Positions 1 through 64,000 of a stretch of 64,000 bases of DNA are shown in pieces; position 1 is the stretch's first letter, and each line of letters opens with the position of its first letter. The position numbers and the translations under genes were made by a program. The stretch lies in contig REDK01000106.1 of the NCBI GenBank assembly GCA_007693535.1, positions 1-64,000 of the forward strand, read 5' to 3'. Source of the stretch: Chromatiaceae bacterium (GTDB lineage Bacteria; Pseudomonadota; Gammaproteobacteria; Chromatiales; Chromatiaceae). Under the pieces are notes generated by a model. The model was not told where the DNA came from and ran no database searches. It saw only the letters and a program-made list of their open reading frames with translations.

Positions 1-1093
1 GGAACATCTTGCCCTCGCCGAACAGGTCGCCGACCACGTTCATGCCGTCCATCAGTGGTCCTTCGATCACATTGATCGGGGCGCCGAGGGCCTGGCGCGC
101 CTCTTCGGCATCCTCGACGATGTAATCGGTGATGCCCTTGATCAGGGCGTACTCGATGCGTTTGGCCACTGGCGCCTCGCGCCAGGCCAGGTCGGGCTTG
201 CTGTCACCGGTACTGCCGTCGCCCTTGTATTTAGGGGCCAGATCGAGCAGGCGTTCGGTGGCATCGGGGCGACGATTCAGGATCACGTCGGTAACCGCGT
301 CGCGCAGTTCCGCCGGCAGGTCGTCATAGACCGCTAGCTGACCGGCATTAACGATGCCCATGTCCATCCCAGCGCGGATGGCATGATAGAGAAAAACCGA
401 ATGGATCGCCTCGCGCACCGGGTTGTTGCCGCGAAACGAGAACGAGACGTTAGAGACCCCGCCGGAGACCTTGGCATACGGCAGTTCCGCCTTGATTCGG
501 CGCGTCGCTGCGATAAAATCGACCGCGTAATTGTTGTGCTCTTCGATACCAGTGGCGACCGCGAAGATATTGGGATCAAAAATGATGTCCTCGGGCGGGA
601 AGCCGATCTCCTCCACCAGGATGCGATAGGCGCGGGTGCAGATCTCCACCTTGCGCGCCTCGGTATCGGCCTGGCCAACCTCGTCGAAGGCCATCACCAC
701 CACTGCCGCGCCATAGCGGCGGCATTTGCGCGCCTGCTCGCGAAACGGCGCCTCGCCCTCTTTGAGGCTGATGGAATTGACGATGGCCTTGCCCTGCACG
801 CATTTGAGACCGGCCTCGATGACCGACCATTTCGACGAGTCGATCATCACCGGGACGCGGGCAATGTCGGGTTCGGCGGCGATCAGGTTCAGGAAGCGCA
901 CCATCGCCGCCTCTGAATCCAGCATTGCCTCGTCCATATTGATATCGATGATCTGGGCGCCGTTCTCCACCTGGTGGCGAGCCACGTCCAAGGCGCCATC
1001 GAAGTCGCCGTCGAGGATCAGGCGTTTGAAGCGGGCAGAACCAGTGACATTGGTGCGCTCGCCGATATTGATGAAGGTGGCTTGAGGGGTCAT
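1..1093 (-). CDS. metH: Methionine synthase, core part without homocysteine domain (partial at left edge)
   Basis: Cobalamin-dependent transfer of methyl from methyltetrahydrofolate towards homocysteine. The translation opens [20 protein letters not shown], which is the start of the pterin-binding domain of classical MetH (about residue 350 in E. coli). It continues through the conserved [18 protein letters not shown] and [12 protein letters not shown] stretches into the cobalamin-cap region ([20 protein letters not shown]), where the window ends. The ATG at 1093 has an in-frame TGA only two codons upstream, so no homocysteine-binding domain is fused at the N-terminus. The gene lies downstream of the lytic transglycosylase on the same strand, after a 308-bp gap. 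No strong ribosome site is visible. Family assignment is secure; the split form is read directly from the start region. Confidence 0.93.
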
Positions 1094-1401
1094 AAATCAT
1101 GCGCCCAGGCTGGTCGTTGGATTATGTCGATCATTGTCCGGGCTGGGCTGTCCAGGTTCAACCTCGGCCCAGGGTCAAGCCCAGGGTCAATGCCAGAGAC
1201 CGCAGCCCGAGCTGAGGATAGATCTTGGGGTGCATCCTGGGGGGATGCGGGGGGTGGGGGGATGCGGGGCAGCGCCCCGGATCGGGACCGCCTTGCCGAT
1301 AGCCGACGCGTCGCGCCGCTGCCGGGGTGGACCCTGATCGGGACCGCCCGGTTGGAGCGGAGCAGTCGGGCGTGGGTAACTCGCGGGGTGAGCGGCAGGA
1401 C
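1094..1401. other. Spacer with short G-rich direct repeats
   Basis: About 300 bp between the transglycosylase stop and metH. It holds two copies of TGGGGGGATGCGGGG side by side (about 1237-1266) and two copies of GATCGGGACCGCC (about 1280 and 1337). I see no gene, and no recognisable cobalamin or SAM riboswitch. Confidence 0.4.
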
Positions 1402-2148
1402 TCAAAGGCCGCTGTAGAGGCCGCGCTCTGCCGACAGGAACTGCAGCACCGTGCGCACGTAGCCTTGGGTCTCGCGAAACGGCGGGATCTGATTGCCGTA
1501 GCGCTTGACTGCTCCCTCGCCAGCGTTGTAGGCGGCCAGCGCCAGCCGTAGGTCATTGTCGAACATGTCCAGCAGCAGGCGCAGGTAGGTAGCACCGCCG
1601 CGGATGTTCTCGGCCGGGTCCCAGATGTCGCGCACATGAAAGCGCCGGGCGGTCCCCGGCATCAGTTGCATCAGCCCGCAGGCCCCGGCGTGAGACAGGG
1701 CGTCGGGCCGGTAGGCCGACTCGGCCCGGATCACCGCGTGCAGCAGTTCGGCCGGGACCCGGTGGCGGCGTGCGGCGGCCTGGATCAGGCCCTCGTACCG
1801 CGCGCGACGGGTGGCCATCGAGCCACTGACAAGCGGGGCTGGCGGGCGCCGGGCGTAGACATCGGGGTGGGCGTCGAGGGGGTTTCGCAGGCGCGTCTGC
1901 AGGCGTGCCTGAGATTCGGCCTGCCGTCGCCGCAACTCCTCCGAGGAACGCTGGTGTTCGGTCACCAGCCGCGCCGACGAGCGCTTCCATTCCAGTTGCA
2001 GGTTGGGCTTGCTCAGGGGCTCGTCGGAAAAGTAGACGTTACCGTCGGCATCGACGTACTTATAGACATCCGCCCCGGCCGGGGACGCGAGCGCGGCCAC
2101 CAGCCAGGCGGCGAGCAGGAGCAAGCGGCCCGTGCGATTGCGATCCAT
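1402..2148 (-). CDS. Lytic transglycosylase with N-terminal DUF4124 domain
   Basis: Cleaves peptidoglycan glycan strands in the periplasm. The 248-residue protein has a signal peptide (LLLLAAWLVAALASPAGA), then a short DUF4124-type segment (VYKYVDADGNVYFSDEP, residues 28-44), a charged linker rich in Arg, Gln and Glu, and a C-terminal SLT domain from about residue 118. The SLT signatures are visible: catalytic Glu143 in RAESAY, GLMQLMPGTA at 158-167, and AAYNAGEGAV. A DUF4124 segment followed by SLT is a common proteobacterial arrangement. The ATG at 2148 begins the signal peptide. It is transcribed towards metH, but the wide gap gives no strong reason to call an operon. Confidence 0.9.
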   Translation of the reverse strand: MDRNRTGRLLLLAAWLVAALASPAGADVYKYVDADGNVYFSDEPLSKPNLQLEWKRSSARLVTEHQRSSEELRRRQAESQARLQTRLRNPLDAHPDVYARRPPAPLVSGSMATRRARYEGLIQAAARRHRVPAELLHAVIRAESAYRPDALSHAGACGLMQLMPGTARRFHVRDIWDPAENIRGGATYLRLLLDMFDNDLRLALAAYNAGEGAVKRYGNQIPPFRETQGYVRTVLQFLSAERGLYSGL

Positions 2149-2581
2149 TGTCTGTACCCCCCGGCAGCAGGCGCCACCCGCGCGGAGGTGGCGCCAAGGT
2201 GGGGCGCGACGGCCCCGAAACGGCCCTTAAACGGCCCCGGGGACGACCCCGGAGACGGCGTCACCAGTCGGCTGGAGCGTCTCCCGCCGGCCCAGGCATC
2301 AGGTCCATGCCTCGCCGGCCCGGCCGCCAACCCCCGGCCGGTAAACCCCGGCCGCGACGGCCCCGAAACGATGTTTGCATCCGACCCGAACCGAACCGGC
2401 CCCGAACGTGCCCCGAACAGGTCCCAACCAGCCCCGGTACGCCTGTCGTCAGGGCTCCGACACTGATCTCGACTTCATTCTGACAATCATTCTAATTTGT
2501 GTTCTTTTGCCAACACTTGGGTATTTTTCTTCACAAAGTTTAGAGGGTGCTCGCCATTGGTCAAATGACCCCCGACAGGCG
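2149..2581. other. GC-rich spacer with a 17-bp direct repeat
   Basis: No gene seen. GCGACGGCCCCGAAACG occurs at 2206-2222 and again at 2354-2370. The last 120 bases turn AT-rich and lead into the promoter of the next gene. Confidence 0.4.
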
Positions 2582-2609
2582 TTGCATTTTGCAATTGGTT
2601 TTCTATACT
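2582..2609 (+). promoter_or_regulatory. Sigma-70-type promoter of the MepK-like gene
   Basis: TTGCAT at 2582-2587 and TATACT at 2604-2609 are separated by 16 bp, inside an AT-rich island that is unusual for this genome. The downstream ATG at 2648 has GGGGGAATTC just before it as a ribosome site. Inferred from consensus only. Confidence 0.55.
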
Positions 2610-2647
2610 AGCGGTGCACGACAAAACCATCCAATCCGGGGGAATTC

Positions 2648-3205
2648 ATGAACCGACGCGACCTGATCGGCGCGGGGCTCGGTCTGGGGTTGGCCGTTGC
2701 TGCCGCTCCCTTGCCAGCACTTGCCCGTACCCGCAGCGAGACGCCCAGCGGCCAGCCGCGGGTCCTCTCGCTCCATCATCTGCACACCAACGAGCGTCTC
2801 ACCCTCGCCTATCGTATCGGCGATCACTACCAGCGCAGCGCCCTGCAGCGCCTCAACCACTTCCTGCGCGACCATCGCACCGGCGATGTCACTAGCATCG
2901 ATCCGCGCCTGTTCGATCTCCTTCACGATGTCCAGCGCCAGCTTGGCAACCCGGACGGCACCTTCCAGGTTCTGAGCGCCTACCGCTCGCCGCGGACCAA
3001 CGCCATGCTGAGCCGCACCTCGCGCGGGGTCGCTACCCGCAGTCTGCACCTGACCGGCCAGGCCATCGATGTACGCCTGACCCAGGCCTCCACCCGCAAC
3101 ATCCGTGACGCGGCGCTGGGTCTGAGTCGCGGCGGTGTTGGCTTCTATCCGCGTTCCGACTTCGTCCATCTCGATACCGGTCGAGTCCGGCGCTGGGGCG
3201 CCTAA
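2648..3205 (+). CDS. MepK/YcbK-like murein endopeptidase (DUF882, peptidase M15 fold)
   Basis: Probable zinc peptidase acting on peptide crosslinks of murein in the periplasm, in the family of E. coli MepK (YcbK). The N-terminus MNRRDLIGAG followed by a hydrophobic stretch to ALA looks like a twin-arginine signal. The M15 zinc ligands are recognisable as His134 and Asp141 in HLTGQAIDVR, and His174 in FVHLDTG. The SAYRSPRTN segment at 110-118 is the usual preceding motif. The length of 185 residues matches the family. A good ribosome site precedes the ATG, and it has its own promoter. It appears to be a single-gene unit, with GC-rich spacer and then the convergent gltX downstream. Confidence 0.9.
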   Translation: MNRRDLIGAGLGLGLAVAAAPLPALARTRSETPSGQPRVLSLHHLHTNERLTLAYRIGDHYQRSALQRLNHFLRDHRTGDVTSIDPRLFDLLHDVQRQLGNPDGTFQVLSAYRSPRTNAMLSRTSRGVATRSLHLTGQAIDVRLTQASTRNIRDAALGLSRGGVGFYPRSDFVHLDTGRVRRWGA

Positions 3206-3479
3206 ACCCGATCGCCCGGCCCCCGATCTCCCGGCCCCCTGTCGCGCCCGGCCCCCAGAGTTGCCGGACCCCCAGTTGCCGGGCCCAGGCTGCCGCCGGG
3301 GGCTGGCCTCTCACTGCCTGACCGTGGCCCTGCGCCTGGGCATCGGCGCCGCTAGGCATGTGGGCCGTTCCGCGGGGCTGCGGCCAGCACCGGTACCCCA
3401 CAAGCGAGCACCCACAAGCGAGCAGGGCGGCGCGGGCCACTGCTGGCTGGCACGGCAGGCCCGCTCTCGGTCTGCGCGG

Positions 3480-4898
3480 CTAGTTCACTGCCGCCGCGCG
3501 GGCATCGATGAAGGCCAGCGCCCGATCGATGCGCCGCATGGTCGCCGGCTTACCCACCAGTTGCAGGGTGATGTCGATCCCTGGCGAGGCGGCGCGCCCG
3601 ACGATAGCCACGCGCAGCGGCTGGGCGACCTTGCCGAGATTCAGCCCCAAGTCGCTCGCCACCCGCTCGACGACATGGTGCAGGGTCTCCTGCTGCCAGT
3701 CCTGCAGGGCCAGCATATCCAGCTCTGCCCGCAGCCGGGCCAGCGGCTCGCGCGCCACTGGGCGCAGATGCTTCTTGGCCGAGTCGGCGTCGTACTCGGC
3801 GAAGTCCTCATAGCAGAAGGCACTGATCGCGGCGAGTTCGGTCAGCGTCTTGGCGCGCGCGGCCTGGGCGCTGACCACCTCCGCCAGGTCCGGCCCCTCG
3901 GTCGGGTCGATCCCCAGATGGCCCATGTGCGGGCTCAGCAACCGGGCGATACGCAGCGGGTCGCTATGCTGGATGTAATGCTGGTTGAGCCAGTCGAGCT
4001 TGTCGGTGTTGAAGCTGGAGGCGGCCTTGTTTACCGCCTCCAGATCGAACAGTTCGATCATCTCCTCCAGCGAAAAAACCTCCTGATCTCCGTGTGACCA
4101 GCCCAGGCGCACCAAATAGTTGAGCAGCGCCTCAGGCAGATAGCCCAGGTCGCGATAGGCGACCACGCTGACCGCGCCGTGCCGCTTGGATAGGCGTGCC
4201 CCGTCCGCGCCCAGGATCATCGGCACATGGGCATAGCGCGGCGGGGTCTGGCCCAGCGCCTTGAGGATGTTGATCTGGCGCGGGGTGTTGTTGAGATGAT
4301 CGTCGCCGCGAATGACGTGGGTGATCCCCATATCGGCATCATCGACCACCACCGACAGGTTATAGGTCGGCGAGCCGTCGCTGCGGCGCAGGATCAGGTC
4401 GTCCAGTTCCGCGTTGGCAAAGGCGACGCGACCGCGGATCATGTCATCGACAACGACGACGCCGTCTACCGGGTTGCTGAAGCGGATCACATGAGGCGCG
4501 TTCGGGTCGACCGCGCGCGCGCGGCAATGACCGTCGTAGCGGGGCTTAACCTTCGCCGCCATCTGGGTGTCGCGCAGGCGGTCCAGGCGCTCCTTGGAGC
4601 AGTTGCAGCGATAGGCGAGGCCCTTGTCGAGCAACTCGTCGATGACCGCCTGGTAGCGCTCGAAGCGCTGGGTCTGGAAAAACGGCCCCTCGTCATAGTC
4701 GAGGCCGAGCCAGGTCATGCCTTCCATAATGGCGTTGACCGACTCGGTCGTGGAGCGCTCCAGGTCCGTATCCTCGATGCGCAGCACGAACTGCCCGCCA
4801 TGTTTGCGGGCGAACAAAAAACAGAACAGCGCGGTGCGGGCGCCGCCCACATGCAAATAGCCGGTCGGGGACGGGGCAAAGCGGGTGCGGACGGTCAT
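3480..4898 (-). CDS. gltX: Glutamyl-tRNA synthetase
   Basis: Charges tRNA-Glu with glutamate in the cytoplasm. The 472-residue class I synthetase has the HIGH-equivalent HVGG at 16-19 and the KMSKS-equivalent LSKRHG at 236-241. Cys98, Cys100, His124 and Cys125 lie where the zinc site is found in the E. coli enzyme. The length is normal for discriminating bacterial GluRS. The ATG at 4898 begins [16 protein letters not shown], the conserved N-terminus. It is transcribed away from the plus-strand gene at 5011 and converges with the MepK-like gene. Confidence 0.97.
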
Positions 4899-5010
4899 CG
4901 GCGGTCAGTTCCTCAGCGGCGGCACAGACGGGCCTTCGAGTGTAGCAAAGCCGGGACAGTCCAGGCGCCGGCACCGGGCAACCAAGCAAACGATAACAGG
5001 AGAGGCAGAG

Positions 5011-6084
5011 ATGAAGATCACACGCACCGCGGCGCTCGGCATCGCTACCCTGGGCCTGGCCCTGGTCATCGCCGGGCCGCTGCTGCCCGGCGGCGAACGC
5101 CTGGTCCGCAACGATCCGCCGCGGACCGGTCATGTGACCGACCTGGCCCGCGCCAGTGACGGCTCCATCCTGGCTGGCACCCAGGACGGCGAACTCTGGC
5201 ACCTGAGCAACGGGGTCTGGCGGCGGGTGCCGGTTGACCTGGGCGGGCAGCCGGTCACCGCGCTGGCGGCCGACCTGACCGGCGATCCCGCCCGCGGACC
5301 GATCGGCACCGCCGGCGGGCTGGTCAATCCGCCGCCCGGGGTGCCGCCGCTGAACGAGCGGATTACCGACGAGCAGCCGACCCGCAACGGCCTGGTGGTG
5401 GCCACCGGGGAAGGTCTGCTGATCCAGCGCGGCGACCGTTGGGAGCGGGTCCTGGAGGACGTCTTCATGTACCGGCTGGAGCCCCAGACCCACGACGGCG
5501 GCGAGTATCTGCATGCGGGCAGCGTCGGGCAGGGGGTATTCACTGCCGTCGTGGACGACCTGGTGCACTGGCGGCCCAACCGCAATGGTCTGCCGGAAGG
5601 GCGCAACGTCTTCAGCTTCGTGCAGAGTACCGGCGGATACCTGATTGCCGGCAGCGACCAGGGCCTGTACTGGCAGCCGGCGCCGTTCACCCCCTGGCAA
5701 CCCCTGCGGGTGGGCCTGGAGCGCAGCCGCATGCTCTCCCTGCTGCTGCAACCGGCGGAGCGCGATGCGGCGCAGCGGCTGTGGATTGGCACCGATACTG
5801 GTCTGCATCGGGTCGCGCTGACCGAAGACGAACAGGGACTCGCAGCCACCGCTTACGCCGAACTGATCGAGGCCCCGCCGGAGCACGTGCGCTATGGCAT
5901 CAGTTGGATCGTCCCTTTCGGCGACGGGATTCTGTTCAGCGCCGGCGCCGTCTATCAGTACGGCCCGACAGGTCTGGCCGCCTGGTACCTGATCAGCCTC
6001 GCCGGGGTGGTCCTGATCCTGCTTGGCGGCTGGCTGATGCCGGCACGCAACCCGGCTGGCGAGCAGCCGACCGTCCCCCGGTAG
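5011..6084 (+). CDS. Membrane-anchored propeller-like protein of unknown function
   Basis: I do not recognise a specific family. The 357-residue product begins with a hydrophobic segment (residues 7-27) and ends with a transmembrane helix (WYLISLAGVVLILLGGWLM) and a short basic tail. Between them are repeated strands of the form 'hydrophobic-AGT-x-DG-x-L-W', for example ILAGTQDGELWHL, LIAGSDQGLYWQP and LWIGTDTGLHRV. Such strands are typical of beta-propeller repeats of the YCF48 or two-component-sensor type. The middle of the chain would therefore be extracytoplasmic. AGGAGAGGCAGAG precedes the ATG at 5011, so I prefer this start to longer in-frame ones. Confidence 0.6.
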   Translation: MKITRTAALGIATLGLALVIAGPLLPGGERLVRNDPPRTGHVTDLARASDGSILAGTQDGELWHLSNGVWRRVPVDLGGQPVTALAADLTGDPARGPIGTAGGLVNPPPGVPPLNERITDEQPTRNGLVVATGEGLLIQRGDRWERVLEDVFMYRLEPQTHDGGEYLHAGSVGQGVFTAVVDDLVHWRPNRNGLPEGRNVFSFVQSTGGYLIAGSDQGLYWQPAPFTPWQPLRVGLERSRMLSLLLQPAERDAAQRLWIGTDTGLHRVALTEDEQGLAATAYAELIEAPPEHVRYGISWIVPFGDGILFSAGAVYQYGPTGLAAWYLISLAGVVLILLGGWLMPARNPAGEQPTVPR

Positions 6085-6356
6085 CGAACCCGACACCGAT
6101 CCGGGCACCCCTGGCTGAGGCAGCGGTCCACCTGTCGTTCGGGTGAGCGCGTCGGCACCCGGCTGCAGCACTGCATCGGTCCCGGCCGGTCCCGCCGTCG
6201 CCGGGACCTTTGCCGGTGGTGCTGGTCAAAGGGCAACCGAGGACGCCGACGGGTAACCGCCGGCGCATCCCAACCAGTCATGCGATAACGACGGCCTGGC
6301 CGGTCCGCTGATCGCGGCCGGCCGCCCCCGAAATTCCCGCACGCGAGGCAAGCAGT

Positions 6357-7001
6357 ATGAAAATCCTCCTCCTGGTAGTCGTGCCGGCCGTCCTGGCCGT
6401 CGTTGGGACCTGGTATTTCGTCTTCGTGGTGCAGAATGTCGAGACCCCCGCCTATCAGGTCGTCGAGCAGGACGGGGCGTTTGAGATCCGCGACTATCCA
6501 CCGCTGGTGGTGGCCGAGGTGGCACGCGGCGGCAGCCGCCGCCAGGGCCTGCGCCAGGGCTTTGGGCCGTTGGCCCGCTATATCTTTGCCAAGGAACGCG
6601 GCGGAGGAACGATCGCGATGACCGCCCCGGTGGAACAGCAGGCGCGCACCGAGTCTGGGGCCGCCCCGATCGCGATGACAGCACCGGTCCTGCAGACCGC
6701 GGCCGCCGATGAGCAATGGGCGGTGCGCTTCATCATGCCGGCGCGCTATCGACTGGAGGACCTGCCAGCACCGGCCGGCGACGAGGTCCAACTACGCGAG
6801 TTCCCGCCCCGGCGCATCGCCGCAGTGCGCTTCAGCGGGCGCACCGGCGACGCGCAGCTCGCCACGCAAGAACAGGCCCTGCGGCAATGGCTGGCGGCGC
6901 GCGATCTCCGCCCCAGCGGGGCGCCGGTCTACGCCTATTACAACGACCCCTTCACCCCTGGCCCCCTGCGCCGCAACGAGGTGTTGCTGGAATTGCAATA
7001 G
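6357..7001 (+). CDS. SOUL/HBP-family protein with N-terminal membrane anchor
   Basis: Member of the SOUL heme-binding-protein family; its bacterial role is unsettled. The 214-residue protein starts with one hydrophobic helix (residues 2-24), so the SOUL domain is probably outside the cytoplasm. Diagnostic features are the opening VETPAYQVVEQDGAFEIRDY, two AMTAPV motifs (residues about 86-91 and 103-108), FIMPARY, and the C-terminal RRNEVLLEL. It stands alone, between an orphan membrane protein upstream and the convergent methyltransferase gene. Family assignment is firm; heme binding is only inferred from the family name. Confidence 0.88.
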   Translation: MKILLLVVVPAVLAVVGTWYFVFVVQNVETPAYQVVEQDGAFEIRDYPPLVVAEVARGGSRRQGLRQGFGPLARYIFAKERGGGTIAMTAPVEQQARTESGAAPIAMTAPVLQTAAADEQWAVRFIMPARYRLEDLPAPAGDEVQLREFPPRRIAAVRFSGRTGDAQLATQEQALRQWLAARDLRPSGAPVYAYYNDPFTPGPLRRNEVLLELQ

Positions 7002-7068
7002 TGCTGGAGGCGTTGCGTAGGGGCGGCCTGGTTGGCGGTGCCGGTTGCCCGCTTCCCAGGCACGGCGG

Positions 7069-8664
7069 TCAGGCGCGATCGAGCCCGTCCAGGGCGATCT
7101 CCCAGCCCAGTTGGGCGGCCTCTTCCTGCGCCATCCGGTGCGGCAGGATACCAACGGCACACAGATAATCCTCGCACGCCGGCTCGATGGCGAGGGCGCC
7201 AGCGATGTGCTTGTGTGCCGCGCGCTTGTCGCCTACCGCGGCGAGACAGCGGCCGAGCAGGAACATCGCTGGCGGATTCGGCGGTGGGCCGGCGGCGGCG
7301 TCGGCGAGGATCGCCGCGGCCTCGGCTGGGGCGCCAAACTCCAGGAGGAGCGCGCCGCATTGCACGGCCAGCGGCTCATTCGCACCGATCGGATAAAAGC
7401 GTTGCCAGACCTCTCGGACACAGTCGAGGAGATCGCGGCGCATTACCGCAGGCGCCTGCCGCGCTCCCTGCAGCAGGGTGGTGAAGCAATTCGAGAACAG
7501 GGTCGGGTCGTATCTGGTCAGGCGCAGCAGCCCGATCAGGGCTGGCAGCGACAGCGCCAGCGGATTGCGACTGGCCTGCTCGACCAGCGCAAAGAGGTCC
7601 ATCGGGGCACGGCGGATGAAGGCATTGGCAAACGCTTGTCGGAGTCCCTCGCGTCGGCGGTCATCTCCGTGCGGCCCGGCATCCAGGGCGTAGGCGACCG
7701 TTCCGAGCGGGGCCGCCGGAGGTAACCAGGCCAGGGTGGTACCACCGGCCGCGGCGACATAGGTGCCGATGGCGTCGAAGTTCACCATCATCGAGGCGCA
7801 TGCCGGGGTGTGCTGCTCGATCGTCGGTGCTCCGACCTCCCCAACCTGACCCTCGCCATAGCCTTTGTCCGCGACCAGCAAGAGCAGCCGCTCGCCCAGC
7901 TGAGTCCGAAGCTGGCGTAGCCAGCGGAGTGCCATGCAGGGTAGCAGAATGGCGCGGTTATCCGGGCCGTTGCGGTAACGACCGAGGACCAGGTCCAGAT
8001 CGGCATCCTGATAATAGTTCCAAGCAACCTGATGCAGCTCAAAGCGTGGCGGCAATGGGGTCGGGGCCTGCCGATTGGCCGTCGTCAGGGGCGCTTCGAC
8101 GAGCAGACACTCGTATAGGCGACCGTCGCGGACCACAAAGCAGTCCTGGGGCAGGCTGTCAAAGACATAGTTGGCGATGACGACGACTGGCGCGGGGCCT
8201 GGCGCCAGCATCTGGCCGCTGATCTGTAGTTCGATTGGTCCTGTGCGATCCGGGCTGGTCCTGGCCAGTTCCAGTTGACCGGCGGCGAATTGGGGCGCCA
8301 GTTGCGGATGCGCACGTAGGAAGTCCAGCGTCCGCTGGCTGCCGTCACTGGCGATATAGCACCAGGCCGTCGGTGACGTAAAGCGCGCTGCCAATTCCTG
8401 CAAGAGCAGATAGGCAAAGCGGCCGCTGCCGGCGCCTAGTTCCAGGATGCGATAGGGACCGGGGCCGGCCGCGGGGTGCCACCAGGCCGCGATCAACTCG
8501 GCGTAAGCGGCGGCCAGGTACGGCGTGTTGGTGAGATAGAAGGGGATTGCGCCGCTGGCCCAGGCCTGGTGCCCCTGTTCGGCGTAGTAGGACTGGGTCT
8601 CCAGCCAGAGGCGGCTCTGCGAGAGTCGAACTGCTGATGGGTCGGCGCCGCCTGCTTGGGTCAT
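7069..8664 (-). CDS. SAM-dependent methyltransferase with TPR-like tail
   Basis: Uncharacterised protein of 531 residues from the ATG at 8664. The SAM-binding motif ILELGAGSGRFAYLL lies at residues 73-87. It is followed by VVVIANYVFDSLPQDCFV, which resembles the acidic-loop region of MidA/NDUFAF7-type methyltransferases (inference). The last 150 residues look like helical repeats (GALLLEFGAPAEAAAILADA, LLGRCLAAVGDKRAAHKHI). The conserved-looking N-terminus SQSRLWLETQSYYAEQG suggests a defined family. An in-frame ATG at 8802 would add 46 poorly conserved-looking residues. The substrate is unknown; it could be a protein. It is the last gene of a minus-strand block of orphans. Confidence 0.65.
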   Translation of the reverse strand: MTQAGGADPSAVRLSQSRLWLETQSYYAEQGHQAWASGAIPFYLTNTPYLAAAYAELIAAWWHPAAGPGPYRILELGAGSGRFAYLLLQELAARFTSPTAWCYIASDGSQRTLDFLRAHPQLAPQFAAGQLELARTSPDRTGPIELQISGQMLAPGPAPVVVIANYVFDSLPQDCFVVRDGRLYECLLVEAPLTTANRQAPTPLPPRFELHQVAWNYYQDADLDLVLGRYRNGPDNRAILLPCMALRWLRQLRTQLGERLLLLVADKGYGEGQVGEVGAPTIEQHTPACASMMVNFDAIGTYVAAAGGTTLAWLPPAAPLGTVAYALDAGPHGDDRRREGLRQAFANAFIRRAPMDLFALVEQASRNPLALSLPALIGLLRLTRYDPTLFSNCFTTLLQGARQAPAVMRRDLLDCVREVWQRFYPIGANEPLAVQCGALLLEFGAPAEAAAILADAAAGPPPNPPAMFLLGRCLAAVGDKRAAHKHIAGALAIEPACEDYLCAVGILPHRMAQEEAAQLGWEIALDGLDRA

Positions 8665-8840
8665 GGCCTGAACTCGGGGGCTGCCATCCTGGGTGGTGCG
8701 ATAGGGCTGCCGCGGGCGCTTGCCGGCGACCTCGCGGTGGCAGCAGGCGTCTGCTCCGGGACCGGCATCCGGCTTGACTGGCAGCGCCTGCTGCGGTGGC
8801 ATCGAGCGTCTGGATGCCGGGCGGTGTTGGCAGCGCGATG

Positions 8841-9422
8841 CTAGACCGTGCAGCCAAGCAGCTTACCCTTCTTGGTCTTGATCTGTAGCGCGGTGGTATG
8901 GGGTACCGCCGTCTGGATGATCGGGATCTGTCCGTTATTCGGGTTCCGTCGGAGCTTCAGAAAGAAGGCGATGACCGCCTGCGGGACGGCGTTGGCGTTC
9001 TGCTGGCGGGTATTGGTGGCGCTGTACACCCGGCAGGTGCCGGGGGTGGCATTGAAGTTGACATGTACCTGCACCGCGTCGGTGCCATTATCGAGTTGCT
9101 CCAGGAACGGTTGCATCCCGGCCGAATTGAATGCGCTGACCAATGCGGTGGCCATCGTTGTCTCATCCATCACCGAGTGGGTATTGGCATCACCGGTGGA
9201 GACGCGGGCCATCGCGAACAGCGGATGATTGCGTAGTTCATCGCCAGCATGGATGTGGGCATGTGGTGCCGGCTGGATACCGAAATTGCCCTTGCCAAAG
9301 GCTGCGCCCGGACGCAAGACCCCATCGGGCGCGATCTGGTTCCCTTGGACGGTATGGGTGTGGATCGAGGTGAATGCGATCTTGATGTCGGTCAGCGTGT
9401 AATCAGTGCGTTTGTAGGGCAT
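8841..9422 (-). CDS. Orphan 193-residue protein, His/Asn/Thr-rich
   Basis: No family recognised. AGGACA before the ATG at 9422 supports the start at MPYKRTDYTLTDIKIAF. The protein has no signal peptide or membrane helix. The first half carries a histidine-rich segment (TSIHTHTVQGN, PAPHAHIHAGDELRNHP). The second half reads as alternating strand and helix (AVQVHVNFNATPGTCRVY, PQAVIAFFLKLRR) and ends with a basic KTKKGKLL. The Asn and Thr content is higher than in neighbouring genes, which hints at transfer. It lies just upstream of the TPR-methyltransferase on the same strand, so the methyltransferase could act on it (speculative). Confidence 0.55.
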   Translation of the reverse strand: MPYKRTDYTLTDIKIAFTSIHTHTVQGNQIAPDGVLRPGAAFGKGNFGIQPAPHAHIHAGDELRNHPLFAMARVSTGDANTHSVMDETTMATALVSAFNSAGMQPFLEQLDNGTDAVQVHVNFNATPGTCRVYSATNTRQQNANAVPQAVIAFFLKLRRNPNNGQIPIIQTAVPHTTALQIKTKKGKLLGCTV

Positions 9423-9689
9423 TGTCCTGACCTCGAGTTGCGTGGACTGGCGTGGCGGGTCTCCGGGTGAGGGCTGGTCGGCTGGCAATCCTGGCCCGCG
9501 GTCGCGCGGCGTCACCTGTGCGGCGCAGCGAGACGGCCCGATAGGGACCAACACCAGCCAAGCTGGCGCGGTGTCACAAGGGGGCGTTGCCGCCGATCGC
9601 AGCGCCACTAACCTGACCACTATAGTCGGTGTTTGCGTCAGTGGCGGCCGCATGCTCGCCACGCTGCGTTCATTCATCGGCGCACCGGG

Positions 9690-10169
9690 TCAGGTTCCGG
9701 TCAGCACGCGGAACAGCAGCAGGGCCAAGGCGGCCAAACCAATGCCATTGAAGATGAGATCCCAGCGGCGATGGCTGGACCGGCGGCGGGCGAGGTTGGC
9801 GTCGAGGCGAGGATCGCCAGCGATGGCGGGATCGATGAAGACCCGGCGGTGCTCGAGATCGATCGCATCGGCGATGGCGATGGCCTCGGTGATATCGGCC
9901 CGATAGAGGCGGGCGTCGAGGTCTACCAGCCGCCGCCGCAGGCCCTCGTGGAAGTGCATCAGGGCGGCATCGATATCCCGGAAGCGGGCAGCAAAGCGCA
10001 GGTTGGGCGGCGGCGTCAGGCTGACCTGGGTGCTGGTGCGCACATGCACCAGCCCGGGGTGTTCCGGGTGCGTCTCGAGTAGCAGATAGCCCTGGTCCAT
10101 GAGGTCGATCGCGAAATGGTCGGCGTTGCGGTGATCATCAGAGGTTGATCCGCCGATGCGCCACTGCAA
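9690..10169 (-). CDS. Orphan tail-anchored protein
   Basis: I do not recognise this 159-residue product. It is soluble and charged for about 130 residues (LVDLDARLYRADITEAIAIA, arginine-rich RRRSSHRR). It then has one C-terminal hydrophobic helix (LIFNGIGLAALALLLFRVL), giving a tail-anchored layout. The start is uncertain: TTG at 10169 keeps a coding-looking N-terminus, while ATG at 10100 would shorten it by 23 residues. Neither has a clear ribosome site. It is on the same strand as the 193-residue orphan and the methyltransferase. Confidence 0.45.
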   Translation of the reverse strand: MQWRIGGSTSDDHRNADHFAIDLMDQGYLLLETHPEHPGLVHVRTSTQVSLTPPPNLRFAARFRDIDAALMHFHEGLRRRLVDLDARLYRADITEAIAIADAIDLEHRRVFIDPAIAGDPRLDANLARRRSSHRRWDLIFNGIGLAALALLLFRVLTGT

Positions 10170-10610
10170 GGGGCGACCAGTGCGAGTTGGTCGTCAGTAC
10201 CCGCGCTGGTGTCTGCGCCCGGGGAGCTGCTGATGACCGCGCGATCCCGGCGCGGGACGTGCTCCCGCGAGGGCTTGCTGGTCGGTAGCTGATGGCTGCC
10301 GACGATCGGCTGGCCTCCTGGCCGTCGGGACCCGCCGAAATCTTCCAGCATTTCCCGAGGTCGAGTGCCGCTGTCTCCGAGACGCCAGCAAGTATGGAAC
10401 CCGCCCGGGCCAGGTGCCCGGGCGGGGAGATCCGGTCCCGGGATCCGCCCGGTACCGGCTGGTTTGTACCGCGGTGCTGGTTTTTACCAGCGGTGCTGGC
10501 CCGCCACCGGTTGCGGCACCGTCAATCGCGGCACGAGGGGTGTGCCGCGCGGTCGGGGTCTTGGGTTGCGGGCTGGGTTCAGAGTCTGGATGGCGGTGCC
10601 GAGCGGTGGC
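10170..10610. other. Spacer with a perfect 11-bp GC hairpin
   Basis: No gene seen. CCCGCCCGGGC (10400-10410) pairs perfectly with GCCCGGGCGGG (10416-10426) around a 5-nt loop. A second, weaker hairpin GCTGGT-TTTT-ACCAGC follows near 10480. There is no T-run after the strong hairpin on either strand, so it is not a standard terminator. Confidence 0.45.
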
Positions 10611-10799
10611 TCAGGTTTCTTGACGGCGCAGTTCCCAGTTGCCGAGATCGATCAGTTGCTCGATCGGCTTGGCGATGGGGACACGCTTGTCAGGGGCGAA
10701 GCGGTCGCCCTGCTCCCAGGCGAGTTCAGCCTGATCGGCGATGCGATGCAGACCTTGGCGTAACAGTTCCCAGACGGCCTGATTCTGATTGGGGGTCAT
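10611..10799 (-). CDS. Small conserved-looking hypothetical protein
   Basis: A 62-residue product from the ATG at 10799, preceded by GGAGAGAG at good spacing. That ribosome site is the main support. Sequence: MTPNQNQAVWELLRQGLHRI, then an acidic middle and PIAKPIEQLIDLGNWELRRQ. It is predicted mostly helical and soluble. No known domain recognised. It heads the minus-strand orphan block but is 440 bp from the next gene, so shared transcription is not evident. Confidence 0.45.
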   Translation of the reverse strand: MTPNQNQAVWELLRQGLHRIADQAELAWEQGDRFAPDKRVPIAKPIEQLIDLGNWELRRQET

Positions 10800-10865
10800 C
10801 TCACTCTCTCCACGCTGGTTGGGGCACCTGCTTTGGTGCTGCCCCATTATCTATTGCACAAGGAG

Positions 10866-11225
10866 GCGCTGATTGATCAGGTCACGCCTGATCGAAACTC
10901 AGCACCGAATCCAACGACGCGGTCGCCAGGTTCCTTCACATCCAATCGCTGTTGAGCGATTGAACATGGCGGGGCTCCTTGCTCCGCGGGAAACGCTGAA
11001 CTCTTCGAGCGTTTCCCTGAGTCGCGGCAGCCAATTCCGATCGGCCAAGCAAGTCTGCCGGCGACCGCGAGACGCCTGCGGGCGGTTGCGATCGGGCCAA
11101 ATCTTCCTGCAGCGACTAAGCGGGGAGAGCTTTTAGCGGCCCACGCTTCGCGACCCACGCCGGGAGCTTAGACTATCCCTGCGCAACAGCAATTGGTACT
11201 TTCCATGTCGCATCGAAGCGACAAT
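10866..11225. other. Hairpin-rich non-coding region
   Basis: No convincing gene. Several perfect inverted repeats follow one another: GATCAGG/CCTGATC (about 10877-10895), CAATCGCT-GTTG-AGCGATTG (10943-10962), GGGAAACGCT/AGCGTTTCCC (10988-11017) and TGTCGC/GCGACA (11206-11223). The density suggests a structured RNA or a relic of mobile DNA. No direction can be assigned. Confidence 0.4.
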
Positions 11226-11368
11226 TGTGGTGTTACAACAGGCGCGGGACGGTGACATCTGCGGTGGGTTGGGGCTGTCAGCGCCAGGGATTGACGGATA
11301 TCAACGGACGCGCACTCGTGCCGCTCCGGGTCTGCGCGAGGTCAGGGGAGTGATCCGCACCCGCCTGG

Positions 11369-11968
11369 TCAGCGGGCGCGCATCATCAATGCGTCGTGGC
11401 CATTTTGCTTCAAGCGGTCCTGCACGGCATTGGCGCCGGCGCGATCATAGGCACCGGTGCGCACGCGATAGAAGGTCTGGCCGTTCTCGATGGTGACGCT
11501 CTGGACGCTGGTCGGGATGCCAAGCAGCGCGAGTTGGGCCTTGAGCCGGTCAGCGTCGCCCGGGCGGCTGTAGCTAGCGACCTGAATCACGAAGTCGCCG
11601 CTGCCGGCAGGCGGCAGTGCGGCCTCGGTGGATGCTGCCGCTGCCGGCTCGGCGGCTGGTGGCGGTGCCGGGCTCGGGGATGCTGGGGCCGCCGACGTCA
11701 GCGGCACGTCCGGCGAAAGCGCGACCCGTTCCTCGGGCAGCATGTTGTAGAAGTCGAACTTGGGCGGCGGTGGGACTTGCCGGGTCGATGGCGCCGGTGC
11801 TGCGGTCGCCGCGAGGTCGGCCTCCGGGGGCGGGGCATGGCTCAGCCAGGCGAGGCCGACGCCAAAGGCGCCGACCACGCCACCGCACAGGAACCAGAAC
11901 GCACAGGTGCCGCGACGCTCGTTGCGCCGGCGTGGCCGCGGGGCGCCCTTGCGATAGTCTCTGGTCAT
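11369..11968 (-). CDS. SPOR-domain cell-division-type membrane protein
   Basis: Bitopic inner-membrane protein of 199 residues. It has an arginine-rich cytoplasmic N-terminus (RRRNERRGT), one transmembrane helix (FWFLCGGVVGAFGVGLAWLS), a long Pro/Ala-rich periplasmic linker, and a C-terminal SPOR domain from about residue 122 (GDFVIQVASYSRPGDADRLK ... FYRVRTGAY). SPOR domains bind denuded septal glycan, so the protein probably localises to the division site as FtsN does. It sits directly downstream of argS, as FtsN-like SPOR genes do in many gammaproteobacteria. FtsN identity is plausible, but the short N-terminal region makes me leave the symbol blank. Confidence 0.88.
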   Translation of the reverse strand: MTRDYRKGAPRPRRRNERRGTCAFWFLCGGVVGAFGVGLAWLSHAPPPEADLAATAAPAPSTRQVPPPPKFDFYNMLPEERVALSPDVPLTSAAPASPSPAPPPAAEPAAAASTEAALPPAGSGDFVIQVASYSRPGDADRLKAQLALLGIPTSVQSVTIENGQTFYRVRTGAYDRAGANAVQDRLKQNGHDALMMRAR

Positions 11969-12029
11969 CTCTGCAGGTCCTCCCAGGGTGCTGAACCCGT
12001 CGTGTCCAGCCGGTCACATCGGCTACCAG

Positions 12030-13808
12030 TCACATACGCTCCGGGGCAGAGACACCGAGCAGATCGAGACCATTGCGTAGGACCTGGCGGACCGCAAGGA
12101 TCAGCTTGATGCGCGCGTCGCGCAGGTCGGTGTCCGTGACCAGGAACTGATGGGCGTTGTAATAGGTGTGGAAGTCATTGGCCAGGTCGCGCAGATAGGT
12201 GGCGACCTGGTGCGGCTCATGGCCCAGGGCCGCGGTCTCGATCACCTCCGAATAGCGCGAGAGGGTGCGCAGCAGGTTGTTCTCCTGAGCCTCGGTGAGG
12301 CGCTCGAGCTGTCCGCGGTCGGGGGCCAGGTCGAGTGCCAGGCCCTTGTCCGCGGCCTGGCGCAGCACGCTGCAGACGCGGGCATGCGCGTACTGGATGT
12401 AATAGACCGGATTGTCCGCGGACTGGCTCTTGGCCAGGTCCAGATCGAAGTCCAGGTGCTGCTCGCAGCGGCGCATCACGTAGAAGAAGCGGGCGGCATC
12501 GCGTCCGACCTCCTGGCGCAGTTGACGCAAGGTGACGAAGTCGCCGGAGCGGGTGGACATCTGCACCTTCTCGCCGCCGCGATAGAGCACGGCGAACTGC
12601 ACCAGCAGCACATCCAGGCGGCTGGCATCGTCGCCGAGAGCGGTCAGCGCGGCCTTGACCCGCGGCACATAGCCATGGTGGTCGGCGCCCCAGATATCGA
12701 TGACCCGTGCGAACCCGCGCTCCAGCTTGTCCATGTGGTAGGCGATATCGGAGGCGAAGTAGGTGCTCTGGCCGTTCTCGCGCACCACCACCCGGTCCTT
12801 TTCGTCGCCGAAGGCGCTGGAGCGGAACCAGAGGGCGCCATCGCGCTCGTAGACGTGCCCGGCGGTGCGCAGCCGTTCGATGGCTCGATGCACCGCTCCG
12901 CGCTCGCTCAGCGTCCGTTCGGAATACCACTCCTCATAGGTGAGGCCGAACTGGGCGAGGTCGTCGCGGATATCGTCGAGGATGGTATTGAGGCCGAGTT
13001 CGAAGACCAGTCGGTAGCGGTTGTCGCCCAGCAGTTGTTTGGCGTTGGCGACCAGGCCGTCGATGTGGGCCTCCTGATCGCCGTCCGGGCGGTCGCCACC
13101 GGCATCCGCCGGCACGCCGGCGAACACCACCGCCCGCTCCACCCGATAGGCATCGCCGTGTTCGCGATGCAGGGCAGCGGCGATGTCCCACACATAATCG
13201 CCACGATAGCCATTGCTGGGGAAGGGCAGTTCCTCGCCGCAGAGTTCCAGGTAGCGCAGCCAGACCGAGGCGGCGAGGATGTCCATCTGGCGCCCGGCAT
13301 CGTTGACATAGTATTCCCGATGCACGTCGTAACCGACTGCCGCCAGCAGGTCGGCAACGACTGCGCCATAAGCGGCGCCGCGCCCGTGCCCGACGTGCAG
13401 CGGGCCAGTGGGATTGGCGGAGACGAACTCTACCTGCACGCGCTGGCCGGCACCGATGCGACTGCGGCCGAACGCCGGGCCTTGCTGCAGGATGATCGGC
13501 ACGACCTGGTGATAGGCCGTCGGGCTGAGATGAAAATTGATGAAGCCAGGACCGGCGATCTCCACCCGCGTCACCAGCGGCGAGGCCGGCAGGGCGGCCA
13601 GCAGGCGCTCGGCGAGGTCGCGCGGGCGCAGCCCAGCACTGCGCGCCAAGACCAGCGCGGCATTGCTGGCGAAGTCGCCGTGGGCAGGATCGCGAGTGCG
13701 CTCCAGGGTGGGCCGAGGGAGGCGAGCGTCGGCCGGGGCCGGCGCGTCGGTTGCTAAACCGAGAGTACCCAGGGCTTCCCTGAGCAGGGCTTGGAGTTCG
13801 GACTTCAT
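12030..13808 (-). CDS. argS: Arginyl-tRNA synthetase
   Basis: Charges tRNA-Arg with arginine. The 592-residue class I enzyme starts [18 protein letters not shown] at the ATG at 13808, the normal ArgS N-terminus. A longer frame to 13862 lacks support. The HIGH motif is present in [13 protein letters not shown], the KMSKS region is replaced by [11 protein letters not shown] as in many ArgS proteins, and the C-terminal anticodon-binding helices end [12 protein letters not shown]. It lies between priA (upstream) and the SPOR gene (downstream), all on the minus strand. A large antisense frame across it is a GC artefact. Confidence 0.97.
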
Positions 13809-14005
13809 CGACGGCCTGGCCTGGAGGCGATGGCGGCGGGGTCCACATCGGCCCCACCGCAAAGCCCGTTAGCATACCGGAAGGCGCCTGGCGTCGAAAC
13901 TCGCCCGGCGGCGGGCGGCGGTCATGCGCGAGTCTGGACCAGACTGGGCCGCTTCCGCTCCCGCTGGTCCTGCCGCGGCGGTGCATCCGGTGATCGCGGC
14001 TTCGG

Positions 14006-16018
<2,013 letters not shown>

Positions 16019-16694
16019 GTCCGCGGTGGTGTTGCTCACGACCGTCGTCTCGTTGGCAGGGGCGGGCCCGCTGCGCCGGCCGTTCGGCGCTGGCTGGTCG
16101 GCCAAACCGACCGGGGTCGCTGCAAAGTTGTCCGCAGGGGCTGTGGATAAGCCTGGGGAAAAGCCCTGGCCATTGGCCTGTAACCCGCGTGGTCAGTACG
16201 CTGATGTTGCCATGGCCAAACATTGGCCATCTGGATGCAATCAATAAAATCAATCGGTTGCAATCGGTGGCTGAATCGCTCCCGAGCTGCACCGAGGGCA
16301 TCGGCCGCCTCGGTAGGGGCCTGGCGGCATTGTGAAAAACCCATCGTTGGGCGGTTCCGGAGGGAATCAGGACGCGGGTCGGGGCCTGCGTCAGTGCTGG
16401 GCGCCAGTGCTGGTCCCGGGTGCTGGTCCCGGGTGCTGGCGGGTCGCGCCGCCCCGAGCGTGGCCGGGTCGGCTTGGATCGTTATCGCGGCCAGCGGCTC
16501 GGGCGCCGTGCGTCGTCAGGGCTTCCAGCCCTGATCACATCAGGCCAGGATGGCCTGATGACGCAAGTCGGTCGCCGCGGTGGCCGGAGTGACGATCGAG
16601 GCCGCCGGGTCGACTCCTGCTGCCGGGCTTGGGCCGGTTGCGCGTCCGCCCTCGCGGCGCGTCTGGCTGGGATTTACGGCGGCTGGTGCTTATC
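16019..16694. other. Spacer with palindromes and a double hairpin
   Basis: No gene seen. Visible structures are ATGGCCAA-ACA-TTGGCCAT (16212-16230), a tandem GTGCTGGTCCCGG at 16407-16432, and two adjacent perfect hairpins: CAGGGCT/AGCCCTG (16517-16533) and CATCAGGCC/GGCCTGATG (16538-16560). The pair is itself bracketed by CGTCA and TGACG (16514-16563). Confidence 0.45.
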
Positions 16695-16722
16695 TTGCCT
16701 CACAGCAATTGCCGTGTATCAT
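16695..16722 (+). promoter_or_regulatory. Probable promoter of the HNH nuclease gene
   Basis: TTGCCT (16695-16700) and TATCAT (16717-16722) are 16 bp apart. If used, the transcript starts near 16730, which makes the ATG at 16721 unusable and favours the ATG at 16751. Confidence 0.45.
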
Positions 16723-16750
16723 GGCGCCAACTCACAAGCCGTGGCAAAGC

Positions 16751-17440
16751 ATGGTCATTCTGAGTCAACAGGTCCTGCGCACCGATCTCGCCGGCATGCC
16801 CCTGGAGTGGATCGACTATCGTGCTGCCGCGCGCCTGTATTTCCTCGGGCAAGTGGCCTACGCCTGCGGCGAGCCGATGCTGACTCTGCACGGCGGCATC
16901 AATGCCCGCACGCGCGAGCAAAGCCGCCTGGAGATCCACAGCATCATTGCCACCCACGGTACCCATCAGGCGCTGAACAAGCTGCGCGACGACTACGTGC
17001 CACCGCTGTCCAACCGGACGCTGTTCCAGCGCGACGATCATCTCTGCCTGTATTGCGGCGGGCGCTTCTCGGTCCGCCACCTCTCGCGCGACCATGTCCG
17101 TCCGCTCAGCCAGGACGGTCATGACCATTGGAATAACGTGGTCAGTGCCTGCGTGCGCTGCAACAACTACAAGGCCGGCCGGACGCCGGAGGCCGCCGGC
17201 ATGGAGCTGCTGGCGGTCCCCTTCACTCCAACCCATGCCGAGTACATCTATCTGATGGGGCGTCACGTGCTGGCGGATCAGATGGACTTCCTGCGCGCCC
17301 ATTTTCCCCGAACGAGCCCGTTGCTGCGCCGGCTGGTCCGCCAGCGCGCCGCGCAGACTGGCGAACGGCCGGCAGTTGCCGAGCCGGCGCGCGTTATCCT
17401 GGGCGGATGCCTCGCCGGTGATGCCCAGGACGCCGCCTGA
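16751..17440 (+). CDS. HNH endonuclease-family protein
   Basis: A 229-residue protein with a C-terminal-half HNH nuclease fold: CLYCGG, then LSRDHVRPLSQDGHDHWNNV and ACVRCNNYK, giving two CxxC zinc knuckles around the DHV catalytic histidine. The N-terminal part (LRTDLAGMPLEWIDYRAAARLYFLGQVAY) looks like the conserved leader of a widespread single-copy HNH family in proteobacteria. Its substrate is not established. No toxin, phage or restriction genes lie next to it, so a house-keeping or repair role is as likely as defence. The start is uncertain between ATG 16721 and 16751; the promoter placement favours 16751. Confidence 0.82.
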   Translation: MVILSQQVLRTDLAGMPLEWIDYRAAARLYFLGQVAYACGEPMLTLHGGINARTREQSRLEIHSIIATHGTHQALNKLRDDYVPPLSNRTLFQRDDHLCLYCGGRFSVRHLSRDHVRPLSQDGHDHWNNVVSACVRCNNYKAGRTPEAAGMELLAVPFTPTHAEYIYLMGRHVLADQMDFLRAHFPRTSPLLRRLVRQRAAQTGERPAVAEPARVILGGCLAGDAQDAA

Positions 17441-17563
17441 GTACTTCTGTTACTCGTCCCTCCGTCACTGCGCCGACAGCCCCGGCCGCAGATGGCTCTG
17501 AGGTCCCTCGATCTACCATACCCGCGGCACAGCGGCCCGCGGCAGACCTGGAGACGATCGCCA

Positions 17564-18439
17564 ATGACCGATTGGCAGGCCATCGCCGGGCAGATTGCCA
17601 GCGCCTTAGGTCAGCGTTTCGAACCCGGCCCGGCGCGCGCGCTCGGCGGCGGCTGCATCAATCGCGCGGCCCTGCTCACGGACGGTGGCGAGCGCATCTT
17701 CGTCAAGCTCAACTGTGCCGATCGGCTGGAGATGTTCGCGGCCGAGGCGGCTGGACTGGAGGCCATGGCCGCCACCGGGAGCGTCCGCGTTCCGCGCCCC
17801 GTCTGTACCGGGGTTGCCGGTGGCGAGGCCTTCGTCGCGATGGAATATCTGGAGCTTGGCACTCGCGGTGACAGTGCTGCCGCCGGCGAGCAATTGGCGG
17901 CGATGCACCGGGCTACCGCGGACCGCTTCGGTTGGGAGCGTGACAACACCATCGGCTCCACCCCCCAGCCCAACGGCTGGCAGGCGGACTGGCCCACCTT
18001 CTGGCAGCGGCAGCGGCTGGGATTTCAACTGGAACTGGCCGCCCGTAACGGCTACGGCGGCCGCCTGCAACGCCGCGGCGAGCGTCTACTCGCGGGTTGT
18101 CCGGCCCTGCTCGGGCACACCCCGCCGCCGGCGCTGCTGCACGGCGATCTTTGGGGGGGCAACATCGGCTACGATCAGCGCGGGGCACCGGTGCTGTTCG
18201 ATCCGGCGGTCTATTACGGGGACCGCGAGGCCGATCTCGCCATGACCGAACTGTTCGGCGGCTTTGGTCCGGCCTTTCACGCCGCCTATGCCGGGGCCTG
18301 GCCGCTGCCGACCGGCTATCCAGTGCGCCGAACCCTCTACAACCTGTATCACATCCTCAATCACCTCAACCTATTTGGCAGCGGCTATCTGGGCCAGGCC
18401 GAGGGCATGATCGACCGGCTGCTGGCTGAACTCGGCTGA
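17564..18439 (+). CDS. Fructosamine kinase family protein
   Basis: Likely phosphorylates ketoamine adducts (fructosamine or ribulosamine) on proteins or small amines, which then decompose: a deglycation enzyme in the cytoplasm. The 291-residue product matches the bacterial family length. Features are LGGGCINRA at the N-terminus, FVKLN with the ATP-binding lysine, the kinase loop LLHGDLWGGNIGY, and FDPAVYYGDREADLAM for the metal-binding aspartate. GGAGA lies upstream of the ATG at 17564. A longer frame starts at 17492 but its N-terminus is not family-like. Followed on the same strand by the SixA-like gene. Confidence 0.92.
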   Translation: MTDWQAIAGQIASALGQRFEPGPARALGGGCINRAALLTDGGERIFVKLNCADRLEMFAAEAAGLEAMAATGSVRVPRPVCTGVAGGEAFVAMEYLELGTRGDSAAAGEQLAAMHRATADRFGWERDNTIGSTPQPNGWQADWPTFWQRQRLGFQLELAARNGYGGRLQRRGERLLAGCPALLGHTPPPALLHGDLWGGNIGYDQRGAPVLFDPAVYYGDREADLAMTELFGGFGPAFHAAYAGAWPLPTGYPVRRTLYNLYHILNHLNLFGSGYLGQAEGMIDRLLAELG

Positions 18440-18571
18440 GCCGCCCTCGGCGCGGGCCGCTGCCGCGCCAGCCGTGCCTCTGCCGTCCCGCGGGCCGAGG
18501 TGTCGGCGCCATGACCATTGTGTTAAAACGCCGCGAGTGCGATTCACCCGGCCCTGGCCTAGGCCCTCACC

Positions 18572-19111
18572 TTGGTTCGTCCCGATCCTTTTCTGCAGAG
18601 CCCCCGCGAGCTGCTGCTTCTGCGTCACGCCAAGTCGGACTGGGATAGCGGTGCCGCCACCGACTTCGAGCGGCCCCTGGCCCGGCGCGGCAAACGCGAT
18701 GCGCCGCGGGTCGGGGAATGGCTTTACCGCGAGGGCCTGGTGCCAGCCCGGGTGTTGAGTTCGCCCGCCCAGCGCGCCCGCCAGACCGCGCTGAAGGTCT
18801 GTAAGGCGTTGGACATCAAAAAAAAGGATATCTGCTGGGAGCCTGACCTCTATGACGCCTCCCTGGCCGCGCTGCTCGGCGTGCTGGCCCGCTGTCCGGC
18901 CACGGCACGCACGGTCTTGTTGGTCGGGCACAACCCTGGACTGGAGGAGCTGTTGCGCCATCTCACCGGCGGCGAGCATGCAGCGCCGGCGGATGGCAAA
19001 CTGCTGACCACCGCTGCCCTGGCCCGTCTGGAGATGCCCGACGACTGGTCGCACCTGGAGCCGGGCTGCGCGGTCTTGCTGACCATCATGCGTCCGCGCG
19101 AGGTCGCCTAG
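18572..19111 (+). CDS. sixA: Phosphohistidine phosphatase SixA-like
   Basis: Histidine-phosphatase-superfamily enzyme of 179 residues. The RHA motif (Arg18-His19) is in LLLLRHAKSDWD, the second conserved arginine in SSPAQRARQT, and the second catalytic His in LLVGHNPGLEELL. The size and the RHAKSDW signature fit the SixA group, which dephosphorylates phosphohistidine on signalling or phosphotransfer proteins. The only usable start I find is TTG at 18572, with no strong ribosome site, so the first dozen residues are uncertain. It follows the fructosamine kinase gene after 132 bp. Confidence 0.85.
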   Translation: MVRPDPFLQSPRELLLLRHAKSDWDSGAATDFERPLARRGKRDAPRVGEWLYREGLVPARVLSSPAQRARQTALKVCKALDIKKKDICWEPDLYDASLAALLGVLARCPATARTVLLVGHNPGLEELLRHLTGGEHAAPADGKLLTTAALARLEMPDDWSHLEPGCAVLLTIMRPREVA

Positions 19112-19277
19112 GCGCCATCGCGCAGGCTCGCGATCGCAGCGGATCGCATCGCTCCCGGCGCGCGCTGGCTCGCCGCTGTCGTGCGCGTTCCGTCGGATAG
19201 AGTCGGATCAGCGGTCAGCGCCACTGGCTGATCCATTCCGGCGCCATTCACCCGAATCTACCTGCCCAGTCCCGCCG

Positions 19278-19898
19278 ATGTCCGCTCCACCCCGTTCCAA
19301 AGAGCGTCCACCAACAGCTTTCTGGCTTCCCCAGTTGCTGCCGGTGCACTGGCTGCTGCTGGCAGCCTTCCTATTGTTTTATGGCTTTGCCGTGTTCGCC
19401 CTCACCCGCGACTATTACCTACGCCATCCCCCTGGTCCCGGGGTGACTCAGCGCGGCGGGGGGGCGGCGATCGGCGAGCAGTTGCGCACCGCGCTGGCCC
19501 AGGGCAGCAGCAGCCTGCCGCCGGAACTGGTGGCAACCGACCCGCTGCTGCTGGCCCAGGAGGCCGAACGGCTGTTCGCGATGGGCCGTTTCGCCGCCGC
19601 GGTGCCGCTCTACGAGCGGGTGCTGGAACTGGTACCGGAGAACGCCGAGGCCCGCAATGACCTTGGTCTGGCCCTACACTATGCTGGCAATTCTGCCCGC
19701 GGTCGGGAGGTGTTGCAGGCCGGAACCGAACGGTCGCCAGGATTTCAACGCATCTGGCTCAGCCTGGGCTTCGTCGCCGCCCAGAGTGAGCAGCCCGAGA
19801 TCGCCCGGGCAGCGCTTGCCAGGGCGAGGGAACTGGACCCGGACAACCCGGTCGGGGAAGAGGCGGCGCGGCTGCTGGAGCAGTTGGCGACGCCTTAG
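19278..19898 (+). CDS. Membrane-anchored TPR protein
   Basis: A 206-residue protein with a short cytoplasmic N-terminus and one transmembrane helix (residues about 22-44, LPVHWLLLAAFLLFYGFAVF). The rest is a periplasmic region of three tetratricopeptide-like repeats: AERLFAMGRFAAAVPLYERV, NDLGLALHYAGNSARGREVL and LGFVAAQSEQPEIARAALAR. It probably serves as a protein-protein scaffold. No partner is evident from neighbours; downstream is the convergent hoxF-like gene. Confidence 0.75.
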   Translation: MSAPPRSKERPPTAFWLPQLLPVHWLLLAAFLLFYGFAVFALTRDYYLRHPPGPGVTQRGGGAAIGEQLRTALAQGSSSLPPELVATDPLLLAQEAERLFAMGRFAAAVPLYERVLELVPENAEARNDLGLALHYAGNSARGREVLQAGTERSPGFQRIWLSLGFVAAQSEQPEIARAALARARELDPDNPVGEEAARLLEQLATP

Positions 19899-19904
19899 GC
19901 GATT

Positions 19905-19936
19905 GCCGATGATTGGCCATCCCGGCCAACATCGGC
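19905..19936. terminator. Strong hairpin between convergent genes
   Basis: GCCGATGATTGGCC (19905-19918) pairs with GGCCAACATCGGC (19924-19936) over 13 bp with one bulged A and a 5-nt loop. It begins 7 nt after the TPR gene stop and faces hoxF from the other side. There is no U-tract, so it may act as a transcript end stabiliser or factor-assisted terminator. Confidence 0.5.
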
Positions 19937-20074
19937 GCGGAACCCGGCGATCTCGGGAAATGAACGCTGCTTGCCCTGGCATTTCCTCAGGCGCCTGCCG
20001 ATGCCAGGCGGTGCGCGCGGCTACCGCCACGCCGGACGGACACCCCGGCCTCCCTGCGGGGTCCCAGCGGCGGA

Positions 20075-21685
20075 TCAGCCGTTGATCTTGGCCTCGTATT
20101 CGTGGCGGAAATAGCGCAGCGTGCTCAGCACCGGGTTCGGGGCGGTCTGGCCCAGGCCGCACAGGCTGGTGGCCTGCACCACCTCGCAGAGTTCCTCCAG
20201 CATGGCGAGATCGGCCGGGCCGGCCTGGGACTTGGCGAGCCGATCGAGCAGGGCATACATCTGTTGGGTGCCGGTGCGGCAGGGGACGCATTTGCCGCAG
20301 GACTCCGACATGCAGAACTCCATGAAGAAGCGGGCCACGTCCACCATGTCGGAGGTCTCGTCCATCACGATCATGCCCCCGGAGCCCATCATGGTCCCGA
20401 GGGTCTTGAGGCTGTCATAGTCCACCGGAATGTCCAGGTAGTCATTCGGGATACAGCCCCCCGAGGGACCACCGGTCTGGACCGCCTTGAAGGCCTTGCC
20501 GCCCGGACAGCCGCCGCCGATCTCCTCGATGATCTCGCGCAGGGACATGCCCATCGGGACCTCGATCAGGCCGATGTTGCTGATGGCACCGGCCAGCGCG
20601 AATACCTTGGTGCCCTTGCTGCGCTCGGTGCCGATGCTGGCGAACCAGTCGCCGCCGCGGTTGATGATGGGCGCGATGTTGCCGAAGGTCTCGACATTGT
20701 TGATCAGCGTCGGCTGGCCCCAGAGACCGGATTCCGCCGGATAGGGCGGGCGCGGCATCGGGTTGCCGCGACCACCCTCGATGGAGCCCATCAACGCGGT
20801 CTCCTCGCCGCAGACGAAGGCGCCGGCACCGAGGCGGATCTCGACGTCGAAGCTGAACTGGGTCTCGCAGATGTGATGGCCCAGGAAGCCGGTCCGCTTG
20901 GCCTTGCGGATGGCGGTCTTGAGCCGCTCCACCGCCAGCGGATACTCGGCGCGGACATAGATGAAGCCCTTGTCCGCGCCGACCGCATAAGCGGCGATGG
21001 CCATGCCCTCCAGAACCCGGTGGGGGTCGGACTCGATGATGGCGCGATCCATGAAGGCGCCGGGGTCGCCCTCGTCGGCATTGCAGATGACATACTTCTG
21101 CGCCCCCGGGGTCTTGGCCACCGTGGACCACTTCAGTCCGGTGGGATAGCCGCCGCCACCGCGCCCGCGCAGACCGCTGGTGGTGACCTCGGCGATCACC
21201 TCGGCGGGGGTCATCTCGGTCAGGGCCTTGACCATCGCCAGATAGCCGCCGGCGGCGATGTAGCCTTTGGCGCTATCCGGGTCGATGACCCCGCACTGCT
21301 CGCGCACGATGAGCTGCTGGCGGGCGAAGAAGGGGTTGTCGGTCGGATGGCGCAGGCGTTCCACCGGGGCGCCATCCACGCTAGCGATGATGTCGGCAGC
21401 GTCCTCCGGCTTCACTTCCTGATAGAGGTCCACGTCGGTGAGGCCGGCATCGCGGTCGGCCACTGCCACCAGCGGGCCCGCTGAGCACAGTCCCATGCAG
21501 CCCACCTCCTTGACCTTGCAATGGGCCGGGCCGCTGGCCTGCTGGACCTCGGTGAGGGCGTCGAATACCAGTAGGGCACCGCCGGAACGGCAACTGGTGG
21601 CCGCGCAGACCCGTACCTCGCGGGTCTGCGCGGCGCCTTCCGCGCGGTATTGTTCGGCCAGATGTTCCAAGTCTTCGACGTTCAT
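20075..21685 (-). CDS. HoxF/NuoF-type NADH-binding diaphorase subunit
   Basis: Flavin and iron-sulfur subunit that exchanges electrons with NAD(H). The 536-residue product has an N-terminal thioredoxin-like [2Fe-2S] domain with Cys27, Cys32, Cys63 and Cys67. It then has the FMN/NADH-binding core ([45 protein letters not shown]) and a C-terminal [4Fe-4S] site ([12 protein letters not shown] plus SLCGLG). The fused N-terminal ferredoxin-like domain makes it HoxF/HndC-like rather than respiratory NuoF. The ATG at 21685 overlaps the hoxE-like stop by 4 bp, so the two are translationally coupled. No hoxU, hoxY or hoxH follows, so the partner enzyme is unknown. Confidence 0.88.
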
Positions 21686-22176
21686 TCCGCGATCTCCTGC
21701 GCGATGCGCTCGAGCAGCTTGGGCGGGGTCAGTTTGCCGAGCAGGGTGCCGTCCACCACCGCCGCCGGGGCCAACCCACAGACGCCGACGCAGCGGGCGG
21801 CCATCACCGACAAGGCCTTGTCGTCGGTAGTGCCGCCCGGCTGCACGCCGTAACGTTCCTCGATCCCCTCCACCAGGGCCCCGGCCCCCTTGATGTAACA
21901 GGCGGTGCCGGTGCACACCACGCAGGTATGACGACCCTGTGGCTTGAGCTGGAACAGGTGATAGAAGGTGGCGACCCCGTAGACCTTGCTCAGCGGCAGG
22001 TCCAGGGATTCGGCGACGAAGGACATCGCCTGCTCGTCAAGAAAGCCGAAGGCGTCCTGGACGCCGTGCAGGGCCTCGATCAGCGCATGTTCGGCATAGC
22101 CGGCCCGGCGCATGGTGGTGTTGATGATCTTCCAGCGCTTGTCGCTGCTCGGCAGTTCGGGATGTGGTCGTTGCAT
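21682..22176 (-). CDS. HoxE/NuoE-type [2Fe-2S] diaphorase subunit
   Basis: Small iron-sulfur subunit that relays electrons to or from HoxF. The 164-residue protein has the thioredoxin-fold [2Fe-2S] ligands Cys88 and Cys93 in [10 protein letters not shown], and Cys129 and Cys133 in [30 protein letters not shown] and the helical N-terminus [16 protein letters not shown] are typical of HoxE. I start at the ATG at 22176; an ATG at 22227 would add 17 residues. It is the first gene of a two-gene unit with the hoxF-like gene. Gene symbols are left blank because the hydrogenase genes that define Hox are not adjacent. Confidence 0.87.
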
Positions 22177-22488
22177 CGGTAGGCCCTTGGGGTTGGCGCC
22201 GGGGCGGGCGAGGCGGATGGCTGCCATTGACAGGCCGTTCTGACCCCATGGCCGCGCCCCGGCCGCTGTCGATCGAAACGAGGACTGGCGGCACCTTGCG
22301 CAATCGTGCCGAGACCGGGACGGGCGGACCGGGACGACGAGCTGGGGTGCTTCTTGGAGATTGCACGCGGCGCGTATACTGCCAGCAGCGGGACCCGCAT
22401 CGCCCCGGCCGTCGAGCGCCACGCCGACTCGACGTTGCGATGCTAACCCAGATCGCCTCCCTTTTACCCATACAGATGAGTCGTTGCG

Positions 22489-23352
22489 ATGGATGACAAC
22501 GAGGCCGGCGCAGCGCCGGCTGGCCGTGACCGGCCGGCCGCGGGGCGCCCGACCCCATCGACACCGCCAGCGTCCGACCCGCCGGCGTCGGTCCCGCGGC
22601 CGCGCCGGCACGCCAAGCTGCTGCCGGGACGCCGTCGGGGGGTCTACCTGCTGCCCAACCTGTTCACCACCGCGGCCCTGTTTGCCGGCTTCTACGCCGT
22701 GCTGGCCGCCAGCGAGGGCCGCTTCGAGGCGGCCGCCTTGGGCATCTTCGCGGCGATGATCCTCGACGGCGTGGACGGGCGCATTGCCCGCCTGACCAAC
22801 ACCCAGAGCGATTTCGGCGCCGAGTACGACAGCCTCTCGGACATGGTCGCCTTCGGTGTGGCACCGGCCCTGGTCGCCTACGATTGGGCGCTGGCCGGTC
22901 TTGGGCGGCTCGGCTGGCTGGCCGCCTTCGTCTACACCGCTGGCGCGGCGCTGCGCCTGGCCCGCTTCAATACCCAGGTCGGCATCGCCGACAAGCGCTA
23001 TTTCCAGGGGCTGCCGAGCCCGGCCGCGGCCGCCATCCTGGCCGGCGGGCTCTGGATCGGGGTGGACAATGCCATCGCCGGGCGCGACGTCGCCCTGCTA
23101 GCCGGATTGCTGACGGTGGCCGTGGCCCTGTTGATGGTCAGCAACTTCCGCTACTACAGCTTCAAGGTGCTCGATCAACAGGGCCGGGTCCCATTCGTTG
23201 CCAGCGTCGGCATGATGCTGGGCTTCGCATTGGTGGTACTGGACCCGCCGGTGGCCCTGTTTACGCTATTCCTGGGCTATGCCGCCTCCGGGCCGCTGCT
23301 GACGCTAATCCGCCGCCGCCAGCACCGCGGTCGCCGCCGTCGCGAGCGCTGA
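22489..23352 (+). CDS. pssA: CDP-diacylglycerol-serine O-phosphatidyltransferase
   Basis: Makes phosphatidylserine from CDP-diacylglycerol and serine in the inner membrane, the first step to phosphatidylethanolamine. The 287-residue protein has a Pro/Ala/Arg-rich cytoplasmic leader (residues 1-50). The CDP-alcohol phosphotransferase signature follows, with Asp96-Gly97, Ala100-Arg101, Gly110, Asp114 and Asp118 at the canonical spacings, then several hydrophobic helices and a basic tail (RRRQHRGRRRRER). The membrane-type sequence points to the type II enzyme rather than the soluble E. coli type I. ATG at 22489 follows a divergent gap from hoxE. Confidence 0.92.
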   Translation: MDDNEAGAAPAGRDRPAAGRPTPSTPPASDPPASVPRPRRHAKLLPGRRRGVYLLPNLFTTAALFAGFYAVLAASEGRFEAAALGIFAAMILDGVDGRIARLTNTQSDFGAEYDSLSDMVAFGVAPALVAYDWALAGLGRLGWLAAFVYTAGAALRLARFNTQVGIADKRYFQGLPSPAAAAILAGGLWIGVDNAIAGRDVALLAGLLTVAVALLMVSNFRYYSFKVLDQQGRVPFVASVGMMLGFALVVLDPPVALFTLFLGYAASGPLLTLIRRRQHRGRRRRER

Positions 23353-23620
23353 GGGCGTGTGAAACAAGCGCGGAGCGCCCCCTCTGCTCAACCGACCGCC
23401 GGACCGGTCATGGCGAGCACATTTCCGGCCGGCGTATGCCTGGGGTGCGCTCGGCGTGCGCTAATGGCCGCGTGCGAGCCGCTGGTTGATCGCCTTGAGA
23501 TCGAAATTTGGTCAATGGTGCCTCCCGGTGCGGGTCCAGGGTTGTCGGTACTGGGCAAGTCCCGGCGGGCGTCGTTATACTTGATGGCCCCGTCGCCGCT
23601 GAACGCTGTTTTCCTTATTC

Positions 23621-23800
23621 ATGCACTGCTGGGCCCGTTATCTGTTCTACGCCGTCGTCGCCGTGCTCGGGATCGGGCAGATGATGTCCGCCTGTGGTCA
23701 GAAGGGTGATCTTTACCTGCCGCCGGATCCGCCGCCCACGGCGGCCCCGCCCCCTGCCGGCGACGATGTCCCGGCGGTGAACGCCCCGCAGCCTGATTGA
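23621..23800 (+). CDS. lptM: LptM-like lipoprotein (YifL family)
   Basis: A 59-residue lipoprotein, easily missed because of its size. It has a hydrophobic signal, a lipobox ending MSAC, then GQKGDLYLPPDPPP and a Pro/Ala-rich tail. The 'CG-x-KG-x-LY-P' start of the mature part is the hallmark of YifL/LptM, which in E. coli assists maturation of the LPS translocon LptD at the outer membrane. Position supports it: lptM directly precedes lysA and dapF, as in many gammaproteobacteria. lysA begins 13 nt after its stop. A TATACT at 23576-23581 could be its -10. Confidence 0.85.
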   Translation: MHCWARYLFYAVVAVLGIGQMMSACGQKGDLYLPPDPPPTAAPPPAGDDVPAVNAPQPD

Positions 23801-23813
23801 TCGTGCGGCAACG

Positions 23814-25070
23814 ATGGACCATTTCCAGTATCGGGGTGATGACCTCTACGCCGAGGGCGTGGCCCTCGCCGAGATCGCCGAGCGCTTCGGCACCCCCTGC
23901 TATGTGTACTCGCGCGCCACGCTGGAGCGCCACTGGCATGCCTTCGATCGGGCCTGCGCCGAGCATCCACACCTGATCTGCTTCGCGGTCAAGGCCAACT
24001 CCAACCTAGCGGTGCTGAATCTGCTGGCGCGACTGGGCTCGGGCTTCGACATCGTCTCGGTGGGGGAGTTGGAGCGGGTGCTGGCCGCCGGCGGCGACCC
24101 GCGCCGGGTGATCTTCTCCGGGGTCGGCAAGCGTGGCGATGAGATCCGCCGCGCGTTGGCGGTCGGTATCCGCTGCTTCAATGTCGAATCGGAGGCCGAA
24201 CTGGCCCTGATTGATGCCCTTGCCGCCAGCCGCGGCGTGCGTGCCCCGGTGGCGCTGCGGGTCAATCCGGACGTGGATGCCCGCTCCCATCCCTACATCT
24301 CGACCGGGCTGCGGCAGAACAAGTTTGGCATCGATATCCACGCCGCCGAGGTAGTGTACCGGCAGGCGGCGACAATGGACCATCTGGAGGTCGTCGGTAT
24401 CGCCTGCCATATCGGCTCCCAGCTCACCGATCTCGCGCCCTTCCTGGATGCCCTGGAGCGGGTGCTCGGCCTGGCCGATCGCCTCCGGGAGCAGGGCATC
24501 GAAGTCCAGCATCTGGACCTCGGCGGCGGCCTCGGCATCCCCTACACCGATGAGCGACCGCCGGCACCGGCCGCCTATGCGGCGGCGATCCGCGCCCGGC
24601 TCGGCCCCCGCCCGTTGGAGATCATCCTCGAGCCCGGACGCGCCATCGCCGGCAACGCCGGGGTGCTGCTGACCCGGGTGCTGCAGCTCAAGCCCACGGC
24701 GACGCACCGTTTCGCCATCGTCGATGCGGCGATGAACGACCTGCTGCGCCCGGCCCTGTATCAGGCGGTGCAGCAGATCGTGCCGGTAGCGCGCGCCCCG
24801 GCGGCGCATCGGGAGGCGGCCTGCTGGGACATCGTCGGGCCGGTCTGCGAGACCGGTGACTTCCTCGGCAAGGGCCGCCACCTGGCCCTGGCCGGGGGCG
24901 ATCTGCTGGCGGTGCGCTCCAGCGGCGCCTATGGTTTCACCATGAGTTCCAACTATAACAGCCGGCCGCGGGCCGCCGAGGTCATGGTGGACGGTGACAC
25001 TGCCCAGCTGGTGCGCCGCCGCGAGCGCATCGAGGATCTGTTCGCTGGCGAGACGCTGTGGCCGGATTGA
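23814..25070 (+). CDS. lysA: Diaminopimelate decarboxylase
   Basis: PLP enzyme that decarboxylates meso-diaminopimelate to lysine, the last step of the pathway. The 418-residue protein carries the PLP lysine Lys60 in CFAVKANSN, SVGELERV, the glycine-rich phosphate loop LDLGGGLGIPY, and the partner-active-site cysteine region CWDIVGPVCETGDFLG. The ATG at 23814 gives MDHFQYRGDDLYAEGVAL, the usual N-terminus. It lies 13 nt after lptM and shares a cluster with dapF, which makes its substrate. Confidence 0.97.
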   Translation: MDHFQYRGDDLYAEGVALAEIAERFGTPCYVYSRATLERHWHAFDRACAEHPHLICFAVKANSNLAVLNLLARLGSGFDIVSVGELERVLAAGGDPRRVIFSGVGKRGDEIRRALAVGIRCFNVESEAELALIDALAASRGVRAPVALRVNPDVDARSHPYISTGLRQNKFGIDIHAAEVVYRQAATMDHLEVVGIACHIGSQLTDLAPFLDALERVLGLADRLREQGIEVQHLDLGGGLGIPYTDERPPAPAAYAAAIRARLGPRPLEIILEPGRAIAGNAGVLLTRVLQLKPTATHRFAIVDAAMNDLLRPALYQAVQQIVPVARAPAAHREAACWDIVGPVCETGDFLGKGRHLALAGGDLLAVRSSGAYGFTMSSNYNSRPRAAEVMVDGDTAQLVRRRERIEDLFAGETLWPD

Positions 25071-25232
25071 CCCCCGAGCGTTCGTTGTCGCGCCCATCGC
25101 GTGCCAGCCTATGCCAGCCCGGCGGTGCTGGCACGGCATGCCTCGCGTGGCCGCCTTGACCCCACCGGCACCGGCAAACGCCCCGGCGCCGCGGGTCGCA
25201 AACCCTGCCCCCTTTGCTGGTGCGTCCTGTCG

Positions 25233-25904
25233 ATGAAACGCCGCCCCGAACCCGAGTTGATGGATACCCAGGCGCAGGCCGAGGCCTATGCCGGCGCCGA
25301 CTTCACCGAGTCCAACGCGCTGTTCCTGCGCCTGCTCGCCGAGCAGGGGCCGGGCGAGCTGATCGGGGCGCGGGCGCTGGACCTCGGCTGTGGTCCGGCC
25401 GACATCATGATCCGCTTCCTCGCGCGCTATCCCCAGGCGACCTGTGATGCCCTCGATGGCAGTGAACCCATGCTGGCGATGGCGCGTAGCGCCCTGGCGG
25501 CCCGGCCTGGGGTGGTCTCGCGTGCCCGCCTGATCTGCGACAAGCTGCCCTCGGCGCAACTCCCCTATCAGGCCTATGACCTGATCCTCTCCAACAGCCT
25601 GCTGCATCATCTGCACGAGCCACAGGTGTTGTGGCGGACGGTGCGCGCGGCCGGCAAGCCGGGTGCCATCGTGCTGATCATGGACCTGATGCGCCCGGCC
25701 TCGGTCGGCTGGGCCGCGGCCCTGGTGGAGAGTTATGCCGGGGGCGAGTCGGAGGTGCTGCGGCAGGATTTCCTGAACTCTCTGTTCGCCAGCTTCGAAC
25801 CGGCCGAGGTGACCCAACAGTTGCGCGAGGCGCAACTCGATCATGCCCTCGCGGTGCATGTGGTCAGCGACCGGCACCTGGCGGTCTGGGGACGATTACC
25901 GTGA
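25233..25904 (+). CDS. Class I SAM-dependent methyltransferase
   Basis: A 223-residue methyltransferase of unknown substrate. The SAM motif [15 protein letters not shown] lies at residues 48-62, the acidic loop at [10 protein letters not shown], and motif IV-like [13 protein letters not shown] follows. Overall it resembles small-molecule methyltransferases of the UbiE/COQ5 type. The ATG at 25233 fits the family length; an in-frame start at 25101 would add 44 low-complexity residues. It sits between lysA and dapF, and its stop overlaps the dapF start region, so it is probably co-transcribed. Nothing known links it to lysine synthesis. Confidence 0.8.
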
Positions 25905-25906
25905 GC

Positions 25907-26776
25907 ATGCCCGGTGGCTCGGGGGTGGCCGCGGCCGCGGCCACCCGCCGCCTGGCCTTTACCAAGATGCAGGGGCTCGGCAACGATTTCGTCGTCATCG
26001 ATGCCATCGCGCAGCCACTGACCATGACCCCGGACCTGGCCCGGCGTTTGGCCGACCGACGCCGCGGTATCGGGTGCGATCAGGTGCTGCTGGTCGAACC
26101 GCCACGCCGGCCGGAGACCCTGTTTCATTACCGCATCTTCAATGCGGACGGCTCCGAGGTGGCGCAGTGCGGCAACGGGGCGCGCTGTTTCGCCCGCTTC
26201 GTGCGCGAGCGCGGGCTGAGCGATCGCGACGAGATCCCGGTCAGCACCGCCTCTGGTGTCATTCGGCTACGGTTGCAGGCCGACGGCCAGGTGACCGTGG
26301 ACATGGGGCAGCCGCGCTTTGCCCCCGCCGATATCCCGCTGATCGCCCGCCATCGCGCTCCCGCCTATGATCTGGGGCGGGGCTGCACGGCGGTGCGGGT
26401 GGGTGCGGTCTCGATGGGCAATCCGCATGCGGTGCTGCGGGTGGACCACATCGATACGGCACCGGTGACCACCCTGGGGCCGCGGATCGAGACCGATCCC
26501 CTGTTTCCGGAGCGGACCAACGTCGGATTCATGGAGATCCTCGACGCCGACTGCCTGCGCCTACGGGTTTGGGAGCGCGGCGTCGGCGAGACCCCAGCCT
26601 GCGGCACCGGGGCCTGCGCGGCGATGGTTATCGGCCGCCTGTGGGGCGAACTGGACGAGGTGGTGGAGGTGCGGCTGCCGGGCGGGAGCCTTGTGATAGA
26701 GTGGCCGGGCGAGGGGCGCACGGTCAGGATGACCGGCCCCGCGGTCAGCGTCTTCACCGGAGAGATCGAACTATGA
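25907..26776 (+). CDS. dapF: Diaminopimelate epimerase
   Basis: Interconverts LL- and meso-diaminopimelate with two cysteines as acid and base. The 289-residue protein has both: Cys88 in [12 protein letters not shown] and Cys232 in [12 protein letters not shown]. The [13 protein letters not shown] opening is diagnostic. The start is ambiguous: GTG at 25901 overlaps the previous stop, ATG at 25907 is next, and homologues begin near the KMQG methionine. I use the ATG at 25907. The stop overlaps the ATG of the DUF484 gene (ATGA), indicating coupling. Confidence 0.96.
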
Positions 26777-27525
26777 GCGACGGCGAGCGCGGACCCGGGC
26801 GCGATCAAGAGCATGCGGTGGCGGCCTATCTGCTGCGCCATGCGGACTTCCTGATCCGCCATCCGCAGGTGCTGGCCCAGTTGCAGATCCCCCACGACAG
26901 CGCCGGGGCGATCTCACTGATCGAACGCCAGGTGACGGTACTGCGCGAGCAACTCGCCCAGGAACGCGGTCGGCTCCAGCATCTGGTGGCGCGCGCCCGC
27001 GCTTACGAGGAACTCTCCAACCGCCTGCATGCGCTGACCGTCCAGCTGATCATGGCCAACGACCTGCAGCATGCCCAGGCGGCCATCGAGGCCACCCTGT
27101 GTGAGCAGTTCCGGGCCGAGGCGGTGGCCCTGAAGCTGTTTCCAGTGGATGCCGAGCAGCGCGCCGCCGATCCCTTGGTGCAGGCCTTCATCGGGTTTGT
27201 CGATCGCGATCGTTGCCTGTGCGGGCCGCTCGATCCAGCGCAGACCGCAGCCCTGTTCGAGACGGCGCCGGAGCCAATCCGCTCGGCTGCTCTGGTGCCT
27301 ATCCGTGGTCACGAGCAGACCGGTGTGCTTGCCATCGGCAGCAGTGATCCCGACCGCTTCAGCGCCGACATGGGCACCGATCTGCTCGAACGCCTGGGCG
27401 CCATCACCAGCGCCAAGCTCACCGATCTGGCGCATCGGCCATCGCTGGCAGGGACAACCGCTACTGTCGGCCAAGACTTGCCGCCAGCGTCCGCGGCTGC
27501 CGCGGGCGGTGAACGGCCGGGCTGA
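26773..27525 (+). CDS. DUF484 family protein
   Basis: A 250-residue cytoplasmic protein. It has an N-terminal helix pair ([20 protein letters not shown]), a coiled-coil stretch ([20 protein letters not shown]), and a GAF-like C-terminal domain ([38 protein letters not shown]). This order is characteristic of DUF484, found between dapF and xerC in many gammaproteobacteria. Here dapF is present and the ATG overlaps its stop, but no xerC follows; the next gene is gcvPB on the opposite strand. Function unknown; the GAF-like fold suggests a sensory or regulatory role. Confidence 0.9.
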
Positions 27526-27601
27526 TCCCGGGTCGCGGTTCGCGCGGCGCGGCGGCTGCACCTGGCCCCGGGCCGTTGCCAGTATCCGCTTCGCCCCGGG
27601 C

Positions 27602-29056
27602 TCAGTCGGCCGGTGGCTGCCAAGCGAGATCGAGCTGGCGGGCGGCACGCACATCGTCGAGGCGGCGCACCGGCAACTGGTGCGGCGCGCGCCTGACCGT
27701 CTCGGGCTCCCGCTCAGCCTCGGCGCGGATCTGGATCATGGCCTCAGCAAAGGCGTCCAGAACCTCCCTGGTCTCGCTCTCGGTGGGCTCGATCAGCAGG
27801 CATTCCGGCACCAGTAGCGGAAAATAGGTGGTCGGGGCATGGAAGCCGTAATCGAGCAGGCGCTTGGCAAAGTCCATCGCATTGACACCGAAGGTCTTGG
27901 CCTCCTGCTTTAGCGTAATGATGAACTCATGGCTGGCCCGGCGCTGGGCATAGGCTGGTTGGAAGCCGGCTCGGCGCAGCCGCGCGAGCAGGTAATTGGC
28001 ATTGAGCGTGGCATATTCCCCCACCCGGCGCATGCCCTCGGCACCGAGCAGGCGCGCATAGATGTAGGCTCGCAGCAGGATGCCGATGTTGCCGCCAAAG
28101 GCGGTCAGGCGGCCGATGCTCTGTGGTCGCTCGCCCTCCCAGTGCCAGCGATAGTTGGCCCCGTCCATCACGACCAACGGTACCGGCAGATAGGGCTCCA
28201 GGTGCGCGGCCACCCCGACGGGACCGGCACCCGGGCCGCCCCCGCCATGCGGGGTCGAGAAGGTCTTGTGCAGGTTCATGTGGATGACATCGAAGCCCAT
28301 GTCCCCGGGGCGGACCTGGCCGAGGATGGCATTGAGGTTGGCGCCGTCGTAATAGAGGAGGCCGCCGGCCGCGTGGACCACCTCGGCGATCGCCTCGATG
28401 TTGCGGTCAAACACGCCCACGGTGCTGGGGTTGGTGAGCATGATGCCGGCCGTGCGGGGGCCAACCGCCGCTCGCAGGGCCGCGAGGTCCACATCGCCAT
28501 CGGCGCCGGTGGGGATCTCGCGCACCGCGAAGCCGGCCATGATGGCCGAGGCTGGATTGGTGCCATGGGCGGCATCGGGTACCAGCATTTCGCGCCGCTC
28601 GTGGTCGCCACGGGCATCATGGTAGGCGCGGATCATCAGCACCCCAGCCAGTTCGCCTTGGGCGCCGGCAGCCGGCGCGAGCGATACCGCGTGCATACCG
28701 GTGACCACCTTGAGCAGCTCCTGCAACTCGAACAGGCAGGCGAGGATGCCCTGACTGTGGCCGGGCGGGGCCGCGGGATGGCGCGCCAGAAAGCCAGGCA
28801 GCGAGGCCAGGCTGTTGCAGGCGCGCGGGTTGTACTTCATGGTGCAGGAGCCCAACGGATAGAAATGGGTGTCGATAGCGAAGTTCTTCTGCGACAGCCG
28901 GGTGTAATGGCGCACCGCCTGCAACTCCGAGACCTCGGGCAGCGCGGCGCGGGTGCGGCGCCGCAGGGCGGCCGGCAGTCCGGGGGTTGCGGCCTGGTTC
29001 AGCGGCGCCTGGGCGGTGGCGCGCCGGCCCGGGCGGGATTGTTCATGGATCAGCAT
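27602..29056 (-). CDS. gcvPB: Glycine dehydrogenase (decarboxylating) subunit 2
   Basis: PLP-carrying half of the two-subunit P-protein of the glycine cleavage system. It decarboxylates glycine and hands the aminomethyl group to the lipoyl arm of GcvH. The 484-residue protein contains the PLP lysine Lys264 in [14 protein letters not shown], plus AHGTNPASA and [10 protein letters not shown]. Start [12 protein letters not shown] at the ATG at 29056. It is the last gene of the gcvT-gcvH-gcvPA-tpx-gcvPB series; tpx separates it from its partner subunit gene. Confidence 0.95.
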
Positions 29057-29201
29057 GAGAAGCGGTCAGGGCTGGAGGTGAGGGCTGGAGGTGGACGCTG
29101 CATTCGCATCGGGGCTGCCGGCGCGGTTGGTGTAACCGCGCGGCGGCCGCCGGCACCACTGGGAGGGCCGGCGGCCGGGCGCTGTTGTGGCCGTTACCGC
29201 C

Positions 29202-29702
29202 TCAGCCGAGGGCAGCCAGGGCGGCGTCGTAATCGGGCTCCTGGGTGATCTCGGGGACCAGTTCGCAATAGCTGATCCGATCGGCGGCGTCGATGATGAT
29301 CACGGCGCGGGCGGTGATGCCCGCCAGGGGGCCGTCCTCGATCAACACGCCATAGTCCTTCGCGAAGCTGCGCGAGCGCATCATTGACAGGGTATGGACG
29401 TTGTCCAGACCCTCAGTGCTGCAGAAACGCCCCGCGGCGAAGGGGAGGTCGGCGGAGATGACCAGGCACACCGCATCGTCGCGGCCGCCGAAGGCAGCAT
29501 TGAAGCGGCGGGTGGAGGTGGCACAGACCGGGGTGTCCAGGCTGGGTACGATGTTGAGCAATCGCTGTTTGCCGGCGTAGTCGTCAAGGGTGCGGTCGGT
29601 GAGGTCCTTGTCCACCAGCCGGAAGTCCGGCGCCGGGCTGCCGACGCTGGGCAAGTCACCGGCGAGTTGAACGGGAATGCCTTGGAGTGCGGTCTGGGCC
29701 AT
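29202..29702 (-). CDS. tpx: Thiol peroxidase (atypical 2-Cys peroxiredoxin)
   Basis: Reduces hydroperoxides using thioredoxin. The 166-residue protein has the peroxidatic Cys60 in [11 protein letters not shown] and resolving Cys94 in RFCSTEG, matching the Cys61/Cys95 pair of E. coli Tpx. Periplasmic signals are absent. AGGAG lies 7 nt before the ATG at 29702 and fixes the start. It is placed between gcvPA and gcvPB on the same strand. That is an unusual position, and a functional link to glycine cleavage is not obvious. Confidence 0.95.
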
Positions 29703-29908
29703 GGGATTGCTCCTGATGCGGGCGCTAGGGGAGGGCGGGGGTAGGGGCAGCGCACGAAACCGGCCTGGGCGGCTGCCGCCAGCGCCGATCGGTGCGGGTC
29801 CGGAATGCAAGTCGTGCTGGCCGCCGCGGTTGCCCCCAGTGCCGCCGGCCGCAGTGAGACCGACGCGGGTGGCGACACTCGGGGCCTGGATGCGCTTGGG
29901 CATTGCTG

Positions 29909-31276
29909 TTACCCGCGGGCAGCGATGATGCGCGCGAGTTGTTCCTGATACGCAACCATATCCCCCTCGGTGCGCAACTCGGTAGCGCACACCAGTATGG
30001 CCGATTCCAGTTCCGGATAGTCCTGGCTCAGGTCGTAGCCGCCGAGCAGGTCGTGGGCGGCGAGTGCGCGCAGCACCTCGGCAGCCGGCACCGGCAGGCG
30101 CAGGACCTGCTCGTGGAAGACTGGTCCGGTCAAGCGGGGCACCACGCCGGGGATCTCGGTGAGCAGTTCGACCAGGCGGCTGGTATTGGCATGACAGGCA
30201 GCAGCGACCCGCTCTAGACCGGTCGTACCGAGCAGCGCCATGTGGATGGTCGCGGCGGTGACCAGCAGGCCCTGATTGGTGCAGATATTGGATGTTGCCT
30301 TGGACCGGCGGATGTGCTGCTCACGCGCCTGCAGGGTCAGGGTGTAGCCGACCTTGCCGTCGAGGTCCAGGGTGCGCCCGGCGATCCGCCCCGGCAATTG
30401 GCGCACGTGCTCCTGCCGGCAACAGAGGAAGCCAAGGTAGGGGCCGCCCGAGGCGAGCGGGATGCCCAACGGCTGGCCTTCGCCGCAGGCGATGTCGGCC
30501 CCAGTGTCGCCCCATTCTCCGGGGGGTGCCAGGAGGGCCAGCGCGATCGGATTGACCAGGCCGATGACCAGCGCCTGCTGTCGATGCGCCCAATCGGTGA
30601 GGGTGTGCACGTCCTCTAGCACCCCGAAGAAGTTGGGTTGCGGTAGCACGAGGGCTGTATAGGGCTCGGCGGCGGCCTGCTCGAGGGCGGCGACGCTGGT
30701 CTGGCCGGTCTCCGGGTCGAAGGCCACCTCGACCAGCTCCACTTCCTGCTGACGGCAGATGCTCTGCACCACGTGCCGGTAGGCGGGATGGATGGTCCGT
30801 GGCAGTAGCACCCGGCGGCTCGTCGCCTGACGGTTGGCGCGCACGGCCATCAGGACCGCCTCGGCGAGGGCTGAGGCGCCGTCATAGAGCGAGGCGTTCG
30901 AGACGGCTAGTCCGGTCAGGGCCGTCATCATCGATTGGAATTCGTACAGGACCTGCAGGGTGCCCTGGCTGGCTTCAGCCTGATAGGGGGTGTAGGCGCT
31001 GTAGAACTCGCCGCGGGTGGTGAGCTGCCAAACCGCGGCGGGGATGTGGTGCTCGTAGGCGCCAGCACCGATGAAGCAGAGCGGCTGGCCATCGGCGCGG
31101 GCACGGGCGCTGAGCAACTGGCTCAGTTCCAGCTCGGAGAGGCCGGCGGGGATGCCGGCCAGATCGGCGGTGCGCAGGCCGGCGGGGATCTCGTCGAACA
31201 GCTCGTCGATGCGGGCGACGCCGATCTCTGCCAGCATGGCGGTGACGTCGTCTTCGGTGTGCGGAATAAACGGCAT
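29909..31276 (-). CDS. gcvPA: Glycine dehydrogenase (decarboxylating) subunit 1
   Basis: Non-PLP half of the split P-protein; pairs with GcvPB. The 455-residue protein begins [20 protein letters not shown] and contains [20 protein letters not shown], the [19 protein letters not shown] loop and [13 protein letters not shown], all typical of subunit 1. The ATG at 31276 is chosen over an upstream extension that is low-complexity. It is transcribed in series with gcvH upstream and tpx downstream, with 200-400-bp gaps. Confidence 0.95.
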
Positions 31277-31669
31277 GAGAGGCTGATGTCCTGGGCTACG
31301 GCGACGGCAATGCGGGAAGTACGAGAGGGTGACGGGCGATGGTAGCGCTGACCCGCACCTCGACTCACGAGTCGGGGCTGGTACCAGGGGCTGGGTCAGG
31401 GCGCAACCGGTGGCCGGGGACACGAAGGGCCTACCAGCAGCGACATCCAGTAATGCTGCTGCTGCCGCGGTCCAATGTGTGCCCAGGCGAGGCAGGTCAG
31501 GCAACCTCGGTGTCGGACAGCGCGTGCGCCCGTTCAGATCCGCCCGTTTAGGCCCGGCTGTTTAGAGCCGGTTGTTTAGGTCTGGCAGGTCTGCTCAGGC
31601 TGACCCGATCGGGCTGGCCAGACCACGCCAGATCTGATCTCCCGGCCGGCCGACGACACCGCGATCGGG
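31277..31669. repeat. gcvH-gcvPA spacer with 14-bp-period repeat
   Basis: No gene. The hexamer GTTYAG recurs at exact 14-bp steps (31532, 31546, 31560, 31574), forming a degenerate tandem repeat at about 31532-31587 just downstream of gcvH. The rest is featureless GC-rich DNA. Confidence 0.55.
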
Positions 31670-32062
31670 TTAGTCCTGCTCGGCGAGCGCCTGGGTGTAA
31701 CCATCGGCGTCCAGCAGCGCCTGCAGGTCTGCGTCGGTATCGAGGCGCAGTTGAAACATCCAGCCTTCGCCATAGGCATCGCTATTGATCAGTTCCGGTT
31801 GGCTTTCGAGGGAGCCATTGACGGCGATCACCTCGCCCGCCACTGGGGCGTAGATGTCGGAGGCTGCCTTGACGGATTCAACCACGGCGCAGGCATCGTT
31901 GACGCCAAGCCGTTGGCCTATCGCGGGCAGTTCGACGAACACTAGGTCACCGAGTGCATCCTGGGCATGGTCGGTGATGCCGACGGTGGCGGTGCCGTCG
32001 CCATCGTCGCGGATCCATTCGTGGCTCTTGGTGTAGCGCAGGTCCGTAGGTACGTTACTCAT
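31670..32062 (-). CDS. gcvH: Glycine cleavage system H protein
   Basis: Lipoyl carrier that shuttles the aminomethyl group between the P-, T- and L-proteins. The 130-residue protein has the lipoylated Lys65 in [14 protein letters not shown] and the C-terminal EGWMFQLRL region. Start [20 protein letters not shown] at the ATG at 32062 is canonical. Second gene of the gcv series. No lpd (L-protein) is present in the window. Confidence 0.97.
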
Positions 32063-32431
32063 CGCGGGCTCCGGTGGGGGTTAATCGACGTGCCCGCCAC
32101 GGGGGCAGGCCGGTCCTGGGGCCAAGCGGCGGGTGCGCGCTCCGCGCGGGCCCGATCTCCGCGCCGGAAGCTGATGGCCACCGGTGGCTGGCCTAAGGTG
32201 ATTCCTGTCGACCTTCATACCATCTGACGTGTCTTGACGCCCGCCTTCGGCGTTGCACTGGCGGTCACAGCGCTTGCGATGCTCCCGCCAGCGCTCCCTG
32301 AGAGCGAACGGAGAGCGAACGGAGGGCGAACGGAGGGCGAACGGAGGGCGAACGGAGGGCGAACTTCAATCCTGCGTGCTCTGGCATAAACGTTTTCCGG
32401 CGATCGCCTAACAGGGCAAGCGGTGCTCGGA
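32063..32431. other. gcvT-gcvH spacer
   Basis: No gene. The main content is the 11-bp tandem repeat described separately at 32300-32364. A glycine riboswitch was looked for by eye here and upstream of gcvT, and not recognised. Confidence 0.4.
32300..32364. repeat. 11-bp tandem repeat, six units
   Basis: Six head-to-tail copies of GAGRGCGAACG: the first two read GAGAGCGAACG, the next four GAGGGCGAACG, and the last lacks its final G. Located 70-130 bp downstream of the gcvT stop. No spacer sequences, so not a CRISPR. The unit length suggests slippage. Confidence 0.9.
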
Positions 32432-33523
32432 TCAGAGGGCAATGCGCGCCTGACCCTGGCGGACGAAGGGCGGCTTGACCACCCGCGCCGGGATGGCCAG
32501 GTCGCGAATCAGGACCTCGCACTCGCTGCCGAGGTCGGCGTTCACGCGGGCCAGCGCGATGGAGCGCCCCAAGGTGGGGGCGAAGCCGCCAGAGGTGACC
32601 TCGCCGGCTGCCTCTCCATGCACCAACACCGGCTGATGGGGGCGCAGGATACCGCGGCCGGTCAACAGCAGGCCAATCTGGCGCGGCCCGTCCGTCGCTG
32701 CGCGGCGCGACTCGAGGGCCGCGCGCCCAATGAAGTCGCGGTCTGCTGGCTCCCAGGCAACGGTCCAACCCAGACCGCTCGCCAAGGGGTCTTGATCCTC
32801 GTCCATATCCTGACCGTAGAGGTTCAGGCCGGCCTCCAGGCGCAGGGTGTCGCGCGCGCCTAGCCCGCAGGGCCTGACGCCGGCTGCCAGCAGGCGTTGC
32901 CACAGATCCAGTGCCGCGCTGCCGGGCAGGATCACCTCGAGGCCATCCTCGCCGGTGTAACCGGTGCGGGCGACCAGCCAATCCGCGTGCTCGGCGGCAT
33001 GAAACGAGGCCAGCGTCATGGCTGCCTCGGCGAGCGGGGCGGGCAGCAGCGGCGCGGTCAGGGCGCGAGCTTGTGGTCCCTGGATCGCGATCATCGCTAG
33101 GTCGTCGCGGCGCGTGATGCGTACGAAGCGACCGCTGGCATGGCGCTCGATCCAGGTCACATCCTTGTGGGTGCTGGCAGCATTGACGACCAACCGGTAG
33201 GCATCGTCACGGCGCCGGTAGCAGATGAGATCATCAATAATGCCGGCATGACCGTTGAGCATGCAACTGTAGAGGGCCTGACCGGACTGGTGCAGACGAC
33301 CAACATCGTTGGCCAGCAGATAGCGCAGCAAGGCGGTTGCATCGCTACCGACCACGTCCACCGAGCGCATGTGAGAGACGTCGAACATCCCAGCAGCCGT
33401 GCGCACCGCATGGTGTTCATCCAGTTGCGAACCGTAGTGCAGCGGCATATCCCAGCCGCCAAAGGGGACGATCCGGGCACCAAGACGCAGGTGTTCACCG
33501 TAGAGGGGGGTTCGGGCAGCCAT
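32432..33523 (-). CDS. gcvT: Aminomethyltransferase (glycine cleavage T protein)
   Basis: Transfers the aminomethyl carbon from GcvH to tetrahydrofolate, releasing ammonia. The 363-residue protein has the folate-binding regions FGGWDMPLHYGSQLDEHHAVR and MFDVSHM near the N-terminus, then GYTGEDGLEVILP. It ends with GFAPTLGRSIALARV and a C-terminal beta-barrel. GGAGAG before the ATG at 33523 (MAARTPLYGEHLRL) supports this start over one 13 codons upstream. First gene of the gcvT-H-PA-tpx-PB series on the minus strand. Confidence 0.96.
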   Translation of the reverse strand: MAARTPLYGEHLRLGARIVPFGGWDMPLHYGSQLDEHHAVRTAAGMFDVSHMRSVDVVGSDATALLRYLLANDVGRLHQSGQALYSCMLNGHAGIIDDLICYRRRDDAYRLVVNAASTHKDVTWIERHASGRFVRITRRDDLAMIAIQGPQARALTAPLLPAPLAEAAMTLASFHAAEHADWLVARTGYTGEDGLEVILPGSAALDLWQRLLAAGVRPCGLGARDTLRLEAGLNLYGQDMDEDQDPLASGLGWTVAWEPADRDFIGRAALESRRAATDGPRQIGLLLTGRGILRPHQPVLVHGEAAGEVTSGGFAPTLGRSIALARVNADLGSECEVLIRDLAIPARVVKPPFVRQGQARIAL

Positions 33524-33944
33524 AAGGCTCTCCAGCTGATTGGGGCGCGTGAGGTCTGGCACGGCAATGACCCGAGGGTATTGCGTCGGGATGGCTCACA
33601 GAGCGATGGCCAGCGGCGGGGCGCTGGCAACCGGCAGCGGGCCAGCCGCAGCGCCAGGCCCGGTCCCCGAGGAAGGGTCCGGCAGGCAAGACGACGCGCG
33701 GATGGGGGATGTGGGTCGCCACCTGACCGAGGTCCTGCCGCTGCTGGCGGTGGCAGGTGCGCCAGCACAAGACCGAGTTTGAACCCAGTGGGCCGGGCAA
33801 CCGTCGAAAATGAGAGGCCGACATCTTTCGACTATAAGCGCAACGTTGGGCATCTGCCAAGATAGCGGACGCTGCCCTCGGTGCCACCGGGGGTATTCAG
33901 CGATGCGGGTCGGGCGAAGCGGGGGTACGTGATGAGGAAAACGG
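33524..33944. other. Upstream region of gcvT
   Basis: No convincing gene. An AT-rich island near 33805-33850 may contain the gcvT promoter, but I cannot assign -35 and -10 boxes with confidence. Confidence 0.3.
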
Positions 33945-34163
33945 TTGGTCATGCAGGGCTTGTCGGTTGTCGGTGCACAGGAGCGCGTCGTTGCGAAAGC
34001 CGAGTATCCGCTGCTGAGCTGTCGCGATGTCCGTCCGCTGATCAGCGTCCTGCTGCCCGCGGCCCCGGAGTTCATTGCCAAGAGAACTGCACAGATGGCA
34101 TTGCAGCATCAGCAGCGACAACAGGATATCGATCGACACGACCAGCGCGCGGCATCCGGATAG
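33945..34163 (+). pseudogene. Possible gene remnant
   Basis: A 72-codon frame beginning at TTG. Its C-terminal part, QMALQHQQRQQDIDRHDQR, is Gln/Arg-rich and looks like the tail of some transposases; the middle reads EYPLLSCRDVRPLISVLLPA. No start signal and no complete domain. It may be a degraded mobile-element fragment or simply non-coding. Confidence 0.2.
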
Positions 34164-34233
34164 AAAACCACCAGAACTGACGATCACAAAGGCGCAATCC
34201 TTGTTTCGCAGACCAGCTTTCTTTTACTGCCCC

Positions 34234-35682
34234 TCATAGATAGGGCGTCAGCAGGCGAGCAAAGCCGTCGCGCAATCGCACCGGCAGGGTGCGAGCACGC
34301 ATGTCGGGGGCGCGAATCTCCAGGGCGCGGGCGAGCTTGCTGTCGATCAGGGCATTCATGCGTCCGGCCAGGACCCGGTCGTAGCACTCCACATTCAGCT
34401 CGAAGTTCAGCCGTAGGCTGCGCGGATCCCAGTTGGCGGAGCCGACTAAGCACCAGGCCCCGTCGACGACCATCAGTTTGGTGTGATCGAAGGGGGGCGG
34501 CGACAGGAAAATACGGCTGCCGCCAGCGAGGATCTGCTCGGCCTGGGCCTCTGCAGCCCACTGGACGAAGCGCAGGTTGTTGCGCTCTGGCAGCAGGATC
34601 TGGACCTCGACCCCCCGCAGGGCGGTCAGGTTCAGGGCGGTCATCAGGGTCTGGTCGGGCAGGAAATAGGGGGTGACGATACGGACCCGCTGCCGCGCCA
34701 TGGTGAGGGCGCCGAGGATCAGCCGGCGGATCAGATCGAAATCCTCGTCCGGGCCATCCGCCACGCAGCGCGCCAGGGTGCGACCTCTGGCGTCCAGGTT
34801 TGGATACCAGGCATGCCCTCCCAGGCGTTGGCCGGTGGTGAAGGCCCAGTCCAGCACGAAGGCATCGGTGAGCCCACGTACGACTGGCCCCTCGAACTGG
34901 AAATGCAGGTCTTGGACCGGCCGCGGCGGTCGCTGGGTCAGCAGACAGGCGGCGCGGATGTTGAGCCCGCCGGTGAAGCCGATCCGGCCGTCGACCAGCA
35001 GCAGTTTCCGATGGTTGCGCAGGTTCAGGTAGGGGTTGCGGATCGGGATCGGGGATTCCAGGAACACCGCGGTGGGTATCCCCAGACGCCGCAGCATCCG
35101 GCGCACCAGCGGACGACTGAAGCGCTGGCCGACGCCGTCGATCAATACGCGGACCGCCAGCCCGCGCCGCTGCGCTCGTGCCAGGGCGTCTACGAACAGG
35201 CGCCCGGCAAGGTCGTCATCAAAGATATAGGTCGACAGGGCGACGCTGTAATGGGCCTGCTCGATGGCCGTGATCATGGCCGGATAGGCCTGGTCGCCAT
35301 TGATCAGGGGGATGACCCGGTTGCCGGATTCCAGCGGCGACTGCACCAGGTTGTCGCCCAAATGGCCGAGTGGGACCAGTTGCGGGAACTCCGCGACCAG
35401 CAGGTGGTGGGCGCGTTGCTCGGCGCGCACCCGCGCCTGTTCGCTGGCCAGGGAGGTCTCCGGGCGGAGCCGGTGTGCTCGGCGTTTGATCCGGTTGACC
35501 CCGAACATCCAGTACAGGGCCAGCCCGACGAGTGGCGTCAGCAACACCAGCCCGGACCAGCCGACAGTCGAGGGCACATCGCGGTTGCCGAGGACGATGT
35601 GCATCATGGTCAGGGTCACCGCGGTGATCTGCAGCGCGACCAGCAGCGCGAGCCAGATCTCCGAGACCAGGTTCAGGTCCAA
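34234..35682 (-). CDS. cls: Cardiolipin synthase (phospholipase D type)
   Basis: Condenses two phosphatidylglycerol molecules, or phosphatidylglycerol with another donor, to cardiolipin at the inner membrane. The 482-residue protein has two N-terminal transmembrane helices (residues about 6-30 and 42-61). It also has both HKD motifs: His224-Lys226-Asp231 in HRKLLLVDG and His400-Lys402-Asp407 in HTKLMVVDG. GSANWD and GGLNI are typical of ClsA. The ATG at 35682 opens the first helix. It stands alone between gcvT and ppsR. Cardiolipin often accompanies photosynthetic membranes, but no regulatory link is visible. Confidence 0.93.
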   Translation of the reverse strand: MDLNLVSEIWLALLVALQITAVTLTMMHIVLGNRDVPSTVGWSGLVLLTPLVGLALYWMFGVNRIKRRAHRLRPETSLASEQARVRAEQRAHHLLVAEFPQLVPLGHLGDNLVQSPLESGNRVIPLINGDQAYPAMITAIEQAHYSVALSTYIFDDDLAGRLFVDALARAQRRGLAVRVLIDGVGQRFSRPLVRRMLRRLGIPTAVFLESPIPIRNPYLNLRNHRKLLLVDGRIGFTGGLNIRAACLLTQRPPRPVQDLHFQFEGPVVRGLTDAFVLDWAFTTGQRLGGHAWYPNLDARGRTLARCVADGPDEDFDLIRRLILGALTMARQRVRIVTPYFLPDQTLMTALNLTALRGVEVQILLPERNNLRFVQWAAEAQAEQILAGGSRIFLSPPPFDHTKLMVVDGAWCLVGSANWDPRSLRLNFELNVECYDRVLAGRMNALIDSKLARALEIRAPDMRARTLPVRLRDGFARLLTPYL

Positions 35683-35801
35683 CTCGATCGCTCCCGGACC
35701 GGGCTGGCCCGAACGGCGGCCCCTGCCGGGTGCGCGCCGCGTCCCTGGTGCCGGCAGCGCGTCATCCCGGTTCCCGGCATGGCCGGGTCAGCGTGCTCAC
35801 C

Positions 35802-37217
35802 TCAACCTCCATCCCCCTCGGCCGGGGTCTCGCTTAGCCCATAGCGGCGCAGCTTGACGTACAGGCTCTGGCGGCTCAGGCCAAGCAGTTCGGCTGCCGA
35901 GGCGCGGTTGTCGCCGGTTAGTTCCAGCGCTGCCTCGATGCACAGGCGCTCGATCATGTCGGTGGACTCGCGCACCACCTCCTTCAGCGGTACCCGCCCC
36001 ACCAGTTCGGTCAGGTGTTCTACCGAACGCGGCAGCGCGCGGTCGCCGCCGTCGCCGGAGACGCGCCGATCCACGTTACGGATGATGAAGCCGAAGCTAG
36101 GTTGGTCGCCGTTTTGGACCGCCACCGCGGAGATCTCCACCTCGCTGCTGCTGCCGTAGTCGCTGCGGACCGAGGTCGCGAACAGCCGTACGGCCCCGTG
36201 CTGGCGCAGGTTGGCAATGAGTACATTGAGGTCGACGCCGGGGCGACCGAGCCAGCGGTCGAGCGATTCGCCGCGGGCCTGCTCCTCGCTGGTCAGTTGC
36301 GCCAGGTCAAGAAAGGCGACGTTGGCATTGAGGATGCGGCCGTCGTGGGCGGTGATGACGATCGCATCCGGGGCCTTTTCCATGATCTTGACCAGCCGCG
36401 AGCGCGGCTCGGGGGTGCCGCCGCCGTCCTTGGTGGGGACTGGCGAGAGCCGCAGCATGACCAGGGTGCTGCTCTCCTGGCGCACCGGGGCGGCGGCCAC
36501 GACGAACTCCGCACCGCTCTTCAGGCGTGCGCGGACGTCGCCGGCACGCCCGGCGGCGCGGACCCCGGCGATCAGCGATTCGATGGCGCGGCCGCCGGCC
36601 TCGTCGAAGCCATCCGGAAAATGACGCCCGACCAGGCGCCGAGCGTCGGCTGCGAGCAGCAGGCTGGCGGCGGGGTTGGCCTCGACCACCTTGCCGCTAG
36701 CCGGATCCAGGATCAGGATGGCATCGGAGGCCGAGCGGAACAGCATGCGATAGCGGGTCTCGAGCTGGCGCAGGCGCCAATAGTCGCGCTCCAGCGACTG
36801 CTGGGCGTCCACCAGGCGTTGCTGCAGCGCGGCGATGCCTTGCAGGTTGCGTCCAATCGCGATCAGATGGTCATGGCTGCCGAGGCGGGTGGCGCAATAG
36901 CGCACCGCCATCTCGGTTCCATCGCGGGCCAGATGGTCGATCTGCTGCCAGGTCGGCGCGGTGGAATCGCTCAGGGCATCGGCCAGCAGAACCTCGACCT
37001 TGGGGCGACTGTCGGCGCTGACGGTTTCGGTCCAGGGCCGACCGACCCAGTCGTCGGCCACCTGGGAGGAGAGTTCTTCGTTGCCGAAGGCGATATCGCG
37101 GATGGTGCCGTGGCGGTCGAGGATCAGTGCGATGTCGGAGACGGCCGCGATCAGCGTCGCCACCGCCTCGGTGTCGAGCGCGCCCAGGGCGACCTGCGGG
37201 GCATCGAATGGCTTCAC
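35802..37217 (-). CDS. ppsR: Photosynthesis gene repressor PpsR/CrtJ
   Basis: Transcription factor that represses bacteriochlorophyll, carotenoid and light-harvesting genes under oxygen or light. The 471-residue protein has three PAS-like segments (about residues 20-130, 150-255 and 280-385) joined by a Q-linker helix (LQQRLVDAQQSLERDYWRLR). The C-terminal Fis-type HTH reads ELTGDNRASAAELLGLSRQS, YVKLRRYGL. Only two cysteines are present: Cys108 in the first PAS and Cys426 in RLCIEAALEL. The latter corresponds to the conserved HTH-adjacent cysteine of the Rhodobacter proteins. It is divergent from the bchF operon across 815 bp, the expected place for its targets. Confidence 0.93.
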   Translation of the reverse strand: MKPFDAPQVALGALDTEAVATLIAAVSDIALILDRHGTIRDIAFGNEELSSQVADDWVGRPWTETVSADSRPKVEVLLADALSDSTAPTWQQIDHLARDGTEMAVRYCATRLGSHDHLIAIGRNLQGIAALQQRLVDAQQSLERDYWRLRQLETRYRMLFRSASDAILILDPASGKVVEANPAASLLLAADARRLVGRHFPDGFDEAGGRAIESLIAGVRAAGRAGDVRARLKSGAEFVVAAAPVRQESSTLVMLRLSPVPTKDGGGTPEPRSRLVKIMEKAPDAIVITAHDGRILNANVAFLDLAQLTSEEQARGESLDRWLGRPGVDLNVLIANLRQHGAVRLFATSVRSDYGSSSEVEISAVAVQNGDQPSFGFIIRNVDRRVSGDGGDRALPRSVEHLTELVGRVPLKEVVRESTDMIERLCIEAALELTGDNRASAAELLGLSRQSLYVKLRRYGLSETPAEGDGG

Positions 37218-37895
37218 AAGGTTCCTAACCTGTTGCTGTCACAAGGCCCGGATCGTACCCGGCGGGCCGCGGACCGCTTCCACCGCGGCTGGCCGAAGAC
37301 CGGGTGCGGCGGCTGCGACCAGGTGGTCGTGCCGCAGCGGATGGGCGCGTCCGGCGCGCGGCCGGCGTCCGGCTCGGCCGCAGTCATCCGTGGGTCCCTG
37401 GCATGACGGTTGTTCACTGCAGTTCAGCCAGGGTGAGGCTCGGTCGGGCCACGTGCACGGTCCAGCCCCGGGTTTTGCCCCGGTTCCCACCAGGTTGCGT
37501 GCGCCGGCCCGGCGTTCGTGGCGTAGACGGCGGCTGGTGGGGCTTGCTGATCTCGGCTGGCGCTGGCTGATCCCATTGGCTTGCTACCGCTGACTGATGC
37601 CGTTGGTCCGGAGTTGCCGTCCGTCGGGGTGCGCGGTCGGCATGGCCCCGGTGCCGATGCGCCGTGGCGCCCGGGCCTGGCCTGGATCGCTGGCGACCAG
37701 GCCACGACGGATGCGAGCGCGCACCGGCACAAGGACCTGCGGGCAGGTCCGTGATCCCGGTCAAACCATTGATAAAACAAGGTTTCGGCGCCGCAAGCGG
37801 AGCATGCCCAAGGACGCAGGGCGGGTCTTTGCGGGGGGCTTTTGGGCGATGCGCGGGCGCACCACCAAGGGCCCGCGGTGCGCAGACCGGGGACC
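37218..37895. other. Long ppsR-bchF intergenic region, gene-free part
   Basis: About 680 bp without a convincing gene; open frames here lack family resemblance and ribosome sites. It should contain the ppsR promoter, which I cannot place. Confidence 0.35.
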
Positions 37896-37909
37896 ACTAA
37901 CTAGTTAGT
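37896..37909. promoter_or_regulatory. Perfect 14-bp palindrome upstream of bchF
   Basis: ACTAACTAGTTAGT is fully self-complementary and AT-rich in a GC-rich setting. It lies 44 bp upstream of the -35 box of the bchF promoter, a position suited to an activator or repressor. The binding protein is unknown; it does not match the PpsR consensus TGT-N12-ACA. Confidence 0.5.
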
Positions 37910-37923
37910 CGGCGGAGGCGGGA

Positions 37924-37981
37924 ATGTCAAGTCGCGTTTACGTTAAGCAGAGTTGACATGTGGGTTGAGGCGGACTAGATT
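37924..37981 (+). promoter_or_regulatory. Promoter of the bchFNBHLM-lhaA-puh operon with operator dyad
   Basis: TTGACA (37953-37958), a 17-bp spacer and TAGATT (37976-37981) form a near-consensus sigma-70 promoter. ATGTCAA (37924-37930) and TTGACAT (37953-37959) are a perfect inverted pair covering the -35. Two TGT-N12-AC sites (37925-37941 with ACG, 37959-37975 with ACT), each one base off the PpsR/CrtJ consensus, overlap this dyad and the -10. The predicted 5' leader is about 45 nt. Repression by PpsR, encoded divergently, is an inference. Confidence 0.65.
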
Positions 37982-38032
37982 CCTGTTACAGCAGATCACC
38001 AGGAATACCCGAGGAGATTACTGCGTCAGCCT

Positions 38033-39924
<1,892 letters not shown>

Positions 39925-39952
39925 GGCACCCGCAGCCGCCCCGGCACCCACC

Positions 39953-41537
39953 ATGCAACTGACCCTCTGGACATACGAAGGCCCACCCCACATCGGCGCG
40001 ATCCGCATCGCCGCCTCGATGCAGGGCGTGCATTGTGTGTTGCATGCCCCCCAGGGGGATAGCTACGCCGATCTGCTGTTTACGATGATCGCGCGCAATG
40101 CCCATCGCCCGCCGGTGAGCTATACCAGTTTCCAGGCGCGCGATCTGGGCGGCGACACCGCCGAGCTGTTCAAGACCACGGTACGGGACGCGGTGGCCCG
40201 CTATCGTCCGCGTACGTTATTGGTGGGCGAGGCCTGCACCGCGGAGCTGCTGCAGGATCAACCCGGTGCGCTGGCCGCGGGCATGGGGTTGCCGATCCCG
40301 GTGGTGCCGCTGGAGCTGCCGGCCTATTCGCGCAAGGAGAACTGGGGCGCCAGCGAGACCCTGCTGACCCTGGTGCGCAGTCTGCTGCGTGGGCGCGAGC
40401 CACGCCCGCGCGCACCGCTCGCCGGGCGGCGGCCGCGTGCCAACCTGCTCGGGCCCACCGCGCTCGGCTTTCGCTGTCGCGACGACATGACCGAGGTGAC
40501 CCGGCTGCTGGCCACAGCCGGGGTGGATGTCAACCTGGTGGTGCCAGCCGGGGCCGGGCCTGAGGATTTGTTGCGGCTCCCGGATGCGGACTTCAACGTC
40601 TGTCTCTATCCGGAAGTGGCTCATGCCACCTGCGCCTGGCTGGAGCGGATGTTCAAGCAGCCGACGGTCTGGACGGTGCCGATCGGGGTCGGGGCCACGC
40701 GGGACTTCCTGCAGGAGGTCGGGACCCTGGCCGGCATCGATCCCGAGCCGGCCATTGCTGCCGCGCAGACCCGATTGCCCTGGTTCTCGCGCTCGGTGGA
40801 TTCGACCTATCTGACCGGCAAGCGGGTATTCATCTTCGGCGATGCCACCCATGCCATCGCTGCGGCCCGGATCGCCACCGAGGAGTTGGGTTTCGAGGTC
40901 GTCGGCCTCGGCAGCTACAGCCGCGAGTTTTCGCGCGAGGTGCGGGCCGCGGCACAAGGCTATGGCCTGAGCGCGCTGATGACCGACGATTACCTGGAGG
41001 TCGAGTCGCAGGTGTTGGAGCTGGCTCCGGAGCTGGTGCTCGGCACCCAGATGGAGCGCCACATCGCCAAGCGTGCCGGCATTCCCTGCGCGGTCATCTC
41101 GGGACCGGCTCATGTGCAGGATTTTCCGGCCCGTTACGCCCCGCAGATGGGCTTCGAGGGTGCCAATGTGCTCTTCGATACCTGGGTCCATCCGCTGATG
41201 ATGGGCCTCGAAGAACACCTGGTGACCATGTTCCGCGAGGACCCGGAATTTCATGACGGCGAGGCGGCCAGTCCGCTGACCCGTGCGGTGCCGGTCGCGG
41301 CCCCCGCCCCGCTGGCCGCTGCTGAGGCGGACGCGGCAACCGCTGGCACTGACCCGACGGCGACACCGGCGGCAAACCCGGCAGCGACTGAGCAAACCCC
41401 GCCCATGGTTTGGGCCGCCGAGGCCGAGCAAGAATTGCGCAAGATCCCGTTTTTCGTCCGCGGCAAGGCCCGCCGCAACACTGAGCGCTTCGCCCGAGAC
41501 CGGGGCGTCGCGACAATCACGGTCGAGACACTCTACG

Positions 41538-41563
<26 letters not shown>
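39953..41563 (+). CDS. bchB: Dark protochlorophyllide reductase subunit B
   Basis: Second catalytic subunit of the NB complex. The 536-residue protein begins [20 protein letters not shown]. Asp36 in [12 protein letters not shown] is the unusual aspartate ligand of the NB [4Fe-4S] cluster. The body has the nitrogenase-like folds ([24 protein letters not shown]). After an Ala/Pro-rich linker (about residues 442-482) comes the conserved C-terminal domain [19 protein letters not shown]. Starts 28 bp after bchN; its 3' end overlaps bchH by 26 bp. Confidence 0.96.
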
Positions 41564-46258
<4,695 letters not shown>

Positions 46259-46282
46259 GCCCCGACGAGAACCCATCGCACC

Positions 46283-46987
46283 ATGTCCAACGGTTCGTAC
46301 CAGCAGCGCAGAGGCCAGATCGAGGCCTATTTCGACCGTACCGCGGCCGAGGCCTGGAAGCGCCTGACCTCCGATGCCCCCGTCAGCGGCATCCGTGCCA
46401 CCGTGCGCGCCGGGCGTGAACAGATGCGGGCCACCCTGCTCGACTGGCTGGGGGCCGACCTCAGCGGCCGACGGCTGCTCGATGCTGGCTGTGGGACCGG
46501 CATGTTGGCCCTGGAAGCGGCACGACGCGGGGCCGAGGTGCTGGCGGTGGACCTCTCGGCCACCCTGATCGAAAACGCCCGCGAGCGCATCCCCGCAGAC
46601 TTGGCCGGGCGGATCGAGTTCGCCGTCGGCGACATGCTGTCGCCGCTGAGCGACGCCGCCGGCTTCGACCACATCGTGGCGATGGACTCGATTATCCATT
46701 ACGAACTCGACGATGCGGTGGATGTGATCACCGCCTTCGGCGAGCGCGCCCGTGCCTCGGTGCTGTTCACCTTTGCGCCGCGCACCGCGCCGCTGGCGGT
46801 GATGCACGCGGTGGGTCAACTGTTTCCGCGCGGCGACCGCTCACCGGCGATTGTGCCGGTGCGCGAGGCACGGCTGCGGGAGCGCCTGGCGGCGGCCCCG
46901 CGGCTGGCCGGTTGGCAACTCGGGCGCGGCCGGCGCATCGCCCATGGTTTCTATACCTCGCAAGCCCTGGAGCTGATTCCCCGATGA
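46283..46987 (+). CDS. bchM: Mg-protoporphyrin IX O-methyltransferase
   Basis: Methylates the C13 propionate of Mg-protoporphyrin IX using SAM, directly after Mg-chelatase. The 234-residue protein has the N-terminal YQQRRGQIEAYFDRTAAEAW, the SAM motif LLDAGCGTGML at 65-75, and MDSIIHYELDD. The C-terminal GRGRRIAHGFYTSQALEL is typical. Its TGA overlaps the lhaA ATG. Confidence 0.95.
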   Translation: MSNGSYQQRRGQIEAYFDRTAAEAWKRLTSDAPVSGIRATVRAGREQMRATLLDWLGADLSGRRLLDAGCGTGMLALEAARRGAEVLAVDLSATLIENARERIPADLAGRIEFAVGDMLSPLSDAAGFDHIVAMDSIIHYELDDAVDVITAFGERARASVLFTFAPRTAPLAVMHAVGQLFPRGDRSPAIVPVREARLRERLAAAPRLAGWQLGRGRRIAHGFYTSQALELIPR

Positions 46988-48456
46988 CCAAGTCGGTCGA
47001 AGAACTCAAGCGCATCTTCTATCAGGAGGTGCTGCCGAAGTTTCTCCCCTTCGCCGATGCGGCGACTAAGGAAATGCCGCTCAGCCGGCTGTTGCGGCTG
47101 TCCCTGTTCCAGGCCTCGGTCGGCATGATGATGGTGCTGCTGTTCGGCACCCTGAACCGGGTCATGGTGGTGGAGAAAGGCGTGCCGCCCTGGCTGATCG
47201 GCGTGATGGTGGCGCTGCCGGTCTTGTTTGCGCCCTTCCGGGCGTTGATCGGCTTCAAGTCCGACATCCACGAATCTGCCTTCGGCTGGCGACGGGTCCC
47301 CTTTATCTGGTTCGGCACCCTGTTGCAGTTCGGCGGTCTGGCGGTCATGCCGTTTGCGCTGCTGCTGATGGCTGAGGGCGGCAGCGTGCCGACCTTCATG
47401 ACCTGGGTGGCTGCCGGTTTCGCCTTTCTGCTCGCCGGCGCCGGCCTGCATACCACCCAGACCGCCGGCCTGGCCCTGGCTACCGATCTGGCTACCGAGG
47501 AGACCCGCCCGCGGGTGGTGGCGCTGCTGTTCGTGGTTCTGCAATTGAGCATGCTGCTCAGCGCCCTCGCCTATGGCGCGCTGCTGACCCACTTCAACGA
47601 GATGTCGGTCGGCGCTGCCAATGCCCGGCTGATCGGTGTATTGCAGGGCACCGCGCTGGTGGTCATCGCGTTCAATCTGATTGCCCTGTGGAAACAGGAG
47701 GCGGTCAATCGTGAGCGGGCCGCGCAGATCAAGGCTGATCGGGCCGCCCATAAGGCGCCCCCGCGTTTCCGCGAGACCTGGGAGCGCTTCATCCGTGCCG
47801 GCAACGCCACCCGGCTGCTGATCGCCCTCGGGCTCGGCACCGCCGGCTTTCAGATGCAGGACATCCTGCTCGAGCCCTATGGCGGTGAGCTGCTTGGTCT
47901 GACTGTGGCGCAGACCACCCGGCTGACCGCGATCTGGGCCTTCGGTACCCTGCTCGCGTTCGCATTGTCGGCGCGCCTGCTGGGGCGGGGTGCCGACCCT
48001 TACCGCCTGGCCGGCACCGGCGCCCTGGTGGGCATCCTTGCCTTCGTCGCGGTGATCGCTGCCGCCCCGCTGGAATCCCCGACGCTCTTCCGTTTCGGCG
48101 CCCTGCTGATCGGTTTTGGTGGCGGCCTGTTCGCGGTTGGCACCCTGACCGCGGCCATGGATATGGCCGAGGCTGGCGGCAGCGGTCTCGCACTCGGCGC
48201 CTGGGGCGCGGTCCAGGCCACCGCCTATGGAATCGCGATGTTCCTTGGCGGCACCATTCGCGATGTGGTGAAGACCCTGGCCAATCGTGGGCTGTTCGGT
48301 GCGGACGTGGCCGGCCGCGAGCTTGGCTATGCCGTGGTCTATCATCTGGAAATCGTTCTTCTCATCGTTACGCTGATCGCAATCGGTCCGCTCGTCCTGC
48401 GTGGCGGCGGTCGGGCGCGGTCGTCCACGAAGTTCGGATTGACCGAACTTCCCTAG
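46984..48456 (+). CDS. lhaA: LH1/RC assembly protein LhaA (PucC/BCH2 family transporter-like)
   Basis: A 490-residue polytopic inner-membrane protein of the major-facilitator fold needed for efficient light-harvesting 1 assembly; probably handles bacteriochlorophyll or apoproteins. It starts FYQEVLPKFLPFADAATKEM and has twelve likely helices. GFKSDIHESAFGWRRVPFIW, ATDLATEETRPRVV and MQDILLEPYGGELLGL are family signatures. The ATG overlaps the bchM stop. Located between bchM and puhA, as in other purple bacterial photosynthesis clusters. Confidence 0.94.
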   Translation: MTKSVEELKRIFYQEVLPKFLPFADAATKEMPLSRLLRLSLFQASVGMMMVLLFGTLNRVMVVEKGVPPWLIGVMVALPVLFAPFRALIGFKSDIHESAFGWRRVPFIWFGTLLQFGGLAVMPFALLLMAEGGSVPTFMTWVAAGFAFLLAGAGLHTTQTAGLALATDLATEETRPRVVALLFVVLQLSMLLSALAYGALLTHFNEMSVGAANARLIGVLQGTALVVIAFNLIALWKQEAVNRERAAQIKADRAAHKAPPRFRETWERFIRAGNATRLLIALGLGTAGFQMQDILLEPYGGELLGLTVAQTTRLTAIWAFGTLLAFALSARLLGRGADPYRLAGTGALVGILAFVAVIAAAPLESPTLFRFGALLIGFGGGLFAVGTLTAAMDMAEAGGSGLALGAWGAVQATAYGIAMFLGGTIRDVVKTLANRGLFGADVAGRELGYAVVYHLEIVLLIVTLIAIGPLVLRGGGRARSSTKFGLTELP

Positions 48457-48481
48457 CCACTCAGCAACCGGAGGTCATCCG

Positions 48482-49258
48482 ATGCCTGCCAGCGCCCTTG
48501 CCCATTACATTGATGTCGCCCAGATCACCATCTGGGTATTTTGGTTCTTCTTCTTCGGGCTGGTCCTGTGGATTCGCCGCGAGGACAAGCGCGAGGGTTA
48601 TCCCGCCGAGTCCCTGCGTGTGCGCGGCACGAAGATGATGGAAGGCTTCCCGCCGCTGCCCAAGCCGAAGACCTTCACGCTGCCGCATACCGGTGCCAAG
48701 GTGGTCAAGCCTGGCCCGGACAAGAAGCCCCAGTACGAACTCAAGGCCCAGCCGATCGCCCCATTCCCCGGTGCGCCGCTGGCCCCAGTGGGTAACCCGA
48801 TGCTGGCCGGCGTTGGTCCTGGCGCCTATGCCCTGCGTGCCGATGAGCCCGATCTTGCCCATACCGGTCAGCCGCGTATCGTGCCCCTGCGCGTGGCCAA
48901 GCACTTCACCGTGGTCGAGCGCGATCCGGATCCGCGCGGCATGCCCGTGATCGGCTGTGACGGCCAGCAGGGTGGTGTGATCAAGGAGATCTGGGTGGAC
49001 CGTTCTGAGCCGCAGATCCGCTATCTGCAACTGGAGGCCAAGGGCGGCAAGCAGGTGTTGTTGCCGATCACCATGTGCAAGGTCAACGGCAAGAAGAAGC
49101 AGGTCGTCGTCGATGCGATCACCGGCGCCCAGTTCGCCGATGCTCCGACCCTGAAGAGCTACGATCAGATCACCCTGGCCGAGGAAGACCGCGTGGTCGC
49201 CTATTACGGCGGCGGTACCCTGTATGCAACGCCGGATCGGGCGGAGCCCTTTCTGTGA
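48482..49258 (+). CDS. puhA: Photosynthetic reaction centre H subunit
   Basis: Cytoplasmic cap subunit of the type II reaction centre; shapes proton uptake to the secondary quinone. The 258-residue protein has one transmembrane helix (residues about 12-31, AQITIWVFWFFFFGLVLWIR), RREDKREGYP, and a C-terminal PRC barrel domain with PVIGCDGQQGGVIKEIWVDR. GGAGGTCATCCG precedes the ATG. Its TGA overlaps the puhB GTG. Confidence 0.97.
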   Translation: MPASALAHYIDVAQITIWVFWFFFFGLVLWIRREDKREGYPAESLRVRGTKMMEGFPPLPKPKTFTLPHTGAKVVKPGPDKKPQYELKAQPIAPFPGAPLAPVGNPMLAGVGPGAYALRADEPDLAHTGQPRIVPLRVAKHFTVVERDPDPRGMPVIGCDGQQGGVIKEIWVDRSEPQIRYLQLEAKGGKQVLLPITMCKVNGKKKQVVVDAITGAQFADAPTLKSYDQITLAEEDRVVAYYGGGTLYATPDRAEPFL

Positions 49259-49920
49259 GTGAGTTCGAGTTCGAGCCGATCCACGGCTTGCCGGAGCGCC
49301 TCCCCGAGGGGGAGGCGCTTCGCTGGCAGGGCGCCCCGCAGATGGGTGCCCTGGCACGGCGTGCATTCCACGTGCGCAGTATTGCGATCTACTTCGGGCT
49401 GTTGATCCTGTTGCGGTTCGTCTTGCTGCTGACCGGCGGGGTGACGCTGGGCGAGGCGGTGGGGTCGGCCCTGTGGCTGGCCACGCTGGGGCTGTTGGCA
49501 CTTACCATCCTGGGTCTGCTCGCCTGGATGTACAGCCGCTCGACCGTTTACAGTATCACCGACCGGCGGATCGTGATCCGCTTCGGTGTCGCCCTGCCGA
49601 TGGCCGTGAACATCCCGTTCAAGGTGGTTGAGAGCGCGGGGTTGCGGACCTACCCGGATGGCACCGGCGATATCCCACTGGTCCTGAGTGCCGAGCAGAA
49701 GGTCAACTTCCTGATCATGTGGCCCAACGTGCGGCCTTGGCAGTTCTTTAATGCCCAGCCGATGTTACGCGCCATCCCCAATGCCGAGGCAGTGGCCGAG
49801 CTGCTGGCAGAGGCGTTGAAGGAGGCGGTGGCGTGCGATGGTCCGGCAACCGGGTCCACGTCTGCAGAGGATGCCACCGGGGTGGCCGATCCCGGCAATC
49901 CGGCGCATCAGGCCGGTTGA
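49255..49920 (+). CDS. puhB: Photosynthetic complex assembly protein PuhB
   Basis: Helps build the reaction centre; in Rhodobacter its loss lowers RC and LH1 levels. The 221-residue protein begins at GTG 49255 (SEFEFEPIHGLPERLPEGE). It has three hydrophobic segments (about residues 42-60, 66-85 and 88-100), then a bacterial PH-like domain (RSTVYSITDRRIVIRFGVAL ... QKVNFLIMWPNVRPW). Overlaps the puhA stop. The insertion sequence begins 172 bp downstream, so transcripts from the bchF promoter may not reach puhC. Confidence 0.93.
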   Translation: MSEFEFEPIHGLPERLPEGEALRWQGAPQMGALARRAFHVRSIAIYFGLLILLRFVLLLTGGVTLGEAVGSALWLATLGLLALTILGLLAWMYSRSTVYSITDRRIVIRFGVALPMAVNIPFKVVESAGLRTYPDGTGDIPLVLSAEQKVNFLIMWPNVRPWQFFNAQPMLRAIPNAEAVAELLAEALKEAVACDGPATGSTSAEDATGVADPGNPAHQAG

Positions 49921-50083
49921 TGCCATCCCGCGGCGCGGGTGCCTGCGTCGCCGAACGGATCTTTGTCATCAGGCAGGGGCCGCGCCCAGGGATTGGCCGC
50001 GGTGCCCCGCGGTACCGCGGTAACCTAAGGCACTGTGCAGCCATGCCAATCCCCGCCGATGCGCTATCGGGGCTAGCTGCTGG

Positions 50084-50092
50084 CCTGCGGCC
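50084..50092 (+). repeat. Target-site duplication, left copy
   Basis: CCTGCGGCC immediately outside the left inverted end of the insertion sequence; the identical 9-mer is at 52015-52023. Confidence 0.85.
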
Positions 50093-52014
50093 TAGGTAGT
50101 TCAATTTGTGCCAAAAACGCCCTCGGCCGCTCATGCAGAATAGGTGTTTAGCGGACAGAGCGGATAGCCGGCTTGAAGAAGCACGCCGAACTCTACACAA
50201 TTCTTGGATCTGCGAGCACACCGCTGCCCCCAACGTGGCGGGCATCCGATCTGAGGTTCGACGCGCATGAACGATCTGAAGACCCCCATGTCCCGGCTGC
50301 TCCGTCTGTTTGGCGACGCGCGCGACCGCTGGAGAACCAAGGCGCTGGAGCGGCAGAAGCGCTTGCGTGCGGCGCAGGTGCGCATTCGCGACTTGGAGGA
50401 CAGCCGTGCCTACTGTAAAGCGCGGGCCTTGGCGGCTGAAGGCCAAGCACCGGCGAGCGCCGCATCCGGGGGTGAAACCGACGAGGAACGTGGCGAGGAG
50501 CCGCCCATGGCGCTGGTCCCGACGCGTCTTGCCAACCACCATCATTCCCTGGAGGTGATGCAGCTCAGTCTGCAGTTGTACCTGCACGCCAGCTTCGGTT
50601 GTCGCGGGGTCAGTGGGGTGCTGCGCCTGTTGGCAGGCTACCTGCCGCTGGGTGTCCCCGCCTCGACCACCGTGCTGAATTGGTGCTGTCGGTTGGGTTT
50701 GGCCCGCTTGCAGCGCCCCCTGCCGCAGCGCGACGATTGGATTTTCGTCATTGATGAGACGGTGGGCCTGGGTGCGCTGAAATGCTTGGTTGTGCTCGGC
50801 ATTCCCGTCGCCCGGTTGGCCGAGACCGGCTATTCGCCACGGCATGGCGACATGACGGTGCTGGCCGTCGAGATGACGGTCAAGAGTACCGGTCTTTGGG
50901 TGGCGGCGGTGCTGGAACAGCTGAGCGCGCGGACGGGTGTGCCGGTGCAGATCGTCGCCGATCACGGCAGCGACGTGCGCAAGGGCATCGCCTTGTTTCG
51001 CCAACAGGCGCCGAGCTGTGTGGAGACCTATGACATCTCCCATGCCATCGCCACGCACCTGAAGGCGCACTGGCGCGACGACGCGCACTGGCAGGCGTTT
51101 TTGAAGCAGGCCGGTGCGACCTTGAGCCACTTTCAACAAACCGACCTGGCGTTTCTGCTCCCGCCGCGCCAGCGCACCAAAGCGCGTGACATGGCGCTGG
51201 ATGCCCATGTTGACTGGGCGCAGCGCCTGATCGGCTATCACGATCAGGGCGACTTCAGCAGCACTGGGCTGCCGTGCGTCTTCACCGCCAATGCCTGGGC
51301 ACAGTTGTGCACGGCCCGGGGCAAGCGGCGTGTCGAACCCTTGCGTGCCCTGATCGGAACGCACTACGAGACACGTGCGGCGTTGTGCGAGGCACTGCAT
51401 GCGGCCGGTGCCACGGCGCTGGACGACCTCGATGACACCTTCTGGCGCTTGGCCGATCGGGGCTATGCGCGTTTTCTCCAGGCGTTTGCCTGGGTCTTGC
51501 CGTATCGCGCGCGCTTGCCCGAGTGGACGCAGACGATCGCCGTGTCCAAGACCATCCAGACGGTTCTGAAAACCCGGGGCCTCTCGCGCGCCGCACCGGC
51601 GGTGGTGCAGGCCGAGTTGGCTGCGCAGGGACCGCTGGCGGCCCCGGTGGCCGAGTTCCGGACGCGGCTACTCCAGCACCTCGAACACGAGGCGGCCAAG
51701 CTTCCCGCCGGGGCGACCTGGCTGGCGTCCTCCGATATCATCGAATCGGTTTTCGGCCATTACAAAGCCTTCACCGCCCGCGGCCCGCTCAAAGAAGTCG
51801 GCAGGTTCGTGCTGCTGATTCCGGCCTTCCTCTGCGAGCTCACTGCCCCGGTCATCCACGAGGCGATGACATCGGTGCGCACCATCGATGTCGAGCGGTG
51901 GGTCCACATGCACCTCGGGCCCTCCATGCTCGCACGCCGTCGGCGTGCCCTGAGACCGGCCATGAAAACTGCATGAACATTTCTCGGCCTTCCGATGGGA
52001 AATTGAACAGCCTA
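50093..52014 (+). mobile_element. Complete insertion sequence (1922 bp) between puhB and puhC
   Basis: Bounded by imperfect inverted repeats: TAGGTAGTTCAATTT at 50093-50107 and AAATTGAACAGCCTA at 52000-52014 (13 of 15 positions match when inverted). Both ends are flanked by the direct repeat CCTGCGGCC, a 9-bp target duplication. It carries one full-length transposase gene. The intact ends, perfect duplication and open frame indicate recent insertion. The family was not assigned by name. It interrupts the puhABC order. Confidence 0.9.
50267..51976 (+). CDS. Transposase (DDE type)
   Basis: A 569-residue transposase filling the insertion sequence. It has an N-terminal coiled-coil region (WRTKALERQKRLRAAQVRIR), then a DDE-like core. 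Candidate acidic residues are Asp in FVIDETVG, Asp in IVADHGSDVRKG and Glu in SDIIESVFGHYK; the last resembles the 'D-I-I-E' context of several IS families. The C-terminal end is RRRRALRPAMKTA. Frame uninterrupted, so probably active. The left end of the element leaves 160 bp of leader, which may hold its promoter. Confidence 0.88.
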   Translation: MNDLKTPMSRLLRLFGDARDRWRTKALERQKRLRAAQVRIRDLEDSRAYCKARALAAEGQAPASAASGGETDEERGEEPPMALVPTRLANHHHSLEVMQLSLQLYLHASFGCRGVSGVLRLLAGYLPLGVPASTTVLNWCCRLGLARLQRPLPQRDDWIFVIDETVGLGALKCLVVLGIPVARLAETGYSPRHGDMTVLAVEMTVKSTGLWVAAVLEQLSARTGVPVQIVADHGSDVRKGIALFRQQAPSCVETYDISHAIATHLKAHWRDDAHWQAFLKQAGATLSHFQQTDLAFLLPPRQRTKARDMALDAHVDWAQRLIGYHDQGDFSSTGLPCVFTANAWAQLCTARGKRRVEPLRALIGTHYETRAALCEALHAAGATALDDLDDTFWRLADRGYARFLQAFAWVLPYRARLPEWTQTIAVSKTIQTVLKTRGLSRAAPAVVQAELAAQGPLAAPVAEFRTRLLQHLEHEAAKLPAGATWLASSDIIESVFGHYKAFTARGPLKEVGRFVLLIPAFLCELTAPVIHEAMTSVRTIDVERWVHMHLGPSMLARRRRALRPAMKTA

Positions 52015-52023
52015 CCTGCGGCC
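52015..52023 (+). repeat. Target-site duplication, right copy
   Basis: CCTGCGGCC immediately after the right inverted end of the insertion sequence; identical to 50084-50092. Confidence 0.85.
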
Positions 52024-52269
52024 TGGGCGCCTCCCGCCCGGGGTTCCAGGCGTCCAACGGGCCGGGTGCGATCCGAGTACATAACGCCCGTGCATTGAAC
52101 GGCCGCCCTGCTGGGTCTTTGCGTGAGCATCGGTCGCATCCCTACGACCGCTGTCACTGTCCAATTCCGCCGACCGGACGCGCGTTGGCGCAACGCCGGG
52201 GCGGCTTCGCCTGGGCCTGCCCTGTGGCTCGCCTCCTTACATCCCGACGCTTGAGTCCTGGTAACCGAC

Positions 52270-52818
52270 ATGAGCGACCCATTTGCCGGGCGCCCCTTCC
52301 CCCGTGGTGTATTGATCGGCGCCGCCGCGCTGATTGGCTTTGTGATCATTGCGGCGGCGACCGTGCGCCTGACCGGCATCGGTGCTACCCAGTTCCCGCC
52401 GGCCCCGGTGGCAGAGGCCAGAGAGTTGTTGTTCATCGCCCAGGGCGATGACAGTACCCTGGTGGCGATCCCGGGCGAGGCAGGCAATACCCCAATCGCC
52501 GAACTGCACACCGCCGAGGATGGCTTCGTCCTCGGTGTGCTGCGCACCATGATCCGCGACCGCAAGGCCAATGATCTGCCGGTCGATGCCCCCTATGTGC
52601 TGGCTCTGCGGGTGGATGGCCGGCTGGTCCTGCTGGATCCGCTGATCGGGCGGGAGATCGATGTGCGCGCCTTCGGTCCTACCAACTATGCTGCCTTCGT
52701 CACGCTGCTGCGCGCGGGACCTCTGGAGACATCCCGGGAGGCAACCGCCCCGGCGGCACCGACGGACTCCGGATCGGCCGCTGCCCGCTCCGGCCAGGCC
52801 CCTGGATATGCAGACTGA
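52270..52818 (+). CDS. puhC: Photosynthetic complex assembly protein PuhC
   Basis: Bitopic membrane protein required for full reaction centre and LH1 assembly. The 182-residue product has a short N-terminus (MSDPFAGRPFPRG), a transmembrane helix (about residues 14-37), and a periplasmic domain. Conserved in that domain are LLFIAQGDDSTLVAIPGE, FVLGVLRTMIRDRKAN, PYVLALRVDGRLVLLDPLIG and FGPTNYAAFVTLL. The insertion sequence ends 255 bp upstream, so the gene may now depend on a promoter within or after that element. Confidence 0.9.
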   Translation: MSDPFAGRPFPRGVLIGAAALIGFVIIAAATVRLTGIGATQFPPAPVAEARELLFIAQGDDSTLVAIPGEAGNTPIAELHTAEDGFVLGVLRTMIRDRKANDLPVDAPYVLALRVDGRLVLLDPLIGREIDVRAFGPTNYAAFVTLLRAGPLETSREATAPAAPTDSGSAAARSGQAPGYAD

Positions 52819-52881
52819 TGGCGAGGTGATGGTCGTGCCGCCACTGCCTTGCATCGTCGCCGGCTTGCTCCGACCGCATTC

Positions 52882-53799
52882 ATGCTCAGCTATACGCTAG
52901 CGATTGGCTATGCGCTGTTCCTCTGGTGGTTCAGCACCGGCGCCATTCTGTACCTCGATGGCCTGCCCCGGCACACCTATGGCCGCAGCATGCTTGGCGC
53001 CACCGGGGTGCTGCTTCTCTCAATTGTCGCCCTGATCCTGGTCCGCGCGCGCGCTGACCTGCTTGGGGCCTACGTCGGCTTTACTGCCGGCGTATTGATC
53101 TGGGGTTGGCTGGAGATGGCCTACTTCATGGGCTTCATCACCGGTCCACGCAAGACACCATGCCCGCCGGGCTGTCGCGGCTGGGAACGCTTTCGGCTGG
53201 CCCTGCAGACTAGTCTCTACCACGAGTTGGTGCTGATCGGTATTGCTGCCCTGATCATCCGGCTGACCTGGGGGGCGTCGAATCAGGTTGGCATCTGGAC
53301 CTTCGTGATCCTCTGGGTGATGCGCTGGAGCGCCAAGCTCAACCTGTTCTTGGGGGCGCCCAATCTCAACGAGGACTGGCTGCCCGAGCATGTCCGCTTC
53401 GTCACCAGCTATCTCAGCAAGCGGCCGATGAATCTGCTGTTCCCGGTCTCGGTCAGCGTAGCCACCGTGGTCATGACCCTGCTGGTGGTGACGGCCCTGG
53501 AGGTTCCCACTAACGGTTTTCGCGGGGTCTCGCTGATCCTCGCCGCCACCCTGCTGGCGCTGGCGATCCTGGAACACTGGTTTCTGGTGTTGCCGCTCAC
53601 CGATGGTGCCCTCTGGAACTGGGCCACCGGTGCGCGCGACCGCTATCTGGCCAGCATGCCCCCGGCAGCCAGCGGTGGGGTAGGGCAGCGGTTCCAGGCG
53701 CCTGCCGGCGCTGCTGTGCCCACCTCCGACGGCAGCGGGCAGCCGGCGCTGAGCACCGCTCGCGACCCCAGCCTCGACGCCAACGGTGAACGCTCCTAA
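52882..53799 (+). CDS. puhE: Photosynthetic complex assembly protein PuhE
   Basis: Polytopic membrane protein (DUF3623) that modulates reaction-centre and bacteriochlorophyll levels in Rhodobacter. The 305-residue product shows about seven helices and the signature FLWWFSTGAILYLDGLPRHT near the start. GWLEMAYFMGFITGPRKTPC and GAPNLNEDWLPEHVRF follow, with a hydrophilic Pro/Ser tail. I start at the ATG at 52882; TTG at 52849 would add 11 residues. It follows puhC directly, with no acsF between them. Confidence 0.9.
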   Translation: MLSYTLAIGYALFLWWFSTGAILYLDGLPRHTYGRSMLGATGVLLLSIVALILVRARADLLGAYVGFTAGVLIWGWLEMAYFMGFITGPRKTPCPPGCRGWERFRLALQTSLYHELVLIGIAALIIRLTWGASNQVGIWTFVILWVMRWSAKLNLFLGAPNLNEDWLPEHVRFVTSYLSKRPMNLLFPVSVSVATVVMTLLVVTALEVPTNGFRGVSLILAATLLALAILEHWFLVLPLTDGALWNWATGARDRYLASMPPAASGGVGQRFQAPAGAAVPTSDGSGQPALSTARDPSLDANGERS

Positions 53800-54159
53800 C
53801 GCCTCGGCACGTCTGCTTTGGGCCTCGGGTGCGCCGCACCGGTTGCCGGCGGTTGGCCCCCGCTTGTGGTAGCCCGGGCTTGAACAGGGTCGCAACCGCT
53901 TCCCGCAAGCCGCTGCCAAGGGACCGCGAGCGTCGGCGCGGGGCCGCCGGTTAGCTTGTCGGCTTCTTCCCGACGGACACCTTTGGCAGCCTTCCCGCCC
54001 CCGCGCGCGGTGATCCAGATCGCAATCGCCGCTGGTCAAGTTGCGGTATCGCCGACGCCATTGATCAGGTTAACCTATGGTGAAGTCCGGTTACCCGCGG
54101 CGCGCTCGGAAGGCTAGCGCCGGAAACCAGGCATGGACGGAACGCCCGATCCGCCGAGG

Positions 54160-54201
54160 TTGATGTGAGTCAACGCCGCTTCGCCCCGTCTTGGCTACTT
54201 T
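54160..54201 (+). promoter_or_regulatory. FNR-box-like site with spaced -10
   Basis: TTGAT-GTGA-GTCAA (54160-54173) matches the FNR consensus TTGAT-N4-ATCAA at 9 of 10 positions. TACTTT (54196-54201) lies where a class II FNR promoter, with the site centred at -41.5, would place its -10, giving a start near 54208. FNR-type activation under low oxygen would suit the adjacent bchE-hemN genes, but the start lies about 370 nt upstream of bchE. Confidence 0.45.
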
Positions 54202-54207
54202 ACCTGG

Positions 54208-54260
54208 GTATCCACCGATCAGGCCTAGCGACCCTTGCCGGGGTTCGCTCGGGTCTTTTT
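54208..54260 (+). ncRNA. Candidate short RNA or attenuator upstream of bchE
   Basis: From the predicted start at 54208 to a terminator-like end is about 53 nt. Near the end, AGCGACCC (54227-54234) can pair with GGGTTCGCT (54241-54249) with one bulge, or GACCC (54230-54234) with GGGTC (54251-54255) directly before TTTTT (54256-54260). Either a small RNA or a leader attenuator is possible. No homologue recognised; entirely inferred. Confidence 0.3.
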
Positions 54261-54575
54261 GTATCACCGCCGCGTCATCCTGAAGAGGCAATGATCCCGC
54301 GACATCGATGCCAACCGGCGCGATCGATCCCAGTCTGCGGCGATCACAGACAGCGCTCCGGCCCTGGCCCGGCCTACCTAGCCCCCGCGCCCCGCCCGTC
54401 GGCCCCAGCGATCAGCCGCTGGTGCCGACCTTGCCTGCAGCTCGCCGCAGCCCCGGCCAGTATTCCCGCCAGCAGCTTCGCGCTGCTGCCCCGCCGGTCC
54501 AGTCGATGGGGCCTGCGACCGGCCCTGCGATTGACGCGCGACCGCCTATTCTACCGTGTCCCCGGAGTCTGACTC

Positions 54576-56213
54576 ATGCGCATCCTGATGATCCAACCGA
54601 ACTACCATTCCGGCGGCGCCGAGATCGCCGGTAACTGGCCGGCCGGTTGGGTCCCTTATATCGGTGGTGCGCTTAAGCACGCGGGCTACCAGAATGTGCG
54701 TTTCATCGATGCGATGGTCGATGAAACCGATGATGACAGCCTCCGCGAGATCATCGCCAAGAACGAGCCCGATGTGGTCATGGCCACGGCCATCACGCCA
54801 ATGATCTACAAGGCCCAGACCACCTTGCAGATCGCCAAAGAAGCACGCCCCGATTGCGTCACGATCCTTGGCGGAGTGCATCCCACCTTTATGTATTCTC
54901 AGGTGCTGCACGAGGCACCCTGGATCGACTATATCGTGCGCGGTGAGGGCGAGCGGATCGTTGTGAATCTGATGCGCGCGATTGCGGATGGCAGCCATCG
55001 CAAGGAGCGTGATCGGATTCGCGGACTCGCCTTCCTCGACGGCGATCAGGTCGTTGCCACCCCGGCCGAGCCGGTCATCGACAATCTCGACGAACTTACC
55101 CCGGACTGGTCGCTGCTGGAGTGGGATAAGTACATCTATATCCCGCTCAACACCCGGGTCGCAGTCCCCAATTATGCCCGCGGCTGCCCATTTACCTGCC
55201 GCTTCTGCTCGCAGTGGAAGTTCTGGCGCAAGTATCGCCACCGCGATCCGGTGAAATTCGTCGATGAGGTCGAGACGTTGGTGCGCGACCACAAGGTCGG
55301 CTTCATGATCCTCGCTGACGAGGAGCCCACCATCATCCAGTCCAAGTTCGTCGCCTTGTGCGAGGAGCTGATCCGGCGCAAGCTGCCGTTGCACTGGGGT
55401 ATCAACACCCGCGTCACCGACATCATGCGCGATCGCGAGTTGCTGCCGCTCTATCGCAAGGCCGGGCTGGTGCATGTCTCCCTGGGCACCGAGGCAGCGG
55501 CCCAGTTGAATCTGGATGTATTCCGCAAGCAGACTACCGTCGAGCAGAACAAACTGGCGGTGAAGCTGCTTAAGGATGCCGGCATCGTCGCCGAGGTCCA
55601 GTTCATCATGGGCCTGGAGAACGAAACTAAGGAGACCATCGAGGAGACCTTCCGCCTGGCCATGGACTGGAATCCAGACATGGTCAACTGGAATATGTAC
55701 ACGCCCTGGCCGTTCGCCGAATTGTTCGAAGACCTCGGCGACAAGGTCGAGGTACGTGATTATTCCAAGTACAATTTTGTGACGCCGATCATGAAGCCCG
55801 AGGCGATGAGCCGCGAGGACGTGCTCAAGGGCGTGCTGAAGAATTACGGCCGCTTCTATATGAACCGAACCTTCTTCCACTATCCGTGGATTCGGGACAA
55901 GTTCAAGCGCCGTTACATGCTGGGGTGTTTGAAGGCCTTTGCTACGACCACCATCAGCAAGAAGTTCTACGATCTCGAACGCCTGAAGTACAAAGGCGGC
56001 ATGACCACCGAGGTGGACCTGGGCTTCGACGAGTCCAAGATCCTGTCCAAGGAGGACATTGCCAAGCTCAAGGCCGAGCGTCCCGATCTGTCCGCGGACA
56101 TCGACTTCACCGGCGTCAAGGGCCGGGGACCGGTGACCGCAGTTTCTGCCTGCGGTGCCCCGAATGAGCTGAAGGTGGACGAGCGCAAGGTCGCTGTCGC
56201 CGAAACCAACTGA
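54576..56213 (+). CDS. bchE: Anaerobic Mg-protoporphyrin IX monomethyl ester cyclase
   Basis: Oxygen-independent formation of the isocyclic ring E of bacteriochlorophyll, a cobalamin-dependent radical-SAM enzyme using water as oxygen source. The 545-residue protein has an N-terminal B12-binding domain (MRILMIQPNYHSGGAEIAGN, VTILGGVHPTFM). The radical-SAM cysteines are Cys204, Cys208 and Cys211 in ARGCPFTCRFCSQWKFWRKY. The C-terminal helical region is FYMNRTFFHYPWIRDKFKRR. Start MRILMIQPN at the ATG at 54576. Followed after 9 bp by hemN. Confidence 0.96.
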   Translation: MRILMIQPNYHSGGAEIAGNWPAGWVPYIGGALKHAGYQNVRFIDAMVDETDDDSLREIIAKNEPDVVMATAITPMIYKAQTTLQIAKEARPDCVTILGGVHPTFMYSQVLHEAPWIDYIVRGEGERIVVNLMRAIADGSHRKERDRIRGLAFLDGDQVVATPAEPVIDNLDELTPDWSLLEWDKYIYIPLNTRVAVPNYARGCPFTCRFCSQWKFWRKYRHRDPVKFVDEVETLVRDHKVGFMILADEEPTIIQSKFVALCEELIRRKLPLHWGINTRVTDIMRDRELLPLYRKAGLVHVSLGTEAAAQLNLDVFRKQTTVEQNKLAVKLLKDAGIVAEVQFIMGLENETKETIEETFRLAMDWNPDMVNWNMYTPWPFAELFEDLGDKVEVRDYSKYNFVTPIMKPEAMSREDVLKGVLKNYGRFYMNRTFFHYPWIRDKFKRRYMLGCLKAFATTTISKKFYDLERLKYKGGMTTEVDLGFDESKILSKEDIAKLKAERPDLSADIDFTGVKGRGPVTAVSACGAPNELKVDERKVAVAETN

Positions 56214-56222
56214 GGCCACTCG

Positions 56223-57587
56223 ATGTCCAGTGCAGCGCCGACGGAGATCTCCCCGGAACAGCTAGCGCAGTTTGCCAGGCTTGGTCCTCAATACCCGCGG
56301 TCGGTACCGATGCCGGCCTGGACGGCAGGCTTCGACGGCGCTGATTACGCCGCCGTGCTGCGCTCAGTCGCGGAGCGACCAGAGGAGACGTTGTCGCTGT
56401 ATGTGCACTTGCCCTTTTGTCCAGGGCGCTGCCTGTACTGCGGCTGTAATACCACCATCACCCACGACAGCAGTCGCGTCGACCGCTATCTGGATGCGCT
56501 GGAACACGAGATGGCGATGGTCGCGGCACTGGTCGACAGCGATCGCGATGTGCTGCAGTTGCACCTCGGCGGGGGTACGCCGAATTATCTCAACGATGCC
56601 CAGCTGACTCGGCTGACGGAGATGCTGGAACGGCGCTTTCGCATCCTCTCCGACACCGATCAGTCGATCGAATGCGACCCGCGCCGGACCTCGGCCGGAC
56701 AACTGGAACTCCTGCATGCCCTGGGCTACCGGCGGATCACCTTCGGCGTCCAGGACTTGGAGCCGCAGGTGCAGCGGGCAATCGGTCGTATCCAATCGGT
56801 GGAACTCATTCGCGATGTCTATTGGATGGCGCGCGAGATTGGCTTCGAGACCATCGCCTTTGATCTCATCTACGGCCTGCCGGAACAGACCCAGGACAGT
56901 TTTCAGAAGACCTTGGATGCGGTGATCGAACTGTTGCCGGACCGGGTCACCTGCTTCGGGTATTCCCGGGTGCCCGGCCGCGGTCCACATCAGCATGCGA
57001 TCGACGTGCACCGACTGCCGAGTGCGGTGGATCGTCAGATCCTGTTTCACCGCGCGGTGCAGAGCTTTACCGATGCCGGTTATGCCTGGATCGGCCTCGA
57101 CGCCTTCGCGCTGGATACTGACGAACTGACCCAGGCCCAGGACGAGGGCCGCCTATTCCGTAATTGCACCGGCTATACCACCTGCCCCACTGCCCACAGT
57201 ATCGGCTTCGGCACTGGCGCCGTTGGCGAGGTCGCGGGCAATTGCGTGCAGAACGAGACCAGTCTGCGCCAGTGGCAGGCCCTGATCGAGGCCGGTCAGC
57301 TACCCATCGCCCGTGGCCATCGGCTCAACCTGACCGACCGCCGCCGGCGTGATGCCATCGCTCACATGATCTGCAATCTGGAACTGCCGGCCGATCTGGC
57401 CTGCGGTTCCCTCGATGACGAGTATGCCCGGCTGGCTGGCTATGCCGCCGATGGGCTGGTGGAGGTCGCTCCGGATCGCCTGCGCATCACCCCGGCCGGG
57501 CGCTATTTCCTGCGCACCCTGTGTACTGAGCACGACGCCTATTTCGCCTGGGATCGTGCCCGTTGGCATTTTTCGCGCACGCTGTAG
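56223..57587 (+). CDS. hemN: Oxygen-independent coproporphyrinogen III oxidase
   Basis: Radical-SAM decarboxylation of two propionates of coproporphyrinogen III, giving protoporphyrinogen IX without oxygen. The 454-residue protein has the HemN leader and VHLPFCPGRCLYCGCNT with Cys66, Cys70, Cys73 and the extra Cys75 typical of true HemN. HLGGGTPNYL, GVQDLEPQVQRAIGRIQ, DLIYGLPEQTQDSF and the C-terminal HemN domain (ITPAGRYFLRTLC) follow. Nine bp after bchE, so the two anaerobic tetrapyrrole enzymes are probably co-transcribed. Confidence 0.95.
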   Translation: MSSAAPTEISPEQLAQFARLGPQYPRSVPMPAWTAGFDGADYAAVLRSVAERPEETLSLYVHLPFCPGRCLYCGCNTTITHDSSRVDRYLDALEHEMAMVAALVDSDRDVLQLHLGGGTPNYLNDAQLTRLTEMLERRFRILSDTDQSIECDPRRTSAGQLELLHALGYRRITFGVQDLEPQVQRAIGRIQSVELIRDVYWMAREIGFETIAFDLIYGLPEQTQDSFQKTLDAVIELLPDRVTCFGYSRVPGRGPHQHAIDVHRLPSAVDRQILFHRAVQSFTDAGYAWIGLDAFALDTDELTQAQDEGRLFRNCTGYTTCPTAHSIGFGTGAVGEVAGNCVQNETSLRQWQALIEAGQLPIARGHRLNLTDRRRRDAIAHMICNLELPADLACGSLDDEYARLAGYAADGLVEVAPDRLRITPAGRYFLRTLCTEHDAYFAWDRARWHFSRTL

Positions 57588-57594
57588 GACGCTG

Positions 57595-57624
57595 GCCTGC
57601 GCCTGCGCCTGCGCCTGCGCCTGC
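57595..57624. repeat. Hexanucleotide repeat GCCTGC x5
   Basis: Five perfect head-to-tail copies, starting 8 nt after the hemN stop. Likely slippage product; no function evident. Confidence 0.9.
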
Positions 57625-57837
57625 GGTAGCGCCCGCGCCCTGCTCATTGCTGCGGGCCACCATGCCCGTTGATCGTAGCGGGCCCTGATCGTATCGGCGC
57701 GGCTCGTCCACGGCCTGGATGCCCCCCGGCCGCTTCACGTCCGTCCGTTGCTCCCTGCCGCTGGCAGGGCCGTTCGGGGCCTGACCATTGCCCCACGGGC
57801 GCCAGCCCGGCCCGCCGTCAGTCCCAGCCTACCGACC

Positions 57838-58443
57838 ATGAACCATCCTGAGCCCCTGCCGGACACCGGCGTTGCCCGCATCGGTCCCAATGCCATCATC
57901 CGTGTCGCCGAGGCCTTGCAGGCCAGCGATGGGCCCGCTGCCGAGGTATTTGCCGCGGCCGGTCTCAGCCATTATCTGACGCAGCCGCCCGCGGCGATGG
58001 TGCTGGAGACCGAGGTCATCGCCCTGCAGCAGGCCCTGCGGGCGACTCTCGACCGGGCCGCGGCCAGTGCCGTGAATCTCGATGCTGGCCGCCGTACCGG
58101 CGACTATCTGCTTGCCGTTCGGATCCCCAAAGCGGCCCAACGGGTGCTGCGGCTGCTGCCCCCAAGGCCGGCGGCCCGGTTGCTGCTCAAGGCAGTCGGC
58201 CAGCATGCCTGGACCTTCGCCGGCAGCGGACGCTTCGATTGCGAGGCTGGCCAGCCGTTGCGGGTGACCATCGCCGATTGCCCGACCTGCCGCGGGGCCA
58301 GTGCCGGCTTCCCGGTCTGCGATTTCTATTGCGGGGCCTTCGAGCGTCTGTTCCAGACCCTGGTCAGCCCGCGGGCGCGCGTGCAGGAGGTCGCCTGCGG
58401 GGCCATGGGGGCAGCGGCCTGCGTCTTCGAGATCACCTGGTAA
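57838..58443 (+). CDS. bchJ: Bacteriochlorophyll synthesis protein BchJ
   Basis: V4R-domain protein once proposed as the 8-vinyl reductase; later work on other species suggests an accessory, possibly substrate-handling role. The 201-residue product begins MNHPEPLPDTGVARIGPNAI. It has the V4R core FAGSGRFDCEAGQPLRVTIA and the cysteine-rich site CPTCRGASAGFPVCDFYCGA. The ATG at 57838 fits the family; 30 in-frame codons upstream are low-complexity. Separated from hemN by 250 bp, it could have its own promoter. It converges with the M61 peptidase gene. Confidence 0.9.
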   Translation: MNHPEPLPDTGVARIGPNAIIRVAEALQASDGPAAEVFAAAGLSHYLTQPPAAMVLETEVIALQQALRATLDRAAASAVNLDAGRRTGDYLLAVRIPKAAQRVLRLLPPRPAARLLLKAVGQHAWTFAGSGRFDCEAGQPLRVTIADCPTCRGASAGFPVCDFYCGAFERLFQTLVSPRARVQEVACGAMGAAACVFEITW

Positions 58444-58499
58444 CCTGGTCCGCACCGACCACGCCTGACGCTGCGACCCCGATGCGCGGCGGGCCGCGC

Positions 58500-60482
58500 T
58501 CAGGGTTGGCGCGAGCGTAGCCAGTCGGCGCGGACGGCGAGGGCGGCCGGGGTCGCGTCGCTGAGCAGGCCGAGTTCGCAGGTATCGGCTGGCGCGGCGG
58601 CCAGGGTTACCTGAAACCGCATCAGTTCGTCGCGGCGGAAGGCATGGAGCGGGACCTGCCGGCCCAGCGGCAGCCGGGCCAAGGTGCTGTCCAGGTTGGC
58701 GGCATCCACGCGCAGGCCGTCCACTGCGATGATGGTGTCCCCGGCGGCCAGTCCGGCGCGCTGGGCCGGGCGGTCGACGAGCACCACCGCGAGCTGGGCC
58801 TCGCGGGCCTCGGGCTGCAGCCGGATGCCGAGATCGGCGCGCACCGCTGCCGGTGCTGCGGACCCGGGCTCGAATACCCCGCCCTGATCGCTGGGTCCGC
58901 GCGCCGGCCGCAGGCGTAAGCCGACTCCGACCGTGCCGAGCAGGTCGGCCAGTGCCAGGTCTTCGGTGCCGTCGACGGCGCGGGTAAAGAAGCCGTCCAG
59001 ATCCAGTCCCGTGAGGCGGCCAGCCAGGGCTTCGATGGCGCGCTCGCCGACGCCGACACCGGTGCTGCCGTGTTCGTGCCACAGCGCCCGCATCAGGTCG
59101 TCGAGGCAGTGACGGCCGCCGCTGTCGCGCCGCAGGGTGAGGTCCAGGGCCAGGGCCACCAGCGCCCCCTTGGTGTAATAGCTGACGATCGCATTGGGGG
59201 CATTCTCGTCCTGTTTGTAGAATCGGGTCCAGGCGTCGAAACTGGACTCGGCGACCGTTTGCCGCGCCCGTCCAGGATTGCGCAGCACGCGGGTGATGGT
59301 CTCGGCCAGCAGGGTAAGATAGGCCTGGGTATCGATGAGCCCACACCGAACCAGGGCGAGATCGTCGTAGTAGGACGTGATTCCCTCGAAGGCCCAGAGC
59401 AGGCGGGTGTGGATCTCACGGTCCAGGCGCTGTTCGGCGAACGCCAGCGGTTGGATGCGCTTGACATGCCAGAGGTGGAAGTACTCATGGCTGCATAGTC
59501 CGAGTAGGCGGCGATAGCCATCGCCAGGTACCTTGCCAGCGGCCCCAGAAGCGGTGGTCTCGGCACCGGTGGTTGCGGCGCTGGCCGTTGCCGCATCGCT
59601 GGTCTCCACGGTGGTCCTGGCGGCCTCGGTCCCGGCGATTGGGGGCAGATCGGAGCGGTTGGCCAGCAGGCTGGTCGAGTAGGCATGCTCCAGGCCGCCG
59701 TAGCCGTTGCCTACCACCGTCAGCAGAAACAGATAGCGGTCGATGGGCAGGGCGCCGAACAAGGCGGCATGCTCGGTGCAGACCCGGGGCAGGTCGGTGA
59801 CCAACCGGACCAGGTCGCCGTGGTGACGGCCGGTCACGGCGAGTGCGTGAGGCACCCCTTGCACCGCGAACTCCAGCAGTTCAAAGCGGCCCAATTCGAC
59901 CGGATGGTCGATCAGGTCGGCGTAATCGTCGGCCCGATAGGGGCCAAAGCCCCAGGGCGCAGCGCCGGCGCGACGTAGACTAGTAGCCACCCGCCAGTCC
60001 CGGGTCCAGTCGTCGTCCCTGGCCCCCCTCGCCGGCGGCGGCAGCAGGTCGACCTGGCAGGGCTGGTGCTCCTGACCGTGCACGCGCAGGAACAGGCAGG
60101 CGCCATTGAAATAGCCATGAGTGCGGTCGAGGTGTGCTGAGCGGACCGAGAGTTCCCAGGCATAGACCTCGTAGCGGACCGTCACCGTACTGTCGATTCC
60201 GGTGAGGCGCCAAGTCTGCTTGTCGGTCTTGTCGACGGTCAACGCGCCCCCGGAGGCCTGGGTGGCGCTGACCTGCAGGATGTTGCGGGCAAAGTCGCGG
60301 ATCATATAACTGCCGGGGAGCCAGGCCGGCAATTCCAGCAGCAGCGTGCTGTTGGCGCTCGCCGCCTGGGCAATCACCAGTTCCACAACGAACAGGTGGG
60401 CGTCGGGATCGGCCGGGCTAACCCGGTAGCGAATGATCGCATCGCCGGCAGGCACGGCGGAGACAGGGAAGGCGGCGGACAT
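58500..60482 (-). CDS. M61 family metallopeptidase with PDZ domain
   Basis: Glycyl-aminopeptidase-like protein of 660 residues. It has an N-terminal beta-domain (residues 1-200) and a catalytic domain with the zinc motif His332-Glu333-x2-His336 (SHEYFHLWHVKRI). GGLEHAYS at 263-270 is the substrate-recognition segment of M61. A C-terminal PDZ domain follows (VLVDRPAQRAGLAAGDTIIA). An Ala/Thr-rich insertion (about residues 287-320) precedes the active site. No signal peptide is clear. Physiological substrates are unknown. Confidence 0.9.
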   Translation of the reverse strand: MSAAFPVSAVPAGDAIIRYRVSPADPDAHLFVVELVIAQAASANSTLLLELPAWLPGSYMIRDFARNILQVSATQASGGALTVDKTDKQTWRLTGIDSTVTVRYEVYAWELSVRSAHLDRTHGYFNGACLFLRVHGQEHQPCQVDLLPPPARGARDDDWTRDWRVATSLRRAGAAPWGFGPYRADDYADLIDHPVELGRFELLEFAVQGVPHALAVTGRHHGDLVRLVTDLPRVCTEHAALFGALPIDRYLFLLTVVGNGYGGLEHAYSTSLLANRSDLPPIAGTEAARTTVETSDAATASAATTGAETTASGAAGKVPGDGYRRLLGLCSHEYFHLWHVKRIQPLAFAEQRLDREIHTRLLWAFEGITSYYDDLALVRCGLIDTQAYLTLLAETITRVLRNPGRARQTVAESSFDAWTRFYKQDENAPNAIVSYYTKGALVALALDLTLRRDSGGRHCLDDLMRALWHEHGSTGVGVGERAIEALAGRLTGLDLDGFFTRAVDGTEDLALADLLGTVGVGLRLRPARGPSDQGGVFEPGSAAPAAVRADLGIRLQPEAREAQLAVVLVDRPAQRAGLAAGDTIIAVDGLRVDAANLDSTLARLPLGRQVPLHAFRRDELMRFQVTLAAAPADTCELGLLSDATPAALAVRADWLRSRQP

Positions 60483-60670
60483 GGTTCAGGTGCGGGTGCA
60501 GGTGCAGGCGTAAGCGCCTAACGGTAGCAGATCGTCGCTGCTCGGCGGCATTGGGCGGTGTCCCGGGCCGACCGACCGCATCAGCATAGTGGTCGGTGCA
60601 CGACGGCGCGGCAAGCCCTGTGCCGAAGACCAGCGGTGATCATCCTAGCAGCGGTCACGAAGGCGCAACG

Positions 60671-61438
60671 ATGATGCCCGAGACCATTCAGACCTCGCTG
60701 CCGCCAGCAGCCGCGGCAGACCCCGGCGGCGCCGGACCGGTGCCCCGGGCTGCCGATGGTCGGCTGCGCCGCTGGGTGCGGCTGACGCTGGGGCTGCTGG
60801 CGCTGCTGCTGGCGCTCCTGGTGCTGGGCGTGACCCTGATCGATTTCGGCGTCTCGGTGGTGACCCGCGGTGCCATCGTCGATCGGATCGAGGCCGTGGA
60901 GCCGATCCCGGTAGCCCTGATCTTGGGCACCGCGCGCACCCATCAGGGGCGGCCCAATCAGTACTATCAGGCCCGCATCCAGAGCGCTGCGGCCCTCTAT
61001 CACAGTGGGCGTGTGCGCGGCATTCTGGTCAGCGGCGACAATGCCACGATCTACTATAACGAGCCGGTGGCGATGCAGCGGGATCTGATCGCCGCCGGCG
61101 TGCCGGCAGAGTACATCACGTTAGACTATGCTGGCTTCCGCACCCTCGACTCTATGGTGCGGGCCAAAGAGGTCTTCGGGTTGGACCGGCTGGTGGTGGT
61201 TACTCAGCGTTTCCATGCTGAGCGGGCGATCTTCCTCGGGCGTCGCTTCGGGATCGATGCGCGCGGACTGGCGGCCCCGGATCCCACCGTGGTCGGCTTC
61301 ATGCGGGTGCGCGCCCGCGAGGTGCTGGCCCGGGTCGCGGCGGTGCTGGACCTGGTCACCGGCCGCGGCCCCCGCTTTCTGGGTGAACCAGAGACGGTGC
61401 GTCTGCGCCAGGCCGGCAGCAGCCAGCGCCCGGCCTAG
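60671..61438 (+). CDS. SanA/YdcF-like DUF218 membrane protein
   Basis: A 255-residue protein with an Ala/Pro-rich N-terminus, one transmembrane helix (about residues 39-62, LTLGLLALLLALLVLGVTLI) and a DUF218 domain. Visible in the domain are VALILGTARTHQGRPNQYYQ, GILVSGDNATIYYNEPVAM and VTQRFHAERAIFLGR. SanA of E. coli affects envelope permeability to vancomycin. The Asn-x-x-Tyr and GT-x-R elements match SanA better than YdcF. The ATG at 60671 is preferred to GTG 60596. Confidence 0.87.
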   Translation: MMPETIQTSLPPAAAADPGGAGPVPRAADGRLRRWVRLTLGLLALLLALLVLGVTLIDFGVSVVTRGAIVDRIEAVEPIPVALILGTARTHQGRPNQYYQARIQSAAALYHSGRVRGILVSGDNATIYYNEPVAMQRDLIAAGVPAEYITLDYAGFRTLDSMVRAKEVFGLDRLVVVTQRFHAERAIFLGRRFGIDARGLAAPDPTVVGFMRVRAREVLARVAAVLDLVTGRGPRFLGEPETVRLRQAGSSQRPA

Positions 61439-61662
61439 GGACAGGCCGAAGTATGCTGCGTCGACTGGCAGGCAGGAGCCCCGCCATGTCCAAGTGCCAA
61501 TCGGCGAGTGACTATGCACGAACCCTGCGACTGCGCTGCGGGAGGATCGAATCGATGCCGCTGACCGCCTATCCCCACCCGTTGCGCGGGCTGCGCCCGG
61601 CCGGTTTCCTGATCGGGTCGCGGCGCATCGACAGGTCGGGCGCTCAATCCCGGCGCGGGTGC

Positions 61663-61986
61663 ATGGCCTGGGCGCTGCTACTGATCGTCCTCGGTGCCGG
61701 CCTGGTCAGTGGCTGTGGAGGGTTGCGCCGTGATCCCTTTGGCGCCCTGTCGGTCACCGTGGCGCCCGGGCAGACCGGCTACTGTGCCATCTCGCCGTGC
61801 CAGGTGTTCCTGGTCATGCCTCCTGGCGACGGCGACTACCGGGTCACCGGTAATCGGGTCGATTTCGGTCGCTATCCCGCCGGTCGGACCGTGAGCTTGG
61901 GACATTTCTACGAGTCCCTGGCCATCGCCATCGAGGGCGCTGGGGTGCCCCGGGCCTTTGTCTATATCCCGGCAACCCCATCCTGA
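61663..61986 (+). CDS. Small lipoprotein of unknown function
   Basis: A 107-residue product with a signal sequence (MAWALLLIVLGAGLVSGC) ending in a lipobox, so lipid-modified at Cys18. The mature part, LSVTVAPGQTGYCAISPCQV and GRYPAGRTVSLGHFYESLAI, reads as a small beta-rich domain with two further cysteines that could pair. No family recognised. A longer in-frame start at 61453 exists, but only the ATG at 61663 puts the signal peptide at the N-terminus. Confidence 0.6.
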   Translation: MAWALLLIVLGAGLVSGCGGLRRDPFGALSVTVAPGQTGYCAISPCQVFLVMPPGDGDYRVTGNRVDFGRYPAGRTVSLGHFYESLAIAIEGAGVPRAFVYIPATPS

Positions 61987-62101
61987 GCCCTCATCGGTTG
62001 TGAACAGATCGTTGGCCATCGCGAGGGCGACCATGGTCGGTCGGCGGTTTTTACACAAGCTCTCAGCCTGCGATCAGGCGCCGCCGGCAGCCTGGCTGAC
62101 G

Positions 62102-62281
62102 TCAGCCCTTGGGGCCGAACAGCAGCCAGAGGATGAAGCCCAGTATCGGCAGCAACAGCAGGAGGACGATCCAGAGCACCTTGGCACCGGTGCCGGCGCC
62201 GCTCTGTACCACCTTGACCATTGCATAGATCACCAGGATCAACAGGATCAGCCCCAGCAGGCCGGTCACCTCGATGTGCAT
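62102..62281 (-). CDS. Small PLDc_N-type membrane protein
   Basis: A 59-residue protein with two transmembrane helices (residues about 5-23 and 35-54). The second carries VLWIVLLLLLPILGFILWLL and ends FGPKG, the hallmark of the short phospholipase-D N-terminal (PLDc_N) family. AAGGGGGT precedes the ATG at 62281 at ideal spacing. Opposite in direction to the flanking genes. Function unknown. Confidence 0.8.
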   Translation of the reverse strand: MHIEVTGLLGLILLILVIYAMVKVVQSGAGTGAKVLWIVLLLLLPILGFILWLLFGPKG

Positions 62282-62376
62282 GGGTACCCCCTTGTCGTCG
62301 TTGCCGAGTTGCTGCGGTCCTTTTGCCTTGCCGCCATCCGTTCAGACCAGCCATCAGGTGTCTGCCTGCCTTTGCT

Positions 62377-63315
62377 ATGGTCCGCGCCGTTATCATCGTC
62401 AATCCCCGCGCCGGTGCCGGCGCCTCCGGCGCCGACCGGCTGTCGCGCCGGCTGGCCCAGCGCCTGGCCGGGCGCGGGATCGGCGCCCACTCGATCGCCT
62501 TGGCTGGCAGCGGGGCCGGGGATTGGCAGCAGCGCCTAGCGGCGAGTCTGGACGCCGGCGCCGGGCAGGTCTTCGTGCTGGGCGGCGATGGCACCGTGCT
62601 GGCAGTGGCCAGCTTGCTGTTTCGCCTCGGGCGCAATCTGGACCGCCCGCTCGGGATTGTACCCTTGGGGACTGCCAACCTGCTGGCACGAGATCTAGGG
62701 TTGCCGCTGGACCCGGAGCCGGCGCTCAGCGCCCTGTTGCATGGGGTCCGGCGGTTGATCGATGTCGGCCAGGTCAACGACGAACTCTTCCTCTGTGCCT
62801 CGATGCTGGGGCTGACCACCACCCTGGCCCAGGCGCGCGAGGCAGCACGCGGGTCCGGCCTGCTGGAACTGGGGCCGCGGCTGGTGCGCAAGACCGCCGC
62901 TATGCTGCGCCGCTATCCCTACTGGGAAGTGCGCCTGGATCTCGACGGGCACCCCTTGACGCTGCGGACCCGGACCCTGTTGATCACCAACAACCTACTC
63001 CGACCACAGCCCAGCCTGTATCCGCAACGCGTTGGCCTGGATGCCGGTCAGCTCGGCCTCTACGGCGTGCGCGAGGGGCCGCTGTGGGAGCTGCCGCGGC
63101 TGGTGCTACGGTTGTTGAACGGGGCCTGGCAGCAGGACCCGCGCATTTTTCAGCATCGCGTCGCGCGGCTGCAGATCCATGGTCGGCCCGGGCGGCCCAT
63201 CACCGTCTTGAACGACGGCGAGCGGGTGCGGCTGAGCCTGCCGCTGCGCTACGAACTGCTGCCGCGGGCGCTGTGCATGCTGGCGCCCGCGGAGTGCCTG
63301 GCAGATCGGCGATGA
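62377..63315 (+). CDS. Diacylglycerol kinase-family lipid kinase
   Basis: A 312-residue DagK/YegS-type kinase likely to phosphorylate diacylglycerol or a related lipid. The nucleotide-binding signature VLGGDGTVLA is at residues 68-77, IVNPRAG at 7-13, and GIVPLGTANLLARDLGLP follows. The C-terminal half is the usual beta-domain (YWEVRLDLDGHPLTLRTRTL). The ATG at 62377 starts MVRAVIIVNP. Its TGA overlaps the ATG of the metallophosphoesterase gene, so the two are translationally coupled, an arrangement that suggests linked roles in phospholipid turnover. Confidence 0.9.
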   Translation: MVRAVIIVNPRAGAGASGADRLSRRLAQRLAGRGIGAHSIALAGSGAGDWQQRLAASLDAGAGQVFVLGGDGTVLAVASLLFRLGRNLDRPLGIVPLGTANLLARDLGLPLDPEPALSALLHGVRRLIDVGQVNDELFLCASMLGLTTTLAQAREAARGSGLLELGPRLVRKTAAMLRRYPYWEVRLDLDGHPLTLRTRTLLITNNLLRPQPSLYPQRVGLDAGQLGLYGVREGPLWELPRLVLRLLNGAWQQDPRIFQHRVARLQIHGRPGRPITVLNDGERVRLSLPLRYELLPRALCMLAPAECLADRR

Positions 63316-64000
63316 CCTGCATCGTGCACATCTCCGACCTGCATTTCGGCCGTGAGCAACCGCTGCTGGTGGCGGCGCTGGCGGCGCAGATCGCGCACCT
63401 GGCCCCGGACCTGGTGGTGGCAAGTGGCGATCTGACCCAGCGCGCCCGGCCGCGGGAGCTGCGTGCCGCGGCCGCGTTTCTCAGCCAGTTGCCGCCGCCG
63501 GTGCTGGTGATCCCCGGCAATCACGACATGCCCGGGGCGCATCCGCGCCGGCTGCTCGATCCCTGGCGCGGCTGGCGGACCCACTTCGGCCCGGACCTGG
63601 AGCCGGTGGTCGCCGGGGCGGATTTCATCGCCGTGGGGATCAACAGTGCCCGCCGCTGGGGCTGGCACCCGGACTGGTCGCGGGGACGTCTGCACCCGCT
63701 GCAGATCGAGGCCGTGGCGGCCCGGCTGCAGGCCACCCCGGCCCATGCGCTGCGCATCCTCGCCGCCCATCATCCATTGCTGCTGACTCCGGCCGGGGCC
63801 GGTCGGGGCCTGGTCGGCGGGCATGTTCTGGCGCTGGCGCGGCTGCGGGCGGCGGGTCTCGATCTGGCCCTGGGCGGTCACGTCCATCTCGGCTATGCCG
63901 ACGTGACCGCCGGGATCGTCGTCGCCCATTCCGGTAGCAGCGTCTCCAACCGCCTGATCGGGGAGGCCAACGGGTTCAACCTGATCAGCGGCGATCGCAC
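63312..64000 (+). CDS. Metallophosphoesterase (partial at right edge)
   Basis: Calcineurin-like phosphoesterase, 229 codons visible, no stop before the edge. All dimetal motifs are present: Asp9 and His11 in ISDLHFG, VASGDLTQRA, PGNHDMPG, LAAHHPL and GGHVHLGYAD. This order fits the cyclic-nucleotide-phosphodiesterase-like or Icc-like group. The ATG at 63312 overlaps the lipid kinase stop (ATGA). Substrate unknown; coupling to a lipid kinase makes a phospholipid-linked substrate possible. Confidence 0.9.
   Translation, partial: MTCIVHISDLHFGREQPLLVAALAAQIAHLAPDLVVASGDLTQRARPRELRAAAAFLSQLPPPVLVIPGNHDMPGAHPRRLLDPWRGWRTHFGPDLEPVVAGADFIAVGINSARRWGWHPDWSRGRLHPLQIEAVAARLQATPAHALRILAAHHPLLLTPAGAGRGLVGGHVLALARLRAAGLDLALGGHVHLGYADVTAGIVVAHSGSSVSNRLIGEANGFNLISGDR

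Follow-up and report, generated by a model that had tools for sequence, protein, structure and literature searches.

A probable FNR-activated promoter and an early terminator-like hairpin upstream of bchE in a Chromatiaceae bacterium

Results

Genes and features of the puhE-bchE gap

The sequence analysed here (the window) is a stretch of 64,000 nucleotides, positions 1 to 64,000 of contig REDK01000106.1 from the assembly GCA_007693535.1 of a Chromatiaceae bacterium. The genes from puhA to bchJ all lie on the forward strand, a gap of 776 nt separates puhE from bchE, and hemN begins 9 nt past bchE (Table 1). The bchJ frame is given from the first position of the scanned stretch, and its start codon (~57826) is provisional.

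Further upstream, a 569-aa open frame (50267-51976, +) lies between puhB, so labelled by its position, and puhC. This frame has no Pfam or NCBIfam match, is present as a single copy in the genome, and is bracketed by an imperfect 15-nt inverted pair (50093-50107 / 52000-52014, 1.9 kb apart; one among 20 listed pairs). In the named locus L001, the puhB and puhC matches are ~100 nt apart. The frame looks like an inserted element within the puh gene row.

Table 1. Positions of the genes and of the observed and predicted features in and around the puhE-bchE gap (window coordinates).
Feature	Position	Strand	Basis or remark
puhA	from 48482	+	NCBIfam model above cut-off
puhC	from 52270	+	NCBIfam model above cut-off
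puhE, photosynthetic complex assembly protein, upstream neighbour	52849..53799	+	TIGR03055, 306.5 bits, cut-off 164
FNR box TTGATGTGAGTCAA	54160-54173	+	consensus match; same -10 distance upstream of bchE in relatives
-10-like element TACTTT	54196-54201	+	class II spacing to FNR box
Predicted transcription start	54208	+	inferred from class II spacing
Predicted 368-nt 5' leader of bchE mRNA	54208..54575	+	extent inferred from predicted start
Intrinsic-terminator-like hairpin and T5	54221-54256 (hairpin), 54256-54260 (T5)	+	+14 to +53 of predicted transcript
bchE, B12-binding radical SAM anaerobic cyclase	54576..56213	+	TIGR02026, 788 bits, cut-off 481
hemN, oxygen-independent coproporphyrinogen III oxidase	56223..57587	+	TIGR00538, 407 bits, cut-off 325
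bchJ, bacteriochlorophyll 4-vinyl reductase	57826..58443	+	TIGR02019, 188 bits, cut-off 74

An FNR box at class II spacing

The E. coli FNR consensus is TTGAT-N4-ATCAA, and class II sites are centred at -41.5. When TTGATGTGAGTCAA was compared with the motif TTGATNNNNATCAA, nine of the ten positions matched. TACTTT starts 36 nt after the start of the box, which is the -10 position of a class II site, although as a -10 element it is weak (3/6 matches to TATAAT). With TACTTT placed at -12 to -7, the box centre falls at -41.5 and the predicted +1 at 54208. Both the 9/10 box and the exactly spaced TACTTT that the first-pass annotation had described are thus present. A loose scan of 1.8 kb found no sigma-70 promoter, as expected of a class II site without a -35 element.

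A strong hairpin followed by five T in the early leader

The hairpin folds into a stem of 15 pairs with two one-base bulges (-20.1 kcal/mol); it is a stable GC-rich hairpin directly 5' of a T run, as in an intrinsic terminator. Together with the T5 it ends about 53 nt after the predicted start, close to the ~50 nt given in the first-pass annotation, and the hairpin is larger than was described there. The loose scan of 1.8 kb recovered a five-pair stem only, and its count of terminator-like sites was at chance level (1 vs 1.0 expected). A strict scan, requiring a single hairpin of -15 kcal/mol or lower and then at least five T, found three sites on the forward strand of the window and none on the reverse strand, with 54221-54256 the strongest; ten random 64-kb strands gave four in total, one of them at -20 or lower. 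A terminator score of the d'Aubenton-Carafa form reached 11.5 at 54221-54260, the higher of two positive sites in the window, and was positive at seven sites in ten random 64-kb strands, three of these with at least 10. By both scores no terminator-like site of the window, on either strand, is stronger, and it is the only one with a positive score between puhE and bchE. Folding of 54208-54260 gave -20.7 kcal/mol (z -2.26; 2/200 shuffles equally good), and the whole 368-nt leader was not unusual (z -1.48; 10/100 shuffles equally good).

If transcription starts at 54208, the free 5' end ahead of the stem is 13 nt long. From +1 to +53, the predicted transcript has no ATG or GTG and one TTG, at +28 in the tip of the hairpin.

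Other properties of the leader

A C-rich, G-poor stretch lies at 54341-54480 (C up to 0.53 and G 0.27 per 78 nt). Its C minus G is at best 0.26, and 0.22 is reached by 0.4% of the forward-strand stretches of the window; the signal was weaker in all 20 relatives' leaders compared (highest 0.23). C-rich, G-poor RNA is associated with Rho loading, and a Rho-type role for this stretch is possible.

An open frame in the leader (54291-54569), which shares its phase with a longer GTG frame and ends just 5' of bchE, was rejected as a gene: its codon-position GC is flat (0.71/0.70/0.75, vs 0.59/0.37/0.81 for bchE). It has no NCBIfam or Pfam match. Exact PpsR/CrtJ sites (motif TGT-N12-ACA) were absent from 53700-54700, which has one-mismatch sites at 54260 and 54557; exact matches were found in one of the 15 relatives checked.

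FNR boxes and an FNR protein in the genome

Across the 4.16 Mb scanned, TTGATNNNNRTCAA gave 22 strand-hits at 17 places; the reversed pattern gave 1+1. Half of the 16 other places lie inside open frames of more than 150 aa, so that a box alone is weak evidence. The combination of TTGATNNNNRTCA with TANNNT at box start +36 is much rarer, with three cases genome-wide (reversed-pattern controls 0+0), two of them in this window. One box lies 100 nt 5' of an anaerobic ribonucleotide reductase gene. Another lies 127 nt 5' of a hybrid-cluster-protein gene, whose 200-residue piece scored 314 bits with its best model, below the whole-protein cut-off of 367. A further box, close to where the fnr frame begins, stands 126 nt 5' of an ATG inside that frame; the fnr start is provisional.

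The second combination at class II spacing, TTGATGTCGATCAT with TAATCT (window 38015-38056, -), overlaps the bchF start and points toward ppsR, ~0.8 kb off. The third, TTGATAATTGTCAA with TATGCT, lies at 1776-1817 (-) of L189 (G000:C92), ~100 nt 5' of a 106-aa glycine- and tryptophan-rich, secreted-looking protein.

A Crp-type helix-turn-helix scored above cut-off in five proteins of the genome, of which only L165 was scanned with models, the other four being read by eye. L165 is an FNR protein (NF008365, 297 bits, cut-off 228): it aligns to solved FNR regulators and carries cluster cysteines in its N-terminal ACKSCTLSQLC. A short cysteine motif is also present in L167.

Recurrence of the promoter upstream of bchE

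A BchE search of 210 family genomes gave matches at E up to 1e-100 in 73. For comparison of upstream regions, the 450 nt 5' of bchE were taken from 82 family loci, the window included and the partial matches L097 and L098 left out, and in scoring the boxes a C at position 5 or a G at position 10 counted one half. A box of at least 8.5 was found in 39/82 loci, against a shuffled mean of 1.63. A box of at least 8 with TANNNT at class I or class II spacing was found in 23/82, against a shuffled mean of 0.17; the 82 loci are related, and the 23 do not count as independent cases. This full arrangement occurs in 4 of 19 genera and is absent from 59 of the 82 loci, and in 13 of the 19 genera no locus reaches a box score of 8.5.

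The bchE genes fall into two groups, one like that of the window (75-83% identity, 23 loci) and another at 57-63%. Among the window-like loci, 14/23 (window included) have the class II arrangement, in g23, in g50 and, for g1, in the window alone. L100 scores lower (7.5) with the same arrangement, which is absent from L082, L106, L110, L112, L113, L114, L118 and L164. The g23 and g50 loci would belong to Thiocapsa / Thiocystis, judging by their equal identity and box to named loci. Boxes of the window-like relatives score at most 8/10, weaker than that of the window. The nearest bchE, that of L082 (83%, apparently Thiospirillum), has no box at promoter spacing, which points to gain or loss of the promoter within this bchE group. 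Loss of the box in close relatives had been proposed in the first-pass annotation as the test of its reading, and the outcome is mixed: a suitably spaced box is missing from L082 and from seven g72 loci, but is retained with unchanged spacing in loci of g23 and g50.

In all seven other genomes of the same genus, the different bchE type is preceded by TTGATKCARGGCAA and, at class I spacing, TAATCT. In the named locus L010, a MAG labelled Acetobacteraceae, TTGACCTACATCAA with TATTTT stands at class II spacing, as does the weaker TTGCCCTGGATCAA with TAGCGT in L012; among the named loci L001-L014, no box was listed for L007, L008, L011, L013 and L014. Of the 11 nearest named loci (L001-L011), nine show puhE, bchE and hemN in this order, and bchJ follows in eight of the nine; the named loci L012-L014 and L017 have neither puhE nor hemN beside bchE.

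When the window was aligned with five relatives, TTGA, TCA and GCTA...T were invariant. Past the -10 element, the same six sequences give gaps and scattered columns up to the ribosome-binding region. What is conserved therefore looks like a promoter rather than an RNA.

As to the bchE types themselves, the window genome carries only the window-like one (76-83% like Thiospirillum, Thiocapsa and Thiocystis), the seven other genomes of its genus carry the other type (59-61%; L089-L093, L095, L096), and some g23 and g50 genomes carry both. Such a distribution could come from gene exchange or from loss of one of two old copies.

Conservation of the terminator and of the gap

Relatives were scanned for a hairpin of -10 kcal/mol or lower with at least four T in 41 loci (39 of the 82, with L010 and L012). 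Four of the 41 had one, and only that of the window reached -15; the hairpins of L111 and L116 lie upstream of their own boxes, and L118 has no box. None of the 40 other loci scanned thus has a comparable terminator.

The puhE-bchE gap had no relative above short chance pieces in the 209 other family genomes (DNA search, two best candidates per genome): 197 of the 210 genomes had a hit (E up to 1), and the best hit outside the window was 41 nt long (E 2.6e-4). The search turned up no nearer genome for the species of the window, the nearest bchE among the 210 family genomes being at 83%. Rfam gave no match in the window at gathering scores, nor in 53800-54600 at E up to 5. Neither the sequence nor the structure of the candidate RNA was therefore found conserved in relatives.

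Discussion

The site is probably a class II promoter through which FNR activates bchE-hemN-bchJ; its leader would be 368 nt long, and an early terminator in it probably ends a share of the transcripts. Since the promoter recurs before bchE in relatives without the terminator, it would be that of bchE and not of a small RNA. An FNR-driven promoter is well supported here, as a prediction from sequence, by its conservation and by the genome-encoded FNR. BchE and HemN both serve the same pigment route without needing oxygen, which makes FNR control plausible. Without oxygen, FNR would bind its box beside RNA polymerase on TACTTT, and transcription would start near 54208 and run through the leader into bchE, hemN and bchJ presumably being co-transcribed. 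The terminator at +14 to +53 would end a share of these transcripts, leaving a ~53-nt by-product, and the remaining ones would read through into bchE. The hairpin may also block read-through from the upstream puh genes. Termination at 54260 is expected to be partial and mostly unregulated. Should the terminator prove efficient, it would be odd to find a useful bchE promoter directly 5' of it.

In a rival reading, the site would drive a dedicated ~53-nt small RNA acting in trans on photosynthesis or other mRNAs, with bchE transcribed from elsewhere. In its favour, promoter and terminator point the same way at a distance of 53 nt, and no terminator of the window is stronger; puhE and bchE have no other positive-score site between them. 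However, the promoter is kept upstream of bchE in relatives where the terminator is not, the gap has only short chance pieces as matches in 209 other genomes and is without an Rfam match, and 53 nt that are mostly terminator leave a free 5' end of only 13 nt. We therefore regard such a small RNA as very unlikely, and the first-pass suggestion of an RNA in the spirit of PcrZ finds no support. It is highly improbable that the output is split, with most transcripts from the FNR promoter ending as a ~53-nt RNA that works in trans or ties up a factor and a controlled fraction passing into bchE; one oxygen-sensing promoter would in that case set both a small RNA and the anaerobic cyclase. Very improbable is a chance coincidence of box, -10 element and hairpin in GC-rich intergenic DNA. 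The chance-level loose terminator scan, the weak -10 and the intragenic position of half of the other genome boxes would fit it, but the arrangement is rare genome-wide and recurs upstream of bchE far above shuffled sequences.

The hairpin can also be read in other ways. It could terminate the upstream puh genes and happen to fall within the bchE leader, so that any effect on transcripts started by FNR would be incidental. It is the sole positive-score site between puhE and bchE, but with the FNR promoter ahead of it and the puhE stop ~420 nt away, it cannot act on puh transcripts alone; this reading is doubtful. A conditional attenuator, in which a factor on the early leader chooses between termination at 54260 and read-through, would add a second signal (e.g. 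B12, haem or metal state) to oxygen. A strong terminator in the 368-nt leader of a B12-binding radical SAM enzyme is what one might expect of it, but only 13 nt precede the stem, the sole start-like codon from +1 to +53 is the TTG at the hairpin tip, there is no Rfam match, and the terminator is not seen in relatives. We consider conditional attenuation unlikely. With a start at 54208, neither a sensing sequence nor a reading frame precedes the terminator, so that antitermination by a leader peptide or riboswitch has no room, and a protein or an RNA in trans would be needed. An attenuated bchE leader, the other proposal of the first-pass annotation, is nevertheless nearer to the evidence than a small RNA, as relatives also have the promoter ahead of bchE; it is the leader-peptide or riboswitch type that does not fit. 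Two specific devices were considered and rejected: a riboswitch, for want of an Rfam match, and an antiterminator switch, in which the 5' arm of the stem pairs with the downstream leader at -17.1 kcal/mol but the partner RNA is made after the terminator.

In Rubrivivax, FnrL controls bchE and hemN. R. sphaeroides FnrL binds upstream of bchEJGP, hemN, hemZ and hemA, base changes in the bchE box lowered reporter activity by ~90%, and bchEJGP transcripts were nevertheless up in an fnrL mutant, as described in PMC4263372. According to PMC4634722, bchE is activated by FnrL in R. capsulatus and repressed in R. sphaeroides. The FnrL bchE promoter of the R. sphaeroides bchEJGP operon resembles that of the window in having an FNR-type box directly 5' of bchE; the changed base described there lies at -57 to the start codon, implying a short leader, in contrast to the 368 nt and terminator here (PMC4263372). 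With FNR class II promoters in general, the predicted promoter here shares the box sequence and the -10 spacing, in a genome whose FNR passes NF008365. PcrZ of R. sphaeroides is described as a small RNA active anaerobically and linked to photosynthesis genes (PMC4263372); the candidate RNA here would be ~53 nt, mostly terminator and made from the bchE promoter, and the likeness would lie in the anaerobic activity and the link to photosynthesis genes. Attenuators and premature terminators, the subject of PMC2965389, likewise have an intrinsic terminator between promoter and start codon, but the window offers no antiterminator room ahead of the stem and the arrangement is not seen in its relatives. 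A literature search found nothing on FnrT in Thiocapsa roseopersicina, and among the matches listed none addressed, by title, a small RNA, a transcription start site or a terminator of bchE.

To conclude, the site most likely represents FNR control of bchE, a known kind of control, with a strong terminator-like signal ~50 nt into the message as an unusual extra that may end many transcripts early. The leader terminator is a concrete and readily testable oddity. FNR control of bchE has been tested in Rhodobacter, and our comparative evidence carries it over to the purple sulfur bacteria. It further suggests that FNR-like boxes, with either class I or class II spacing, have come to stand before different types of bchE.
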